Source: Pseudidiomarina halophila (GTDB lineage Bacteria > Pseudomonadota > Gammaproteobacteria > Enterobacterales > Alteromonadaceae). From it: DNA of 64,000 bases. The position numbers were made by a program, and so were the translations under genes. Location of the stretch: assembly GCF_003987215.1 (NCBI RefSeq), contig NZ_PIPW01000002.1:186001-250000 (forward strand), in the 5' to 3' direction. Within the stretch, counting starts at the first letter, position 1, and each line of letters starts with the position of its first letter. Shown here piece after piece: positions 1 to 64,000 of this stretch. Under the pieces are notes generated by a model. That model was not told where the DNA came from. It worked only from the letters and a program-made list of their open reading frames with translations, and searched no databases.

Positions 1-1317
1 CAGGGCAAACAACTTGTTGATGAAATGCGCGATATTATCCGCGCAGCTATCGCCGAAAAAGAAGTGCGTTATGCGGCTGTAAACGCAGAAGTTAATGAGC
101 GCATGCAGTTGCTCGAACGGTTATCCATGTACCTGCCAGTAGTCGGTGTCGGCCTGGGCCTTGCGATCTTGCTGTTCATGCAAATGGGCGTCATTTCCAG
201 TATCGAAAAACTAAGAGTAACTGCGCGCCGCATTGAAGCAGGTGATCTATCCGCCCGGGTGCGAGAATCACGTTCCGACGAGCTAGGTGTTCTGGCTGGT
301 GATTTCAATCGTATGGCAGATCAGCTGGAACTGGCGGACAAGGAAAGCACAGTCCTGGCTGGATTCCAGTCAATGCTGGTGTCTTCAAATACTGAAGATG
401 AAACCTACGGCGCGACCGCGCGGGCGTTAGCCAAATTATTGCCACCAGGGGCGGGGGCATTGTACTTAATGGCGCCTTCACGGGATTTCGCTGAACTTGC
501 TATCAGTTGGGGCTTTGACGATGAACCCAGCTTGCGCTTCCACCCTGAAAACTGCCGCGCATTGCGCCTGGGTCGCACCTACAAAGCATCAAAAGAAAGT
601 ACCGAATTATTTTGCGCACATGCCGATCAGCAAACTCTGGAGTATTCGGTTTGCATACCTTTGATTACCCGGGATGAAGTGCTGGGCACGCTATTTTTGG
701 CAGGTACCTCTTCGTCGCACAGACCGCTGGAAGATCATCAAATAACGCTGGCGAAAACTGTAGCTGAGCGGTTATCGCTGGCGCTAAGCAACATCAGGCT
801 GACTGAGAAGCTGCGGCGGGAGTCGGTACGCGACCCTCTCACCGGGCTGTTTAACCGACGCTATCTGGAAGAAACTATGGAGCGTGAGATGCAGCGGGTG
901 GCGCGAGCGGGTAAACCATTATCGTTAATCACTCTGGATGTTGATCATTTCAAACGATTCAACGATACCTTTGGCCATGAAGCCGGCGATCGTGTACTCG
1001 AAGAACTTGCTGAGCAGATGACCAATATCGCGCGAGCTGGCGACGTGGTGTGCCGCTTTGGCGGCGAAGAGTTTATGATCATCATGCCTGAGGCTGGCAC
1101 CGATACCGCAGGCGAACGCGCCGAGGAGCTGCGCCGCCGGATTGAAATGTTGGACCTTCACTATGGTGGTACCTCGCTGGGGCATGTCACCATTTCGCTG
1201 GGAGTCGCAACTTATCCTAAGCACGCTGCTAAGAAAGAGGAGCTAATCCGCCTGGCTGACAATGCCCTGTACGAAGCGAAGAAACGCGGACGTAACCAGG
1301 TGGCCATACATTCTTAA
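1..1317 (+). CDS. Membrane diguanylate cyclase (HAMP-GAF-like-GGDEF), 5' end outside window
   Basis: The frame is open from base 1, so the gene starts upstream; the first in-window ATG (25) is probably internal. The visible protein has the end of a helical sensor region, one membrane segment (about bases 125-200), a HAMP linker, a GAF-like region with a Cys/His-rich stretch, and a C-terminal GGDEF domain. The active-site motif reads GGEEF (1060-1074), an active variant, and an RAGD inhibitory-site motif lies five residues before it, so c-di-GMP synthesis with product inhibition is expected. The lost N-terminus probably holds a periplasmic sensor (CHASE3-like, inferred from the helical remnant). 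It converges on the MscS gene with only 6 bases between stops. Confidence 0.88.
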   Translation, partial: QGKQLVDEMRDIIRAAIAEKEVRYAAVNAEVNERMQLLERLSMYLPVVGVGLGLAILLFMQMGVISSIEKLRVTARRIEAGDLSARVRESRSDELGVLAGDFNRMADQLELADKESTVLAGFQSMLVSSNTEDETYGATARALAKLLPPGAGALYLMAPSRDFAELAISWGFDDEPSLRFHPENCRALRLGRTYKASKESTELFCAHADQQTLEYSVCIPLITRDEVLGTLFLAGTSSSHRPLEDHQITLAKTVAERLSLALSNIRLTEKLRRESVRDPLTGLFNRRYLEETMEREMQRVARAGKPLSLITLDVDHFKRFNDTFGHEAGDRVLEELAEQMTNIARAGDVVCRFGGEEFMIIMPEAGTDTAGERAEELRRRIEMLDLHYGGTSLGHVTISLGVATYPKHAAKKEELIRLADNALYEAKKRGRNQVAIHS

Positions 1318-1323
1318 GCCGAG

Positions 1324-2658
1324 CTAGTTTTTCAACAGGTTTTGCTCATCGGAGCTGCGCAGCTCTGCGTCGACCTGCTTGTCAATAGTATCGTCCGCAC
1401 TAACGTCGACCTGCTCCAGCGCGTCTGACTTCTGTTCCCGCTGTTGACGTGGTGCGGTATCAAAGGTCGCTGAGTCTGCCGTGGCTACAGCATCTGGTAC
1501 AGCGGACTCAAGCCGCAGACGGTAACTTGGCTCCGGCATAACAATAGCTGCAGCGTCAAAGCTCTCCTTAACAAAGCGTATGCCCTCACTACGAGCTTTC
1601 AACAAGTCTGTCTCAAGCTGATCTACCCAGCCATACACGCGTAAGACGATGGTGCTTGCGCCAAGCTCATGAATAATACACTGCGGCGGAGGTTCGCTCA
1701 GGATCCCCTTCATCTTCTGCAACGTCTGTACAGCTAACTTCCGGGCTTCGGATAGGTCTGCATCAGGCGAGATATCGACGTTAAACTCAAATCGACGCAA
1801 CGGGTTCAGAGAGAAGTTGGTCATTGAAGAAGTAATAATAACGCTATTAGGAATACGCAGATGGTTGCCGTCAAGGGTCATCAGCACGGTATCACGTGAG
1901 GTCAGCCGCATGACACGACCGGTAAACTCGTTGATCTGAATAAAATCACCAATCCGAAACGGGTTGCGGGCACTAAGCAAAATGCCAGCCAGGTAATTTT
2001 CGACGATATTGCGAAAGGCAAAGCCCAGCGCAATACCAAACACCCCGGCAACCCCTAACACCGCGCTAAACAATGCGGTCGCATTCAAGATCTCTAACGC
2101 AATGATCAAGCCAATCAGCGTAATCGTCAGGCGAATTACGCGCTTACCAAGCATGGCGCCAAGTTCAGAGAGACCGAACCGCTGTAACCAGTCGCCACGG
2201 CGACTCACCCAACCACCGATAAACCAGAAAAGCACCACAACTGTAAGGGCAATGAGCAGCAGCGGCATCAATTGTAATGTGGTTCCAGTAAGCTCTTGAA
2301 ATTTATCTTTAATGGGCTGCAGTCGCGCTCCAACCTGAACACTCTCCATCAATTGGTTGTCGACGTAAATAACGCCTTCGGTGCGTTCCGCGATGGCAAT
2401 CAGAGAGCGCGCAGCATTGGAATTTTCAACCTCGCCCGACAACGAAACGATGCCGGATTTAACCTTAACATTGACAGACTCGAGGCCGCCGAGGGCCTGC
2501 TTAATGTCGTTCAAGCGAGATTCAATTGTTTCATCCTGCGGCGCATCAACCACCTTTACCGGTGACTCGGAAATAGCTGCTTCCTGTGCCATGCTGGTGA
2601 CAGGTAAGACGGTTAGCCAGGAGCTGATGACAAAAAGCACGAGAAACAATTTCTTCAT
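1324..2658 (-). CDS. MscS-family mechanosensitive channel with N-terminal BON domain
   Basis: A 444-residue protein. It opens with a signal peptide (MKKLFLVLFVISSW, Ala-rich cleavage region), then a BON domain (about residues 35-100, with GIVSLSGEV), then three to four membrane helices and the MscS pore/beta domain (GVAGVFGIALGFAFRN, then RNPFRIGDFI). BON domains bind periplasmic surfaces or phospholipid, and the MscS part releases solutes on hypo-osmotic shock. A longer start at 2826 is rejected because it would overlap the divergent gene at 2778 and lacks a signal peptide; the chosen ATG has AGAGG upstream. The C-terminus (about 60 residues) is acidic and rich in Gln/Asp, probably a cytoplasmic tail. 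Confidence 0.88.
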   Translation of the reverse strand: MKKLFLVLFVISSWLTVLPVTSMAQEAAISESPVKVVDAPQDETIESRLNDIKQALGGLESVNVKVKSGIVSLSGEVENSNAARSLIAIAERTEGVIYVDNQLMESVQVGARLQPIKDKFQELTGTTLQLMPLLLIALTVVVLFWFIGGWVSRRGDWLQRFGLSELGAMLGKRVIRLTITLIGLIIALEILNATALFSAVLGVAGVFGIALGFAFRNIVENYLAGILLSARNPFRIGDFIQINEFTGRVMRLTSRDTVLMTLDGNHLRIPNSVIITSSMTNFSLNPLRRFEFNVDISPDADLSEARKLAVQTLQKMKGILSEPPPQCIIHELGASTIVLRVYGWVDQLETDLLKARSEGIRFVKESFDAAAIVMPEPSYRLRLESAVPDAVATADSATFDTAPRQQREQKSDALEQVDVSADDTIDKQVDAELRSSDEQNLLKN

Positions 2659-2777
2659 AGCAGAAGCCTCTGTATTAGTTGAACTTATGACCAGTGTAGC
2701 TGGTTTTTCGGCTTGCGGGTAAAACTGGTGTAGGCTATAGCTGCGATTCCATTTTACGGTAGAAGGTGTAACGACGC

Positions 2778-3839
2778 GTGACAGCATCCATTTTAAGACA
2801 TCCCCCTGAATCCATGGCGGAGACACTACGTAAACTAGCGGCGCGCGCAGAAGCTGGCCCCGCAGCCGATGTTTACGGTAGCGGTAAGCTCATTGAGGAT
2901 TTTGAGGTGAAAATAGCTGCTCTACTGGGTAAACCAGCAGCATTGTTTTTGCCCAGTGGCACACTGGCGCAGCCGCTGGCACTAAAGCTTCACTGCGAGC
3001 AGCGCAAGAACATGAACGTAGGTTTGCATCCAACGTCGCACCTGGTGTTACACGAACACGATGGCTACCAAAAACTCTGGGGCCTGACCGGGCACTTACT
3101 TGGTGATGCGGATAAAGTACTGACATTTGACGATCTTAAGGCTCAGGATCCCGCTGATGTGGCAGCGCTGGTGCTGGAGTTACCTATGCGTGAAATTGGC
3201 GGCCAGCTGCCTGAGTGGAATGATTTGCAGGCTCAGGTGAACTGGGCCCGGCAGCACAACATCGCTGTGCATATTGATGGCGCGCGGTTGTGGCATTGTC
3301 CGGCCTATTACGGACGTAGTCTCGCGGAGATAAGTGCATTAGCCGACTCAGTCTATGTCAGTTTATATAAGGATATTGGCGGCATTGCGGGGGCGGTGTT
3401 GGCTGGCGAAGCGGATTTCATTGCGCAGGCGAAACTCTGGAGTCGTCGTGCCGGCGGAAACTTAATTTCATTCTACCCCTATATTCTGGCCGCCGAGCAG
3501 GGGCTTGAGGATAATCTGGAGAGCATTAGTGAAGCTGTGGCTTATGCGCGAAAGTTAGGCCCGATGTTAGCCAGCGTCCCTGGGGTACGGGTGAATCCGG
3601 CAACGCCGCAGGCGGCAATGTTTCACCTGCACATCGAGGCGGATAAAGAGTTTCTGACCCAGCTTATAAGCGCTTATGCTGAGCAGCATGACGTGATTGT
3701 GCTAGCCAAACCTCGCGCGGTGGATCAAGAGGGTAACAGCATTTGTGAAATCAGCGTTGGCCGCAGCACCATGGAGCAGCCGCCGGAATTTTGGTTGGCG
3801 CATTTACGCAGACTAATTGGTAAATTGAAGGAAAGGTGA
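2778..3839 (+). CDS. PLP-dependent aldolase of the low-specificity threonine aldolase / beta-eliminating lyase family
   Basis: A 353-residue fold-type I PLP enzyme. Family landmarks are YGSGKLIEDFE near the N-terminus, FLPSGTLAQ, HIDGARLWH (Asp that contacts the pyridine nitrogen) and SLYKDIGG, where the Lys is the likely Schiff-base residue. Known members cleave L-threonine or L-allo-threonine to glycine and acetaldehyde, or other beta-hydroxy amino acids. Start is GTG 2778 with an AGAAGG element upstream. Its stop overlaps the start region of the SbtA-like permease, so both are probably translated from one message. Substrate cannot be told from sequence. Confidence 0.85.
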   Translation: MTASILRHPPESMAETLRKLAARAEAGPAADVYGSGKLIEDFEVKIAALLGKPAALFLPSGTLAQPLALKLHCEQRKNMNVGLHPTSHLVLHEHDGYQKLWGLTGHLLGDADKVLTFDDLKAQDPADVAALVLELPMREIGGQLPEWNDLQAQVNWARQHNIAVHIDGARLWHCPAYYGRSLAEISALADSVYVSLYKDIGGIAGAVLAGEADFIAQAKLWSRRAGGNLISFYPYILAAEQGLEDNLESISEAVAYARKLGPMLASVPGVRVNPATPQAAMFHLHIEADKEFLTQLISAYAEQHDVIVLAKPRAVDQEGNSICEISVGRSTMEQPPEFWLAHLRRLIGKLKER

Positions 3840-3844
3840 ATCTC

Positions 3845-4774
3845 ATGCCAGATATAGTGATCGCATTTTTTATTCTGGGACTCATTGCCGGGGTGGTGAA
3901 GTCAGATTTAAAAATGCCGGGTCAGATCTATGAAATTCTGTCGATACTGCTGATGCTTAGTATCGGTATCAAGGGCGGCTTAGCGCTACACAGCGATCAT
4001 CAGGCGGTGGTTTGGACACATCTGCTCGCCATTATGGGCTTAGGTCTGATCATACCTATGCTGATTTTGCCGGTATTACGCAAGTGGGTAAGGTTAGGCC
4101 ACGCTGATGCCATCAGTATCGCTGCACACTATGGCTCCGTCAGTGCCGGTACTTTCGCGGTGGCATGGGCATTGGCTGAAAGCGCTAATTTACCTATTTC
4201 AGCGGACGCCACACTCTATCTCGTTATTCTTGAATTACCTGCCATCATACTGATGCTCGCGTTTTATCACTCCAGACGTGGCCAAACAGGCGAACCTACC
4301 AAGATGTTTGCGATCTGGCACGAAGCTTTCACCAGCCGTGGGGTCATTCTGTTGATGGGGGGTGTGGCGATTGGCTGGCTCTATGGTCCAGCAGGGCTGA
4401 GTTCAATTTCTGGTTTAGTGGTCGACGGCTTTAAAATTCTGTTGGCATTGTTCTTACTGGAAATGGGTCTGACCACGGCACGCATTTGTCGACCCTTGCC
4501 TCTTGCTCATTGGCGGCTGGTGCTATTTGCGGCGCTTGCGCCGATGGTTCTTATCTGGCCGGGCTTACTGCTGGGCTATTACCTTGATTTACAGACGGGT
4601 AGCATCCTGATCTTAGGCGCGCTCAGCGCAAGTGCGTCTTATATTGCTGCACCTGCGGCAATTCGGGCAGCCATCCCCGACGCCAACATTAGTAAAGCGA
4701 TGCTGGCGTCATTGGGTGTGACCTTCCCGCTCAATGTCATCGTCTATATTCCGTTTGTGGCGGGGCAATTGTAA
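3845..4774 (+). CDS. SbtA-like sodium-dependent bicarbonate transporter family permease
   Basis: A 309-residue inner-membrane protein of about ten helices in two similar halves, matching the SbtA/DUF897 family (KMPGQIYEILSILLMLSIG near the start; ALSASASYIAAPAAIR in the second half). Cyanobacterial SbtA takes up bicarbonate with sodium; the substrate in heterotrophs is not established. The ATG at 3845 is preferred over an in-frame GTG at 3836 that overlaps the previous stop, because GAAAGG (3831-3836) is better spaced from the ATG. No SbtB-type PII partner lies next to it. Coupling to an aldolase gene upstream suggests the substrate may instead be related to amino acid breakdown (inference). 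Confidence 0.82.
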   Translation: MPDIVIAFFILGLIAGVVKSDLKMPGQIYEILSILLMLSIGIKGGLALHSDHQAVVWTHLLAIMGLGLIIPMLILPVLRKWVRLGHADAISIAAHYGSVSAGTFAVAWALAESANLPISADATLYLVILELPAIILMLAFYHSRRGQTGEPTKMFAIWHEAFTSRGVILLMGGVAIGWLYGPAGLSSISGLVVDGFKILLALFLLEMGLTTARICRPLPLAHWRLVLFAALAPMVLIWPGLLLGYYLDLQTGSILILGALSASASYIAAPAAIRAAIPDANISKAMLASLGVTFPLNVIVYIPFVAGQL

Positions 4775-4869
4775 CCCTGATCTGCGTGGTGGCGGCTTTT
4801 GACATCCGTCAGCTGCCGTCACATAATGTTAAGTTCGGCCAGTGGCACACGTCTGCGATAAGAACTCCC

Positions 4870-5943
4870 ATGGAAGAAGAGCGTAAATCAGAGCACCGCA
4901 AACCTAAGTTCTCATGGCAGCGACTTGCTGTTTTTGCAGCACTATTTACCGCGTTTACAGCTGCAGGTTTCTACGCGGTATTTGATCAGTTTTCAGAACG
5001 AAATTTTAGCTTCGACAAAAAATTACTGCAGCCTGAAGTTATTCTGGCTAGCCTGATATTGCTGCTGATTTATTTCGCGGCGGATGGTTTGCGTCTGTAT
5101 TACACCTTGGTTGCGCTGGGTGCACGCTTTTCTGCAAAGGCAATGGCAAAACTGGTGTTCATTAATATTTTCTTTTCCAACATCACTCCGTTGGGCACCG
5201 GCGGCGGTTTCGCGCAGGTGTGGTTTATGCATGACCACGGTATTTCGTTAGGTAAGGCTACCGCAGCGACCACGATCCGAACGGTGTTGGCGATTTTATT
5301 TATTTTCCTGCTGACGCCAGTGTTTCTGTTCAGCTTACCAGCGTTCAACGAGTCATCGCTGGGCAGCGATGTAGGTGCTGCGTTGTTGGTGTTTGTGGTT
5401 TTGTACGTAGTGTTTTTTGCCATGGTTTTGCTACGAACACACTGGTTGATCATTCCAATAACCTCGGTCATCAAGCAGTTGCAGAGTTGGGGGCTAATTT
5501 CAGACCGTAAAGCGCGGCGTTGGTATTTCAACGTCATGCGCGAGATATTGCGATTCGCCCGTAGCTTTTCGGTGTACTGCAAAGGATCTAAGCTGGCCAT
5601 AGGTATGTCAGTGGTCTTTACTATGATCTTTTTACTTAGCTTATTCAGCTTTCCTGCACTGTTAATGTGGGGGCTTGGCTATGATGTCGATTATTTGACG
5701 TCGGTGGGGCTTTTAGTCGTCACAACATTTATTATGTATTTCTCGCCGACGCCGGGCGCATCTGGGGTTTCAGAGAGCGTATTTGGAAGTTTTTTCAGCA
5801 ACATACTCGAGCATCAACACTTATTGTTGGTGACGTTCAGCTGGCGCTTCTTAACGATTTACCTCGGTATGATTCTCGGACTACTGGTATTACAGCGGTA
5901 CCTGATGGTACGCAGTCAACTCAATGAAAAGGTTGCTTCGTGA
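4870..5943 (+). CDS. Lysylphosphatidylglycerol synthase-type transmembrane protein (UPF0104/YbhN family)
   Basis: A 357-residue integral membrane protein with about eight helices and the family signature TPLGTGGGFAQVWFM and FSPTPGASGVSE. The family covers the flippase domain of MprF and stand-alone proteins placed next to glycosyltransferases that build or move glycolipids. ATG 4870 is chosen over a GTG at 4786 because the intervening stretch has no family features. Its stop overlaps the GTG of the next gene (GTGA), and that gene encodes a glycosyltransferase, so a joint role in making and exposing a membrane glycolipid is likely (inference). Confidence 0.82.
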   Translation: MEEERKSEHRKPKFSWQRLAVFAALFTAFTAAGFYAVFDQFSERNFSFDKKLLQPEVILASLILLLIYFAADGLRLYYTLVALGARFSAKAMAKLVFINIFFSNITPLGTGGGFAQVWFMHDHGISLGKATAATTIRTVLAILFIFLLTPVFLFSLPAFNESSLGSDVGAALLVFVVLYVVFFAMVLLRTHWLIIPITSVIKQLQSWGLISDRKARRWYFNVMREILRFARSFSVYCKGSKLAIGMSVVFTMIFLLSLFSFPALLMWGLGYDVDYLTSVGLLVVTTFIMYFSPTPGASGVSESVFGSFFSNILEHQHLLLVTFSWRFLTIYLGMILGLLVLQRYLMVRSQLNEKVAS

Positions 5944-8183
5944 CTAAAAAACGTTGGCTGAAAATCTTGTTCTACCTGAATGTTGCTGTAGTCGCGGCAT
6001 TGGTGTCGTACAAAGTGTATCTGAACCTGGTAACTCCCGAGTTCTTTGCTGTTCACAATGAACAACTGATTAAAATAAGCAAAAAGATCGAATCCCAGCA
6101 AAATTACAGCTTTGCCGTGGTGGGTAACATTAATAATTCCATCGGCATATTTGAACGCCGTATTATTCCACGCTTAAACGCAAATACGGTCGACTTTGTC
6201 ATTTCCGCCGGCAATGCAGTCAGTAGCGGCGGAGAAGATAAATACCGGTCGCTCAACGGGACTTTTTCGCATCTGCAAAAGCCCTATCTTTTAACTTTTG
6301 GCCCGCACGAGTACGAAGAGTTTGGTAGTTTTCGTTTCTATGATCATTATGGTCCCCATTTTTTCACCTTCAGCGCCGGAGAAAGCCGCTTTATCTTTCT
6401 CGACAGCACCGGTAAAACGCCCTGGCGCTGGCAAATACGGTGGCTAAACGACTTGCTGCAGGCTGATGAATCGACTCACCGCTTCGTATTTATTGGTCAC
6501 CCGCCGCTTAGGCCACAAGACGAATTTCTGCTAGCTGAAGCTGAAGATTACCTGCAACCTGAAGCGTTTCGGGAGCAATTGCTGGCCACCTTCAAAGAAC
6601 ATCGCGTAGACCGGGTATTTTCGGCTAACGTGGCGATGTATTTCGAACACAACTATGCTGGTACACCTTTTATCACAACCGGTGGCGCTGGTGGATTGGT
6701 ATTGAATCAAGGCGACAGCTTTTATCACTATGTGGAAGTGACAGTGAGTGCCGATGAGGGCGTGCAACACCGCGTTGTCGAGTTGCCGGTTGGACAGCAC
6801 CCGATTCTGAAGCAACTGGAAAGTTTTTGGTTTTTTATCCACTCACTCTTTTATGCGGGGTATATAAATTTTATTCTGCTGGTGAGCTTGTTTTTAGCCA
6901 TTAGCATTAAATTGTATAACGCCGTTTTTGTTGGCAAATCCTACTACCCGAACTATGACATCGATGCCACACCATGGCAGGATAAACCATTAAAAGTAGC
7001 GATGTTTACCAACAACTACTTGCCCTTCATTGGTGGTGTTCCTATTTCGATTGAACGGCTCCGCCGTGGCTTAACAGCATTACACGATACGGTAATGATC
7101 GTCGCGCCCCAGTACCGTGAGCACCGCGAGCAAGCCAAACGTGAGGAAAATATCGTACGCATACCGTCATTGTTTTCGTTCGGTGCGAAAAGCGAGTTCC
7201 GTTTTGCGAATATTTTCTCCGGTTATGTCCGCAAAAAAGTAAAACAATTTAAGCCTGATATCATTCATTCGCATCATCCGTTCTGGATCGGCTCGTTGGG
7301 TGTGTACCTTGCGCGGCGCTTAAAAGTGCCGGTGGTTTACACCTATCACACCCGGCTTGAGCATTATTCACACAACGTGATGATTCCCGGCAGTTTATTT
7401 AACAATATTATTGTGCATGTGCTGGTCCGCCGGTTTGCCAACAAGTGTGACAGCATTATTGTGCCGACCCATTCCATCGAAGAGTATCTGCGCATGATCG
7501 GGGTGCGCAGAAGCATCTATGTGCAACCTACAGGAATTGAATTTCAACGCTTTCAAACCCGGGATGAACAGGCCATTGCCAAGTTAAGGGCCAAGCTTCA
7601 GATCAGCAATGAAACCGTGTTCGTCAGCGTCGCGCGGTTGTCCAACGAAAAAAATCTCGATTTCATGATTGAGGCACTTGCGGAACTTAAGCAGCAATCG
7701 ACGCAAGCGTTTCGCTTTCTCATGATTGGCGATGGTCCTGAACGGGAGCGTCTGCAACAGAAAGTGAAACGTTTAAACCTGCACAACCAAGTGACTTTCG
7801 TTGGAGCTGTGCCACCAGAGCAAATGGCAAACTGGTATCAGCTGGGTGACGTCTTCTTATTCGCCTCACAGTCGGAAACCCAGGGAATGGTTATTCTGGA
7901 AGCTATGGCAGCAGGATTACCGGTGGTGGCGGTGCGCTCAAGTGGTATCGATGATGTTGTTGAAAACAACATCAACGGGTTTAAAACGCCAGCCCAGCAG
8001 TCGTTATGGCTGGAGAAAGTGAAAGTGCTGTTGGAAAGCCCTGAAAAACGTCAGCAATTGGCGGAGGAAGCCGTTGCTTGTGCTGCCGACCACTCAATAG
8101 CCAACTTTACCGGTGAAGTTCGCTATGTTTATGCCGAAACCTTAGCGCGTTACGCACAGCGCCGGAAGAAGCGACAAAGTTAG
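5940..8183 (+). CDS. Fusion: degenerate metallophosphoesterase domain + GT4 glycosyltransferase
   Basis: A 747-residue protein. Residues 6-28 form a membrane segment; residues 55-280 have a calcineurin-like phosphoesterase layout, but metal ligands are altered: VVGNINN (60-66) replaces D-x-H, SAGNAVSS (89-96) replaces GD-x-x-D, FGPHEYE (120-126) replaces GNHE, and GHPP remains (186-189). A second membrane pair follows (about 290-320). Residues 350-745 are a GT4 glycosyltransferase with the N-terminal FIGGVPISI, SHHPFWIG, and the donor-site SETQGMVILEA. Start GTG 5940 overlaps the previous stop. The phosphoesterase part is probably non-catalytic and the GT active; acceptor unknown, likely a lipid given the neighbour. 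Confidence 0.85.
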   Translation: MTKKRWLKILFYLNVAVVAALVSYKVYLNLVTPEFFAVHNEQLIKISKKIESQQNYSFAVVGNINNSIGIFERRIIPRLNANTVDFVISAGNAVSSGGEDKYRSLNGTFSHLQKPYLLTFGPHEYEEFGSFRFYDHYGPHFFTFSAGESRFIFLDSTGKTPWRWQIRWLNDLLQADESTHRFVFIGHPPLRPQDEFLLAEAEDYLQPEAFREQLLATFKEHRVDRVFSANVAMYFEHNYAGTPFITTGGAGGLVLNQGDSFYHYVEVTVSADEGVQHRVVELPVGQHPILKQLESFWFFIHSLFYAGYINFILLVSLFLAISIKLYNAVFVGKSYYPNYDIDATPWQDKPLKVAMFTNNYLPFIGGVPISIERLRRGLTALHDTVMIVAPQYREHREQAKREENIVRIPSLFSFGAKSEFRFANIFSGYVRKKVKQFKPDIIHSHHPFWIGSLGVYLARRLKVPVVYTYHTRLEHYSHNVMIPGSLFNNIIVHVLVRRFANKCDSIIVPTHSIEEYLRMIGVRRSIYVQPTGIEFQRFQTRDEQAIAKLRAKLQISNETVFVSVARLSNEKNLDFMIEALAELKQQSTQAFRFLMIGDGPERERLQQKVKRLNLHNQVTFVGAVPPEQMANWYQLGDVFLFASQSETQGMVILEAMAAGLPVVAVRSSGIDDVVENNINGFKTPAQQSLWLEKVKVLLESPEKRQQLAEEAVACAADHSIANFTGEVRYVYAETLARYAQRRKKRQS

Positions 8184-8186
8184 CGC

Positions 8187-8840
8187 TTAGATCCAACCTG
8201 TTTCCAAAGCTTTCAAAACCGCGCGGGTGCGATCGCGTACGCCAAGTTTGGCCATAATGGTCGAGACCTGGTTTTTTACTGTACCTTCAGACTTAAATAA
8301 TGCGCTGGCAATCTCACGATTACTTAAACCGCTGGCCATGAGTCGTAATACAGCCAGCTCCTTGTCAGATAATGGCTCCGGTTGGTCGGCACTACTGAAT
8401 TCGGTTTCAACCTGTTGCAGGCCCTGTAACATGCGCTCCGTCACAGCGGGTTGAATCCAGCGCCCGCCGCCGGCGACATGGGTGATGGCCTCAACCAGGG
8501 TTTCCAGCGCCACATCTTTGAGTACATAGCCGCTGGCACCTTGTTGTAATGCAGCCATAACCGAGCTGTGATCATCAAAGGTAGTAAGCATCATAACGGG
8601 TACATTCACCCCCGCGGCGCGCAACTGCGCAAGGGTGTCTATACCGCTGAGCCCGGGCATACGAATATCCATCAAAATGACCTGCGGCTGAGTTGCTGCT
8701 TCGGCCGCGACAAGATCCGCTAAGGCCTGCTGACCTCCGGCGGCTTCACCGCTGACTATTACTTGCTCGGAAAGCTCAAGCAAGCTGCGTATGCCTTGCC
8801 TCACCAGCGTCTGGTCATCAACCAAATACACCTTGATCAT
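8187..8840 (-). CDS. NarL/LuxR-type response regulator
   Basis: A 218-residue regulator: receiver domain with acidic pair in LVDDQ, phospho-acceptor Asp in VILMDIRMPG, conserved Thr in MLTTF and Lys in YVLKD, then a GerE helix-turn-helix (LSDKELAVLRLMASGLSN, EGTVKNQVSTIMAKLGV). The start at 8840 is set by an ATGA overlap with the stop of the sensor kinase gene; a longer frame to 8900 would run back into the kinase. It is the partner of that kinase and binds DNA as a dimer after phosphorylation. Targets are unknown. Confidence 0.93.
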   Translation of the reverse strand: MIKVYLVDDQTLVRQGIRSLLELSEQVIVSGEAAGGQQALADLVAAEAATQPQVILMDIRMPGLSGIDTLAQLRAAGVNVPVMMLTTFDDHSSVMAALQQGASGYVLKDVALETLVEAITHVAGGGRWIQPAVTERMLQGLQQVETEFSSADQPEPLSDKELAVLRLMASGLSNREIASALFKSEGTVKNQVSTIMAKLGVRDRTRAVLKALETGWI

Positions 8841-9979
8841 AGCGCGTCCTGTTGTGGCACGGTTAAAGTGGTGCAAAAACCCGGTTCGGTCAGCTGCCAC
8901 TCGAGTTTCGCCCCAATTTGTTGAGCGCGTTCCTGCATTCCTTTTAAGCCATTACCCGGCTGCCAGTTCTTGCGCACCATACCGTTATCCTGAATGGTCA
9001 ACTGCCAGTCGTGTGCGCGCTGTCTTAGGGTGATCTCAATGCGCGTTGCCCGGCCGTGGCGCAGCGCATTGGTGATGGACTCCTGCGTGCAGCGCAACAG
9101 CGTATCAGCAACCTGAATGGCATTGATGCGTATATCGTCATCACAGGTAACACAGATTTCTGCGGTGGGGGAGGCATTGGCGAGCTGGCGCAGGGCGTGT
9201 TGAATGTCAATGTGGTCGTGTTCACGGATATCGGATACGGCCTCGCGAACGTCCGCCAGCAATAGCTTTGCCAGGGAGTGACTCCGCTCAACAGCTTCTC
9301 GTGCTTCGGGATTCGCTTTACGGCTGGCGACTTGCAGGTGAATGGACAGGGCAGTCAGATGGTGACCGAGCAAATCATGGATATTGCGGGCAATGCGGGT
9401 GCGTTCGGCTTGCTCTGTTGCCGCAGTTAACAAAGCCTGCGTCGCTTTCAGTTCGCGGTTTGTTTGTTCCGCTTCATGCCGTGCCCGGGCTTCGCGCAAT
9501 TGCGCCGCAGACATCATGGTAGCGAATAGATTAAACGCCCAAAAAAGCAGGGTTGAGATCCAGGAGTTGTCGATTCCCCAATAGAGGCCGAAGGCAAGCC
9601 AGATAGGTAACGCGAACAGAGGCGAAAGTAAGAATGCCAGACGCGTGCTCATGAAGTAGGGGAGCTGTGCCGACCATATGGTGCCAAAGATAGCGACATA
9701 GGTGAATGGCGTGGCAAAATACATCGCCACTACCAGTATGTACTGCAACACAATCAATAGAATGCGTGTGCGGGGCTCATGCTGGAAAGGTTTATCGCGG
9801 GTACTGAGCAAAAACAGTAGGGCAAAACTAATGAATAAAAAGCATAGTAACGGAATCCCCCATGCCGGCTGGGGACGGCTGCTCACCACCGTGAAATAAA
9901 TAGTGGAGCCGGCCACCAGAAGCATGGTCATGACCGCGGAAAAGAGTTCGACTGAAATGAGCGACGCGAGTTTTTTCAT
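8837..9979 (-). CDS. Sensor histidine kinase (HisKA_3/NarX-DesK class)
   Basis: A 380-residue kinase with four to five N-terminal membrane helices (about residues 5-150), a short coiled coil, an HisKA_3 dimerisation box (RIARNIHDLLGHHLTALS, first His phosphorylated) and a HATPase_c domain (ESITNALRHGRA; DNGM; GNGLKGMQERA). Start ATG 9979 (MKKLASLISVE) fits the first helix; the longer frame adds an unlikely Cys/His-rich leader. There is almost no periplasmic loop, so it probably senses the membrane or an intramembrane signal, as DesK and LiaS do. Overlaps the response regulator by ATGA. Confidence 0.92.
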   Translation of the reverse strand: MKKLASLISVELFSAVMTMLLVAGSTIYFTVVSSRPQPAWGIPLLCFLFISFALLFLLSTRDKPFQHEPRTRILLIVLQYILVVAMYFATPFTYVAIFGTIWSAQLPYFMSTRLAFLLSPLFALPIWLAFGLYWGIDNSWISTLLFWAFNLFATMMSAAQLREARARHEAEQTNRELKATQALLTAATEQAERTRIARNIHDLLGHHLTALSIHLQVASRKANPEAREAVERSHSLAKLLLADVREAVSDIREHDHIDIQHALRQLANASPTAEICVTCDDDIRINAIQVADTLLRCTQESITNALRHGRATRIEITLRQRAHDWQLTIQDNGMVRKNWQPGNGLKGMQERAQQIGAKLEWQLTEPGFCTTLTVPQQDAL

Positions 9980-10114
9980 CGCTTGAGTATGGCACAGGAC
10001 TGCACCCCCGCAATAGGCCAAAAGTCATGTTTTAAATCGTGACGAACGGCACCTGTGCGGTGCCCTGGCCTGCAGTAAGCTTGTTGTAACTTCGTTGGCT
10101 GGACAAGGGGAATC

Positions 10115-10855
10115 ATGATGTTAGCCATTCACCAAGCTATGCTGTATTTACATATTCTGCTCGGTACTGTTGCATTGATTATTTTCTGGGTGCCCATCGC
10201 TGTACGTAAAGGTGGCAGCAGTCATGTATGGTTTGGCAGGGTGTACGTGTGGAGCATGTACCTGGTCGCGACGTCGGGGATTCTGATGTCGGTGATGGTG
10301 TTAAGTCACCCGGCATATTTTAAGGCAGAGCTGTTGCAGCGTGCGACGTCAGTACCGGCGATGTTGCAGCAAATCTATTACTTCTGGAGTATGTTGCTGT
10401 TTTTATCGTTGCTGACCTTTGTCAGCGTACGTCAGGCGATGCTGGTGCTCAAACACAAGCGCAATACGGCGGTGTTCCGGCGCTGGAGCTACTTGTGGAT
10501 GCCTGCAAGCCTGTTCCTGGGTGGCGCCAGTCTGATTAGCATGGCGATACTTAGCGACGACCGCATGATATTGCATTACATTTTTGGCGGTATCGGCTTG
10601 GTTTCAGGCATACAAATGAGCCATTTTGCTTACGTTAAAGAAGCAGCACCGAAACGTTGGCTGGCCGAGCATATTAGCTCAACTATTGGTTCGGGCATCG
10701 CCGTTTATACCGCATTTTTTGCCTTTGGCGCGCGGCACTGGTTCAATTTCCTCGGTGACTGGCAGTTGCTGGCCTGGCTGGTGCCCGGGATTGTTGGCAC
10801 TTTCGTTATCTTTTGGGCGACAAACCGTTATGTCGCGGCGCCGGTCAGGCGCTAA
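10115..10855 (+). CDS. DUF2306-like integral membrane protein
   Basis: A 246-residue protein with about seven membrane helices. The start region (LHILLGTVALIIFWVPIAV followed by H-x-W-F-G-R-V-Y) resembles the DUF2306 family, whose conserved His and GR-x-Y motif may bind a cofactor. Function is unknown. AAGGGG precedes tandem ATGs at 10115 and 10118. Its stop overlaps the stop of the EgtD gene on the other strand (shared bases 10852-10855). Next to it on the left is the two-component kinase, divergently oriented, so it could be a target of that pair (inference). Confidence 0.75.
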   Translation: MMLAIHQAMLYLHILLGTVALIIFWVPIAVRKGGSSHVWFGRVYVWSMYLVATSGILMSVMVLSHPAYFKAELLQRATSVPAMLQQIYYFWSMLLFLSLLTFVSVRQAMLVLKHKRNTAVFRRWSYLWMPASLFLGGASLISMAILSDDRMILHYIFGGIGLVSGIQMSHFAYVKEAAPKRWLAEHISSTIGSGIAVYTAFFAFGARHWFNFLGDWQLLAWLVPGIVGTFVIFWATNRYVAAPVRR

Positions 10856-11802
10856 CGCGGCATTGCACTGTTGTCGCCGCTGGATAACAGCATTACCGCA
10901 AAGATATCATCGGGCGCCAGCCATAAGCATTCACGCGTCCAGCCAGCGCTACTCGCCAGTTGTTCGAATTCGGCAGGATGGTATTTATAGGAGTTTTCAG
11001 TGTGAATGGTTTCGCCTTTCTCAAACTGAAACGACTCGCCGGCAATTTCTACCTGTTGATCCGTGCGGCTGCGTAAATGCATTTCAATGCGTCCCAGTTG
11101 CTGATTGTAAACCGCAACATGCTCGAACTGGTCCGGGTCAAAATTGGCGTCTAATTCACGGTTTATGCGAGTCAGGATATTCTTATTAAAGCGGGCAGTA
11201 ACATTGCTGCTGTCATCATAGGCATCCTCCAGCATTTGCTGGTCCTTTTTGGTATCCACCCCTAGTAGCATGTAGCTACCGCTGCCAAGCGTTACCCGCG
11301 CATTGCGCAAAAAATCCAGAGCGTCGTCCGGATCAAAGTTGCCAATGGTGGAGCCGGGAAAAAATCCCATTGGGGTGGCGTCAGATAGCTCTAATTGCAT
11401 GGGTTTAGTAAAGTCGCCTTGCGCAGCTTTTATGGGTAGATCCGGGAAGATGTCAGCCAGCTCAGCCGAAGCAGCTTTCAGGTGTTCACCGGAAATATCG
11501 ATAGCAGTGAATTGCTTAACCATGGTGAGTTCCTGCAGTATTGGCTTCACTTTGTGTAAGGATCCGGCGCCAAATTCGACCAGTTGAATACCAGTTATCG
11601 ATTTTTCCCTGAAATAGGCCTGCAGCTCTTTGCCGACCTGAGGTAACAGGCGCAGCTCAGTACGGTAGGGGTAGTACTCTTCGAGTTCGCAAATCTGGTC
11701 AAAGTATTTAGAGCCCTGCGCATCATAAAAATACTTCGGTGGTAATTCTTTTTGCGGCAGGCGCAGCCCCGCCAGAACATCCTGTAGAAATTCACTGTTC
11801 AT
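10852..11802 (-). CDS. egtD: L-histidine N-alpha-methyltransferase (EgtD)
   Basis: A 316-residue SAM methyltransferase. EgtD marks: PPKYFYDAQGSKYFDQI, CELEEYYPYRTE and the SAM-binding VEFGAGSLHK, then PGSTIGNFDP and MLLGVDTKKD. It trimethylates histidine to hercynine, the first step to ergothioneine. Start ATG 11802 is chosen because the longer frame (to 11934) runs back into the EgtB gene. It follows egtB by 14 bases and is certainly in its operon. Tail-to-tail overlap with the DUF2306-like gene. Confidence 0.92.
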   Translation of the reverse strand: MNSEFLQDVLAGLRLPQKELPPKYFYDAQGSKYFDQICELEEYYPYRTELRLLPQVGKELQAYFREKSITGIQLVEFGAGSLHKVKPILQELTMVKQFTAIDISGEHLKAASAELADIFPDLPIKAAQGDFTKPMQLELSDATPMGFFPGSTIGNFDPDDALDFLRNARVTLGSGSYMLLGVDTKKDQQMLEDAYDDSSNVTARFNKNILTRINRELDANFDPDQFEHVAVYNQQLGRIEMHLRSRTDQQVEIAGESFQFEKGETIHTENSYKYHPAEFEQLASSAGWTRECLWLAPDDIFAVMLLSSGDNSAMPR

Positions 11803-11816
11803 AAGGCTTCCTGATT

Positions 11817-13097
11817 TTATTTGGCCAGACGTAAGCTGGTGAACTGCCAGCGTTGATGCGCATAAAAGAAGTTGCGATAGGTAGCGCGCATTTGTTGGTG
11901 CGCGGTAGCACACGAGCCGCCTCGCAGTACCCACTGGTTCGCCATAAACTTGCCGTTGTATTCTGCCAGCGCCCCTTCAGGAGTAGTGAAACCCGGATAC
12001 GGAATGAAGGGGCTTTGTGTCCATTCCCATGCATCTCCGTACATTTGCTTGAGTCCTTTATGACCTGATGGCGCTGGCTGCGGTAGCAGGTGCTGAGATT
12101 CCAACAAGTTGCCTTTGAGGGCAACGGTGCGGGCAGCAACCTCCCATTCAAACTCGGTAGGCAAGCGGCAGCCGCACCAGCGGGCAAACGCATCTGCTTC
12201 ATAGTAACTTATATGACATACCGGCGCGTTTGGATCTAATGGCTCACGGCGACGATGGGTGAGGGTATACCAGTGATCATTGCGGCGATGCCAGTAGAGC
12301 GGGGCCTGCCAGCCTTCCTGCTGCGCTGTCGCCCAGCCATCTGAAAGCCAGAGTTTGGGTCGTTCATAACCGCCATCTTCAATGAATTCGAGCCATTCGG
12401 CATTGGTCACCAGACGGTCACTAAGACTAAAATCCGCAACGAAAACCTGGTGTCTGGGCTGCTCACAGTCATAAGCAAATTCCGATTGAGCATCAGTGCC
12501 GATAAAGCACAAGCCACCTTCAAAATGAACAAACTCGCGCGGCGCAGGCTTGTGGTCACTGGCTGCGCTTAGTGAAGTACTGTCATCTACAGCCAGTGCA
12601 TAAGGGTTTAACGACAACGCATGCTTAATGTCGGTCACTAACAATTCCTGATGCTGCATTTCATGATGTAGACCGATAGTAACGCCAGCTTCAATGTCGG
12701 TGTTTGCAGTAGGCAGTAATTGTGCCATGGCCTTATCGACATATTCGCGGTATGCAAGAACTTCCTCCAGTGGCGGCCGCGACAGCAACCCCCGTTGCGG
12801 CCTGGGATGTCGTTCGCCAACGGTTTCATAATAGGAATTGAACAGGTACTGATACGCCTCGTCAAAAGGCTTATACCCGGACAGGTAGGGTTGCAGTAGA
12901 AAGGTTTCAAAAAACCAGGTGGTATGTGCCAGATGCCATTTCGTCGGACTTGCGTCAGGCATTGACTGCAGCAGCATATCCTCCGCGCTTAGGTCCTCAA
13001 TCAGTGCCATGGTTTGCGCACGCACGCGCTCATACTGGGCGATTAAACTATGCTCTGATGAGCTTTCACTATCAAACGAGAGTGCGCCACTCGGCAT
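11817..13097 (-). CDS. egtB: EgtB-type sulfoxide synthase (ergothioneine biosynthesis)
   Basis: A 426-residue protein with an N-terminal DinB-like four-helix domain (WHLAHTTWFFETFLLQPY; iron ligands HHEMQHQE, the H-x3-H-x-E triad) and a C-terminal formylglycine-enzyme-like domain (LVTNAEWLEFIEDGGY; RLPTEFEWEVAAR; WEWTQSPFIPYPGF; VLRGGSCAT). EgtB joins hercynine with a thiol (cysteine or gamma-glutamylcysteine) through a non-haem iron. No EgtA, EgtC or EgtE lies nearby, so this may use cysteine directly and rely on a C-S lyase elsewhere (inference). AGGAG lies 10 bases before the ATG. Confidence 0.92.
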   Translation of the reverse strand: MPSGALSFDSESSSEHSLIAQYERVRAQTMALIEDLSAEDMLLQSMPDASPTKWHLAHTTWFFETFLLQPYLSGYKPFDEAYQYLFNSYYETVGERHPRPQRGLLSRPPLEEVLAYREYVDKAMAQLLPTANTDIEAGVTIGLHHEMQHQELLVTDIKHALSLNPYALAVDDSTSLSAASDHKPAPREFVHFEGGLCFIGTDAQSEFAYDCEQPRHQVFVADFSLSDRLVTNAEWLEFIEDGGYERPKLWLSDGWATAQQEGWQAPLYWHRRNDHWYTLTHRRREPLDPNAPVCHISYYEADAFARWCGCRLPTEFEWEVAARTVALKGNLLESQHLLPQPAPSGHKGLKQMYGDAWEWTQSPFIPYPGFTTPEGALAEYNGKFMANQWVLRGGSCATAHQQMRATYRNFFYAHQRWQFTSLRLAK

Positions 13098-13181
13098 TTG
13101 CTAAGTCTCCTGTACAACAAATGAGTTGGTCCTGGCGACCACCTGGTATCGCGATTCAGCGCGACAAACAGCCTTCACGTC

Positions 13182-13469
13182 CTATTTGAATTCTTGCTTG
13201 GCTGATTTAATTGCGGTTGATAGCGATTGTGTCGCTGACTCAAGACCGGTACTGATTTCAGACCAAGCGTCTTTGCTGGATTTCTTTAAGCTGTCGAGTT
13301 TGCTTTCGGCTTCGTCTTTTAACGCCTCAAGCTCCATCATTTTCTCCTTATACTTTATCTCACTGTCAGCTTCGGCCTGTTTGGCTTTGGCTCTGAGACG
13401 GTCCATTTCGGCTTTCATCTCTTCAATTTTAGCTTCTTGCTTTTTCTCTACGGCTTCTTTGTCTGCCAT
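13182..13469 (-). CDS. Small coiled-coil protein
   Basis: A 95-residue, highly charged, almost wholly helical protein: KKQEAKIEEMKAEMDRLRAK and following heptads, ending in a Ser/Ala-rich tail. No signal peptide or membrane segment. GAGGAG sits at ideal distance from ATG 13469; the upstream in-frame ATG at 13484 overlaps that ribosome site and is rejected. Such small coiled-coil proteins accompany stress operons in related bacteria, but the role is not known. It lies alone between egtB and the CoA-transferase gene. Confidence 0.78.
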   Translation of the reverse strand: MADKEAVEKKQEAKIEEMKAEMDRLRAKAKQAEADSEIKYKEKMMELEALKDEAESKLDSLKKSSKDAWSEISTGLESATQSLSTAIKSAKQEFK

Positions 13470-13540
13470 TTTTAAACTCCTCATTTACGATGGATTTAAA
13501 ACTGTCTTCACTAAAAGCATGGTCAAGAAGGGCGAAACAA

Positions 13541-15556
13541 TCAAGGCCGCGATGAATCACCTGCTTGTTTTAACGCCACTGCTCGTTTTAACGCTACGAC
13601 AAGTAATCTTCGATCCAGCCAGGCTTTTAAACCTTGCGTCTGCTGCAGTTCCATACGCTCGAGTAGCTCGCTGTATTCATTATGACTGGAACCGAAGAGC
13701 ACGGCCTTAAACAGTGTGCATAGTTTTCCAGGTAAGGTGGACGTGCGTTGTTCCAGCTGCTCGAGCGCCTGCTTCAACTCAATCTCATCGTCACTAAGCT
13801 CAGTGCCGAAGGGGAATGCCGGGAACAGACCCTGCTTCTGAAATTGCTGAAGTGCCCGCTCGATGGCTGCGGGAGTATTGTTCTGCCACGCTTCAGGGAG
13901 ACAGAAGTCCGCGGCGATTTTGCCGGCCTTTTTCGCCTCCTCTAACAACTCAGGTTGGAACCTGGCGTCGGCGATGCGAATTAAAGCAAGGTAAACCTCT
14001 TCATCGCTTTTTCCTCTCAGATCGGCAATGCCGTATTCGGTAACCACAATATCCCGAAGATGGCGTGGGATAGTGCAATGCCCATAGGAAAAGACAATAG
14101 TTGACTTGGCCTTGCCGCCAGAAGTGCGGGTGCTGCGCAAAGTTATTATCGAGCGGGCGTCCGGAAGCTCGTGTGCCATGGCGACGAAATTGTACTGTCC
14201 GCCCACGCCGCTCAACACGCGGCCGTCGTCCAGGCCATCGGAAACCACGGCACCACTCAGTGTGCATTGGATGGCTGAATTGATGAAGCGACCGGAAACC
14301 CGTTGCGCCACTTTTAGACGCTGGTCACCGAAACGGTGATTAGTAAGGTCATTAATGTAATTTACGCTGCTCATGCAGATTCGATCACGCTGCTGGGGGC
14401 TAAGTTGCCGCAATTTCTCATAAAAAGCATTAGGGCCAAGGTAAAAGCCACCGTGCATGACGGTCCCCTGTTGTAACCGCTCATCATCGCTGTGTTCCGG
14501 GTCGATAACACCGGCGTTAATCTTTTCTTGTAGCTCGGCGTCGGGGTACACGTTACGGGTTAAAATACCGGCTTCTAATAAATAGATGAAGCCGTCCACC
14601 ATCATTTCACTGCAGCCATATAAACCCTTGGTAAAAGGCTCTGTGCCACCGGCTGTGGTGGCGATCGGGAAATGTTTTGCGAGGTCCAGCGCCTGGTATA
14701 GTTCGCGCCAGTTAGCGTTGTGCTGATGGCGCAAGCAAATGCTGTAAACAAGGGCAGCGCCTAACGAGCCAATACCGACCTGTAAGGTACCACCATCTTT
14801 AATCAGGCTGCTGGCATAAAAGCCAATCAAGTGGTCGGCGGGACTTATCTCCTCCTGCGGAACTGCAAACAATGGATAGTCAGAGGCTTCATTTTGCAGG
14901 ATCAGATCAAAGGTTGATGCGGGAACTGCCGCGTCGCGACCAAAAAATGGCAGGTTTGGGTTACACTCGGCGATCAGAGCTATCGGTTGGTCAACTGTTT
15001 CAGCAGCGCGCAGGTGCCTGAACAGGTCGAGCGATAAATCTGGATTACAGCTTAAACTGAGCTGCTGCGTTGCTCGTGGGTTGTCATCGGGTGCGACCAG
15101 CTGAGCGATGACATTGATTCCGAGGGCAAGCAAATCACGCATAGCGTGCGTGTAGTTGGTGCAAATGTAGTGCTGCTGTTGCTCGCTGTGATGCAGAAAA
15201 CTCCCCACCTGAAAGAAAAATTCAGATACTTTAACGTTGTCGGGGAGATCATGGTTGAGCACATCGCGGGCATAATCGAGTTCAGGTACAGCGCCATACA
15301 AACGCTCTATTATGGGCGTCATAAAGCGTGCTTCCAATCCGGCTGACGGCGCGGGCGGTAATAAAGACAGTGCGGTAACGATATGCAGCTCGATAGAAGG
15401 ATCTGCTTTGGCGCGTTGATACAGCGCATTGGTAAAAAGCAGGGGCTTACCTAAGCCAAGGGGCAAACCCAGGGTGATTTTCTTGCCGACCCGCTGCAGC
15501 AGCTGATCAACACAATCGTTTACAGTAGAAACCCGCTGCGGGCGCTCATGAGGCAT
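13541..15556 (-). CDS. Acetyl-CoA hydrolase/transferase family protein
   Basis: A 671-residue protein, longer than typical members (about 500-550). The N-terminal half has LPLGLGKPLLFTNALY, the middle has QVGIGSLGAALVYS, and the C-terminal domain has SGVGGQYNFVAMAHELPDAR and VVTEYGIADLRGKS. The family moves CoA between acyl groups or hydrolyses acyl-CoA through a glutamyl-CoA intermediate. The extra length lies mostly at the C-terminus (about 100 helical residues). AGGAA before the ATG. It sits next to the split LigD genes with 14 bases between, but no functional link is obvious. Confidence 0.88.
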   Translation of the reverse strand: MPHERPQRVSTVNDCVDQLLQRVGKKITLGLPLGLGKPLLFTNALYQRAKADPSIELHIVTALSLLPPAPSAGLEARFMTPIIERLYGAVPELDYARDVLNHDLPDNVKVSEFFFQVGSFLHHSEQQQHYICTNYTHAMRDLLALGINVIAQLVAPDDNPRATQQLSLSCNPDLSLDLFRHLRAAETVDQPIALIAECNPNLPFFGRDAAVPASTFDLILQNEASDYPLFAVPQEEISPADHLIGFYASSLIKDGGTLQVGIGSLGAALVYSICLRHQHNANWRELYQALDLAKHFPIATTAGGTEPFTKGLYGCSEMMVDGFIYLLEAGILTRNVYPDAELQEKINAGVIDPEHSDDERLQQGTVMHGGFYLGPNAFYEKLRQLSPQQRDRICMSSVNYINDLTNHRFGDQRLKVAQRVSGRFINSAIQCTLSGAVVSDGLDDGRVLSGVGGQYNFVAMAHELPDARSIITLRSTRTSGGKAKSTIVFSYGHCTIPRHLRDIVVTEYGIADLRGKSDEEVYLALIRIADARFQPELLEEAKKAGKIAADFCLPEAWQNNTPAAIERALQQFQKQGLFPAFPFGTELSDDEIELKQALEQLEQRTSTLPGKLCTLFKAVLFGSSHNEYSELLERMELQQTQGLKAWLDRRLLVVALKRAVALKQAGDSSRP

Positions 15557-15570
15557 GGCAAAGTTCCTGC

Positions 15571-16494
15571 TTAGTCATCGCTCACACCTTCTGTGGCTAA
15601 AAGCTCATCTAGTTGTTGCTGATGAGCGTCCAGGCGATAGGCATGTTTCATCAGTCCCTGCCAGGGGTCTTCTTTCTGCGCCAGGCGTCGTGGGATTGTT
15701 TTCAGCGTCCAGCTTTGTGGGCCCGCACCATCTATCAGTTCATCCCACTCGATGGGTGTGGCAACGGAAGCGCTCGGCTGGGCACGCACAGCGTAGGGGG
15801 CAACCGAGGTCGCGCCATAAGCATTGCGCAACATATCTAAGAAGATTTTGCCATCACGCTTATCCTTGCGCTGCTCCAGCGTGTATTTGCTGCCATGGCG
15901 GTGCACCAGCAAACGTGCACAGTCTTTTGCGAATTCACGCACCTGGTCAAAATCAGCACTACGATCAAGTGGAACAACAAGGTGAAAGCCGTTAGCTCCT
16001 GAGGTCTGAATCCAGGTGTCCAGCGCGATTTCGGCCATGAGTTCGCGGACGTGAAGTGCCGCCTGACGTAATGCTGCAGCACTGTCATCCGTGCTGGGAG
16101 GGTCTAAATCAAACACCAGTTTGTCGGGATGCTCCAGGTCGTCGGTGCGCGATAAATAAAGATGAGGCGTGATGACAGCCTGATTGGCGAGATAAATTAA
16201 GGCCGCGGGAGTATCCACGACAGGTGCTTTAAAGTGTCCGCCCTCACGTTTTTCAATAGCGACGGTGGTTATCCAGTCCGGGAAATAGTCCGGCGTGTCC
16301 TTATTGAAAAAACTATCGCCTTGCAGGCCGTCGGGAAAGCGTTCCATACTTACGCCATAATGCTGCATATGCGGCACCATAACCTCGGCGACTTTCTCGT
16401 AGTAATCGATTAAATCGCCCTTGCTGATGCCCGCGTCAGGAAAGAATAATTTGTCGCGTTTGGAAATCTCGATCTGGTGTCCGTTTATTTCCAT
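15571..16494 (-). CDS. LigD-type polymerase/primase domain protein (stand-alone)
   Basis: A 307-residue protein that equals the PolDom of bacterial LigD: KRDKLFFPDAGISKGDLIDYY at the start, catalytic acidic motif LVFDLDPP, then TSGANGFHLVVPL and FLDMLRNAYGATSVAPYAVR. PolDom adds ribonucleotides or fills gaps during non-homologous end joining. In most bacteria it is one domain of LigD; here it has its own start codon with GAGG, 15 bases after the ligase gene. Together with the two upstream genes it rebuilds the Pseudomonas LigD domain order. Confidence 0.92.
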   Translation of the reverse strand: MEINGHQIEISKRDKLFFPDAGISKGDLIDYYEKVAEVMVPHMQHYGVSMERFPDGLQGDSFFNKDTPDYFPDWITTVAIEKREGGHFKAPVVDTPAALIYLANQAVITPHLYLSRTDDLEHPDKLVFDLDPPSTDDSAAALRQAALHVRELMAEIALDTWIQTSGANGFHLVVPLDRSADFDQVREFAKDCARLLVHRHGSKYTLEQRKDKRDGKIFLDMLRNAYGATSVAPYAVRAQPSASVATPIEWDELIDGAGPQSWTLKTIPRRLAQKEDPWQGLMKHAYRLDAHQQQLDELLATEGVSDD

Positions 16495-16509
16495 TGGTTC
16501 ATCCTCGAG

Positions 16510-17538
16510 TTAAACATCGGCGACCTGGTCAGCAATTTCCTGGCAAACCTCGGTCGCTTCTTTGTCGCGGCGCAAGCCCTGAAAGCGCGGGTGGCGCAAC
16601 TTATCATCGGCGGTCCATTCGCTGAATGCGACTTCGCAAACCAGTTTCGGGGTTATGAAGGTTATCTCGTCACCTGAGGGTGCGTCCGTATCAAACGGCG
16701 AGGTCTTGCGGCTTAACGACTGCAGCTTCTTATGTAAGCTTTTCAACGTCTGCTCATCAAAGCCAGTACCAACGTCGCCAGCGTAAATCAGCTCATTATC
16801 GCGATAAAAACCGAGCAACAGCGCACCAAACCCGATGCGCTCGCCCTCGGGCTCGGTGAATCCGCAAATAACAAACTCCTGCTGCATCAGGCATTTGAAC
16901 TTCAGCCAATGGGGTGAGCGACTATGTACGTAGCTGCTGTCGGCGCGTTTTGCGATCAGCCCCTCCCAACCGTTGTCACAGGCTTCTTTATAGTAAGCGA
17001 TACCGTCGCCGTTACGGTGTGCGGTAAAGCGCAGGGGGTCGTTCCATTGCAAAGCGCTGCGCAGTAGCTTTTTACGCCCGCGCAGGGTGCATTCGGTAAT
17101 GTTGTGGCCATCCAAATACAAGCAGTCGAACAAATAATAGTAAACCTGCACATCGCTGGCGCGCGCTTCTTGCTCGGTACTGACATTCATCCTTGCTTGC
17201 AGGCGCTGAAAGTCACTGACGCCGTCGCTATTCAGTGCAACCACTTCGCCGTCGAAAATAGCGCCGCGCGGTGCCTGACCCTGCAAGGCTTCTACCAGTT
17301 CAGGATAGCTTTCATTTAGACATTTTTTGTTGCGCGAACATAAGGTTACCTTACCGTTGGTGCTGATGTAAGCATTCACACGTTCGCCATCAAGCTTACG
17401 TTCGTAAATCCATTTATCGTCAGAGAAATGATCATGGGTCAGCTTCGCCAGCATGGGGTCGAGCCAGTCGGGCATCGCTTGCTGACGCGCACGTTCACGG
17501 TCATCGTCATCTAAAAGCTCCAGCACATCAGTCATCAT
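16510..17538 (-). CDS. ATP-dependent DNA ligase (LigD ligase domain, stand-alone)
   Basis: A 342-residue ligase: nucleotidyl-lysine motif I in YERKLDGERV, motif III FDGEVVAL, motif IV EGLIAKRADSSY, motif V WLKFKC, and an OB-fold (FVICGFTEPEGERIGFGALLLG). Seals nicks during end joining. Tandem ATGs at 17538 and 17535 both lie inside the end of the upstream phosphoesterase gene; GGAG upstream serves either. Overlap indicates translational coupling with that gene. Confidence 0.92.
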   Translation of the reverse strand: MMTDVLELLDDDDRERARQQAMPDWLDPMLAKLTHDHFSDDKWIYERKLDGERVNAYISTNGKVTLCSRNKKCLNESYPELVEALQGQAPRGAIFDGEVVALNSDGVSDFQRLQARMNVSTEQEARASDVQVYYYLFDCLYLDGHNITECTLRGRKKLLRSALQWNDPLRFTAHRNGDGIAYYKEACDNGWEGLIAKRADSSYVHSRSPHWLKFKCLMQQEFVICGFTEPEGERIGFGALLLGFYRDNELIYAGDVGTGFDEQTLKSLHKKLQSLSRKTSPFDTDAPSGDEITFITPKLVCEVAFSEWTADDKLRHPRFQGLRRDKEATEVCQEIADQVADV

Positions 17539-18151
17539 CGGACTCCGCTTGTTCAGCAATATCCGCTAAACTGCGATGGGTTTTGACCGAGTCAGGTTCG
17601 GTTGAAACCGGGTTGCGGCGGGCATCGGCTTTATCATCGTCTATTTTTACCAGCAGCCAGCGCTCGTCATCGCCGCTGTCGGTGCGAATTAATGCGTAAC
17701 CACCTGTCAGTTTTTCACCTTCCAGCCAAATGGTGGCATGACCGTCTTCAAGTTGTTGTGCGATCGATTTCGTATCATCGTCATCATTGTCTTCTTTTAG
17801 GTTTCGATAGCAGCCTCTGTCCCATACCATGACAGTACCACCCCCGTATTCATCTTCCGGGATAGTTCCTTCAAAGTCAGCATAATCCAGCGGGTGGTCT
17901 TCCGTCGGCAGGGCAAGGCGTTTTTCTGACGGGTCCGTTGAGGGACCTTTTGGCACCGCCCAGGATTTGAGGACGCCATCAACTTCAATGCGAAAGTCAT
18001 AGTGTAAATTGGACGCGTCGTGCTTTTGGATAACGAACACAGGACGGGCTTCAGCCCAATCGAAATCCACGTCGTCCCCCTTCGGCTCGGAGGTCTTGCG
18101 GAAGTCTCTTTTTTCCTGGTAACCATCGGTACTTTTATCTGATGATGCCAT
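17528..18151 (-). CDS. LigD-type 3'-phosphoesterase domain protein (stand-alone)
   Basis: A 207-residue protein equal to the PE domain of LigD: FVIQKHDASNLHYDFRIE holds the H-x4-H-x-D-x-R metal site, followed by LKSWAVPKGPS, PLDYADFEGTIPEDEYGGG and WLLVKIDD. The domain trims 3' ribonucleotides and phosphates at breaks. Start ATG 18151 has AGGGG at correct distance. An acidic tail of about 40 residues follows the domain. First gene of the three-gene LigD operon. Confidence 0.92.
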   Translation of the reverse strand: MASSDKSTDGYQEKRDFRKTSEPKGDDVDFDWAEARPVFVIQKHDASNLHYDFRIEVDGVLKSWAVPKGPSTDPSEKRLALPTEDHPLDYADFEGTIPEDEYGGGTVMVWDRGCYRNLKEDNDDDDTKSIAQQLEDGHATIWLEGEKLTGGYALIRTDSGDDERWLLVKIDDDKADARRNPVSTEPDSVKTHRSLADIAEQAESDDD

Positions 18152-18212
18152 ATCAGCCCCTTTTTGCCGGTGATGCAACTACTACCTTCTGCAATTTAAG
18201 CTGTCACTTAAG

Positions 18213-18238
18213 AAAAAAGCCAGCACTGCGGCTGGCTT
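18213..18238 (-). terminator. Rho-independent terminator of the CBS-protein gene
   Basis: On the minus strand the stem AAGCCAGC/GCTGGCTT (8 bp, 6-base loop) is followed directly by a run of six T. It lies 35 bases after the CBS gene stop and before the LigD operon start, so it separates the two units. Confidence 0.8.
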
Positions 18239-18272
18239 AACGGATCATGACTCAGTGTGTACTCCTGCACGC

Positions 18273-18695
18273 TTAATTATAGGTGCGGGAAGCTTTTACG
18301 ATTTTCAGAGCTAACTGCGGATCTTCGCAGTGATTAGCGATATCGCCGAGCGTCACTACTCCGACTAAATCTTTGTTTTCGCGGTTATTAAGTACTAATA
18401 AGCGCTGAACTTTCTGTTCTACCATATTTTGCACAACATCTTCGACGTCGTCGTCCTGATAGGTGTACAGGACTCGTTCAGTGGCAATGCTGCTGGCTTT
18501 ATCATCCAGACTCTTACCTTCTGCTACCGCCCGAACAGTAACATCGCGGTCGGTAATCACACCGGTGACTTTGGTGGCATCGGTGAGCGGCTCAAAGCCA
18601 CTTTTGTTGTTGCGCATGGTGAGCGCTGCTTCGCGAATACTTACGTTGTCTTTCAGGTATTGCGGTTGTGTCGTCATTACGTTTTTAACTTGCAT
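18273..18695 (-). CDS. Tandem CBS-domain protein
   Basis: A 140-residue protein made of two CBS motifs (residues 1-60: MTTQPQYLKDNVSIREAA, then VTGVITDRDVTVRAVAEG; residues 75-135: VEDVVQNMVEQKVQRLLVL, LVGVVTLGDIANH). CBS pairs bind adenine nucleotides or SAM and act as energy or stress sensors. AAAGGAGG before ATG 18695 is near-perfect; the longer frame at 18713 includes the ribosome site. A single-gene unit with its own terminator. Similar stand-alone CBS proteins are stress-induced in other gammaproteobacteria. Confidence 0.88.
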   Translation of the reverse strand: MQVKNVMTTQPQYLKDNVSIREAALTMRNNKSGFEPLTDATKVTGVITDRDVTVRAVAEGKSLDDKASSIATERVLYTYQDDDVEDVVQNMVEQKVQRLLVLNNRENKDLVGVVTLGDIANHCEDPQLALKIVKASRTYN

Positions 18696-18811
18696 GATTT
18701 TGCCTCCTTTCAACGTTTTATCTGGTAAAACTAAGGCTGCATATGCAGTTTTCCTGTGCAGCTATACTTCTTTACTACACCTATTAAGCCTAGTAACGGA
18801 AAGACGATTTT

Positions 18812-19147
18812 TCAACCTGACTTATGTTGTCGCCAGATGCGAAAGCGCGTCACCACATACCAGATGAAGCCAATCACAAACATCAAGAGCGCGATAATAT
18901 TGAGTTGGCCACGTTGTTGATACTCATCAGCGGTCAGGTAAAACCAGAGTATACCAACGATAAACAGAACGACGGACACCACCCCTTGAATCTGCAGACT
19001 TTTGGAAGTGTTCTCAGTGGTGATCTGTTCCTTCTTCGGATGTTTTTGTTGCTCGGGCTTGTCAGGTTTCACGAAACCACAGGCAGGACAGCTGTATTTG
19101 TTATCCAGCACCTGATCTTCACACTTTGGACATTTTTCAATCGCCAT
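18812..19147 (-). CDS. Zinc-ribbon protein with two membrane helices
   Basis: A 111-residue protein. The N-terminus has a zinc ribbon with two CxxC knuckles (KCPKCEDQ and SCPACGF), a Lys-rich linker, and two hydrophobic helices (about residues 55-75 and 85-103). Function unknown; the ribbon would face the cytoplasm. The start at 19147 is used because the longer frame would overlap the divergent gene at 19227 and lacks features. Confidence 0.78.
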   Translation of the reverse strand: MAIEKCPKCEDQVLDNKYSCPACGFVKPDKPEQQKHPKKEQITTENTSKSLQIQGVVSVVLFIVGILWFYLTADEYQQRGQLNIIALLMFVIGFIWYVVTRFRIWRQHKSG

Positions 19148-19226
19148 TGCTACACCTGTTTGCTGTTTGGTTGAATGTCTATTATTAAGTGTAGAAGAAA
19201 GATGAACTTTTTCATAAGGAAGCGGC

Positions 19227-19847
19227 ATGATTGGTAACAAAACCCGAGCTGATAACGATGAGCAACACCAGCGGATCCCACTCTGGCTAAAAGTGGCCTA
19301 CACCCTGATGGTCGCCGTTATCATTCCGGTCTATTGGCATACCCTGGGCCCGACGAATTTCCTCTGGTTCTCAGATATTGCTTTAATTCTCATGGTGCCG
19401 GCGCTGTGGTGGGAGAATCGTTTGTTGGCCAGTACCATGGCCGTAGCAGTGCTGCTGCTGGAGTTATCCTGGATCGCCGATTTCCTCTCTGGCGCTCAGC
19501 TGACTCAGGTTGCGCTGTACATGTTTACTGATGAGAACCACTGGTTTGTCAGAATGCTCTCAGGTATTTTCCATCTGGCATTACCGCCGGTAATTCTCCT
19601 GATGCTTATAAAATACGGCTACGATAAGCGCGCTTATCCGTTGCAGATTCTTATCGCGTTAATCATCGTTCCGCTGACCTATTTGATCACCGAGCCGGAA
19701 AAGAATATCAACTGGGTTTATGGACTAGCCGAACAGCGCACAGACTTGCCGCCACTGGTTTATCTTAGCTTGTTACTGGCAGGGTTTATCCTCCTTATTT
19801 ACACTCCTTCGCACTTTTTCTTTAAACGATTTTTTCCGCCACGTTAG
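19227..19847 (+). CDS. Hypothetical multi-pass membrane protein
   Basis: A 206-residue protein with a polar N-terminus of 17 residues and about six hydrophobic segments. I recognise no named family. A notable feature is the conserved-looking polar segment LITEPEKNINWVYGLAEQR between the last helices, which would sit at a membrane face. AAGGAAG precedes ATG 19227. Divergent from the zinc-ribbon gene with about 80 bases of shared promoter region. Confidence 0.75.
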   Translation: MIGNKTRADNDEQHQRIPLWLKVAYTLMVAVIIPVYWHTLGPTNFLWFSDIALILMVPALWWENRLLASTMAVAVLLLELSWIADFLSGAQLTQVALYMFTDENHWFVRMLSGIFHLALPPVILLMLIKYGYDKRAYPLQILIALIIVPLTYLITEPEKNINWVYGLAEQRTDLPPLVYLSLLLAGFILLIYTPSHFFFKRFFPPR

Positions 19848-19997
19848 TGCGAAAGCAGCATTATCTGAAAGTCTTTTGTAGCAGTGGATAAGAGGTAGCA
19901 GGCGAGCTGATTTAAGTTTCGAGCGGATTTTTGCTACACTTTAAGCGTGACACGAAAATGAAAACGCACTGACATTTTTAATGATTAAGGAGGCTTT

Positions 19998-20195
19998 ATG
20001 ACTGGGCCAATGAATCCGAAAGTTAAAAAACATGAGCAAGATCTTACTGAAGAGGAAAAGCGCAAGCTGCAATCTCAGCAAGATAAAGAAAATCAGAGTC
20101 GTGAAGATCATAGCCGTGCGAATTCAAACCATGGCAATCATTCGCAAAAAGACAAGCAGATTGCGCCCGAGCAACGGGGGCAGGACGATCGCTGA
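19998..20195 (+). CDS. Small hydrophilic protein
   Basis: A 65-residue protein almost free of hydrophobic residues, rich in Lys, Glu, Gln, Asn and His, and predicted disordered; it resembles small stress-induced hydrophilic proteins in composition, but no family is recognised. Support for being real: AAGGAGG at ideal spacing, a preceding 150-base leader, and a strong terminator 65 bases after the stop. Abundant expression is likely. Confidence 0.72.
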   Translation: MTGPMNPKVKKHEQDLTEEEKRKLQSQQDKENQSREDHSRANSNHGNHSQKDKQIAPEQRGQDDR

Positions 20196-20260
20196 TTGTT
20201 GAAAAGATATATCGATAGTAGTTAGTGACAACAAGCAGAAACAGAGATCACCCTGATCTA

Positions 20261-20307
20261 ATGACCCTCAATAACTGGCTTGACCATTTATTGGGGGTCA
20301 TTTTTTT
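20261..20307 (+). terminator. Rho-independent terminator
   Basis: Stem of 14 pairs (20261-20274 with 20288-20301, one G-T pair) closed by a 13-base loop and followed by a T-rich run (20301-20307). Ends the small hydrophilic gene and isolates it from rluF. Confidence 0.85.
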
Positions 20308-20401
20308 ATTTATTAATGGTATAAATCCCATTAGATTTGCCAGTCCAGATAAACGATCAGGTGTTGGTTCTGGATGAAGGTCAGACTCCTCAAGAGGTTC
20401 T

Positions 20402-21265
20402 ATGCAAGAACGTGAAACGGTTCGGTTAAATAAGTTTATTAGTGAAAGTGGTATCTGTTCACGGCGTGAGGCCGACAAATTTATTGAGCAGGGCCAGGTC
20501 ACGCTCAATGGCCGCAAGGCTGTGGTGGGTGACAAAGTAGCCGACGGTGACGAAGTGAAGGTGAATGGCCGACCGATTCGTGCTGAAGATAAGCAACCTT
20601 TTGTGTTTATCGCGCTTAACAAACCGGTGGGCGTGGTATCGACTACTGATTCCGCCGAACGCAACAATATCACCAACTTTGTCGGTCACAAGAGCCGTAT
20701 TTTCCCTATCGGACGCCTTGATAAAGACTCGCAAGGGTTAATTTTTCTGACCAGTGACGGCGATTTGGTGAATAAAATTCTGCGCGCTGGTAACAAACAC
20801 GAAAAAGAGTACGTGGTAACAGTGCAAAAACCGATCACCGCTGATTTCATTGCCGGAATGGCAGGTGGAGTCCCAATTCTCGGTACGCGCACGAAAAAAT
20901 GTAAAGTGGTACAGGTCTCCAATTTTGTTTTTCGACTGACGTTAATCGAAGGCATGAATCGCCAGATTCGTCGCATGTGTGAGTACTTTGGCTATGAAGT
21001 ACGTAAGCTCGAGCGTACCCGCATCATGAATATCCGGTTAGGCAAATTACAGGTCGGGCAATGGCGGAATTTGACCGAATCTGAACTGACAGAATTGATG
21101 AAATCTATCGAGAATTCCAGCGGACTGGCGCCGGAGGGCCATCGCAGCCGCCGCCCGAAACCACAAGCGAAACCGCAATCGCAAGGCAAACCCCAGGGGA
21201 ATTCCAGGCATCGCGCCAAGCCGAAAATTTCAGGGCAGCGCCCGCAACGGCGGAACAAAAGCTAA
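20402..21265 (+). CDS. rluF: 23S rRNA pseudouridine synthase RluF
   Basis: A 287-residue protein: S4 RNA-binding domain ([20 protein letters not shown]), then the RsuA/RluB/E/F catalytic domain with Asp in [19 protein letters not shown], and [16 protein letters not shown]. The fit to RluF is good across the whole length. RluF makes pseudouridine at 23S 2604 and, in E. coli, tRNA-Tyr position 35. A basic Pro/Gln-rich tail of about 45 residues ([14 protein letters not shown]) extends past the domain. GAGG precedes the ATG. Confidence 0.92.
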
Positions 21266-21363
21266 AATAGCTGGTGAGCCCGCGAAATTAGTGCAAACTT
21301 CCTTTGTAATTTGGTGCTAAAACACGTAGATTACGCGCCTATTTTTTGTTCGGGTGTTCAAAC

Positions 21364-22956
21364 GTGATTTCTGCTGCAAATATCACCATGCAATTTGGTG
21401 CAAAACCTCTTTTTGAAAATATCTCTGTTAAATTCGGCGACGGCAATCGGTATGGCTTGATTGGCGCCAATGGCTGCGGCAAATCCACTTTTATGCGCAT
21501 CCTGAGCGGTGAGCTGGAGCCATCGGCGGGGAATGTTTCCATTGAGCCGAACATGCGCGTCGGTAAGTTGCGTCAGGATCAGTTTGCCTACGAGCAGTAC
21601 TCGGTGGTTGACACTGTGATCATGGGTCATGAAGAGCTGTGGCGGGTCAAAGCTGAGCGTGATCGCATCTACAACATGGCCGAAATGAGCGAAGAAGACG
21701 GCATGCGCGTTGCCGATTTGGAAGTAGAGTTTGCGGAGCTGGATGGCTACACCGCAGAATCACGGGCCGGTGAATTGCTGCAGGGCGTGGGCATCCCGAT
21801 CGAAACCCATTACGGCCTGATGAGTGATATCGCGCCAGGCCTGAAACTACGTGTGTTGTTAGCACAGGCACTGTTTTCTGAGCCGGATATCATGTTGCTA
21901 GATGAGCCGACCAACAACCTGGATATCAATACTATTCGCTGGTTAGAGACGGTGCTTAATGAGCGCCAGGCGACCATGATTATTATTTCGCACGATCGGC
22001 ACTTCCTGAATAGCGTGTGTACGCATATGGCCGATATTGATTACGGCGAACTGCGTGTGTACCCCGGTAATTACGACCAGTATATGTTTGCGGCAACGCA
22101 GGCACGCGAGCAGCTGCTCAATGAGAACACCAAGAAGAAAGAGAAAATCGCTGAGCTGCAACAATTTGTCAGCCGCTTCTCTGCCAATGCTTCGAAAGCA
22201 AAACAGGCAACGTCGCGTGCTAAACAAATCGAAAAAATTCAGTTGGCTGAGGTTAAAGCTTCAAGTCGCGTAAGCCCCTTTATTCGCTTTGAACAAGAGA
22301 AAAAGCTGTATCGTCTGGCGCTAGAAATGCAGGGTGTGACCAAGTCTTTCGATGACGTGCAGGTGTTAAAAGACCTCAGCGCCATGATTGAAGTCGGCGA
22401 AAAAGTCGCGATTTTGGGTGCGAACGGTATCGGTAAAACGACTCTTTTGAAGTCTTTAGTCGGCCAGCACAAACTAGATGACGGTCTGATCAAATGGTCA
22501 GAGAACGTTACTATCGGCTATTACGCGCAGGATCATGCCGATTGGTTTAAAGACAAAATCAGCGTGTTTGACTGGATGAGCCAGTGGAAACAGCCCCATC
22601 ACGATGAGCAAGCAATCCGTGGTGTGCTTGGGCGCATGCTGTTCTCGCAGGACGACATCAAAAAGCCGGTCACCATTTTGTCAGGTGGCGAAAAAGGACG
22701 CATGATTTTTGGCAAACTGATCATGCAGCGACCAAACGTACTGATCATGGACGAGCCGACCAACCACCTGGACATGGAATCCATTGAAGCGTTAAACCTG
22801 GCGCTTGAGCATTACGACGGTACCTTGTTGTTTGTCAGCCATGACCGTGAGTTCGTATCGTCGCTGGCGTCGCGCATCATCGAGTTAACTGACCAGGGGA
22901 TGCGTGATTTCTCCGGCACCTACGATGATTACTTGCGGCAGCAGGCACAGCTCTGA
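21364..22956 (+). CDS. ybiT: ABC-F ATPase YbiT
   Basis: A 530-residue protein, the same length as E. coli YbiT and nearly collinear with it as I recall that sequence. Two ATPase domains: Walker [10 protein letters not shown] and GANGIGKTT, Walker [12 protein letters not shown] and [11 protein letters not shown], signature LSGGEKGRM in domain 2; the linker between is helical and Lys-rich. ABC-F proteins bind the ribosomal E site and relieve stalling; no membrane part. Start is GTG 21364, because the E. coli protein begins at the matching residue; the TTG at 21346 adds six residues with no support. Confidence 0.94.
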
Positions 22957-23062
22957 CGATTTTTTAGCTGCAATAACGCGGTCGACGGTTTTACTCTGCT
23001 AACGTCTATACTAGTCTTTAGGGGAATTAACTCAGCTAGTCAATACGTTGCAAGGGATGACA

Positions 23063-24613
23063 ATGGCGAAAAGACTACGCGTTGCGATACTGCTGATAGT
23101 GGCGTTTGCATTGACCGCGTGTCAGTTGCCACCACGCACAGCCATTGAAGAAAGCTACGCTTTGTCTGCTTCGGTAACCGAGCGGACGACTTTGGGGGCG
23201 GCAGTTTCAGAACAGGCGGAACGCCACCCCGACAGGTCAGGGATCCATATTCTCGCTGATTCCCAAGATGCTTTCGCCGCGCGAATTCAGCTCGTGCGTG
23301 GAGCCGAGCGAAGTATCGATTTGCAGTACTACATCTGGCGCCTGGATAGTACCGGTAGTATGCTTACACAGGAGCTGGTTAAAGCCGCGCAGCGCGGCGT
23401 TCGCGTTCGCTTACTCTTAGATGATTTTGAAACCACCGGACTTGATGCGCAGCTTAATCGCCTTCATCAGCACCCCAATATTGAAGTTCGCCTATTTAAT
23501 CCATTTGTGATGAGATCACAGAAGTGGCTTGGCTTCATTACCGATCTCGACCGTGCCAACCGGCGTATGCACAATAAAACATTCACCGTGGATAACAGCG
23601 TTACCATCATCGGTGGGCGAAATATTGCTGATCCTTACTTTGGTGCGACCGACGATTTTCTCTTTTCAGATTTGGATGTACTGGCAATTGGACCTGTGGT
23701 CAATGCTGTGGTGACGGATTTTGATGACTACTGGAACAGCAAGTCAGCTTACCCTATCGATTTAATTCATCCGGCTGATCAGCCACCAACTGACTCGGCG
23801 CCGATCGAAAAAATCGTTCAGCAGCATACATCCGGTGATGATGCAGTGAACCATCAGACTGTAGTAGATGAATCGCAGTTTTTTACCAGGTTAGTTGCCG
23901 GTGGACTGGAGCTCACCTGGGCACCCACCACAATGCTGAGCGACGACCCGAGTAAAGGGCTAGGGCGAGCAGCAGAGGACGAGCAATTGTATCCCCGGTT
24001 GGAAGATATCATTCTGCAGTCAGAGCAACGGTTGTATCTGGTGACGCCGTATCTGATTCCGACGGCTTCCGGGGTAGAGGTGTTAAAGGAGCTTGCTGCC
24101 AAAGGTGTTGATATCAACATCCTGACCAATTCGCTGGCGGCAACAGACCTGGCCATCGTTTACGCCGGGTACATAAAGTGGCGTCGCGAGCTGCTGGAGG
24201 CAGGTATAAAGCTTTATGAATTAAAACTCAGCGATGAGCAGCTGGCATCGGACGAAGATGCTGCGGGCAGCTTCAGTCTGTCAGCGGGCAGTTTGCATGC
24301 AAAAGCGGCTGCTATTGACGGTAAACTGCTGTTTATCGGCTCGTTTAATTTCGATCCGCGCTCAGCTAATTTGAATACTGAGCTGGGCTTCATTATTGCC
24401 AGCCCTGAACTCACTCAAGCCCTGGAGCAGGCGTTCGAAAATGGCGTTCCTGAAGGGGCTTATAGGGTAATGTTGGATGCAGAGGGGAAATTGACTTGGG
24501 TTGAACAGACCAGAGCGAATCCGGTTCACTATTCCACTGATCCTGAAACAAGTTGGTGGCAACGCACCTATGTCTGGTTCATGTCGCTGCTGCCGATAGA
24601 CTACTTTTTATGA
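23063..24613 (+). CDS. Phospholipase D-family lipoprotein (cardiolipin synthase C-like)
   Basis: A 516-residue protein with a lipoprotein signal (LTAC), then two PLD halves: HKD motif 1 MHNKTFTVDNSVTIIGGRN and motif 2 LHAKAAAIDGKLLFIGSFN, plus IDLQYYIWRLDSTG. ClsC-type enzymes make cardiolipin from phosphatidylglycerol and phosphatidylethanolamine. The predicted lipid anchor would place it in the periplasm or outer membrane, which differs from E. coli ClsC. Starts at 23048 (TTG) and 23057 are possible; 23063 has AAGGG at best distance. Confidence 0.87.
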   Translation: MAKRLRVAILLIVAFALTACQLPPRTAIEESYALSASVTERTTLGAAVSEQAERHPDRSGIHILADSQDAFAARIQLVRGAERSIDLQYYIWRLDSTGSMLTQELVKAAQRGVRVRLLLDDFETTGLDAQLNRLHQHPNIEVRLFNPFVMRSQKWLGFITDLDRANRRMHNKTFTVDNSVTIIGGRNIADPYFGATDDFLFSDLDVLAIGPVVNAVVTDFDDYWNSKSAYPIDLIHPADQPPTDSAPIEKIVQQHTSGDDAVNHQTVVDESQFFTRLVAGGLELTWAPTTMLSDDPSKGLGRAAEDEQLYPRLEDIILQSEQRLYLVTPYLIPTASGVEVLKELAAKGVDINILTNSLAATDLAIVYAGYIKWRRELLEAGIKLYELKLSDEQLASDEDAAGSFSLSAGSLHAKAAAIDGKLLFIGSFNFDPRSANLNTELGFIIASPELTQALEQAFENGVPEGAYRVMLDAEGKLTWVEQTRANPVHYSTDPETSWWQRTYVWFMSLLPIDYFL

Positions 24614-24653
24614 GCGTTTGATCCGGTTGCCGCCTGGCGGAGGAAGAAGCGTA

Positions 24654-24971
24654 ATGAAGTATATTTTTGAAGTACACATTAAAGGCGATCACTGCGCAGA
24701 AGACTATGCACGTGCCTGGGTACGCGCCAGCGAAATTATTCAGCGCGCGCCAGGGGCGCGGGGCACTGAATTACATCGTAAACTCGACGATCCGAAGGTG
24801 CTTATTGCGATTGCCAGCTGGGATAGCAAGGCGGCCCGCGATGCGATGGAGTCTAAAGACAACCCGGAAGTAGCCGAAATCATCCGCAGCGCGGCGGATT
24901 TCTGTGAGATCCGTCCCGTCGGTGAGTTCGCTGATCCCGACTGGGTGGTGAAGCCACCTGAAACTGATTAA
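24654..24971 (+). CDS. Antibiotic biosynthesis monooxygenase (ABM)-fold protein
   Basis: A 105-residue ferredoxin-like alpha-beta protein. Reading MKYIFEVHIKG, then GTELHRKLDDPKVLIAIASW and DNPEVAEIIRSAADF shows the dimeric ABM/YdhR style. Such proteins are small oxygenases or ligand-binding proteins; the substrate is unknown. GGAGG precedes ATG 24654; the ATG-like start 36 bases earlier overlaps it. Immediately after the phospholipase D gene (40 bases), possibly co-transcribed. Confidence 0.72.
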   Translation: MKYIFEVHIKGDHCAEDYARAWVRASEIIQRAPGARGTELHRKLDDPKVLIAIASWDSKAARDAMESKDNPEVAEIIRSAADFCEIRPVGEFADPDWVVKPPETD

Positions 24972-25033
24972 CTAAAGGCAAACGTATGAACACAGGCGCT
25001 ATTATCAGCGCCAGGTTCGAACCCTCACAGCAG

Positions 25034-26371
25034 TTACTCCTGCTCAGCGGTCTCCTCTTCCTTGCGTTTTTGCCGCAAAAACACGACTTCTCCGGCTGAG
25101 ATAAATACTATCCCGATAATCGAAGCCCAAATAACAAGCGGGTCACTGTTCCACTTGATCCACAGGAAAGCTGCTAAAACGATGACGTCTAAAGTTATTG
25201 CACTGAGTAGTATAGCGACATTGGCGTTTACCTCTTTTCTCAGATGTCTTAACACCCCCCAGTGAATGGCAATATCCATAATGATATAGAAAATCGCACC
25301 AAGCGAGGCGATTCGGCTCAAGTCGAAGAATGCCGCCAGTGCCATCGCCATCACTATCGTGTAAACCAGGGTATGTTTTTGAATTGAGCCGGGCATGCCA
25401 AAGTGACTGTGGGGCACCAATTTCATGTTAGTAAGCATTGCCAGCATTCGGGACACAGCGAAAGCGCTGGCGATGACCCCTGAGACAGTGGCGACAATAG
25501 CGAAGCCTACGGTAATCCATAAGCCAACTTTCCCATAAACCGGACGCGCAGCTTCAGCTAACGCATAGTCTTTAGCTTTGACGATCTCATCTATGGAAAG
25601 GCTCGATCCCACCGCCAAAGTCACAAGCAGATAGATGATGCCACAGAGTATTAGCGAGAGAATGATGGCGCGCCCGACGTTTCTTTTCGGGTCAACGATT
25701 TCATCGCCGCTATTGGTAATCGTGGTAAACCCTTTGTAGGCCAGAATACTCAGAGCAATACCCGCCAGGATGCCGCCTGTTGAAGCTTCCTCTGGCACCA
25801 CCGATATTGACTTAAAGTCTATTCCCGCAGCCCATAATCCGCCACCGGCGAGAATAACTAAGCCGGCCGCTTTCACGAAAGCCATGAAGAAGGAAAAGGT
25901 TTGGATAAACTCGTTGCTCAAAATATTTACGAGAAAAGCAAAGGCCAGCAGACCTACAGCTAATGTTGGAATCAGCCACTGGGCTTCGAACGGGATCAAT
26001 TGGCTGGTATAGGAGGCAAAGGTGCGAGCTACCAGACTTTCATTGATCACCATCGAGAAATACATGAGCAGGGCAAATATTGCCGTGATACTGCCCTTAC
26101 CGTAAGCTTTGCTGAGAAACATGGCGATGCCACCAGCTGAGGGGTAAGCTTGCGCTAGCTTTACGTAAGAATAAGCACTGAACCCAGCGATAATACCGCC
26201 GCAAACAAAGGCTAGTACAAACCATTCGCGCGCCAATTGAGCAACCTGTCCGGTCAGAGCGAAGATCCCCGCGCCTATCATCACGCCGGTGCCCAACGAC
26301 ACTGCACCCCATAGACTTAGACTATTCTTACGATAACTCTGGTTGCGGTTGTCATGACTATGCTCTTCCAT
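25034..26371 (-). CDS. APC-superfamily amino acid permease
   Basis: A 445-residue protein with about twelve helices. The family motif LGTGVMIGAGIFALTGQVA in helix 1 and AYPSAGGIAMFLSKAYG in helix 3 give the fold. The TITNSGDEIVDPKRN loop is typical. Substrate not predictable. GGAG precedes ATG 26371 with six bases between; the ATG at 26383 lacks a ribosome site. The C-terminus ends in an acidic Lys/Glu cluster. Confidence 0.88.
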   Translation of the reverse strand: MEEHSHDNRNQSYRKNSLSLWGAVSLGTGVMIGAGIFALTGQVAQLAREWFVLAFVCGGIIAGFSAYSYVKLAQAYPSAGGIAMFLSKAYGKGSITAIFALLMYFSMVINESLVARTFASYTSQLIPFEAQWLIPTLAVGLLAFAFLVNILSNEFIQTFSFFMAFVKAAGLVILAGGGLWAAGIDFKSISVVPEEASTGGILAGIALSILAYKGFTTITNSGDEIVDPKRNVGRAIILSLILCGIIYLLVTLAVGSSLSIDEIVKAKDYALAEAARPVYGKVGLWITVGFAIVATVSGVIASAFAVSRMLAMLTNMKLVPHSHFGMPGSIQKHTLVYTIVMAMALAAFFDLSRIASLGAIFYIIMDIAIHWGVLRHLRKEVNANVAILLSAITLDVIVLAAFLWIKWNSDPLVIWASIIGIVFISAGEVVFLRQKRKEEETAEQE

Positions 26372-26495
26372 TAATGACTCCATTTTGATTAGGCAAACTT
26401 GACGTGATTAGGTAGAGAGACCATTTGGTTTTTTGTAATTTGCTAAATTAGAGTCTAACCTAGCCTAGGTACTTGTCAAAAAAGGAGATATTGTG

Positions 26496-26705
26496 ATGGG
26501 TCATGAAATGTTCACAGGTACGGGTTTCCTCTGGATGCTTTTGATAGGCGTTATTTTGGTGGCGCCCACCTGGCGGCTATGTCAGCGCATTGGGTATCCA
26601 GGGCCTTTAGGCTTGCTGATTTTGGTACCTTTTGCCAACATTGGCTTATTGTATTTCATCGCATTTGCGCCATGGAAAACTAAGTCTAAATCTTCAGGCA
26701 CTTAA
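26496..26705 (+). CDS. Small two-helix membrane protein
   Basis: A 69-residue protein with two hydrophobic helices (about residues 9-26 and 37-58) joined by a short basic loop with GYPGPLG. No enzyme motif. AAAGGAG lies at correct distance from ATG 26496 (GTG 26493 is an alternative). Divergent from the permease gene. It resembles small membrane proteins with a PGP loop found in many gammaproteobacteria, but I cannot name a function. Confidence 0.68.
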   Translation: MGHEMFTGTGFLWMLLIGVILVAPTWRLCQRIGYPGPLGLLILVPFANIGLLYFIAFAPWKTKSKSSGT

Positions 26706-26743
26706 AGGTGCACGAATAAACTATCAGCAGCAAAGGCAAACTT

Positions 26744-27829
26744 ATGAACAAACGCGCCATTATCGGCAGTGTAGTTTTTTTATCTTTCGGATTGTTTAAC
26801 CAGGCGCAGGCCAGCGGCGAGACCACTCACCGGTTAACTCTGGAAGAGGCGGATAAATTGGTGACGCTGCCGTTACATTGCGTCGAGACACCTTACCCCT
26901 ATAAAACCGGCATCACTCTGGGAAGTGCTGAAGATGTGCAGGAGCCCAGAGTGCATCATCCGGTCTTCTATGGCTGTTTCGACTGGCACAGTGCCGTACA
27001 CGGCTACTGGTCATTGGTAACGCTGTTACGGCAGTTTCCTGATATGGAACATGCAGAAACAGCGAGAGCGATTCTGAAGCGTAATTTAACCGCTGAAAAT
27101 GGCGCGCGCGAAGCGGAGTTTTTTAGTAAAGAGATCAATAAGTCGTTTGAGCGAACCTACGGGTGGGCATGGTTGCTGAAGTTGTCAGATGAACTGCACG
27201 CCTGGGACGACCCGCTTGGTCAGGAACTTGCTGCGAATTTGCAGCCACTGGCGGACGTCATCATCGCGCGCTATGAAAGCTTTCTCCCCCAACTGCTTTA
27301 TCCAGTGCGTGTCGGCGAGCATACCAATACCGCCTTTGGGTTAAGCTTTGCATACGATTACGCGGTAAATCACGAGCTAACCGAGTTAAAGCAGTTGATA
27401 GAGCAGCGCGCGAAAGATTATTTTCTTGCCGATAAGAATTGTCCGATTAGCTGGGAGCCAAGCGGCTACGATTTTATTTCGCCCTGCTTAGAAGAAATAG
27501 GTTTAATGCAACGGGTGTTGCCCAAGGACGAATTTTTACCCTGGTTAGCTGACTTCATGCCGCAACTGGCGGACAAAGATTACAGTCTGGAAGTAGGGCA
27601 GGTAAGCGACCGCACCGACGGCAAACTCGTTCACCTTGATGGGTTAAACTTCAGTCGCGCCTGGAACCTTTATGCGTTAGCGAATGAGTACCCGCAGTAC
27701 GCGCACTTGCGCAAAGTTGCGGACAAGCACATGGCGCACTCGTACCCCAACCTGGTGGGTGACAGTTACGAAGGCGGTCACTGGCTCGGTAGTTTTGCCA
27801 TTCAGGCACTGAACCAGGCAAAGCACTAA
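26744..27829 (+). CDS. DUF2891 family exported protein
   Basis: A 361-residue protein with a signal peptide (NKRAIIGSVVFLSFGLF, cleavage near QASG) and the DUF2891 body: PVFYGCFDWHSAVHGYWSL, GWAWLLKLSDELHAW, EHTNTAFGLSFAYDYA, SWEPSGYDFISPCLEE and LDGLNFSRAWNLYALA. The family has an alpha/alpha-toroid look and conserved His, Trp, Glu; activity is not known, although the fold suggests a carbohydrate or epimerase-like enzyme (inference). Periplasmic. Start ATG 26744. Confidence 0.87.
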   Translation: MNKRAIIGSVVFLSFGLFNQAQASGETTHRLTLEEADKLVTLPLHCVETPYPYKTGITLGSAEDVQEPRVHHPVFYGCFDWHSAVHGYWSLVTLLRQFPDMEHAETARAILKRNLTAENGAREAEFFSKEINKSFERTYGWAWLLKLSDELHAWDDPLGQELAANLQPLADVIIARYESFLPQLLYPVRVGEHTNTAFGLSFAYDYAVNHELTELKQLIEQRAKDYFLADKNCPISWEPSGYDFISPCLEEIGLMQRVLPKDEFLPWLADFMPQLADKDYSLEVGQVSDRTDGKLVHLDGLNFSRAWNLYALANEYPQYAHLRKVADKHMAHSYPNLVGDSYEGGHWLGSFAIQALNQAKH

Positions 27830-27841
27830 CCTCCACAGAAT

Positions 27842-27881
27842 ATGATGGTTAATGACGGCAATTGCCGGCACTAACCATCAT
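27842..27881. terminator. Hairpin between convergent genes
   Basis: A near-palindrome of 40 bases (ATGATGGTTA... with TAACCATCAT, inner GCCGGC-type stem) sits between the stops of the DUF2891 and SDR genes. It lacks a strong T run on either side, so it may end transcription weakly or protect the 3' ends. Confidence 0.5.
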
Positions 27882-27888
27882 CTAAACT

Positions 27889-28659
27889 CTACTGAGCAGT
27901 ATAACCACCATCGATCACAAGCTCGGCGCCGGTGACAAACTTGGCCTCGTCGGAGGCAAGGTAGACGGTGCCATAAGCGATGTCTTCCGACTCGCCGACA
28001 TGGCCGATGGGGTGAAGGCTGTCCAGTTGTTTTCTAAAGGCATCAACGCCTTCATCAGAGGCTTTGCCCAGATCCTCGACTAATGGTGTCCAGATAAAGC
28101 CTGGATGGATCGAATTGACGCGTATTTTGTCTTTGGCATAGGTCAATGCGTCATTTTTGGTCATCAGGCGCACCGCGCCTTTGGATGCATGATAAGGCGG
28201 CAAGTCCGCGGCACCAATCAAGCCGTAAATCGAAGAGAGGTTAATAATGCTCCCCCCTCCGGCTTTTTGCATGACTGGAATCACATGCTTGGTGCAATAG
28301 AAAACACCACTGACATTAACATTGATAACCTGGTCCCACTCCTCTTTGGTGATTTCATGCGTGGGCTTGTTTGCGCCGGCGATGCCGGCGTTGTTGACCA
28401 GGACGTCGATGCTGCCAAATTCAGCGACGATGTCGGCGAACGCCTGGCTTACATTGTCTTCTGACGCTGTATCCACGTGCCAGTATTTCGCGTTACCGCC
28501 GGCTGACTGAATGGCCTTAACTACCTCCTGGCCTTTGTCATCGGCAATATCCGTTACTGCAACTGTTGCGCCTTCTTTCGCCAACTCCAGGCAGATCGCA
28601 CGTCCTATTCCAAGCGCACCGCCAGTAACCACGGCGACCTTGTTCTCTACGCGTTTCAT
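27889..28659 (-). CDS. Short-chain dehydrogenase/reductase
   Basis: A 256-residue classical SDR: coenzyme loop TGGALGIGRA, VNNAGIAG, catalytic Ser in INLSSIYGL and Y-x-x-x-K in PPYHASKGA, PGFIWTPL and the C-terminal ELVIDGGYTAQ. Asp in VAVTDIADD after the second strand favours NAD over NADP. Substrate unknown (cyclohexanol or glucose dehydrogenase-like members look similar). 15 bases after the KatG stop, so it may be co-transcribed with katG. Confidence 0.9.
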   Translation of the reverse strand: MKRVENKVAVVTGGALGIGRAICLELAKEGATVAVTDIADDKGQEVVKAIQSAGGNAKYWHVDTASEDNVSQAFADIVAEFGSIDVLVNNAGIAGANKPTHEITKEEWDQVINVNVSGVFYCTKHVIPVMQKAGGGSIINLSSIYGLIGAADLPPYHASKGAVRLMTKNDALTYAKDKIRVNSIHPGFIWTPLVEDLGKASDEGVDAFRKQLDSLHPIGHVGESEDIAYGTVYLASDEAKFVTGAELVIDGGYTAQ

Positions 28660-28674
28660 ATCGACTCCTATTAT

Positions 28675-30873
28675 CTAACGGTGCAAGTCAAAGCGGTCGT
28701 TCTCCATGACTTTGACCCAGCCGTTTACGAAGTGCTTAAGCATTTTAGCTTCACCACCGTTTGCCGCGAATTCTTCCGCGATGGCGCGAAGCTGCGAGTT
28801 TGAGCCGTAAATCAGATCGACGCGTGTCGCCGTCCATTTTTTGTCTCCGGTCGCACGATTGCGTCCTTCGAAGCGCTCCTCGCTGTCATCCAGCGGCTCC
28901 CACACAGTGCCCATATCGACTAAGTTCACAAAGAAATCGTTGGTCAGTTGGCCTTCACGCTCGGTGAGAATGCCATCCTTAGTGTCACCGGCATTAGCGC
29001 CAATGGCGCGCATACCGCCAAGGAGCGCGGTCATTTGTGGAACGCTGAGGTTGAGCAGAAATGCCCGGTCGACCATCAGGTGTTCGGCGGGGATATTGGT
29101 AGTCTGCTGCTGCATGTAATTACGAAACGCATCATGCTTGGGCTCAAGATAGGCATGAGTGTCGACCTCGGTCATATCCTGACTGGCATCGGTGCGGCCC
29201 GGTGAGAAGGGCACCTCAATTGCATGTCCGGCGGCTTTCGCAGCCTGCTCAACGCCAACGTTACCCGCTAACACGATCAGATCAGCAAGGGAAATATTCG
29301 CATCCGAGGCATCCTTGATCTGCTCCAGGCGATCGATAACGTCTGCCACGCCTGATTTTAGATTAACGTCCCAGTTTACTTGCGGTTCCAGTCGAATGCG
29401 GGCGCCGTTGGCACCGCCTCGGTGGTCGGTTTGGCGATAGGTCACCGCAGACGCCCAGGCCGTTCCGACCAGCTGTTTAGGGCTAAGGCCAGCGTCGGCG
29501 ATCTGCTGTTTTAGTTTCGCAATCTGTTGTTCGTTTACCAGCGGACCTTTATGTTCAGGCACTGGATCTTGCCAAATCAGGACTTCGTCCGGCACCTGAG
29601 AGCCAAGGTAGCGATCGCGTGGACCCATGTCACGGTGGAGGAGCTTGTACCACGCGCGGGCAAATTCATCGGCGAGGACGTCCGGATTTTCATGGAACTC
29701 CTGCGAAATTTTAAGATAGTCAGGGTCGGTGATCATGGCCATATCGGCGGTGGTCATTACCGGTGGATTCTTCTTACCCTCAACATGAGCGTCGGGCACC
29801 CAATAACCCTCTTTGACTTCGACGGGCTCCCACTGATTGGCACCGGCGGGTGATTTTTTCACCTCCCACTCGTGCGCAAAAATAGTATTCAGGTAGGAAT
29901 TGTCCCACTTGGTCGGAGTAGGGGTCCACGCACCCTCAAGGCCCGAAGTCACGGTATATTCGCCAAGCCCGGTTTCGTTTTTGTTGGTCCAGCCGAATCC
30001 CTGTTCGTGAATTTTCGCCGCTTCGGGAGCTGCGCCCACGTGCTCTTCCTTACCGCGGCCGTGCATTTTGCCGAAGGTATGGCCTCCGACGGTCAGGGCA
30101 ACGGTTTCGCGGTCGTTCATACCCATGCGGGCGAATGTTTCGCGGACATCCTGAGCTGACTTAAGCGCGTCGGGGACGCCATTGGGGCCTTCAGGGTTAA
30201 CGTAAATAAGACCCATCTGGACCGCAGCAAGGGGATTATCAAGCACCCGATTGCCGTCTTCAAAGCTACCGGTGTAGCGCTCGTCTTTAGTCGCGAGCCA
30301 CTCGGTCTCAGGGCCCCAGTAGATATCGTCTTCGGGTGCCCAGATGTCGGCGCGACCAAAGCCAAAACCAAAGGTACGAAAACCCATGGTCTCCAGCGCA
30401 CGGTTACCGGCAAACACCATCAAATCGGCCCAGGAGATCTTCTCGCCATATTTCTTTTTGATTGGCCACAGCAAGCGCCGTGCTTTGTCCAGGTTGCCGT
30501 TGTCCGGCCAACTGTTAAGGGGCGCAAAACGCTGCGCGCCGGTACCGCCGCCACCACGGCCGTCGAGTGCGCGGTAGGTACCAGCGGCATGCCATGACAT
30601 GCGGATAAAGAACGGGCCGTAATGACCCCAATCGGCAGGCCACCACTCCTGCGAGTCGGTCATCAATGCGTCAACATCGGCGCTTAATTCGTCGACATCG
30701 ATTTCGGAAAAGGCATCGGCATAGCTGAAATCTGCGCCGAAGGGGTTAGCGTCGGGATGTTTCTGGCGCAGAATATTGAGGTTGAGTTGGTCTGGCCACC
30801 AGTGTTCGTTGCCTTGCAAACGAGGTGTCGTGCGTGCACCCCACTCTTGTCGTTTTGGTTTCTGTTCAGACAC
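28675..30873 (-). CDS. katG: Catalase-peroxidase KatG
   Basis: A 732-residue haem enzyme with both duplicated domains. Distal site [14 protein letters not shown] holds Arg, Trp and His of the active site, [11 protein letters not shown] has the Tyr of the Trp-Tyr-Met adduct, and TVGGHTFGK has the proximal His. The C-terminal copy lacks haem ligands as usual. Removes hydrogen peroxide; cytoplasmic. Start is GTG (30873) with GGAG six bases before. The 212 bases up to the next gene contain the promoter; an OxyR site was not confidently seen. Confidence 0.96.
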
Positions 30874-31085
30874 ATTCGTCTCCTAAACGTTGAGTTTAAA
30901 GGTATTTTTAGTTCCTGATTTAGAATCGATACGCTATTAATATAGACAGGGATCAGCGTGGTGGCCAATCGGACTTGGGCTGCGGCGCTAGCCGCCAATG
31001 GCAGGGCAACTGCTGCCGCCCGGATGACGCTGGCCGCATATCCGTCTACACTGTGGGTTAGTATTTATTCCAAGGGAGGCAGCAC

Positions 31086-33467
31086 ATGCACAGCGGTTCA
31101 GTACAGCGGTTTGGTAGCTACCTACAGGCAAAATGGGCATCTCCACGCCGGATTCGGTTCTGGTTGCTGGTTCTCGTCATTCTCTACACCCTGTTTGGGT
31201 TTTTTGGCTTGCCGTGGATGGTCCAATATTTTGCCGAGACAACGGTACGCGAAGACTTTGGTCGTGAACTGCGCATAGCATCAGTGCAAACGAATCCTTA
31301 CACACTGACCCTCCGCATTGACGGCCTTGAACTTAACGACACTGACGAGCGGCAACTGCTGGGCTGGAACCGGCTGTTCGTAGACCTTTCCTGGTCAAGC
31401 ATTACTAACAAAGCCTGGACCTTCGAAACCATTCGACTCGATCAACCGATAGTTCAGGAAGAGCGCTTTGTCTCCGGTGAAACCCGCTTGTCGCGACTGG
31501 CCGCCGCGGGCGCCGGTGAACCTCCAGCCACAGAAGAAGCTGAACCGCTACCCGCAGTACAGATCAAAGAATTGCGGGTAAATGGAGGTGTCGTGCGTTT
31601 TGCGGATAACCTGAAGAGCACGTTAAAAGATTCCGCAGAACCGACACAAGTCTCGCTGGCGCTGCAGGATATTGGGGTGTCGGTAGATGACTTCAATTTA
31701 GAAGACGGGACGCGCTTTCCGGTCGTTTTGCAGGCGCAGCTTGCCGAAGGCGGCAAGTTTACTGTCGATGGTCAGCTGCAATTACTGCCGGCTCCTGCTG
31801 TGGAAGCGAATGCCGGTATCAGTGAACTGGCACTGGCTCAGGCCGAACCTTATCTGCGACAGTTCATCAATGTGCGTCTTGCCAGCGGAACGCTGAGCCT
31901 GGAAGGCGAAATCCAGTCGGATGCAGAGCAGCCTTTAGCCTTCATAGGGGCTGGCGGCGTCGAAGCGCTGAGTATAAAAAATGGTGCCAATGACGAAGCT
32001 CTTATCGGCTGGCACAGCCTGCAGACGCAGGAGTTTAAGCTTAACCTTGGCGCGCGTCAGATTGAGACTGATCCACTCATCGTCCAAGGATTGTCCGGGC
32101 GTGTCGTTATTTACGAGGACCAGACTACCAACTTCGGCCAATTGCTGGTGGGCAGTGCTGGAGCTGCCGACAGCAATGATAGCGGCCCTGATGATGGGGG
32201 CAGCAACGGCGCCACGAATAGCGCAAAAAGCGATACACCATTTGCTATTGCAATTGAGAGCATCAAGCTAAACGATGGCGGTCTTCAATTTGCCGATAAC
32301 TCGCTGCCGTTGCCATTCTCAACGCGCATTCATAGCTTAAACGGTGAAATATCAACTTTAAGTTCAACTTCGGCTGAGCCAGCCAGAGTACAGCTTGAAG
32401 GTGAGGTCGCGGAGTACGGATTGGTGAGTATCGATGGGGCGGTACACGCCTGGCATCCTACGCGTCAGACCAATGTTCAACTGAGCTTCCGTAATCTGCA
32501 GATCCCGGAGTACTCGCCCTACACGGTAAACTTCGCCGGTCGTAAAATCGCCGGCGGTACCATGGATCTCGATCTGGACTACAGCATTGACGAGAATCAG
32601 CTCGATGGCAGCAACAATGTGGTGCTACATGATCTGAAACTCGGCGAGAAAATGGCCTCCAGCGACGCCATGGATCTGCCGCTGAATCTAGCCATTGCTT
32701 TGCTGCAGGACAGCAATGGTGTCATTGACCTGACCCTGCCGGTAAGCGGTAATGTAGGCAATCCGCAATTTGATTTCAGTAAAATCATCAAACAGGCGAT
32801 AGGCAACGCCATTACCTCTGTGGTCACGGCGCCCTTCAGTTTTCTGGCAAGCCTCGTCGGCGGGAATGCCGAAGATCTTGGTCAGGTTGAATTCCTCGCC
32901 GGCCGCAGTGATCTGCTGCCGCCCCAGCGGCAACGCATCGTCAAGCTGCGCGAAGCCCTCAATCAGCGCCCGCAGCTGATACTGGAGCTTGCCGGTCCAT
33001 ACAATAAGCGCTTCGATAGCCCGCCACTGCAACGCGAGAAAGCTATCGAGGCGTTGCAGCAACGTCTTGCTGAGGAAGGCCGCGATGTTGCAGATCCCAG
33101 CCTGACGGCCGAATCAAATCAGGCCATTGTTGAGACCATGTTTAGCAGCTTGTATCCGAAAACACGGCTGGATGTATTAAAGGACTATTTCACTGAAGAA
33201 GCAGATGAAGCAGGGGGCGACGCAAACTTTGATGCGCTGGCTTACCGCACCTATCTGGCCGAGCAGGTTATTGCCGCGCAAACGGTCACTGACGCTGAGC
33301 TTAAAGTACTTGCCAACGCTCGTGCGACAGCGGTTCGACAAGCTCTGGTGAACCCAGACGCGGACGCCACTGTTGCTGCTGATCGGATACGTATTTTGTC
33401 GCCTAAACAAGTCGACGATGTAGAAGGAGAGCGTATTGATCTGGAAGTTGGTGTTAGCGCGGACTAA
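31086..33467 (+). CDS. DUF748 (AsmA/TamB-like) membrane-anchored periplasmic protein
   Basis: A 793-residue protein. One N-terminal membrane helix (IRFWLLVLVILYTLFGFFGL), then a long periplasmic beta-rich region of DUF748 (ASVQTNPYTLTLRIDGLEL, repeated ...VRFADN and LQFADN units), and a C-terminal OmpA-like helical part (LPPQRQRIVKLREALNQRP). These AsmA-like proteins are proposed to bridge the envelope for lipid transport. Shorter than many DUF748 proteins (about 1000-1200), because the central repeats are fewer. A low-complexity Gly/Ser/Asp linker lies near residue 360. GGGAGG precedes the ATG. Confidence 0.85.
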   Translation: MHSGSVQRFGSYLQAKWASPRRIRFWLLVLVILYTLFGFFGLPWMVQYFAETTVREDFGRELRIASVQTNPYTLTLRIDGLELNDTDERQLLGWNRLFVDLSWSSITNKAWTFETIRLDQPIVQEERFVSGETRLSRLAAAGAGEPPATEEAEPLPAVQIKELRVNGGVVRFADNLKSTLKDSAEPTQVSLALQDIGVSVDDFNLEDGTRFPVVLQAQLAEGGKFTVDGQLQLLPAPAVEANAGISELALAQAEPYLRQFINVRLASGTLSLEGEIQSDAEQPLAFIGAGGVEALSIKNGANDEALIGWHSLQTQEFKLNLGARQIETDPLIVQGLSGRVVIYEDQTTNFGQLLVGSAGAADSNDSGPDDGGSNGATNSAKSDTPFAIAIESIKLNDGGLQFADNSLPLPFSTRIHSLNGEISTLSSTSAEPARVQLEGEVAEYGLVSIDGAVHAWHPTRQTNVQLSFRNLQIPEYSPYTVNFAGRKIAGGTMDLDLDYSIDENQLDGSNNVVLHDLKLGEKMASSDAMDLPLNLAIALLQDSNGVIDLTLPVSGNVGNPQFDFSKIIKQAIGNAITSVVTAPFSFLASLVGGNAEDLGQVEFLAGRSDLLPPQRQRIVKLREALNQRPQLILELAGPYNKRFDSPPLQREKAIEALQQRLAEEGRDVADPSLTAESNQAIVETMFSSLYPKTRLDVLKDYFTEEADEAGGDANFDALAYRTYLAEQVIAAQTVTDAELKVLANARATAVRQALVNPDADATVAADRIRILSPKQVDDVEGERIDLEVGVSAD

Positions 33468-33482
33468 TGCGTGGGCAAAATG

Positions 33483-33511
33483 AAAAAGGGCTATCGGTTA
33501 CGATAGCCCTT
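33483..33511 (-). terminator. Terminator of dps
   Basis: Stem AGGGCTATCG/CGATAGCCCT with a GTTA-type loop; on the minus strand five T follow directly. It lies just after the dps stop, and also between it and the convergent DUF748 gene. Confidence 0.82.
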
Positions 33512-33530
33512 GGTGGAATCAGGTTTTCGT

Positions 33531-34055
33531 TTAACGTTTAAGTTCGCCTGATTCAGATTCAATATGAGCGCGAACGAACCACTGGTATTGCTCAAGTTCA
33601 GCGAGTTGTCCGGTTAACATATCTTCTGAAACGGGATCCAGATCGGCGAGCTTCTCCAGTGCCTCTCTATGATCAGAATTTACGCCATCGTACACCTTAT
33701 CAAGTGCCACCAGATGTTCTTTGACCAGGCCGCGACCCACTGAGTAATCTTCCCAGCGGCGGCGATCGACGATTGACTTAGGTGTGCCAAATGGCACGCC
33801 ACCAAGGGTTGCAATACGTTCGGCGATTGTATCTGTCATTTCGCGAACTGAATCGACTTGCGGGTCAAGCATCTCATGCACGCCAATAAAGTTCGGACCA
33901 ACGACATTCCAGTGAATATGTTTCAGTGTCAGCTGTAAGTCGATAAGCGCAACCAAACGGTCATCAAGCAACTTAATGGTTTTGCTGGCGGCCTCATCTT
34001 TCAGACCCGGCGCGGTAAATTCTGCGGTTTTTCCAGTTTTGTTCACATTAGACAT
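33531..34055 (-). CDS. dps: Dps ferritin-like DNA-protection protein
   Basis: A 174-residue Dps: DLQLTLKHIHWNVVGPNFIGVHEMLD holds the ferroxidase His and Asp, with E in the following helix (VDSVREMTDTIAERI). Oxidises Fe(II) with peroxide, stores iron and binds DNA; 12-mer. The N-terminus has basic residues (MSNVNKTGKTAE) that may contact DNA. GGAGG lies seven bases before ATG 34055. The upstream region has CTATACC on the coding strand, a possible stationary-phase -10 element (weak). Confidence 0.94.
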   Translation of the reverse strand: MSNVNKTGKTAEFTAPGLKDEAASKTIKLLDDRLVALIDLQLTLKHIHWNVVGPNFIGVHEMLDPQVDSVREMTDTIAERIATLGGVPFGTPKSIVDRRRWEDYSVGRGLVKEHLVALDKVYDGVNSDHREALEKLADLDPVSEDMLTGQLAELEQYQWFVRAHIESESGELKR

Positions 34056-34217
34056 CAATTACCTCCTAACGTTTTTGTCGTAATTTCTTACGCTTAGTTA
34101 GCAGGTATAGATCATTTTTAGTTATTCCGCCATAAAACCAGACTACACTTCTGGATTGATTTATAGGGCGAAAGGATACTATCGGTATTTCTTAAATCAG
34201 TGGAATTCTTTATATCC

Positions 34218-35939
34218 TTACTGATCAGCAACAAACACTTCCAAAAAACGCAGCGCTAATGGATTTTTCTCTATCTGAGCACTAGTGAGACTATCAACTT
34301 CATGTCGCAGCCCGTCAGTATTTCCAAGTGCAATCAATGCCAGTCCGTCATCAGGCGCTTTGAGCAACAAACCAGCGTATGCATCGGGCCACCAACCTCC
34401 GTGCCAGACCAGCCGGTGCCCCTGCCAATCCTGCGTAAACCAACCGTATGCATAGGGTGCAGTTTCACCGTCTTTATCTTTAGGTGGGGTCCACATTTTC
34501 TCGCGTAAGGAAGCTGGAAGAATTCTTCCTTCGTCTAAAGCAATGGAATAATCTGCGAGCGCCTTTGCGCTGGCGATAATCCCTGAACTTGCGTTAAGTT
34601 CGGTGTTTGGCAGCGTAGAGGGCGCTAGTCCGTCAGCTTCGTCGGAGGTATGACGGAAAGGCGGTGCCAGGTTAGTCAGCACTTCGCCCCCGCTCTGATC
34701 ACGCCATCCAGCTGAAATATGCTCGAGATGAGCAGGGTCGATGACGTACTTTTTGACCCAATATCGCCAGCTATTGTCGGTATTTTCTTCGATCCAGTTG
34801 GATAATCGGCCAAACACAACCGGGTTATAGAAAAAGCTTGTTCCCGGTTCTCCCTGCACTCGATGCTGAAGCACCTGGCGCAACGTTATAGGAATATCAC
34901 AATTCAGTGCCGGAATTTCATAGCCATTATCTAATCTACCACCGCCAAAAATGCTCCCGCTATTGGTCAGCCAGTCACACCGCCGGTCCCAGTCACTGAG
35001 AGTGGTAAAGTCGGCATCAAGGTCAAGGTGTCCGTCGGCCTCCATAGCGAGTAGTGTGGCGCCGGTGAAAGTTTTTGTGATGGAAGCCGCGAGATAGGTG
35101 GTTTGGGCCGTGGTCGGTTCTTCAGCATCGTGATCCTGGAAGCCAATACTTTCAAGCATGATGATTTCACCGTTCTTGACCAAAGCGACAGACAGGCTGG
35201 GGATCTTATTCTCGACACGAAACTCGTTAAGAAATAACCGAAACGCCTCAAGTTTTTGCTCAGAAACCTCCTCAACTGCTTGAACTGTTGAAGGCTGAGC
35301 CACCGCCGGCGGGTTGCCAAGCAAAGCAGATAAGGAAAGCAGGCAAACTGCAGCCGCTGTGCCGGATTTCGGCGCTCTCGTTCTTTTTAAGAAAGGAATT
35401 GAAAGCGGGTAATAGCATTTATTGGTCTTCAGCACCGCTATGACGTTAATTAACATCACTAAAATAGTATAGGGAATAATGGCAATGAAGAAGAAAAAAC
35501 CATATCCCTGAACCGTCAACAGCGCAATGAAAGCGAGGGCAAAGACCAGCATCATGGTGATCTGGAAATTGATAACAGCCCGGCCATGCTGATCGTAAAG
35601 AGGGTTATCATCTCGCTTATGGATCCAGATAAATAATGGAAACAGTATATTGAGAAAAGGTATGACGAAACCGACGACTGGTGCGCTATGGAGCAGCAGC
35701 AACCATTTCGTCTGAATGACTTCCTCGCGGGGATTATCCAGCTGAATGAGGTCATCGACGTCAATGTCGAGCGCGGCTGCTAACATTTTCACCGTTCGCA
35801 AGTGCGGCGTCACTTCACCTTTTTCCACGCGTTGGATCGTGCGTACCGTTATTCTGGTTTTCTCCGCAAGCTGCTCCTGAGAAAGCCCTTTCAGCTTTCG
35901 GTAGTAGACCAGTTGCTCTGATAACGAATTATTTTCCAT
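34218..35939 (-). CDS. Fusion: XRE HTH + DUF4870 membrane domain + beta-lactamase-family hydrolase
   Basis: A 573-residue protein in one frame. Residues 1-65 are an XRE helix-turn-helix (LSQEQLAEKTRITVRTIQRVE), residues 75-190 a DUF4870-type membrane region of about four helices (PFLNILFPLFIWIHKRDDNP then GRAVINFQITMM), residues 195-220 another hydrophobic signal-like helix, and 225-573 a serine hydrolase domain: SxxK in AASITKTFTG, Y-x-N-like FFYNPVVFG, HGG in VWHGGWW. The hydrolase would be periplasmic and the HTH cytoplasmic. ATG 35939 is used; ATG 35951 is also possible. Confidence 0.85.
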   Translation of the reverse strand: MENNSLSEQLVYYRKLKGLSQEQLAEKTRITVRTIQRVEKGEVTPHLRTVKMLAAALDIDVDDLIQLDNPREEVIQTKWLLLLHSAPVVGFVIPFLNILFPLFIWIHKRDDNPLYDQHGRAVINFQITMMLVFALAFIALLTVQGYGFFFFIAIIPYTILVMLINVIAVLKTNKCYYPLSIPFLKRTRAPKSGTAAAVCLLSLSALLGNPPAVAQPSTVQAVEEVSEQKLEAFRLFLNEFRVENKIPSLSVALVKNGEIIMLESIGFQDHDAEEPTTAQTTYLAASITKTFTGATLLAMEADGHLDLDADFTTLSDWDRRCDWLTNSGSIFGGGRLDNGYEIPALNCDIPITLRQVLQHRVQGEPGTSFFYNPVVFGRLSNWIEENTDNSWRYWVKKYVIDPAHLEHISAGWRDQSGGEVLTNLAPPFRHTSDEADGLAPSTLPNTELNASSGIIASAKALADYSIALDEGRILPASLREKMWTPPKDKDGETAPYAYGWFTQDWQGHRLVWHGGWWPDAYAGLLLKAPDDGLALIALGNTDGLRHEVDSLTSAQIEKNPLALRFLEVFVADQ

Positions 35940-36142
35940 GGTATTTCTCATCTTTCTTGTTGGGTCCTCAAAATGAGCGTCAAATCTACCAAGCAATGGG
36001 CGACATTGTTACGACATATAGATGTCATGTACCTGTCATTAGCAGCTATCCGGCAGATTTATTCAAGTCAGGCGGGCGGCGGAAGAGGTTGCCAAGCGAG
36101 TTGCCCGCTTATGCCTGAAAACATAAACTTGCCAGAGCGAAT

Positions 36143-38380
36143 CTAGGGTACTTCGGTGATGATCGTTATGGCGTCACCAAACTCTGCTTGAAGTCGTTCT
36201 ACGGCAAAGGTGCGATGATCTGCTCCCATCACCAAAACGACCCGGCCAGAACCAAGGGCTTTTAATTCTTTACTAATCGCATCACCTATTTTTTCATCGC
36301 GACGTTCATTAAAACGTACAATGGATTCGTAGGGCGTGCCCGCGAGCCAACCCAGTTGCAGTGCATCGATTCTTCGGCACAACTGGCCATAGGTGCCGTC
36401 CATCATGTCATTAATATCGGAAACCTTAATTAATTCAAGCTGTTGACTCTCGAGTTCAGTAAGTTCGACAGGTCGCTTAGCCAACTGTTCTGTATCAGCA
36501 TTCAACTGACGTTCCGCAACCTTGATGTCTAGCGTCGTCCAGTAATCCGCTGGAATCAGCTGGCCGACAATACCATCACCCAGCCAGTCGAAACCGAATA
36601 CCCGGTCTGAGTAGCGTTGCGCGAGTGTGACCATTTCACCAGGATAATTGCGGTTCAGGTAAGTTTCGGCCTGGCCGATATCTTCGGGGCGTATTTCGAC
36701 ACCGATGGCATCGGGCGCGAAGTCCGCAATAGCCTGATACAAATCTTCGTAGCTATAGTAGTCGTGCTCAGCATGCATACCGTGTAAAGCGCTGATAACC
36801 AACACTTGTAACTGAGCGGTGGTGTCAGGGTTTAGGGCTTGTCGATGTGCGGTGACTAAGCGTTCAAACTCGGCAAGCTGCGTTGCACTAAAATTAAGTC
36901 GATCAGCTAAGTCAGCCAAAGAGCTAAAGGGACCATGAAGGGCTCTTTCGTTGAGCAAAGAGGCAATGTCCGTTGCTGTTAAAAACTGGAGCATCGCGAG
37001 TTCGTGCTGTGTAGCCATATTCAGGTTAAGCATGAGCGGTACTTGCTGAGTGGACCAGGGTGCTTTCTTAATTTTTACAGCGTCATGCAATAACCAGAGG
37101 GGCTGGCCTAATTCTGCCGTTAATGAGGCCTCGCCTTTGTGCCATTGATCAGCGAGTTGCGTCAGCGCGTTCGAGCCGGAACTGTAGAGCGACATGAAGT
37201 CTGCTAGCTCACCATTGTGTCCGGCGTAAATTAACTCCTGCAATTGCGCCGCTAGCTCGCGGTCAGCGGTCATCGCAAAGGTCGTGTGCAAATAACTTAG
37301 CGCGGCAGCACGCGCCACTACCGAGTCTTGCGCTAACAAACCTTCAAGCAGTTGTACGAACGGAGGCGTTGTCGTGTCCTGCAGATCAAGGTTACGTATT
37401 AGCTCAAACAAATGTTGGTGATGTGTCAGGGTTTTCGAATACCAGTCGGCATCATCAGGTGTGAGGGCAGCAATCCCCGGATCCGTAGCCAAGCGGTAGA
37501 ATAAGGTTGCCAGGACGCCTTCAGCTGACAGCATGGCTTGGCCATTCATAAGTTGAGAACTATAGGCCGCACTCATGCCTTCTCGGGCATAAGCTTGCTG
37601 TGGGTCTAATGCAGTGTCGGTAGACCTGGCGAACACGAGACGGTTGTGCATAACATCAAAAATACGTTGGCGGCCATCGATGCGTGAAAACCACTGGTCA
37701 GCCAGGGTTGGGCTTAGCTGGCCCTGCAGACGTTGCTGCATGCCCTTGTGGTTGGCGAACACGGCCGCAAGGGTTTGCATATAAATACCGAAACCTTCAT
37801 CAAAGGCCGTTTGATAATCGGTGGTGGCAAAAACATTGTGAAAACGGCTTGATGGCGCCCGTTCGAGGTCGCCGAGTAAACGGCGCAAAAACACATGCCC
37901 CATTTCATGGGCAAAAATCTCAATAAATCCGCCATTGCCGAGATCTTGCTCGGATACGGTCATATCCACATACAGCAGGTCACAGTAAAGGGGCTGAGCT
38001 TGTTCATCCGCGATGAACCAAAAGCCGCGTCGCGCAAAGCCACCATCTTCATCAGAGAGGTACAAAATACTGCTATTGGCAAACATTTGACCACAGCTCC
38101 CAGTGGTACCTGCAGTTGCACGCGCTGTAGCATCAAGGTCAAGAATGAGGCGGGCAAAAGGCTGCTCGAAGGCTTGCTTAATCGTTGCCGCAAACGGTGT
38201 TGTTGCGATCTTTACGATTGGCAGGTGCTGCTTAGACTGCGGCAGCGCGTAGTCGGACGTGGTGGATTCTAAAATGACGAGATTCACAGCGGATGTGTCA
38301 GCTTCACTCGCATAACTCGTATGGATGCCCGTAAGAGCGTAACTAACCAGAATAAGGGCTAACAACAAAAGTTTACGCAT
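36143..38380 (-). CDS. Exported fusion: gluzincin-like metallopeptidase + HhH + TraB/GumN-like domain
   Basis: A 745-residue protein with a signal peptide (1-24). Residues 158-162 read HEMGH and E195 in AFDEGFG is a likely third zinc ligand, so the first part (30-340) looks like a gluzincin peptidase. Residues 450-510 form a ComEA-like helix-hairpin-helix (LNLNMATQHELAML, LHGPFSSLADLADRL). Residues 522-745 match the TraB/GumN/Tiki-like fold: ALHGMHAEHD, IGVEIRPED, RRDEKIGDAI, MGADHR. I know of no family with this order. Periplasmic or secreted. Confidence 0.8.
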   Translation of the reverse strand: MRKLLLLALILVSYALTGIHTSYASEADTSAVNLVILESTTSDYALPQSKQHLPIVKIATTPFAATIKQAFEQPFARLILDLDATARATAGTTGSCGQMFANSSILYLSDEDGGFARRGFWFIADEQAQPLYCDLLYVDMTVSEQDLGNGGFIEIFAHEMGHVFLRRLLGDLERAPSSRFHNVFATTDYQTAFDEGFGIYMQTLAAVFANHKGMQQRLQGQLSPTLADQWFSRIDGRQRIFDVMHNRLVFARSTDTALDPQQAYAREGMSAAYSSQLMNGQAMLSAEGVLATLFYRLATDPGIAALTPDDADWYSKTLTHHQHLFELIRNLDLQDTTTPPFVQLLEGLLAQDSVVARAAALSYLHTTFAMTADRELAAQLQELIYAGHNGELADFMSLYSSGSNALTQLADQWHKGEASLTAELGQPLWLLHDAVKIKKAPWSTQQVPLMLNLNMATQHELAMLQFLTATDIASLLNERALHGPFSSLADLADRLNFSATQLAEFERLVTAHRQALNPDTTAQLQVLVISALHGMHAEHDYYSYEDLYQAIADFAPDAIGVEIRPEDIGQAETYLNRNYPGEMVTLAQRYSDRVFGFDWLGDGIVGQLIPADYWTTLDIKVAERQLNADTEQLAKRPVELTELESQQLELIKVSDINDMMDGTYGQLCRRIDALQLGWLAGTPYESIVRFNERRDEKIGDAISKELKALGSGRVVLVMGADHRTFAVERLQAEFGDAITIITEVP

Positions 38381-38503
38381 GACTGCAAAATCACCTTGAA
38401 AGAGACAATGATAAAAGTTTAGTTGAATCTACACTGATCGGAATTAGGAAAAGTGCTTCATCGTATTTCAGTACAACGTTGCTGCACAAGCAGGAAGCGC
38501 CGG

Positions 38504-39859
38504 CTATTCGGCGCTTACCACTGAATGAATCCAACTGGATATTTTTTGCGTGACGCTTTTATCAAAGCCGTTCGGAAGACTTTGGTAGAGCGCGACATTG
38601 CCATCATCGGTGGCCTGAAACATATGGTTATAGTTCGGCAAAATCACCGCATCAATGTTGGCGTGCGTGCAACTGGCGAGGGCCTGTTGTAAGCCAGAGA
38701 CATTCTCTTCGGCAGGCACCTGAACGTCTTTGTCGCCATTCATGATGAGCGTTGGGACGCAGAGCTTACGCCAGTAATGTGTCGGATCTGTCGCAAGAAT
38801 GCCATGCAAAGCGGCATCGTGAATGTTGTCCCGCGACAGGGTATAGGTGGTCGCACCGTAGGTATCATAAATATCGCGTTGCTGTGGGGTGAGATCATTA
38901 AGTAGCGCAGCAATACTGGCTTCCCGCTCAGCGTTATCGCCGGCCGTAAGCACGCGTTGATAAAAGGCCTGGGCAATCTGCTGCAATACTTGTGCTTGTT
39001 CAGCCGTCGCACCTTTAGCCATCGACTCAGTTTTGTCCTGAAGCACGATAGCATCGATACCGTTTAAGCCGACGCCACCCAAACTTATCAAAAACTCTGG
39101 AGTGACTTGATTAGCTGCCATGGCGACAACCGTAGAACCTTCACTGTGGCCGACAAAACCGATCGCCGCGTCGGGGAATTGTGCGCTTAAGAACCTATGA
39201 GCGGCAAGGTAATCAGCTGTCAGATCACTGACACCCGCCTCAATATAGTTGCCTTGTGACCGCCTGATACCCCGTTTGTCGTAGCTAAACACGGCGATAT
39301 TGTCAGCGGCGAGCTGGCGCGCCAGCTTGTCATAGAGCTGATGTTTGCCAAAAGTACCAGCACGATCTGTTGGTCCGCTGCCGTGGGCAATGAGTGCGAT
39401 AGTGCGCACGGTGCCTTGTGCCGGAGCATACAAACTCCCGCTGAGCCAAGTGCCATCAGTTGCCTGGAATTGTAACTCCTGTACCGCGGCATCCTTGGCT
39501 GCCTCATTAGTAACTGGACAGAGTTCGACCGGAAGTTGCATCCCTTGCGTGAGTTTGCCCACCAGGCACTTATCGGCGCGCGTTTGCAATGACAATTGAG
39601 CACCAAGCGTTGGTAATGCCATGGTAATACTGTCATCCGTGATTGTGAGGTCGTTAACCGGAATTGTAGCAACTCCTTGCGCAGGACTACTGACGTTGGC
39701 GGTAGGACCATAGCTTTGCCGATAAATGGTCAACTCTAATGGTAACTGCTGTTCGTCAGGCAAAGTCGCATGCCCTTCCCACTTGTCGGTTTTTAGCTCT
39801 GCGCTCATTGCGCTATTTACTAAAAAAATCGTCAAAACCGCTAACAACATCTTTTTCAT
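38504..39859 (-). CDS. Exported alpha/beta hydrolase
   Basis: A 451-residue protein with a signal peptide (MKKMLLAVLTIFLVNSAMSA), an N-terminal beta-rich domain of about 120 residues (ELKTDKWEGHATLPDEQQLP) and an alpha/beta hydrolase: oxyanion loop LIAHGSGPTDRAGTFGKH, nucleophile elbow GFVGHSEGSTV, acid in MNGDKDVQVPAE, and His in NYNHMFQ. The layout is that of exported esterase/peptidase-like hydrolases; the substrate is unknown. GGAAG precedes ATG 39859. Confidence 0.87.
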   Translation of the reverse strand: MKKMLLAVLTIFLVNSAMSAELKTDKWEGHATLPDEQQLPLELTIYRQSYGPTANVSSPAQGVATIPVNDLTITDDSITMALPTLGAQLSLQTRADKCLVGKLTQGMQLPVELCPVTNEAAKDAAVQELQFQATDGTWLSGSLYAPAQGTVRTIALIAHGSGPTDRAGTFGKHQLYDKLARQLAADNIAVFSYDKRGIRRSQGNYIEAGVSDLTADYLAAHRFLSAQFPDAAIGFVGHSEGSTVVAMAANQVTPEFLISLGGVGLNGIDAIVLQDKTESMAKGATAEQAQVLQQIAQAFYQRVLTAGDNAEREASIAALLNDLTPQQRDIYDTYGATTYTLSRDNIHDAALHGILATDPTHYWRKLCVPTLIMNGDKDVQVPAEENVSGLQQALASCTHANIDAVILPNYNHMFQATDDGNVALYQSLPNGFDKSVTQKISSWIHSVVSAE

Positions 39860-40057
39860 GATGGCTTCCACTTGGTTAGGTTCTCGCCGCGTTTTGCTTA
39901 GGCTTCATCAGGGCCCGGAACGCTGCAGTTAGTATCGTTAATCACAACGACCGATAGTTACCTAACGTTAGAAGCAATAAATATGCCAAGTGAATTGCGT
40001 GGCTAACAACTGCGTACGCCGTCGCAGACTAAGTTCCCGCTGCGCAGCTGCGTTTCA

Positions 40058-41881
40058 TTAGAGCGGCCACACGATCAGCAGCAGCGGCATGGAAACGATG
40101 ACGACCAGAGCCTGGACAGGTAGACCCAGCTTCCAGTAGTCGCCGAATCGGAAGCCACCAGGGCCCAATATCAGCGTATTATTCTGATGCCCAATCGGTG
40201 TTAAAAACGCACAAGAAGCGCCAATGGCAACGGCCATCAGAAATGAATCCGGGTTGACGTTGAGTACCGATGAAATACTGATTGCTATGGGGCACATGAC
40301 CGCTGCGGTGGCGGCATTGTTCATTAAGTCGGACAAGAACATCGTCACCAACAAAATAGCCAGCAAACCAATGATGGCATTGCCCTGCGCAACGCTATCG
40401 ACCAGGAATGTGGCGATGAGCGCAGCAGTTCCCGATGATTCCATCGCCCCGGCAACGGGTATCAATGCTCCCAGCAGAACAATAACCGGCCAATCGACCG
40501 CTTCGTACACTTTGCGTAGCGATACGGTGCCCAATGCCATAGAGGCGAGTACGCCTAGAGCAAACGACACTGCGGCTGGTAGCCACCCGAGTGCGGCGAC
40601 AGCGATGGCTCCGAGCATGATTAAGCTGGCTTGCCAAATTTTGGCTTTGCTTGGAATGCGGAGCTCGCGTTGCGCCAACGGCACACAACCGTTATCCGCG
40701 GCAAACTCGGCAATCGCCTCAGGTGGACCTTGCATCAGCAGCAAATCACCAGATTGGAAGTTGATCGCCCGAAGCCGCTTCATCGAGCGCTTACCCTCGC
40801 GCGAAAAAGCGAGCAAGTTAATGCCATAGCGCGTGCGCAACAGGATGTCTTTGGCGGAGTTTCCAACGAGTCGGGAGTTAGGTTGAACGACTAACTCGAA
40901 AAGCGCGATTTCGCTTTGTTTGCTCTCTTCGCCGTCATCGTCTTCGTCGGTTTCCGTTTGCTCCTGTGCCTCGGTCTCTTTTTCGTCATCTTCGACCGAC
41001 TCTTCAAGTTTAAGCCCCAGTATGGATAACACATCCTTGAGCGCGTCGGCTTCTGCTTCCAGCATTAATATGTCGCCGGCATGAACGCGACGACCGGGAT
41101 TTGCGGCAATGATTTTTACCTCATGCTGCACAATCCCAATGATCTGTGCATCGACATCTTTCAGTTCCGCTTCAATTTCATGCAGGGATAAGCCGTCAGA
41201 CTTGCTCCCTTCCTCGACCCGAACCTCGGTGATGTACGCACCTGACTCAAAGCCTTCGAGCCCCGACTGTTTGCGTGCAGGCACCAGTCGCCGGCCAATG
41301 AGTGCGATAAAAATCACGCCTGTGGCGGCAACGGCAAGTCCAATAGGAGTGAAGTCAAACATACCGAAATTGCCTAAGCCCGCTTCCGCCCGAAAGCCTG
41401 AAACAATGATGTTAGGTGGTGTTCCCACCAGTGTTGTCATGCCACCTAAAATGGTGCCGAAAGCGAGGGGCATCAATACCTGGCCGGCGGTTAGCTCAAG
41501 CCGTTTCGACACCTGTACGGCAACGGGCATTAACAAAGCCATAGCGCCAACGTTATTCATAAAGCCTGAGAGCAGGGCACCTAAACCAACCAGCGCACTT
41601 ATGCTCACGATGGTACCCGCGTTGGCGGGCAGAGCGACACGTGTCAGGGCGTCAACCGCGCCTGAGTTTTGCAGACCTTGACTCAATATGAGGACACAGG
41701 CGACGGTGATGACAGCTGGGTGACCAAAGCCGCTAAATGCAGCAGAACCATCAACGAGCCCAGCAATAACGCAAGCTAAAAGCGCCGCCAAAGCCACCAT
41801 GTCGTGGCGCCAGCGACCTAGCAAAAACATCACTACGGTCGCCAGCAGGATGGCGAGAATAAGCCACTGATCCAGCGTCAT
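40058..41881 (-). CDS. SLC13/DASS-family permease with two RCK_C domains
   Basis: A 607-residue transporter with two membrane halves (helices in 1-200 and 395-607), of the sodium/anion symporter type ([17 protein letters not shown] and [13 protein letters not shown]; second-half [17 protein letters not shown]). Between them are two RCK_C (TrkA-C) domains, separated by an acidic linker of about 30 residues that is almost all Glu/Asp/Gln (about 40910-41010). Family members carry sulfate, dicarboxylates or other anions. Its ATG overlaps the stop of the ectC gene (ATGA), so it is translated together with ectC. Confidence 0.88.
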
Positions 41882-42279
41882 AAGTCGGTGACTGCCTCGG
41901 CTTCAAGAGGATAAGCGCCGTCTGCTCCATGAATCTCTTTGCCGTTCAGCGGTGGGTTGAACACACAAGCCAATTGTAATTCTAATTGAGCCTTTAGAAT
42001 GTGGTTATCGTTGTTGTTCAGCATGTACACGGTGCCTGGCTTAATCGGGTGTTCAACGCCCGTCGCCAAATCCAGAATAGAGCCTTCGCCACTAATACAG
42101 TAAACCGTCTCTAAATGATTCTTATAGTGAATGGGCGTTTCGGTATTGGCATAGATGGTGGTGATATGAAAGGAGTAGCCCATATTATCGTCCTTGAGGG
42201 ACATTCGGACACTGTTCCAGGTTTCACCATCCACTTTTCGATCTGAGTTACGGCAATCTTCTAGTGTTCGTACAATCAT
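41878..42279 (-). CDS. ectC: L-ectoine synthase EctC (solitary)
   Basis: A 133-residue cupin with the EctC pattern: MIVRTLEDC start, [57 protein letters not shown] and [18 protein letters not shown]. Residues matching the known iron ligands are the Glu of HLETVYC, Tyr of GTVYML and His of NDNHIL. EctC closes N-gamma-acetyl-diaminobutyrate to ectoine. No ectA, ectB or ask_ect gene is in the window. GAGGAG precedes ATG 42279. Overlaps the permease gene by ATGA. Confidence 0.9.
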
Positions 42280-42410
42280 GCAGGTTTCTCCTCGCAAAGC
42301 CCCTAGGCGTTCTTTTGATTCCATAAAACTAGCGCGCTTTCGACTCAGTGTATATAACCAAAGACTTTTCTAATTTGTAAAATCAGCCGTGGGAGATGAA
42401 CTGTAGTTGG

Positions 42411-43148
42411 CTATAACTTAAATCGTGCATAAAGAGGATTATGGTCAGAAACTTTACGTGTATCGATCGCTGAAGTTCCCTGTAGTGACAGATCGCGGTA
42501 GAAGATGAAGTCGAGAGGGTGCTGCCGGTAGGTTTTAATATGATGTGGGTCGACCATAATCGCGTGCTTGAGGCCGACGCTGCGACAGAATTGCAGCAAC
42601 CGCAAGCGGCGTTGGCGGCTCCACACGTTAAAATCGCCGGCAACAATAAGTGGTCCTTTGTGTCCTAATAGCTCTTCTTTGATGAACTCTATTTCTTGAG
42701 AAAATTGGTTTGCACGGACAAAGTTCATCGCATGAACATTGACGACTAACAATGAGCCACCCTCTGCTAACGAGTGATACGAGAGCATGTAACTTTTGTG
42801 TGTTGCGAACATGCCTTCGCGCTTTCTGCTTAGTCGAGTTTGAGCTTCTGTAAAAGCATACTTGCTTGCGGTGAGTACACCATAAATAGAGCGACGTGTT
42901 TGCATATTTGGCGCAATAGCATAAGACCATTGCGGTAGTAACCAGTTACTCTTGGTCGTCAGTTTTGCCTCTTGAAACAACAAAAACAGACAGGGGTAGT
43001 TTGCCAAAACGCCAGCCAAAACACGTTGAAAATCTGGTGTTTCGGTAAGTTTCTGAGTATTCCAACACAACACACCAAATTCTTCGCCATGATGAATAGG
43101 GTGCTCGTGTATGAACTGCTGAGGAATCACGGTTTTTGGTTTAAGCAC
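42411..43148 (-). CDS. Endonuclease/exonuclease/phosphatase (EEP) family protein
   Basis: A 245-residue EEP-fold protein: VLCWNTQKL at the start (Asn ligand), FLLFQEAKL (Glu ligand), VVNVHAMNF, VAGDFNVWS (Asp-Asn), and VSDHNPLYARF (catalytic Asp-His). Resembles E. coli YafD more than exonuclease III. Substrate may be DNA, RNA or a phospholipid; I cannot tell. No signal peptide. Lower-GC DNA begins around here. Confidence 0.82.
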   Translation of the reverse strand: MLKPKTVIPQQFIHEHPIHHGEEFGVLCWNTQKLTETPDFQRVLAGVLANYPCLFLLFQEAKLTTKSNWLLPQWSYAIAPNMQTRRSIYGVLTASKYAFTEAQTRLSRKREGMFATHKSYMLSYHSLAEGGSLLVVNVHAMNFVRANQFSQEIEFIKEELLGHKGPLIVAGDFNVWSRQRRLRLLQFCRSVGLKHAIMVDPHHIKTYRQHPLDFIFYRDLSLQGTSAIDTRKVSDHNPLYARFKL

Positions 43149-43365
43149 AGCTCCGCCTTCATTAGAAATCTGCAGACTGATTATTCTTCAAACAGTATGA
43201 TTGTAGACTTTTCACTGGTGTTTAGCATTAGCTGCAGCTGTTACTTAATGTGACATTTTCCCAGGATTAGGGCCATGCCTTCGATAAGATTTCACTGATA
43301 CTTCCGGTAATAGGCTTTAACGGAAGTGAATTGTTGACCACTGCAGCGCTGTCTAAGCAGTACAA

Positions 43366-44676
43366 CTACCGCGCAAGCCGCTGTGCATGTCTGCGCATGC
43401 CATCGAAGATCGGATCAGCAATAAAGCCTGGGAACGTAGCGGGTAATTCACTGGCAACTTTTTGTATCACATCTTCCGTTCGCGCAGCCATTTCATCCAA
43501 TATTCCATTCATGGAATCTTCACTGAAGCCGACGTCTTTCGCTGTCGCCAGAAAGTGCTCGCGACGAATCATACGACATTCGTACTTTCTTCCCCGACTA
43601 CCTTTGAGAGACATGGCTAACTTGAGATCTTTTTCGTGTAAGCCCCTTTTACTAATGGCAGGAAAAGCCGACAAGATGTCATACAGAGGTGTGAGGCGAT
43701 ACTGGCTTCCTCGCCCGATAAAAATTGAAAAGTTCTTCGCATGGCCGTCGGTAGCGCCCAACAACCAAAATAAAACCTGAGCGCGCATAAACACATGGCG
43801 GTCTTCCATCGGATTGCCTGAGCCCAGCAGTTCTTTCATGATTGTTGCGATTGCCGGGCCACCATCGGTTTCATATTTTCTGGCTGGCGAGGTACCTGTG
43901 ACCTGGCAGAAATCTTCTTGCGGAAGACGCATAATCCATGAACCATCTGCGCTGAGCTTGCGATCAAAGCGTTCCACGGCGAGCGCTTTCATACCGTCAG
44001 GGGCGATGATCTCGCAATTTGCCGTGTCAAATCCGTAGGCTTTGGCGATTTTTAGGCACAAATATTCATTTTCAACGCTGTGCTTCATGTCGATGACGCG
44101 GTCATGCGACTGAATTTCGCCAATGGGTAGTTTGATAATATAATTTGTTGGCGTTGCGTTATGCGGTAAATGCCATTGTCCGTCGTGAAACAATAAGGCC
44201 GTTTTCTCTTGCGCTCCGGCAAGTGAGATACGAAAGTCGCGCTGGTCTTTTAACATGCCTAACGGGGTTTTTGATTGGTATCCCCTCAGGATTCTGCCAA
44301 CTTGCTCGTCAGTGAGTGGGCTGGCTTCAATATGTTTAATATCGGGCGCTGGAGAGTGTTGGGGAACCAGTTGAATGGCTCCAACACAATCACGTCCGAT
44401 TTGCGCCAGGATATCAAATGGCTCGGTCGAATTAGCCTGAAAACGAGCGACTATGCGGTCACGAATTTCACGAGAGTCAGGAATAAGGTTGTCAAAATAA
44501 TTATAAACTTCTGGACCGTCGTATCGGGTACTTTGAAGTGGTAATGACATGGATATGCTGCGTCGCCCGGGTGACACCAACCAGCTTTTGTCATAAGTGA
44601 ACTGATTTGCCCCGCTTCGCGTTCGGGTATATTCGCCAACCTTAATGCCATTCATATAAACATCAAGCTTTTCCAT
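43366..44676 (-). CDS. hipA: HipA-family toxin kinase
   Basis: A 436-residue HipA: N-subdomain (LDVYMNGIKVGEYTRTRSGANQF), LAGAQEKTALLFHDGQWHLP (ATP-loop region), ATDGHAKNFSIFIG (catalytic Asp-x-x-x-x-Asn) and YRLTPLYDILSAFP (metal-binding Asp). HipA phosphorylates glutamyl-tRNA synthetase in E. coli and causes persistence; related members act on other targets. Length is normal, all key residues are present. Starts 3 bases after the hipB stop. Confidence 0.93.
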   Translation of the reverse strand: MEKLDVYMNGIKVGEYTRTRSGANQFTYDKSWLVSPGRRSISMSLPLQSTRYDGPEVYNYFDNLIPDSREIRDRIVARFQANSTEPFDILAQIGRDCVGAIQLVPQHSPAPDIKHIEASPLTDEQVGRILRGYQSKTPLGMLKDQRDFRISLAGAQEKTALLFHDGQWHLPHNATPTNYIIKLPIGEIQSHDRVIDMKHSVENEYLCLKIAKAYGFDTANCEIIAPDGMKALAVERFDRKLSADGSWIMRLPQEDFCQVTGTSPARKYETDGGPAIATIMKELLGSGNPMEDRHVFMRAQVLFWLLGATDGHAKNFSIFIGRGSQYRLTPLYDILSAFPAISKRGLHEKDLKLAMSLKGSRGRKYECRMIRREHFLATAKDVGFSEDSMNGILDEMAARTEDVIQKVASELPATFPGFIADPIFDGMRRHAQRLAR

Positions 44677-44679
44677 GAG

Positions 44680-44934
44680 CTACCATCCTTCATTCCATTG
44701 GGAGGCGTTTTCGTTTTGTACTTGGTTACGAGTCGTTATATCAATTTTTAGATTGAGAGCGGCCAGAATTTTGAAAACGGTTTCTAACTTACACGTCTCA
44801 GGGTTATTTTCGAAGTTCGAAACAGTAGCAACACGGATACCGACAAGCTCAGCAATATCTGCCTGAGTGAGGCCTCGTTTAGTTCGGTAGTCTTTGACTA
44901 ATCTACTCAACTGCTCGGGTCGGGTGATATTCAT
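44680..44934 (-). CDS. hipB: HipB-like XRE antitoxin
   Basis: An 84-residue XRE protein: YRTKRGLTQADIAELVGIRVATVS is the helix-turn-helix, and the Trp/Asn-rich C-terminus (ASQWNEGW) is likely the toxin-blocking tail. Represses its own operon as a dimer and neutralises HipA. Start ATG 44934 has GGAG 10 bases before. Directly upstream lie four palindromic operators. Confidence 0.9.
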   Translation of the reverse strand: MNITRPEQLSRLVKDYRTKRGLTQADIAELVGIRVATVSNFENNPETCKLETVFKILAALNLKIDITTRNQVQNENASQWNEGW

Positions 44935-44955
44935 GATTCGATTGCTCCGAAATGT

Positions 44956-44971
44956 TTCGTTCGATAACGAA
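44956..44971. promoter_or_regulatory. Perfect 16-bp palindrome next to the hipB start
   Basis: TTCGTTCGATAACGAA reads the same on both strands. It lies 21 bases upstream of the hipB ATG and 11 bases before the first TACGC operator; its sequence differs from that operator. Possible extra binding site, or part of the ribosome-loading region. Confidence 0.4.
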
Positions 44972-44982
44972 TCTGATGACTA

Positions 44983-45077
44983 TACGCCATAGCGTAATAT
45001 TTCGCAATATACGCTGTGGCGTAATAGTTGAATATATACGCTTAAGCGCAAAGATAGTAGGTTTACGCCACGGCGTA
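44983..45077. promoter_or_regulatory. Four phased hipBA operators (TACGC-N4-GCGTA)
   Basis: Sites at 44983-44996, 45010-45023, 45037-45050 (one mismatch, GCGCA) and 45064-45077. Each is TACGC, four bases, GCGTA. Start-to-start spacing is 27 bp in all three intervals. E. coli hipBA also has multiple palindromic HipB operators (with a different sequence). The array overlaps the only plausible promoter of the operon, so it is the likely repressor target. Confidence 0.8.
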
Positions 45078-45224
45078 ATTTGTGCTTCTTCAAGCTGTGA
45101 TGTTAAGGCGAGCTACAATGAAGTACGGCTCAATTACTCTCCGAAGTGGCGGTGCAGCTAAAGGTCAAAATTAAACTGAAAAAGCAGTGGAATGTAATTT
45201 TGTCCCAATTTGGACACACAGGAA

Positions 45225-45240
45225 ACCTCTGCCTCCGGAG
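45225..45240 (+). repeat. Att-like copy of the tRNA-Arg anticodon region
   Basis: ACCTCTGCCTCCGGAG matches bases 53106-53121 inside the tRNA-Arg(CCG) gene exactly, in the same orientation. Flanking bases do not match. Candidate distal attachment site of an integrated island. Confidence 0.55.
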
Positions 45241-45533
45241 TATACCCCAACGAAAAGTGGTTAAGTGGCACCATACCTAGGAAAGTGGTTTTATCAGGTG
45301 TGGCGCGGCTTACAGACGATTTTTGATGAGGCCATTTAGCCAGGTATTTCAACTTTTGAGGCCAACAAGCTGCAAAACATGACACATCGAACTATGCCAA
45401 AAAGGACACTTAGCCAAAAATGCATCGGATTTAAGGCCAACAAAAGTTTTCGGAGGTAACTCCGAACAAAAAGCGCATGAAAAAGACTATAAAAACCGCG
45501 CCAAATTTGAAATAAAACTGAGTAAATGTGCTA

Positions 45534-45556
45534 CCTTAAGCCCATAGGGCTTAAGG
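45534..45556. repeat. Perfect inverted repeat downstream of abiEii
   Basis: CCTTAAGCCC, three-base loop, GGGCTTAAGG. It lies 45 bases beyond the abiEii stop. No T run follows, so the terminator call is uncertain. Confidence 0.5.
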
Positions 45557-45600
45557 CAAGGGGTACGGGGTAAAGTGGTTTAGGAAGAACACGACGCGCG

Positions 45601-46527
45601 TTATGAATTGAGAGCTTCCTTAAGTTTGTTATAAGCTATCCGGTGCCTTTCCTCACTCATTTTTTGGAGGTTATTCAGTTTCCAACGAACAGCAGGCAAC
45701 TGCTCAATATTCGCAATTCCGAGTAATGACCAATCCGGTTTGCGTGACTTAAACGTCAAAAGAAACGACCTCTCCTCGTCAGTAAATGTAGCATGCATAC
45801 GTTTTACAATTTCCTCACGCGCAGCCATAAGCTCCACCAGCGGGACATCAATGTCCGCCATCGACTTAAATTCCCCCTCATAAAGGGCAGCAATATCTTT
45901 GAAATTGGGTCGTAATAATTCCGAAATAGGACGCGGGTGGCTGATCATATAAACAATTAACGCTTTACGAATATCATCAGTGAGGCCTTCATTATCCAAG
46001 AGTAGTTTGACGTCAAACAAGTCCCTAGGGTGTTGCCGATCGAGTGCGGCGCAAATTTTACCAGCATAGAGGTCGGCAAAACTGACCACTGAAATTTCCG
46101 CGAACCCGAATTCATTTTCAACCGCTTCAGTAACATTCAAAGCGGTTGATTCGTAGACCGTTCCTCGAAGAACAGGTGACAGTTCTATCTTTATCTGAGC
46201 CTTTCTACCGCCAACATCACGCTCGACCAATAAACGGAGCGCGTCCTTTTTAACTTCAAATGAGCGTATGACAGTCACATCTTGCAGCTTTGCTGTGAGG
46301 TTCCTCGCTATTTGCTCCAGATGACTTGTGATCGTTTGAAGTGCCTCACCCCGATCCATCATAGGTAAAAAGACGAGGTCAATATCAACCGACAGCCTTG
46401 GAAAATCTCTGACAAATAGGTTAATCGCTGTACCGCCTTTGAGCGCAAAACAGTCATGAGCCGCAACAAATGGTAACACCTGCATAAGCAACTGAACCTG
46501 GCGATAATAAATACTATTTCTATCCAT
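45601..46527 (-). CDS. abiEii: AbiEii-type nucleotidyltransferase toxin
   Basis: A 308-residue protein of the AbiEii/MenT family: FALKGGTAINLFVRDFPRLS followed by VDIDLVF (nucleotidyltransferase G-x-x-T and D-x-D), IKIELSP, and RDLFDVKLLL. In known systems the toxin transfers nucleotides, to tRNA 3' ends in the MenT case, and causes phage abortive infection or stasis. Follows the antitoxin gene by six bases. The GGAG ribosome site is inside the end of the antitoxin gene. Confidence 0.9.
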   Translation of the reverse strand: MDRNSIYYRQVQLLMQVLPFVAAHDCFALKGGTAINLFVRDFPRLSVDIDLVFLPMMDRGEALQTITSHLEQIARNLTAKLQDVTVIRSFEVKKDALRLLVERDVGGRKAQIKIELSPVLRGTVYESTALNVTEAVENEFGFAEISVVSFADLYAGKICAALDRQHPRDLFDVKLLLDNEGLTDDIRKALIVYMISHPRPISELLRPNFKDIAALYEGEFKSMADIDVPLVELMAAREEIVKRMHATFTDEERSFLLTFKSRKPDWSLLGIANIEQLPAVRWKLNNLQKMSEERHRIAYNKLKEALNS

Positions 46528-46533
46528 GATAAT

Positions 46534-47307
46534 TTACATCTCCTTGGGAACCGTAATTTGCCATTTGTTTTCCAGGCGACCATTTACCGCTACGACTCTC
46601 TTACCTGCCCCTAAGTCGTAATCCTCTGACTTCAAGTATTTAAACCAAGGCTGTTGATTACGCTCCGCTAACCAAAAAAATAACCGTTTCACTTTTACAT
46701 TAAGACAGCCTTTCAACAGCGTATCCAACTTACGAGGTGACAAGTTATGTAACCCCTGAAGAAGCGCGTCAGCATGCTCGAAACTGACGTGCTTAGGCAC
46801 CTCGTTGAGTACTTCCAGATAGGCTTTTTCAACACACGAATACGTTATTTCCGGCAAACCTTTTGCCCATTCATAATGACGGAACACACTTTGGTCGAGC
46901 AGTAATGACTCAGGCCACAGGCGCTTCGTGCCATGCCATGCAAAAGTAGCTCCCACATCTATCTTATTAACCCATGCCGGGAGCTTGTCGGAAGAATATA
47001 AGTTAACTATAGGATTACCACGTTTGTTTACGAAATGGCTTACGCCGTTTACCGCTAACGCACTCAACCCACCGACATGAACAGGAAGCTTAGCCATTTG
47101 CTGCAGTGAAGCGACCACGCCCTGCCAAGTCGGACGGGCTTCATCTCGGTAATAAACACCGGGAACGGCTACGACTAAGGCCCCTCTTCGAACGGAATTG
47201 TCGATGTAATGCAAACTTAACCCCTGCTCTTGTAGCCAGCGTTTCGTTGCGACCATACCAAGCGGAAGTTTTTGCTTTAGCGTTTTGCCTGCTTCGTGAT
47301 TTAGCAT
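46534..47307 (-). CDS. abiEi: AbiEi-type antitoxin
   Basis: A 257-residue protein: N-terminal winged HTH (TKRWLQEQGLSLHYIDNSVR, GALVVAVPGVYYRDEA), a middle domain with VHVGGLSALAVNGVSHFV, and a C-terminal region (LSPRKLDTLLKGCLNVKVKR) that antagonises the toxin in the AbiE family. AbiEi proteins bind inverted repeats upstream and repress the operon; candidate repeats are seen at 47374-47450. Confidence 0.88.
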   Translation of the reverse strand: MLNHEAGKTLKQKLPLGMVATKRWLQEQGLSLHYIDNSVRRGALVVAVPGVYYRDEARPTWQGVVASLQQMAKLPVHVGGLSALAVNGVSHFVNKRGNPIVNLYSSDKLPAWVNKIDVGATFAWHGTKRLWPESLLLDQSVFRHYEWAKGLPEITYSCVEKAYLEVLNEVPKHVSFEHADALLQGLHNLSPRKLDTLLKGCLNVKVKRLFFWLAERNQQPWFKYLKSEDYDLGAGKRVVAVNGRLENKWQITVPKEM

Positions 47308-47732
47308 GTGATGCTCTTATTGGTTTAAAATACTATCTATATACGTTAATTGTTGACGTGGATTTAATATTAGTCAAACTGATTTGGTTTGATAATAAAA
47401 CTAAACACGCCGATAAACAACGTATATTTGTTATTTATCAAACTGTTTGAACTCAACAACATCGTGCAGCAGACATAAATAGCACGCATGTAGCTGTATG
47501 ATTTTTGTGCTTGTTGAGGTTAGCTAACTCTTGTATCGTCCTAAATAGAAACGAATTCAAAATGGATGTGCGTCAATCCGCTACCAACGTCAAGGAGAGT
47601 TATGTTGGAGATCTATGAAAGAGTAATTGTTGCTAACGATCAATCATGTACTTCTGGTATGTATTAGCCCCCATTTAAAACGGACACTCATTAGTTAAGC
47701 GATAGGCTTAGACCTATATTTAAGGAGTGTCT
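47308..47732. other. AT-rich intergenic region (abiE promoter and IS remnant leader)
   Basis: No gene is supported. It holds the abiE promoter with inverted repeats, an AT-rich stretch, and from about 47660 a leader that ends in AAGGAG before the orfA fragment, probably what remains of one end of an insertion sequence. No terminal inverted repeat could be matched. Confidence 0.6.
47374..47450. promoter_or_regulatory. Inverted repeats in the abiE promoter region
   Basis: TCAAAC/GTTTGA occurs twice as an inverted repeat: 47374-47392 (7-base gap) and 47438-47450 (1-base gap). A further 9-bp inverted pair, ATATACGTT (47339-47347) and AACGTATAT (47419-47427), brackets the first. Likely AbiEi operators (inference). 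Confidence 0.5.
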
Positions 47733-47975
47733 ATGGAGCGTATAGAAATTTTCACTGGCGAACAACGCCGTCGTCGCTATACTCCGCAGGAGAAAGCAAA
47801 GTTTGTTGCCATGACCATGCAACCCGGTTATTCGGTATCGCTGGTGGCCTGTCATTTAATGGAAATCTCATCGATGTCATGGTTCTATTCTTGGGGGAGA
47901 GGTCAAGTTGAACCGTCCCCTTTCAGCACAAACAGGCGCACTGCAGCTAAGCTTTGCATACGATGCGCGCGGTAA
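47733..47975 (+). pseudogene. IS66/IS3-type OrfA transposase fragment
   Basis: The start (MERIEIFTGEQRRRRYTPQE, then KAKFVAMTMQPGYSVSLVA) matches the helix-turn-helix OrfA protein of IS66-like elements. Similarity fades after about 50 residues, and the frame then runs into the Rhs gene in a different reading frame. No OrfB/OrfC follows, so this is a broken IS whose right part has been replaced by Rhs DNA. AAGGAG is still present upstream. Confidence 0.7.
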
Positions 47976-49986
47976 TGTGATAGCGAAGACAGATGGACAG
48001 AACCAAACGACTTCGTATGAGTATGATGCGCACAACCGTCTCATCAAAGAAACGGCACCGGATGGCAGCACCGTAGAGTTCAGCTACAACGCAAATGGTC
48101 ATTTGACCGAAGTGACCGATGCAAAAGGCAATATCACTAGCTACACCGTGAACGCCTTTGGTGATGTGCTTTCGCGTACAAGTCCCGACACCGGCACTAC
48201 AACGTACGGCTATAATGCAGCGGGGCAGTTAACACTAGTGAGCCGTGCGAACGGGACAAGTACCGCACTCAGTTACGATGGTATCGGTCGTGTGACGCAA
48301 CGCAGCTCTGGCGATGTCAACGAAACATTCAGCTACGATAACTGTAGCTATGGCGTGGGTAAGCTGTGTCATACCACCGACCGCGCGGGCTCCACAGATT
48401 ATGACTATACCGCAGCAGGTCAACTGGCGAGCATGACGCGAAGCATTTTAGGTGCGAGCTATACCACACAGTGGGTGTACGATGATGAAGGACGTGTGGT
48501 TGAAATCAGCTATCCATCGGGTATCTTGGTGGACTACGAATATGACGGTATGGTTGTGAAACAAGGGCGCCCGTCAGCGGTCTATGTGACGATAAACGGC
48601 GTCCGAGAGCCGGTAATGACGATGCTCAATCATGAAGCCTTTGGACCGTTGCGTTATGGCACCTATGGTAATGACCTGAGCGCGTTTCGGCAGTATACGA
48701 GCGGTTATGAGTTAAAGTCATCCTACGTGGGCGGCGGTTGGGCACCATTGACCACTGAATATCAGAACTTTTACTTTCAAGCACCGTACATCTCACAAGC
48801 TAAGTTGGCGTATAACAGCGCTGGCAACATCGTCAGCATTGAAGATGTGTTAGGCTCGAAGCTCGATAGCTTTACCTACGATAATCGTTCGCGCTTGACG
48901 CAGCGTAAGCGTAATGGCAACTCGCTAGAAGTCTACAATTACGATGCCAACGGCAATCGCACACGATTTAACAATGAGTACTATAGAGTCGATGCCGACA
49001 GCAACCAACTGACCGGGCACCGTGTCGGCGCCAGTGGTAGCTATGCATCGATATGGAGTTATGACAATGCAGGTAATCAGCTGCAAAAAGAGACCCACAC
49101 ATGGACCTATGGCGGTGATAATCGCGTACGCCGGCTGACACGCTCATCAGGGTTTTATTACGAAAACTGGTATGACACCAACGGGCAACGGGTCGCCAAG
49201 AGCTCAACGACGACCGACTGGCACTTTTTGTATGGCCAAAGCGGTGAGCTGCTGAGTGAAACCAAGAACGGGCCACATGTGAAAAGTTATATTTGGCTTG
49301 AAGGCGAGCTGGTTGCGCTTGTTTATAATGATGACTTGTACTTTGTCCACAACGACCATTTAGGTCGCCCGCATAAGGTAACCGATGATGCGAAAGCGGT
49401 GGTTTGGGAGGCAGACTTGCAAAGCTTTGACCGCAGTGTCATCAGTACGAGCATCGATGCATTGAATATCGGCTTCCCCGGTCAATACTGGGACAGCGAG
49501 AGCGGTACATGGCAGAACTGGCATCGTGATTACGACCCAAGTACGGGGCGCTATATTCAGTCAGATCCGATTGGGTTGAGCGGTGGGATGAATACGTATG
49601 CATATGTGGGCGGAAATCCTCTTATATTCGTCGATCCATTCGGTTTGGCCAAGATTTGCTACCGTCCTTTAGACACTTGGGCGACGCCCGTGGTTGTTGG
49701 TAGAAGAGGGAGTCAAGCCGATATAGACAACAATATCATCGGACACCAACAGATCATCTACGAAGATGATTTAGGCGGCGATATAGGCTTTGGTCCTGAC
49801 GGCTTGATTATCAATGAAGGTCGTAATGAGGAATACTCTCAGTGCGAAGGTGGTTATAATGACGAACGAATGAGAAAAGCCGTAACTATGACATCTCCCG
49901 GAGATTACTCTTTGTTCTTCGGGGACAATAACTGCCAAGACTATGTAGACAGAGTGATCGATAACTACAATAAGCTGGGGGACTAA
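47908..49986 (+). CDS. 5'-truncated Rhs/YD-repeat protein with novel C-terminal toxin-like domain
   Basis: A 692-residue frame from TTG 47908; complete Rhs proteins are usually over 1000 residues, and this one lacks the N-terminal part. YD repeats fill residues 15-570 ([32 protein letters not shown] and more), followed by the Rhs core end ([19 protein letters not shown]) and a junction DPFGL (576-580). Residues 581-692 are a variable tip with GHQQII (H613) and [11 protein letters not shown] (C676), reminiscent of a permuted papain-like (LRAT/NlpC-type) hydrolase. The start is likely not native because the IS fragment adjoins it. Three-base gap to the candidate immunity gene. Confidence 0.82.
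48658..49618 (+). repeat. Rhs core direct repeat, copy 1
   Basis: Near-identical to 50510-51470 at a constant offset of 1852 bases with no indels noticed. Encodes the last YD repeats and the conserved Rhs core up to the DP-x-GL junction. Confidence 0.88.
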
Positions 49987-49988
49987 CA

Positions 49989-50465
49989 ATGAAAATCGCG
50001 ATTGTTTTGATCCTAGTGACTGTTGTATCCGTCATAGGGCTCCCATATATCTATCGAATACTTGATCTGTACACGGCAGATCACGAGAAGTTTCTGCCAT
50101 TTGCTCAAGCGAGCGCCACTGAAAATTTATACAAACTTGATTTTGCACCACCGCGCTCAGGGTATTTTGAGGTTGGATTACTATCCAAGGATGGGGTTTC
50201 GGTCGAAACTTTGCAGACACTATCGATAACTGGTCATTTAAAAATAGAGCGTGGTCTAGATGTATTATGGGAGATGGAAATAGATAAACCTCTTCATTTT
50301 CGGTCTCCCAATAATTCTGAAATAGTTAACAAGGCAATTCTATTTCAGTTTCCCGTTAACACGCTGATCAATAGTACACCATTGAAGATAAGCTATCAGT
50401 CTGAAAGTGACGAACCTAATACAAAGTTCCCTATAATTTATGTTTCGATTAGCGCAGCGTACTAG
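49989..50465 (+). CDS. Candidate immunity protein for Rhs cassette 1
   Basis: A 158-residue protein with an N-terminal signal anchor ([20 protein letters not shown]) and a beta-rich body. No family recognised. It starts three bases after the Rhs stop, the position of immunity genes in Rhs loci, and its membrane anchor suggests that the toxin acts in the periplasm or at the membrane (inference). Low GC and rare-codon look differ from the surrounding Rhs core. Confidence 0.7.
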
Positions 50466-50509
50466 GATACGAGGGCGGAACATCGGCTTGGTTCCAGGCA
50501 TCCTGCCTT

Positions 50510-51470
50510 GGCACCTATGGTAATGACCTGAGCGCGTTTCGGCAGTATACGAGCGGTTATGAGTTGAAGTCATCCTACGTGGGCGGCGGTTGGGCGCCAT
50601 TGACCACTGAATATCAGAACTTTTACTTTCAAGCACCGTACATCTCACAAGCTAAGTTGGCGTATAACAGCGCTGGCAACATCGTCAGCATTGAAGATGT
50701 GTTAGGCTCGAAGCTCGATAGCTTTACCTACGATAATCGTTCGCGCTTGACGCAGCGTAAGCGTAATGGCAACTCGTTGGAAGTTTACAATTACGATGCC
50801 AACGGCAATCGCACACGATTTAACAATGAGTACTACAGAGTCGATGCATACAGCAACCAATTGACGGGACACCGTGTAGGCGCCAGTGGTAGCTATGCAT
50901 CGATATGGAGTTATGACAATGCAGGTAATCAGCTGCAAAAAGAGACCAATACTTGGACCTATGGCGGTGACAATCGCGTACGCCGGCTGACCCGCTCATC
51001 AGGGTTTTATTACGAAAACTGGTATGACACCAACGGGCAACGGGTCGCCAAGAGCTCAACGACGACCGACTGGCATTTTTTGTATGGCCAAAGCGGTGAA
51101 CTGCTGAGCGAAACCAAGAACGGGCCACATGTGAAAAGCTATATTTGGCTTGAAGGCGAGCTGGTTGCGCTTGTTTATAATGATGAATTGTACTTTGTCC
51201 ACAACGACCACTTAGGTCGCCCGCACAAGGTAACCGATGACACGAAAGCGGTGGTTTGGGAGGCAGATTTGCAAAGCTTTGACCCCAGCGTTCTGAGCTC
51301 CAGCATTGGTGCACTCAATATCGGCTTCCCCGGCCAGTACTGGGACAACGAGAGCGGCACATGGCAGAACTGGCATCGTGATTACGACCCAAGCACGGGG
51401 CGCTATATTCAGTCAGACCCGATTGGGTTGAGCGGTGGGATGAATACGTATGCGTATGTGTCAAGTAATC
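50510..51470 (+). repeat. Rhs core direct repeat, copy 2
   Basis: Second copy of the Rhs core segment. It begins abruptly after 45 bases of unrelated DNA with no start codon in frame before 50564, as in displaced (orphan) Rhs tips. Confidence 0.88.
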
Positions 51471-51898
51471 CGCTTGTAAGTACAGACCCAACGGGACTTG
51501 TTCCGTATAAGAATTGCCTAGCGGATGCCCCTCCACCAAGTCCGTTCGGTACAAACATCGATAACAACATTTGGGAAGCGAGAATTAGGGGGCAGATGTC
51601 ATCTGTACCTGGTCAATATTTATGGTTTTATGGAATGGTGAAAAATGGTGGAAGCTGGGATTATAAACAACAAGGACGTCAATATCAGGATTTTGGTAAC
51701 TTTAACTACGGCGCTACTGCCGAGGCTCTCGGTATACCCTCTGATGTCGCCGACAGGGCTGCGGGGATTGCTCAAATAAGAGCTGGAACGTCTGTTTCAG
51801 CATGGGGAAATCCGTTGGGTGGGTTTCCTTATGGCGACGATCCAGCGGACCAAATACAGATACAGAAGGGAAGGCAATACTGTCAATGCTCTCAGTAA
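50564..51898 (+). CDS. Orphan Rhs C-terminal cassette with toxin-44-like domain
   Basis: A 444-residue frame without an obvious ribosome site; probably not translated by itself and serving as a spare tip for recombination. Residues 1-306 repeat the core of cassette 1. After the DPTGL junction (308-312) comes a different 132-residue tip: [46 protein letters not shown]. This pattern fits the polymorphic toxin type 44 family. Overlaps its candidate immunity gene. Confidence 0.72.
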
Positions 51899-52305
51899 TA
51901 AAAAAGTATTTGATCACTGTTGGGATGTCGGGCCTTCTCTTTGGGTGTGGCCAACCATCTACTCGGATTGCATATCACCTTCCACTCTCGCAGTACAACG
52001 CAGAGGCCTTGATTCTTGAAGAAAACTACGGAGCCACAACGTCTTTCGTTTATAAGTTATACATATGCGATGAAGAGAGAGTCGGCATGAGCAAGTGCGG
52101 TAAGGAGTTGCTTGTTGTTGATAAGCTTCATTTGAGTGAAATCGACGTCAGATTAGGTGGTGAGACATTGATAGTGTCGTTACCTGACATTGCTAGAGTT
52201 CATCATTTTAGTAATTTTTGGTATTCGAAGGGTAACCCACTACAGCATCCTGTACCCATTGAACTTGAATTTAGAACGGCAAATACTCTAAATGTTCGAG
52301 AATAG
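51886..52305 (+). CDS. Candidate immunity lipoprotein for Rhs cassette 2
   Basis: A 139-residue protein with a lipoprotein signal ([14 protein letters not shown]), overlapping the end of the Rhs cassette frame. The body is beta-rich with two Cys ([17 protein letters not shown]) and no known family. Position next to a toxin tip indicates immunity. Start ATG 51886 is used because the longer frame lies inside the Rhs gene. Confidence 0.68.
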
Positions 52306-52445
52306 GCTGCTAGATTAGACAGCTGACATTATGGGACGTCGGTGTTGATCAGGGTGAATGCGGCAGTTAGCAACTTTGACGCCGCATCTGGCACTCTAGG
52401 AGTTATGATGGTTGTTGCGGTCGGGACATGTGGAAGCTTGCTAAG

Positions 52446-53021
52446 ATGAAAAATCCATTGTCGCCATTTGGTACGTTTGTCGTGAGTGTGACCTTTGTTC
52501 TCGTTGCTTCGCACTTGCTTTTGAAATATGCGGATGGCGCGCGGTTTTGGCTGCAACAAGAACTTGCGCCGGTAACTGCAGAAAGCCATACAATTTTGCA
52601 AGAAATACTTGGGATACACTACATAGTTACTTCGTCTTCTAAACTCCATTTTTCGTCCAGTCCATATTATTTCACACCATTTGACGCAGTTTATACTTGG
52701 CGAAAAATGACCGAAACTACGAGTTATCAAGCTTGCGCGCGGAGGTCGAGTTCATGTGTTCCCTTGGTTGTTTTTGATCCATTCACAAATGGTGCCGCAG
52801 CGTTTGAGTTTTCGGCTGAAATGATGCAACACGGCTACCCTGGTGGAAATGTCTACTATTGTATTGGGGGGCAGCTGGCGATTGGCGCTGAAGCAATAGA
52901 GAAAGTTGAATTCAGTAGTCGGCAGGTAACGATGTTAACGTTCTCAACACCAAGTGGCGACTATATGGTTCTCGGCTTGCCCGAAAAACAATTGGAAAAG
53001 TGGAGAGGACGGTGTTCATAG
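52446..53021 (+). CDS. Hypothetical membrane-anchored protein
   Basis: A 191-residue protein with one N-terminal hydrophobic segment (FGTFVVSVTFVLVASHLLL) and four Cys in the rest (CARRSSSCVP, YYCIGG, GRCS), so it may be extracytoplasmic with disulfides. No family recognised. Lies between the Rhs cassettes and the tRNA, with the low GC of the region; could be an extra immunity gene or a separate cargo gene. ATG 52446 preferred over GTG/ATG upstream because the anchor follows it. Confidence 0.62.
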   Translation: MKNPLSPFGTFVVSVTFVLVASHLLLKYADGARFWLQQELAPVTAESHTILQEILGIHYIVTSSSKLHFSSSPYYFTPFDAVYTWRKMTETTSYQACARRSSSCVPLVVFDPFTNGAAAFEFSAEMMQHGYPGGNVYYCIGGQLAIGAEAIEKVEFSSRQVTMLTFSTPSGDYMVLGLPEKQLEKWRGRCS

Positions 53022-53076
53022 CACTTAAATACAAACGAATATAAAACCAGCGAGGTGCGCTACAGACCATTAAAAA

Positions 53077-53153
<77 letters not shown>

Positions 53154-53223
53154 GCATTAAATAGGAAGTGAATCCGCCTGCGAACAAGCAGGCGGGAATT
53201 CTAGGGAAAAACCGCGGCATTGT

Positions 53224-53580
53224 CTACCCGCTTAGCCACTCTTTAGCGGACTTTTTATCGTCGAGGCTGAAATACCTAACCTCGGAAGATGTAAAGAAAT
53301 CGGTCGCTTTAGCAGCATTTTCAAGCCATTTCTTGTCACCGACCAAAGCCATCTTGCCGTAGTCTTTAAAGTGCGCTGCATCGATTTTGAGGTCTTCCCA
53401 TAACCCCTTCATTTCATAGCCGTGGAAGTCGTGAAACTCCAGATAGAAATCTACTTTGAGATCCTTCTCGACAATACCGTCAATAAGTGCGTGAATTCGC
53501 TTCATGTCTTGTTGGGTGGCTTTACCGGTGAATTTAACGGCAATCAGGTTTTCTTTATCGCTATCCAATATATCGATCAT
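53224..53580 (-). CDS. SpoIIAA-like (STAS-related) protein
   Basis: A 118-residue protein of the SpoIIAA-like family (PF11964 type): LIAVKFTGKATQQDMKRI, KVDFYLEFHDFHGYEM, ALVGDKKWLENAAKAT. The family has a STAS-like fold but no phosphorylated serine motif; function is unknown, possibly lipid or small-ligand binding. GGGAG precedes the ATG. Marks the return to typical DNA after the tRNA. Confidence 0.85.
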   Translation of the reverse strand: MIDILDSDKENLIAVKFTGKATQQDMKRIHALIDGIVEKDLKVDFYLEFHDFHGYEMKGLWEDLKIDAAHFKDYGKMALVGDKKWLENAAKATDFFTSSEVRYFSLDDKKSAKEWLSG

Positions 53581-53732
53581 AACGAGATCTCCCTCTTTAT
53601 ATATGCACGCTTAAACTATAGATGATGTTAGCTAATCATGAGCGGCAAACAGGAATAATCACTTGTTTTCGCGGCACCCCTAAGGCATGTTAATTTGATT
53701 CGGACCTTCAGTATATGGAAGAGGTTAGGTTG

Positions 53733-54206
53733 ATGAATATGTTTGCTCAGGGGTATTTGATTGTAGGCGCTGCTACTCTGATCTTGGTGCTGTTGGCGAT
53801 GCTGGTGCATTATGAAGCGTCGTTCCGTTTAAGACGCATGTTGCAACGCAATCAATCGTTGCGGCGCCGGGCGCGCATCATGATTCTGCTGGGTGGACTG
53901 TTTCTTGCCCATGTTGCCGAAGTGGCTTTCTTCGGTATCGGTGGTTGGCTGTTGATAAGCTTTGCCGATACGACCATAAACGGCTCCCTTGGCGGCCTTG
54001 AGGCTAGCCCCGAGCTGGCTGACTTTCTGTTTCTCTCAATTGCCAGCTACACCACAGTCGGATTCTCCGAGGCGTACCCGCTCGGGCCCATACGCTTTTT
54101 GTTCGGTATTGAAAGCTTAATAGGCTTCATGTTGATTACCTGGACAGCGTCATTATCCTTTCTTGAGATGCAGCATCACTGGCAGAATATGGAAGAAGAC
54201 AAATAA
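53733..54206 (+). CDS. Two-TM ion channel family protein
   Basis: A 157-residue protein with about three hydrophobic segments and a pore loop ASYTTVGFSEAYPLGP that resembles the K+ channel filter (TVGYG) but reads TTVGF. Followed by a last helix ending FLEMQHHW. Probably a tetrameric cation channel; selectivity uncertain because the final Tyr-Gly is changed. ATG 53733 preferred over 53715. Confidence 0.75.
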   Translation: MNMFAQGYLIVGAATLILVLLAMLVHYEASFRLRRMLQRNQSLRRRARIMILLGGLFLAHVAEVAFFGIGGWLLISFADTTINGSLGGLEASPELADFLFLSIASYTTVGFSEAYPLGPIRFLFGIESLIGFMLITWTASLSFLEMQHHWQNMEEDK

Positions 54207-54298
54207 TCTGCCTCATATCCCCGCTCAGTCACTTGTTTTCTGGGCTCTGTTGGGGCATGTTTGTGCGCAGTTTTTTATATGTTTTGAGGAAGTAATCT

Positions 54299-55867
54299 AT
54301 GACGATGAAGAAAAACCTGGTGGCGCTGATGTTAAGCACTGCCTTGATGGGCGGTTACGCGCTAAGTAGCGAGGCTCAGGCGCAGGCTTTGTTTAGCGAT
54401 TATGTGAAAACACAGCATAAGTTTGAGCATAAGCACATGGATGACGTCGATGTGCTGGTACTGCTGGCAAGTGAGTCGGCTGATGGCACTATTGAACTGC
54501 CGCAGATGTGGGACGAGCAGGCGCGCAGCATTATCCAACAGGCGCTAAAGCTGGAAGACTTCACTGGCAAGCAAGGGCAGCAGGTTGAACTGCTGGCATT
54601 GCCGAACTTTTATGCCAAACGCTTGTGGGTGGTTGGGATAGGTGATGACTTGCAACGCGCCGATGCCGAGAAGCTGGGTGCCGGGCTGGCGTCGCAGCTA
54701 GATGAGAAAACTGGCTCCGTTGTTGTGCATGCAAAAGGCTTAAGCGATGCGCAAATTGCCGCTGCGGCACATGGCATGGACTTACGTAACTATCGTTTCG
54801 ATAAGTATAAGAGCGAGCCAGCAGAGCGCCCTGATTACACCGTGCATTGGCATGGCAACAACGGCGATGCTGCAGCAGAGGCTTATCAGGCAACGCAACC
54901 TCTTGCCCATGGCGTATTTGTGGCGCGCGATATCATCAATTTACCGGGTAGCGATGGTTATCCGCAGGCGATCGCGGAGTTAGCCCAGACCGCAGTAAGC
55001 AATTATGACGTCAAAGCAACGGTGTATACGCCTGAGCAAGTGCAAGAACTCGGCATGGGATCTTTGTATGGTGTCAGCGCAGGTAGTCAGCATAAGTCGC
55101 ACTTACTCGTGGTCGAATACCAGGGTGGCGGTGATGAAGCGCCGATTGCGCTGGTTGGTAAGGGCAACACCTTTGATACTGGCGGCTATAACCTGAAAAC
55201 ATCGGGCAGCTCAATTGTTCGTATGCAAACCGATAAGGCCGGTGCTGCAGCAACGCTTGGTGCGGTAATGGCATTGGCGGGTAAAGATGCTGCGATTAAC
55301 GTGGCTGCGGTATTGCCTTTGTCGCATAACCTGATTTCTGGCAGCGCAACTTTGCCGGGCGACGTGCTTGTTGCGGCAGATGGCACACGCATTGAAGTGG
55401 TGAACACTGATGCAGAAGGTCGGCTGATCCTGGCAGATGGTATCTGGTATGCGCGTGACCGCCTGAAAGCACGTGCGATTGCGGATATTGCGACCTTAAC
55501 GGGTTCGAAAGTCGGCGCTTTGGGTACCGATTATGCTGCGGTATTTTCGGAGCATGACGAGTTGTTGGCAGCGATGAAAACCGCCGGCGACGAAACCGGT
55601 GAGCTGGTGTGGCAACTGCCGCTGGGGCCTTATGATGGCATCATCGACAGCTGGTTGGCTGATGTGCAAAACGTTGGCTCGCCAGGGGCACAGGCGGGTG
55701 CGCGCTTCTTGCAGCACTTTGCAAAAGACACGCCATGGATCCACATCGATATGGCCGGTAACGCCTATAGCACTAGTGCTAAAGGTATCCATCCAGCCGG
55801 CGGTAATGGTTATGGTGTGCGCTTGTTAGCGGAGTGGGTTGAGAACTACAACGCTGCTGCGGAATAA
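54299..55867 (+). CDS. Exported M17-family leucyl aminopeptidase
   Basis: A 522-residue protein with a signal peptide (LVALMLSTALMGGYALSSEAQA) before a complete M17 domain: GKGNTFDTGGYNLKTSGS, VRMQTDKAGAAATLGA and VNTDAEGRLILAD (metal Asp/Glu and catalytic Arg). The M17 hexamer is normally cytoplasmic, so an exported copy suggests periplasmic peptide breakdown. The usual DMGGAA reads DKAGAA here, and the FDSGG motif reads FDTGG. Key metal ligands stay. Confidence 0.88.
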   Translation: MTMKKNLVALMLSTALMGGYALSSEAQAQALFSDYVKTQHKFEHKHMDDVDVLVLLASESADGTIELPQMWDEQARSIIQQALKLEDFTGKQGQQVELLALPNFYAKRLWVVGIGDDLQRADAEKLGAGLASQLDEKTGSVVVHAKGLSDAQIAAAAHGMDLRNYRFDKYKSEPAERPDYTVHWHGNNGDAAAEAYQATQPLAHGVFVARDIINLPGSDGYPQAIAELAQTAVSNYDVKATVYTPEQVQELGMGSLYGVSAGSQHKSHLLVVEYQGGGDEAPIALVGKGNTFDTGGYNLKTSGSSIVRMQTDKAGAAATLGAVMALAGKDAAINVAAVLPLSHNLISGSATLPGDVLVAADGTRIEVVNTDAEGRLILADGIWYARDRLKARAIADIATLTGSKVGALGTDYAAVFSEHDELLAAMKTAGDETGELVWQLPLGPYDGIIDSWLADVQNVGSPGAQAGARFLQHFAKDTPWIHIDMAGNAYSTSAKGIHPAGGNGYGVRLLAEWVENYNAAAE

Positions 55868-55885
55868 AACACTATACATCAGTAA

Positions 55886-55913
55886 AAAAAGTGCGACCGT
55901 GGTCGCACTTTTT
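55886..55913. terminator. Bidirectional terminator
   Basis: Perfect stem AAAAAGTGCGAC/GTCGCACTTTTT with a 4-base loop; T runs on both strands. Lies between convergent pepA-like and beta-lactamase-family genes, and serves both. Confidence 0.88.
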
Positions 55914-55950
55914 ATTTCTGCGCTTTTTCTTCTGCACTAATGTGCAGGCT

Positions 55951-57495
55951 TTAATTAATCTTTCGTAGCTGTAAATTATGAAAGTCGAAACTAAAGTCAG
56001 TGAATGGTGCAACAGCTTCCATGGTCGCATTTTTGACTTTGTTGTCTCGCGACACCCCAAACTCGATAAAGGCATCCGCCTCTAACAGAGGCTCATTCCA
56101 GCGCACGATGAAGGTGTCGTCGTTGTAATGCTCCAGGGTACCCTCAAGCAGAACCGTCTCGGCGAAATCGACAGTAAGCTCATTGTCCGTTAATTTGATA
56201 GTAACGTTGCCGTACCAGTCGTCATTGTAGGTGCCAGCGTAGTTTTCCAGAGGCAGTGGTTCGCGCACCAGCTCGGGTTTTGTGAGTTTAAAGTCCGCTT
56301 TTTCCTTCATATACGCTTCATAATTCGCCAGCTCTTCCGCTACCCAGTCGCGATCGGTCAAGTTAAGCAGATCTTCCAGCGCTTCTTCGGTAATGGCGGT
56401 AAGCCCACCAAAGGCTTGTTGGTTGCTCAGCACGACCATGCCGAAGTTTTTCTCCGGAATCAGGGTAGTCAGCGACAACATGCCAAGAATGCCGCCGCTA
56501 TGAGAAACGTGCTTCACGCCATGGTAATTCTTCACGAACCAGCCCAACCCCGCACCGCGGAAATTGGTGCCGTCTTTGCTTGCCTCGTCAGACACCGGCA
56601 AGGGTGTGGTGAGCTGCCACATCTGGCGCTGCGATTCGGCAGTGAACAGTCGCTCGCCGCTGGGGCTGACCCCTTGTTGCAGTTGCGTGATCAGCCAGTT
56701 ACTGAGATCGTCAACGTTGGACGCCATAGCGCCGGCCGAGCTGAAATCTTCGAGGTAGTCGAGTGGAAAGCGGTGTAGTGATCCGTCCATTTCGATGGTA
56801 CCAACCGCAACGTTCAGGTTGGACTCGGGAATGTTGGAGAAGCCGACCACGGTATCGTCCATATTGAGCGGCTGCAGAAAAGTCTCGGTAATGTACTGCG
56901 CGTAGGATTTACCACTGACCCGGGCGATGATTTCACCGGCGGTCACGAACATCAGGTTGTTATAGGCAAATCTCTCACGTAAACCGGCAGCGATAGGCAC
57001 GTTTTTCAAGCCGGCAATGACTTCCGTTGGGCTTTTACCGGTTTTCGGCCAAATCATCAGATCACCGGCGCCTAAACCCAGGCCGGAGCGATGGCTGAGC
57101 ATGTCGCGAATGGTTAGCTCTGCAGTAAGTGACGGGTCAGACAGCTGAAATTCAGGTAGGTAGTCGACTACTTTATCGTCCCAGTGCAACTTATTTTGTT
57201 CGACCAGGGTTGCGATCGCGGCGGTAGTGAAGGCTTTGGTGTTAGAGGCAATACCGAACAGCGTATCAGCGTTCACTGGCTCACCGGTGGCAATATCGCG
57301 TACACCAAAACCTTCCGCCAGAATGATTTCGCCATCTTTTACCGCCACTACAGCAATACCGGGAATATTGAAGGCTTCGAGGGTTTGCCTGGCGGTCGCT
57401 CGTATATCTCCCGCAGTCTGCGCCGCAACAGAAGCGCTGATAAAGGTTATTGCGCTGAGCAGAGTGAAGCTTAGCACCTTGAGCATTTTGTTCAT
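55951..57495 (-). CDS. Beta-lactamase-family serine hydrolase with DUF3471 domain
   Basis: A 514-residue exported protein: signal peptide, class-C-like hydrolase with S-x-x-K in IASNTKAFT, Y-x-N in FAYNNLMFV and H-x-G in SHSGGILG, then a C-terminal DUF3471-like lipocalin-type domain (ENYAGTYNDDWYGNVTI). Related proteins are esterases or D-aminopeptidases, not usually true beta-lactamases. Ends at the bidirectional terminator. Confidence 0.9.
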   Translation of the reverse strand: MNKMLKVLSFTLLSAITFISASVAAQTAGDIRATARQTLEAFNIPGIAVVAVKDGEIILAEGFGVRDIATGEPVNADTLFGIASNTKAFTTAAIATLVEQNKLHWDDKVVDYLPEFQLSDPSLTAELTIRDMLSHRSGLGLGAGDLMIWPKTGKSPTEVIAGLKNVPIAAGLRERFAYNNLMFVTAGEIIARVSGKSYAQYITETFLQPLNMDDTVVGFSNIPESNLNVAVGTIEMDGSLHRFPLDYLEDFSSAGAMASNVDDLSNWLITQLQQGVSPSGERLFTAESQRQMWQLTTPLPVSDEASKDGTNFRGAGLGWFVKNYHGVKHVSHSGGILGMLSLTTLIPEKNFGMVVLSNQQAFGGLTAITEEALEDLLNLTDRDWVAEELANYEAYMKEKADFKLTKPELVREPLPLENYAGTYNDDWYGNVTIKLTDNELTVDFAETVLLEGTLEHYNDDTFIVRWNEPLLEADAFIEFGVSRDNKVKNATMEAVAPFTDFSFDFHNLQLRKIN

Positions 57496-57648
57496 GATTC
57501 AAGTCCTCGTGATAGCAAAAGCCAGAAACGTCCTGAATAAATTGGCCTCAGGTTTTAACCCAATCGAAAAGATCATGTTAAGACAGCGGTGTAAATAAAA
57601 CCAGCGCCTATACTCAATGTTCAGTAATCCCATCTTGTGGAGATCGAT

Positions 57649-58194
57649 ATGAAAAAATTACTAGGCATTATTATGCTGGCAACCGTAGTTCCCTTTGCCG
57701 TTTTATCGAACGCCACTCTGGCTAATCCTTATCAGCAAAGCGAAGAGCAGGCGAAAGATTACGAGAAAGCCGACAAAGAGCGCGCTAAGGCGATGCGCGA
57801 AGCACATAAAGAGCAGGACAAAGCTGCTCGTGAAGCTCAGCACGAACAGAACAAAGCTGCTCGTGAAGCTCAGAAGGATCATGATAAAGCGATTCTTGAA
57901 GCCCAAAAGGACCATGACAAAGCGATGTTAGAAGCCGAAAAAGAGCGCGCTGAAGTTATCCGTGAACGCCGCAAAGCTGAAGACGAATTTTTGCGTGAAC
58001 AGCGTAAAGACGAAGACGAGTTTCTACGCGAACAACGTAAAGAAAGAGAAGAGTTTTTGCGGGAACAGCGTAAAGCGAGAATGGAAGCAGAACGCGAAAG
58101 CGATAAAAAAGACAAAGAGAAAGCTAAAGACAAAGATAACGGCAAAGATAACGGCAACGGCAGAGACAATAGAGCCAATTACGCCAGTTATTAA
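57649..58194 (+). CDS. Exported hendecad-repeat helical protein
   Basis: A 181-residue protein with a signal peptide (KKLLGIIMLATVVPFAVLSNATLA). Residues 42-151 are ten consecutive 11-residue units, first type K-E-Q-D-K-A-A-R-E-A like, then R-K-x-E-D-E-F-L-R-E-Q like. Eleven-residue periodicity builds a nearly straight or slightly right-handed coiled coil. The C-terminus is Lys/Asp/Asn rich and disordered. GGAG six bases before ATG 57649. Function unknown; perhaps an envelope spacer. Confidence 0.8.
   Translation: MKKLLGIIMLATVVPFAVLSNATLANPYQQSEEQAKDYEKADKERAKAMREAHKEQDKAAREAQHEQNKAAREAQKDHDKAILEAQKDHDKAMLEAEKERAEVIRERRKAEDEFLREQRKDEDEFLREQRKEREEFLREQRKARMEAERESDKKDKEKAKDKDNGKDNGNGRDNRANYASY
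57772..58101 (+). repeat. Ten tandem 33-bp units encoding hendecads
   Basis: Each 33-base unit encodes one 11-residue repeat; units 2-5 share REA/LEA ends and units 6-9 share EFLREQ ends, so two sub-families were probably amplified separately. Confidence 0.78.
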
Positions 58195-58204
58195 TTTCTA
58201 TTAG

Positions 58205-59359
58205 TTAAGCTTGAGTAGCTAGTACAAAGCGATTGCGGCCACTGGATTTAGCGGTGTATAAGGCTTCATCAGCGGCCCGCAACAAATCGCCTAATTCGCA
58301 GCGACTCGAACGGCTGTGAATCCCGCCAATGCTCGCTGTGATTTTTAAGGTCTCGCCCGCGATGTTGAAGGTCGTTTTACCTATACGTTCACACAAACGG
58401 TAACTTATCAGCTCGGCCTGATTGCGGTCTACATCCGCTAATGCGACGGCAAATTCCTCACCACCTATGCGCGCAGCAACATCATTTTCGCGCAGATGAC
58501 CCTGAATAACATCCGCAACCTGACGCAGGCATTCATCGCCAGCCGCATCACCGTAATGTTGATTGATGCTACTGAAGTGATCGAGGTCAATCACCAATAC
58601 ACAAAACGACCGGCGTTGAATGCGATTTTTCGCCAGCAACAACCCCGTGCGCTCAAGGAATGCGCGATCATTAAGCATGTGCGTCAAATCATCAAAATTG
58701 GTCACCTCAAGCAGACGCTTTTCACTCATCGCGAACGCGAGCAGCGGGAACAGAGCTGCCGTGGCTGTGGTTAATGCCAGGTGACCGATCAGCAGCCACT
58801 CGAATGATGGCGGCAGCATCACTACACTTTTCGCCGCTAAATTCTGTACCAACATGCCGCTCTGGGCGAGCATCAGTGCGCCGTGGGCGAGGAACAAAAA
58901 GAACAACATCCAGCGCATCAGCGTCGGTGCTTGTTTGATGCTCAGAATGTAAATCGAGGCATACAAATAGATCGCGGCGCACACCACAGAGGTAAAGGTT
59001 TGTGCATGTATTGGCGCAGTATAAAGCAGCACCAGGGGCAGCGCGCTATAACTCAGGACCAGCGCAACCAGCTTAAACGAAACTGGCCGTTGCATCTGAA
59101 ATTGTCGTAATCCGTGCAATAGCAGCAGCGGCGTCAGGATAATCAGTACGTCAGCAACAAAAATCGTCAGCCATGCCTGATCGAAGTAGGTTTGCATGCC
59201 GGCGAGACCCACCGCGATGCCAAAAATGAAACAGGAAATGCCCCAGGTAAAAAAGCATTTCTGGGTTTTGCGAACCTCGTAAATGACCAGCATCAGCCCC
59301 CCTAACATGAGGTTCAGGCTGATGGCTGTAATGAACAACGTAGGTAAGTGAAATGGCAC
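58205..59359 (-). CDS. Membrane diguanylate cyclase (7TM-like + GGDEF)
   Basis: A 384-residue protein. Residues 1-210 have about seven membrane helices without a large loop; then GGDEF with FDDLTHMLNDRAFLE, VIDLDHFSSINQHYG, and active-site GGEEF preceded by inhibitory-site RENDVAARI. Makes c-di-GMP. The usual LTGLPNRR reads LTHMLNDR, so the NTP pocket differs slightly. Ends 10 bases after the convergent hendecad gene. Confidence 0.9.
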   Translation of the reverse strand: MPFHLPTLFITAISLNLMLGGLMLVIYEVRKTQKCFFTWGISCFIFGIAVGLAGMQTYFDQAWLTIFVADVLIILTPLLLLHGLRQFQMQRPVSFKLVALVLSYSALPLVLLYTAPIHAQTFTSVVCAAIYLYASIYILSIKQAPTLMRWMLFFLFLAHGALMLAQSGMLVQNLAAKSVVMLPPSFEWLLIGHLALTTATAALFPLLAFAMSEKRLLEVTNFDDLTHMLNDRAFLERTGLLLAKNRIQRRSFCVLVIDLDHFSSINQHYGDAAGDECLRQVADVIQGHLRENDVAARIGGEEFAVALADVDRNQAELISYRLCERIGKTTFNIAGETLKITASIGGIHSRSSRCELGDLLRAADEALYTAKSSGRNRFVLATQA

Positions 59360-59421
59360 GCGCGTGGTCGACTCTGGTTATTGTTCTTCTAAGCTCTCAG
59401 CTTAGCCTGAAACTACGAATT

Positions 59422-60699
59422 TCACCAGCTTCGCTTCTTATGTCCGACCAGTCCGTACCAGCAAATCACAGCATAACCAATGGGTAGCAATGCGTACGCA
59501 TGTTTGGCGCTGTAAACGTCTGCCAGAGCGCCGTAAACCAGTGGTAGGACGGCACCACCGGCAATACCCATGATCAGAATGGCGGAGCCGCGGGCGGTAA
59601 ATTTACCCAGATCGGCTAACGCAAGTGGCCAGATTGCTGGCCATACCATGGCGTTGGCGAGACCAAGCAAGGCAAGCAGGGCGACTGAATTCGGCACCAC
59701 GGGCACACTGGTCCAGCCCCAGATTGCACTGGCTATCGCGGTACTGGTATCGGAACTCAGGAGTAGTGCTCCACTGAAAATAAGTCCCAGAACAGCCGAG
59801 CCGGTAAGTGCAGCCTGCTGGCTAAGCAGCCGTGGAATCAGTATCAGGCCAAGTAGATAACCGACGACCATGGCCGCCATCACGTATGAGGTCAGGCTTG
59901 CGTAATTGGCTAAGCCTAGTCGTGAGCCGTACATGCCGATGGTATCGCCGGCGATGACCTCGACACCGACGTAGAAAAACAGCGCAACTGCGCCAAGCAC
60001 CAGTTGCGGGTAGCGCAGCACCGAAGTGTGGACATCCGCCCCTGAGGGGGCTTCCTCGCGAATATGGGGTAGTTTGATGCCGAACAGGCCAAGTGCTAAC
60101 ACGAGCATTGCAACACCCATACCGATATAAGGTGGAATGATATTGGCGGCCATGGCGCTGACTTGTGCGGCACGCTCAGTGGCACTTAGTTCGGCGATAC
60201 TCGCAGCGCTGACGTTGGGAAAGTCAGACAGTACCAGCCAGGTGAAAAACAGCGGAGCAAAAACACCGGCCAGTTTGTTCAGAATGCCCATAATGGCGAT
60301 GCGGGCAGCGGCCGACTCATGTGGACCAATACGCACGATGTATGGATTCGATGCGGTCTGTAACAGGGTCAGCCCTGAGCCAACGACAAATTGCGCGAAC
60401 AGAAAAATACTGAAGTAATGGGTCTTCGCGGCGGGCACGAACAAGAACAGACCAACGCCGACCAGCATTAACCCCAGCACCATGCCGTTTTTATACCCGG
60501 TACGATCAAGAATCCATGACATCGGTAGCGCCATGACGACATAGGCGATGTAAAAACAAAACGCGACCAGCAGGGCCTGGAACTCATTCAGATCAGAGAT
60601 GATTTGCAGGAACGGGATCAGTGCACCGTTAAGCCAGGTGACAAAACCGAAAATAAAAAACAACACACCAATGGTGATCATCGGGATAACGGTGCGCAT
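59422..60699 (-). CDS. nagP: N-acetylglucosamine MFS permease NagP
   Basis: A 425-residue MFS transporter of the FHS type: FFIFGFVTWLNGALIPFLQ in helix 1, LPMSWILDRTGYKNGM, LLQTASNPYIVRIGP and later GAVALFFYVGVEVIAGDTIG. Such proteins in Alteromonadales nag operons import N-acetylglucosamine (established knowledge for Shewanella/Alteromonas clusters). ATG 60699 is near the nagA stop; the long frame to 60798 is inside nagA. Confidence 0.88.
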   Translation of the reverse strand: MRTVIPMITIGVLFFIFGFVTWLNGALIPFLQIISDLNEFQALLVAFCFYIAYVVMALPMSWILDRTGYKNGMVLGLMLVGVGLFLFVPAAKTHYFSIFLFAQFVVGSGLTLLQTASNPYIVRIGPHESAAARIAIMGILNKLAGVFAPLFFTWLVLSDFPNVSAASIAELSATERAAQVSAMAANIIPPYIGMGVAMLVLALGLFGIKLPHIREEAPSGADVHTSVLRYPQLVLGAVALFFYVGVEVIAGDTIGMYGSRLGLANYASLTSYVMAAMVVGYLLGLILIPRLLSQQAALTGSAVLGLIFSGALLLSSDTSTAIASAIWGWTSVPVVPNSVALLALLGLANAMVWPAIWPLALADLGKFTARGSAILIMGIAGGAVLPLVYGALADVYSAKHAYALLPIGYAVICWYGLVGHKKRSW

Positions 60700-60700
60700 A

Positions 60701-61825
60701 TCAGGCGTCCTTTCGAATAGCCGTGCCCTGTTGCCACAGTTGCACGATGTTAAGTTCGGCGTCGAGCAGCATAAAATCGGCTTGTTTACCGACTTCAATA
60801 CTACCTAGCAGGTGATCCAGGCCCAGCATACGGGCGGGTGTGAGGCTTGCCATTTCTACCGCATCAGCAAGGCTAACCTGGCACTGTTGTACGGTATTGC
60901 GCACGGCAGCAATCATGGTAAGACAGGAGCCGGCGAGGGTGCCATCCGGAGTTGTCAGTTTGTCGCCGTCACGCAGAATGCGGGTGTCGAAGAAAGGCAC
61001 TTCGTTCGCGTCTGTCGCCGCCAGAGCCATAGCGTCTGTGACCAGCATCATCTGTTCTTTACCTTTCGCGCGGAAGGCCACCTGGCAGGCTTGTGGATCC
61101 ACGTGGTAGCCGTCGACGATAAGTCCGGCGTAACAATCGCGCGCTAAACAGGTGCCTACCATGCCCGGTGCGCGTGACTGTAACGGCGACATGGCGTTGT
61201 ACAGATGGGTAAAGCCGATGGCGCCGGCATCCAGTGCCGCATTGACTTGCGCTGCGGTCGCATCGGAGTGACCGAGGAATACTTTAATACCAGCTTCCGC
61301 AAGTTGCTGAATGGTTTCCGGCGATACGTTTTCCGGTGCCAGGGTGACCAGCACAGTGCCAAGTTCAGGATCGCTGAGTAAGGCAATTTCGTCTTCGCTT
61401 GGCGGCCGGATAAACTGCTCGCTGTGCACGCCTTTGCGGGCGGTGCTTAACCATGGGCCTTCAAAATGCACGCCGATAATGCCTGGAATTTCTTGTTGTC
61501 TGGCACTTTTCATCGCCGCTGCCGCATCACGCATGGCGTCGTAGCTATCGGTGATCAAAGTCGGCAGCATGGCGGTGGTGCCATGTTCGCGATGGGCGGC
61601 CATAATTTTCTGCAAGGCCGCTGGGTTACGTTCCTGATTAAACAACAGGCCGCCGCCGCCATTAACCTGGATGTCTATAAAGCCGGGAACCAGCTGACCT
61701 TTGTATACGGGATAGTCGTGGTTGGCTGGCGCAGTGTCCATGGCCGTGATGATGCCATTGTCGACGGTGATCAGCTGTTGCTGACGCCAGCCCTGCGGGG
61801 TGAGAACCTGTTCACAGACAAACAT
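60701..61825 (-). CDS. nagA: N-acetylglucosamine-6-phosphate deacetylase NagA
   Basis: A 374-residue amidohydrolase: FIDIQVNGGGGLLFN, VHFEGPWLS, LGHSDATAAQV, FTHLYNAMSPLQ and MLVTDAMALAA. Removes acetate from GlcNAc-6-phosphate. Start overlaps the nagB stop by one base (TAATG), and the stop is one base away from nagP, so the three are one operon. Confidence 0.94.
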   Translation of the reverse strand: MFVCEQVLTPQGWRQQQLITVDNGIITAMDTAPANHDYPVYKGQLVPGFIDIQVNGGGGLLFNQERNPAALQKIMAAHREHGTTAMLPTLITDSYDAMRDAAAAMKSARQQEIPGIIGVHFEGPWLSTARKGVHSEQFIRPPSEDEIALLSDPELGTVLVTLAPENVSPETIQQLAEAGIKVFLGHSDATAAQVNAALDAGAIGFTHLYNAMSPLQSRAPGMVGTCLARDCYAGLIVDGYHVDPQACQVAFRAKGKEQMMLVTDAMALAATDANEVPFFDTRILRDGDKLTTPDGTLAGSCLTMIAAVRNTVQQCQVSLADAVEMASLTPARMLGLDHLLGSIEVGKQADFMLLDAELNIVQLWQQGTAIRKDA

Positions 61826-62817
61826 TAGCGGGTTTCCGTTACTTTTTTCAGTCCGGGCGGCGCGTCTGGGTCGAGCCCCATTTGCCGTGCGGCCTGTTCA
61901 ATATCAAGGTAGAAGCGTTGCATCAATACCAGCGGTTGCAGGCGCGGATGCGGCATGACCGGGACATGCATGTGGATCAGCTTAGCACCGCGCGCAGCAA
62001 TGCCCTTCATCTGTTCCTCGTGGGTGCTGCCGCCTTCGTCATCGATTTGCAGGTCGATTATACACAGCTGCTTTTCCACCAGCGTCACCGGGCCATGCAA
62101 AAACTCAGCACTACTAAAGGCTTCCGCATGGATGCTCAACACTTCTTTTAATTTCAAGGCAACTTCGCGGGCAATGGCGTAACCAAAACCGCGGCCTAAT
62201 ACCACACAATGTTGCAAGCCCTGAAGTTGTTCTGCCTGTAGCTGTGGGGGTAACTGCTGGGCCTGTCGCAATGCGTCGGGTAAGGCGCTCAGGCCTTCGA
62301 GCAATTCGTGATCCTTCTGCCAGTAAGCGCACAACTGACAGAGTGCGCTCAGGCTGGCGAGATAGCTTTTGGTCGCGGCTACTGCCAGTTCCGGCCCCGC
62401 ATGCAGGGGTAAAACATCGTCAGCGAGGCGACCCAGCGGCGAATCGACCACATTGACCAGCGCCAGTACGCGGGCGCCGCCGGCTTTGGCGAGCTGGGCT
62501 TGTTGCACGATATCGGGGCTTTGCCCGGATTGTGAGATACAAATTGCCAGACAGCCCTCGAGCTTTAACGTGCGCTTGTAGACACCAGCCACCGAGGGGG
62601 CGGCGGCAAACACCGGGACGCCACAGCCTACCTCGAACAGGTATTTGGCAAAGACGCCGGCATGATCCGAGGTACCACGGCCGATCATCATGATGGTGCG
62701 CGGCGGTATAGCCTGAAGTTCTGCTGCAATTTGCTGGCAACGTTCAGCGTTATTCTCGAGCTGCCGGGCAATAATTTCCGGTGCGGATTTCGCTTCATCC
62801 GCCATCTGGTGGCTCAT
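61825..62817 (-). CDS. nagB-II: Glucosamine-6-phosphate deaminase NagB-II (SIS-fold)
   Basis: A 330-residue protein with two SIS domains: IMMIGRGTSDHAGVFAKYL, CISQSGQSPDIVQQ, VLGRGFGYAIAREVALKLKE and EFLHGPVTL. Unlike classical NagB, this SIS-type enzyme converts GlcN-6-P to fructose-6-P and is typical of Shewanella and relatives. Start overlaps the nagK stop by ATGA; GGAG upstream. Confidence 0.91.
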   Translation of the reverse strand: MSHQMADEAKSAPEIIARQLENNAERCQQIAAELQAIPPRTIMMIGRGTSDHAGVFAKYLFEVGCGVPVFAAAPSVAGVYKRTLKLEGCLAICISQSGQSPDIVQQAQLAKAGGARVLALVNVVDSPLGRLADDVLPLHAGPELAVAATKSYLASLSALCQLCAYWQKDHELLEGLSALPDALRQAQQLPPQLQAEQLQGLQHCVVLGRGFGYAIAREVALKLKEVLSIHAEAFSSAEFLHGPVTLVEKQLCIIDLQIDDEGGSTHEEQMKGIAARGAKLIHMHVPVMPHPRLQPLVLMQRFYLDIEQAARQMGLDPDAPPGLKKVTETR

Positions 62818-63710
62818 GATACATCTCCTAAACCGCCGTTCTGATAAAGCAAAATTGCGCCCCATTCCGGGCCAAACTGGGTTGGACGCAGGGCGCTGCG
62901 AATGTCTTCGTCAAGCCAGGGTGTCATGGCTTCTGCCACACCGCCGGCGATGACCAGATTGCCGCCACTTAATTGCACGGCTTTGCGGGCGATGTCGCTC
63001 AGATAGCGACTACCGCGTTCAACTAGTGCGCGGGCGGTCGGCTCGTTCTCGCGTGCGAGCTTGAGAATGATTGGGCAAATCTCACCGAACACGCCGGGAT
63101 TAGCTTGAATCAGCCGGTCGACGATATCGGTCGCGCTTTGGCATTGGTAATGACTGCATACAGCTTCGGCCAGTTCGCCGCGCTCGACGACGCCATCGAT
63201 GGCTTCCAGAGTATGCATCACCGCCTGTTTGCCAAGCCAGGCGCCACTGCCCTTATCGCCAAGCAGAAAACCATGGCCACCGAACTGGGTTAGGTTTCCA
63301 TCGACCAGTGCCGCGGCGCATGAACCCGTGCCCATCACTAATACCGCACCATTTTCTCCGGCGTGCGCACCGTACAGGGCGGTGTGCAGGTCGGAGGTAA
63401 AGTGGAATTGCTGGAACGGATGTTGCCATTTGCTTAGTGTTGCAGCTGCTGAGGGCAGGTTAGCGCCGGCTAACCCTGCGCAAACACAAGCGTCGCCCAA
63501 ATAGCGTTGATCAATGTCGGCGGCATCGAAAGCGTTACGGACAGCGCTGAGAATCGATTGCTCAGCGGTGTTACCCTGTCGGGCAATATTGGCTGAACCA
63601 GCGACACCGGAGCCGAGGAGGTCACCCTGTGGGTTGTAGAGTTCAGCGCGGCATTTGGTGCCACCGCCATCAACGCCCACGTAATAGAGAGAAGAGGTTT
63701 TGTGCTTCAT
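62814..63710 (-). CDS. nagK: N-acetylglucosamine kinase NagK (BadF/BcrA ATPase family)
   Basis: A 298-residue ASKHA-fold kinase: VGVDGGGTKCRAELYN, VMGTGSCAAAL and GFLLGDKGSGAWLG are the phosphate and adenosine loops. Phosphorylates GlcNAc in the cytoplasm after uptake by NagP. First gene of the operon; overlaps nagB-II. GAGG lies very close to the ATG. Confidence 0.91.
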   Translation of the reverse strand: MKHKTSSLYYVGVDGGGTKCRAELYNPQGDLLGSGVAGSANIARQGNTAEQSILSAVRNAFDAADIDQRYLGDACVCAGLAGANLPSAAATLSKWQHPFQQFHFTSDLHTALYGAHAGENGAVLVMGTGSCAAALVDGNLTQFGGHGFLLGDKGSGAWLGKQAVMHTLEAIDGVVERGELAEAVCSHYQCQSATDIVDRLIQANPGVFGEICPIILKLARENEPTARALVERGSRYLSDIARKAVQLSGGNLVIAGGVAEAMTPWLDEDIRSALRPTQFGPEWGAILLYQNGGLGDVS

Positions 63711-63822
63711 GGCCTCACTTTATAGATTGATTTGTGCCAGCGAATGGTCAACATACTGCCATACTTTGCCCTATGAGTTGTAATACTTTATTCTTGATCC
63801 GGGAATAATAAGGAATCGATTG

Positions 63823-64000
63823 ATGAAAAAAACAACAAGTAAGATGTTTCGCGCATTTGCGGGTGCGCTAAGTTTGACCGTGATTATGCCTGCAGCCTAT
63901 GCGCTACAAAGCTCGGATGATCCGCAGGGCGAGGCCTATTATAAGCAAGTCATGGGGGCTGCCCCTCTTGCACCAGCACACCCGGAGATGCGCTGGCAGC
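63823..64000 (+). CDS. Exported protein, 3' end outside window
   Basis: The frame starts at ATG 63823 with AAGGAA upstream, and stays open to the window end. It has a signal peptide (FAGALSLTVIMPAAYA) followed by SSDDPQGEAYYKQVMGAAPL. Too short to name a family. Divergent from nagK, so co-regulation with the nag operon is plausible; outer-membrane or hexosaminidase proteins are common there, but this is not shown. Confidence 0.7.
   Translation, partial: MKKTTSKMFRAFAGALSLTVIMPAAYALQSSDDPQGEAYYKQVMGAAPLAPAHPEMRWQ

Follow-up and report, generated by a model that had tools for sequence, protein, structure and literature searches.

The locus lies in a 64-kb stretch of the Pseudidiomarina halophila genome (the window, meaning that whole stretch) and comprises two genes on the minus strand: ectC (41878..42279), encoding a solitary ectoine synthase of 133 residues, and a gene for an SLC13/CitMHS-type permease of 607 residues with two TrkA_C (RCK_C) domains (40058..41881). 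The stop of the former and the start of the latter share four bases, ATGA (41878..41881, minus strand), an overlap already pointed out in an earlier note on this DNA. EctC matches PF06339 with 193 bits (cut-off 27) and NF009806 with 188 bits (cut-off 128), passing both curated cut-offs over its full length. While an upstream ATG would give a reading of 148 amino acids, the 133-codon start appears preferable, being preceded by a good GAGGAG, likely the ribosome-binding site (42288..42293, minus strand), and being the same start as in Pseudidiomarina aestuarii and in Aliidiomarina. The iron ligands of the P. lautus enzyme (Glu57, Tyr84, His92) are present in the alignment as E57, Y85, and H93, as are its substrate residues W21, R25, T40, and Y52, and position 38, Asn in P. 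lautus, is His here and in all 79 other EctCs compared. The 44 residues that are invariant among these 79 are all intact both here and in the orphan EctC of P. aestuarii, and at residues uniform across four Aliidiomarina EctCs the only changes common to both orphans are K71L and M103L. As the two share these changes alone and the invariant positions are identical, there is no sign of changed specificity. By profile search, this is the single EctC of the genome (99.94% complete, 10 contigs).

The permease scores 260 bits against CitMHS and 63 bits against Na_sulph_symp, both over the cut-off, and 121.5 bits against the DASS model TIGR00785, under the cut-off of 198.6. Its remote match in PDB is VcINDY (E 3e-20), of the SLC13/DASS transporters, with which it has the CitMHS/Na_sulph_symp families in common but not the two Ser-Asn-Thr motifs of VcINDY, whose aligned positions read NNV and NNA here. 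The first RCK_C domain (41006..41239, minus strand, approximate) is placed by the NCBIfam TrkA model, which matches residues 215-292 at a score under its cut-off, and the second (40700..40903, minus strand) to Pfam TrkA_C at residues 327-394. The linker between them (40910..40999, minus strand) is acidic, as had been noticed, with 16 D/E among its 30 residues, yet it is variable across six aligned permeases. Two TrkA_C domains are also described for the algal SAC1, in a paper (PMC8780407) in which the TrkA-C-bearing SLC13-like proteins are algal sulfate transporters and SAC1; the P. halophila permease differs from these SAC1/SLT proteins in adjoining ectC. As to expression signals, a GAGG within the ectC tail (41895..41898, minus strand) is a possible ribosome-binding site for the permease, at a spacer of 13 nt, which is long, and this tail is the portion of ectC persisting in three species that lack the gene. 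A conserved 36-nt leader block before ectC (42324..42359, minus strand) is a candidate promoter. With no more than three mismatches, it occurs once each in P. halophila, P. aestuarii, and a third genome, G018, only before ectC or an ectC remnant, and is absent from the other 56 of 59 genomes; its backward control was found in none, and a sigma-70 promoter scan at the block gave no convincing site.

Upstream of the pair, an endonuclease/exonuclease/phosphatase gene (42411-43148, minus strand; NF003842, 234 bits) accompanies the permease in P. halophila and in genomes G024, G018, and G007, in differing orders. Also present in the window are a HipA-type toxin gene (43366-44934, minus strand; HipA_C 183 bits, Couple_hipA 90 bits), which together with the HTH gene upstream of it forms a hipBA-like toxin-antitoxin pair, and, just upstream of that pair, an AbiEii-type nucleotidyl transferase gene (45601-46527, minus strand; 136 bits), a probable component of a type IV toxin-antitoxin system. 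For the window as a whole, Rfam gives a single match at gathering score, a tRNA gene (53080-53153, minus strand).

The partners of ectC in the ectoine pathway are missing. Searching the window by TBLASTN with a single EctA, a single EctB, and an Ask_ect fragment gave no match at E 1e-3 (for ask_ect, the search covered the window), in agreement with the earlier note, which had seen no ectA, ectB, or ask_ect nearby, and the picture of a lone gene also held genome-wide, no complete ectABC operon being found elsewhere in P. halophila. With the EctA model, applied to this genome alone, the best match is 20.9 bits, far below the cut-off of 120.6, and with the EctB model the best of three matches is 169.3 bits, versus a cut-off of 552.2. 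Profile searches found EctB over the cut-off in none of the 26 genomes of the genus and in two of 59 genomes, both outside the family. Diaminobutyrate from another transaminase was considered and rejected: the 169.3-bit match is named acetylornithine transaminase and a second of the three class-III matches BioA, and the best EctB-model match of P. aestuarii (218 bits) passes the TIGR00700 cut-off and falls closest to the GABA transaminases. The P. halophila genome also encodes two solute transporters of the BCCT type, through which ready-made solutes may be imported.

The distribution of the pair is narrow. EctC is encoded in two of the 26 genus genomes, P. halophila (G000) and P. aestuarii (G008, locus L039), and in five of the 59 genomes overall. 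In both Pseudidiomarina species ectC is joined to the permease, so that the ectC-SLC13 pair, whose conservation had been raised as a question in the earlier note, extends to a second species but not beyond two of these 26 genomes. Of the EctC loci taken from genome contigs by TBLASTN, the best 80 of 166 stretches encoding a relative were compared: ectC with the permease and without ectA or ectB is found in one, and in the remaining 79 ectB is beside ectC in all and the permease in none, with ectA not found in two (L052, and L065, at a contig end) and ask not found in eight. EctC matches were present in 24 of 395 genomes drawn from the family (21 over the cut-off) and in 46 of 394 drawn from the order. 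A further sample of 55 EctC loci was assembled from the set, the family draw, and the order draw, some being the same records as among the best 80; P. halophila and P. aestuarii were excluded, and lower-scoring order-draw matches had no locus of their own. EctB lies beside EctC in 48 of these, five are low-scoring and without a match, and two, both from the family member G092, have an EctC-like gene alone; the permease is within the flanks of about 1.5 kb in none of the 55. The two G092 genes (L156 and L161) are divergent, 40-44% identical, with no ectA or ectB match in their flanks, and perhaps resemble the published basal orphans. Among the 46 order-draw genomes with EctC, a match to the permease at E <=1e-60 is found in 15 (three candidates scored per genome), and in P. 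halophila alone are the two genes adjacent, the next nearest being 24 kb apart, in G643.

The same can be seen from the side of the permease. Not one of 33 loci with a permease homologue (at 41-66% BLASTP identity, among them eight of a paralogue type at 41-43%; a subset of the homologue loci found) has ectC beside it. These loci share no single partner gene; in the Aliidiomarina group the neighbours look aroE-like and DUF-like, and in another group they look like helicase-type genes. In five genomes of the Aliidiomarina genus group the best permease homologue (51-59% identical) is encoded elsewhere than ectC. In three of them both genes are on the same contig, at distances of roughly 132 kb, 155 kb, and 1.66 Mb, and in the other two they are on different contigs. 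Comparison shows that permeases of this kind are also encoded in relatives at places away from ectC.

The orphan itself has close relatives in complete operons. P. halophila EctC is 90-93% identical to the EctCs of four Aliidiomarina ectABC-ask operons (L040, L041, L042, and L118), 81-82% identical to those of two Saccharospirillum, and at most 69% identical to the rest of the best 80 loci, L039 apart. In the EctC tree, which was built without the published orphan sequences, the two orphans and the four Aliidiomarina EctCs group at 99% SH-aLRT, their inner order not being resolved, and the orphans stand with operon EctCs, apart from the two EctC-like proteins of G092. By these comparisons the P. 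halophila gene, a true orphan ectC, encodes an ordinary operon-type ectoine synthase of the Idiomarinaceae. The P. halophila locus differs from the Aliidiomarina operons in having no ectA, ectB, or ask and in the permease following ectC; the C-terminus of EctC is the same up to the stop, one residue differing in L118. The operon EctCs, of 132 residues, end in EAVTD followed by the stop codon (EAVND in L118), and the orphans end in EAVTDL, in P. halophila, or EAVTDS, running straight into the ATGA of the permease. As the operon EctC ends exactly there, the fusion point falls in ectC's own, ancestral stop codon. A deletion would have made this joint, removing what followed ectC, either when ectAB was lost or later. 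That an operon-type ectC, its ectAB gone, was joined to the permease at its own stop codon is very probable, and the pair is no younger than the ancestor shared by the P. halophila and P. aestuarii copies. Carry-over of the operon promoter was also considered and rejected, the leader before the orphan ectC giving only chance-level BLASTN matches to six operon loci (best E 0.46).

Scars of ectC are recognizable in related species. The permease is encoded without ectC in G024, G018, and G007 (93-94% identical) and in G006 (77%). Immediately ahead of the permease start, a stretch of 30 nt agrees with the orphan ectC tail at 22 of 30 positions in G024, 24 in G018, 24 in G007, and 9 in G006, controls reaching at most 19 of 30 in 105,932 stretches and at most 14 in 79 stretches placed in the same way at the starts of other genes. 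Held at a fixed place against the ectC ends of six operons, the tails agree at up to 18, 17, and 17 of 27 positions (G024, G018, and G007, respectively) and at 7 in G006; the first three scores were reached by 1, 2, and 2 of 17,773 controls. The tail evidence consists of these fixed-position counts, TBLASTN at the protein level giving nothing above chance (best E 1.2, in G024). In G018 the leader block is retained as well (BLASTN E 3e-11), along with a start codon and part of the first ectC codons. As only the tail, with the leader and start in G018, remains, ectC was lost in these three genomes, and the differing remains suggest two events, one in G024 and one in the line of G018 and G007. 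At least one loss must be counted, and probably two; as the unit probably moved between species, the count is uncertain. In G024, the place of ectC is occupied by a yebG gene (L163, 8458-8733; PF07130, 102 bits), preceded by what, by eye, we take to be a LexA-box-like sequence. A stretch resembling a tRNA 3' end, as at integration sites, is present before the ectC remnant of G007 (L165, directly before it) and of G018 (L164); ARAGORN found no complete tRNA in five regions, including these remnants.

The genes that remain are under selection. Between P. halophila and P. aestuarii, whose differences all postdate the shared junction, barring recombination, ectC has 54 synonymous and 8 non-synonymous changes (dS 1.33, dN 0.026, omega 0.02), a pattern with a binomial P of about 1e-27 under neutrality. 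The permease of the same pair has a dS of 1.50 and a dN of 0.051, and rpoB a dS of 1.17, values of dS above 1 being near saturation. In both species that keep it, EctC thus has been held under strong purifying selection, and its active site is intact. Selection on the permease does not depend on ectC. G018 and G007 have one ectC scar in common, and the simplest reading is that their permeases diverged in the absence of ectC; between them 13 of 87 changes are non-synonymous (omega 0.05), versus a neutral expectation of 75%; purifying selection on the permease after the loss of ectC means that it has a function not needing EctC. Strictly vertical descent cannot be taken as certain and was rejected as such, the kinship by rpoB and by permease being in disagreement: by rpoB, G005 is nearest to P. 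halophila among the eight genomes compared and G024 is far (dS 1.14), yet the closest permease is that of G024 (dS 0.52), and G005 is without the close permease. The permease tree is poorly resolved (support 52, 60, and 93%). The unit, or part of it, probably moved between species.

What then does the lone EctC do? The explanation that we consider best, at about even chances, is that of a solitary, competent ectoine synthase, predicted to draw its substrate from outside EctAB, next to a permease acting independently. EctC would cyclise N-gamma-acetyl-diaminobutyrate (N-gamma-ADABA) not supplied by EctAB into ectoine; the compound might be given off by nearby bacteria that make or break down ectoine, or arise as a by-product of other enzymes. 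That it is the main substrate of the orphan is about as likely as not. The permease would most likely be an independent anion transporter, using the leader of ectC and the overlap for its expression. Two points tell against this explanation: unless its substrate has a source, the conservation of the synthase lacks a reason, which leaves room for a different reaction, and the retention of the pair in two species with its overlap intact would also fit functional cooperation.

The first of these points leads to a rival explanation, which we hold to be rather unlikely, that EctC was kept for another reaction, such as conversion of L-glutamine into the protective ADPC, or for an amide substrate. 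Conservation of EctC in the absence of EctAB agrees with it, as does the formation of ADPC from glutamine by H. elongata EctC, described in a review as very inefficient and with an equilibrium favouring glutamine (PMC5924519); against it, all 44 invariant positions are as in the 79 other EctCs, and the changes shared by the orphans amount to two. The second point leads to the two-gene module proposed in the earlier note, in which the permease would import N-gamma-ADABA or a relative and EctC would cyclise it at high salt. The ATGA overlap, the retention of the pair in two species with purifying selection on both genes, and the fact that both orphan EctCs of operon type adjoin this permease would fit such a module. 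The view of the permease as a dedicated importer of the precursor, however, finds no support: it is retained and selected without ectC, and its relatives are unlinked to ectC (none of the 33 homologue loci). N-gamma-ADABA, moreover, is a zwitterion, and the cargo of DASS-type transporters is anionic, sulfate and dicarboxylates being examples. The sulfate transport by the algal proteins bearing TrkA-C also speaks against import of N-gamma-ADABA. The permease would more likely carry an anion other than N-gamma-ADABA; it is probably not a dedicated importer of the EctC substrate, and we view the module as improbable. Least probable of all is decay, with ectC surviving only for the use that the permease makes of its tail and leader. 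Three other species lost ectC and were left with the tail, or leader and tail, but the 54 synonymous versus 8 non-synonymous changes mark a selected protein and contradict decay, and those species demonstrate that the tail alone can precede a selected permease.

In two reviews, solitary EctC is traced to its first description in Pseudomonas syringae B728a (PMC5924519; PMC6344544), and 145 of 582 EctC proteins are listed as solitary, most in basal clusters, with few isolated ectC genes in operon clusters (PMC5924519). P. syringae, as summarized in that review, imported N-gamma-ADABA yet formed none of the expected ectoine (PMC5924519). The published orphans compared with P. lautus EctC are 37-42% identical to it, and the proposal made for them is that they are either leftovers of the pathway or act on a related substrate (PMC6344544). 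The P. halophila case is like these in having ectC without ectAB and in keeping the iron and substrate residues. It differs in having a readable junction, with scars in relatives, and, at 90-93% identity to Aliidiomarina, appears to be of the rarer operon-cluster kind. For the genus, one paper states that P. terrestris genomes have no ectoine route by KEGG (PMC10893183), and an antiSMASH 'ectoine' cluster is reported, without detail, for P. xizangensis or for the companion strain of the same paper (PMC12893665); if it belongs to the Pseudidiomarina, our guess is a lone ectC of this kind. In a search that left most subscription journals outside its scope, no literature was found on a link between ectC and SLC13 or on an SLC13 permease with RCK domains, nor any from 2019 on concerning substrate uptake for solitary EctC.

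The reviews leave it open whether solitary EctCs should be seen as remnants, as ectoine synthases without a supply, or as other enzymes (PMC5924519; PMC6344544), and one calls their role unresolved (PMC5924519). A normal operon-type enzyme with a readable junction, continued selection, and loss in relatives makes a clean case for the role of such leftover EctCs. It is conceivable, although we find it somewhat doubtful, that after the loss of ectAB some Pseudidiomarina would maintain a fully functional synthase by strong selection, so as to finish ectoine from the N-gamma-ADABA that other bacteria release, or to produce another cyclic protectant; the final enzyme of the operon would then have come under a new leader, next to an anion permease controlled by RCK domains. 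The species with and without ectC provide a natural comparison, open to direct experimental test.
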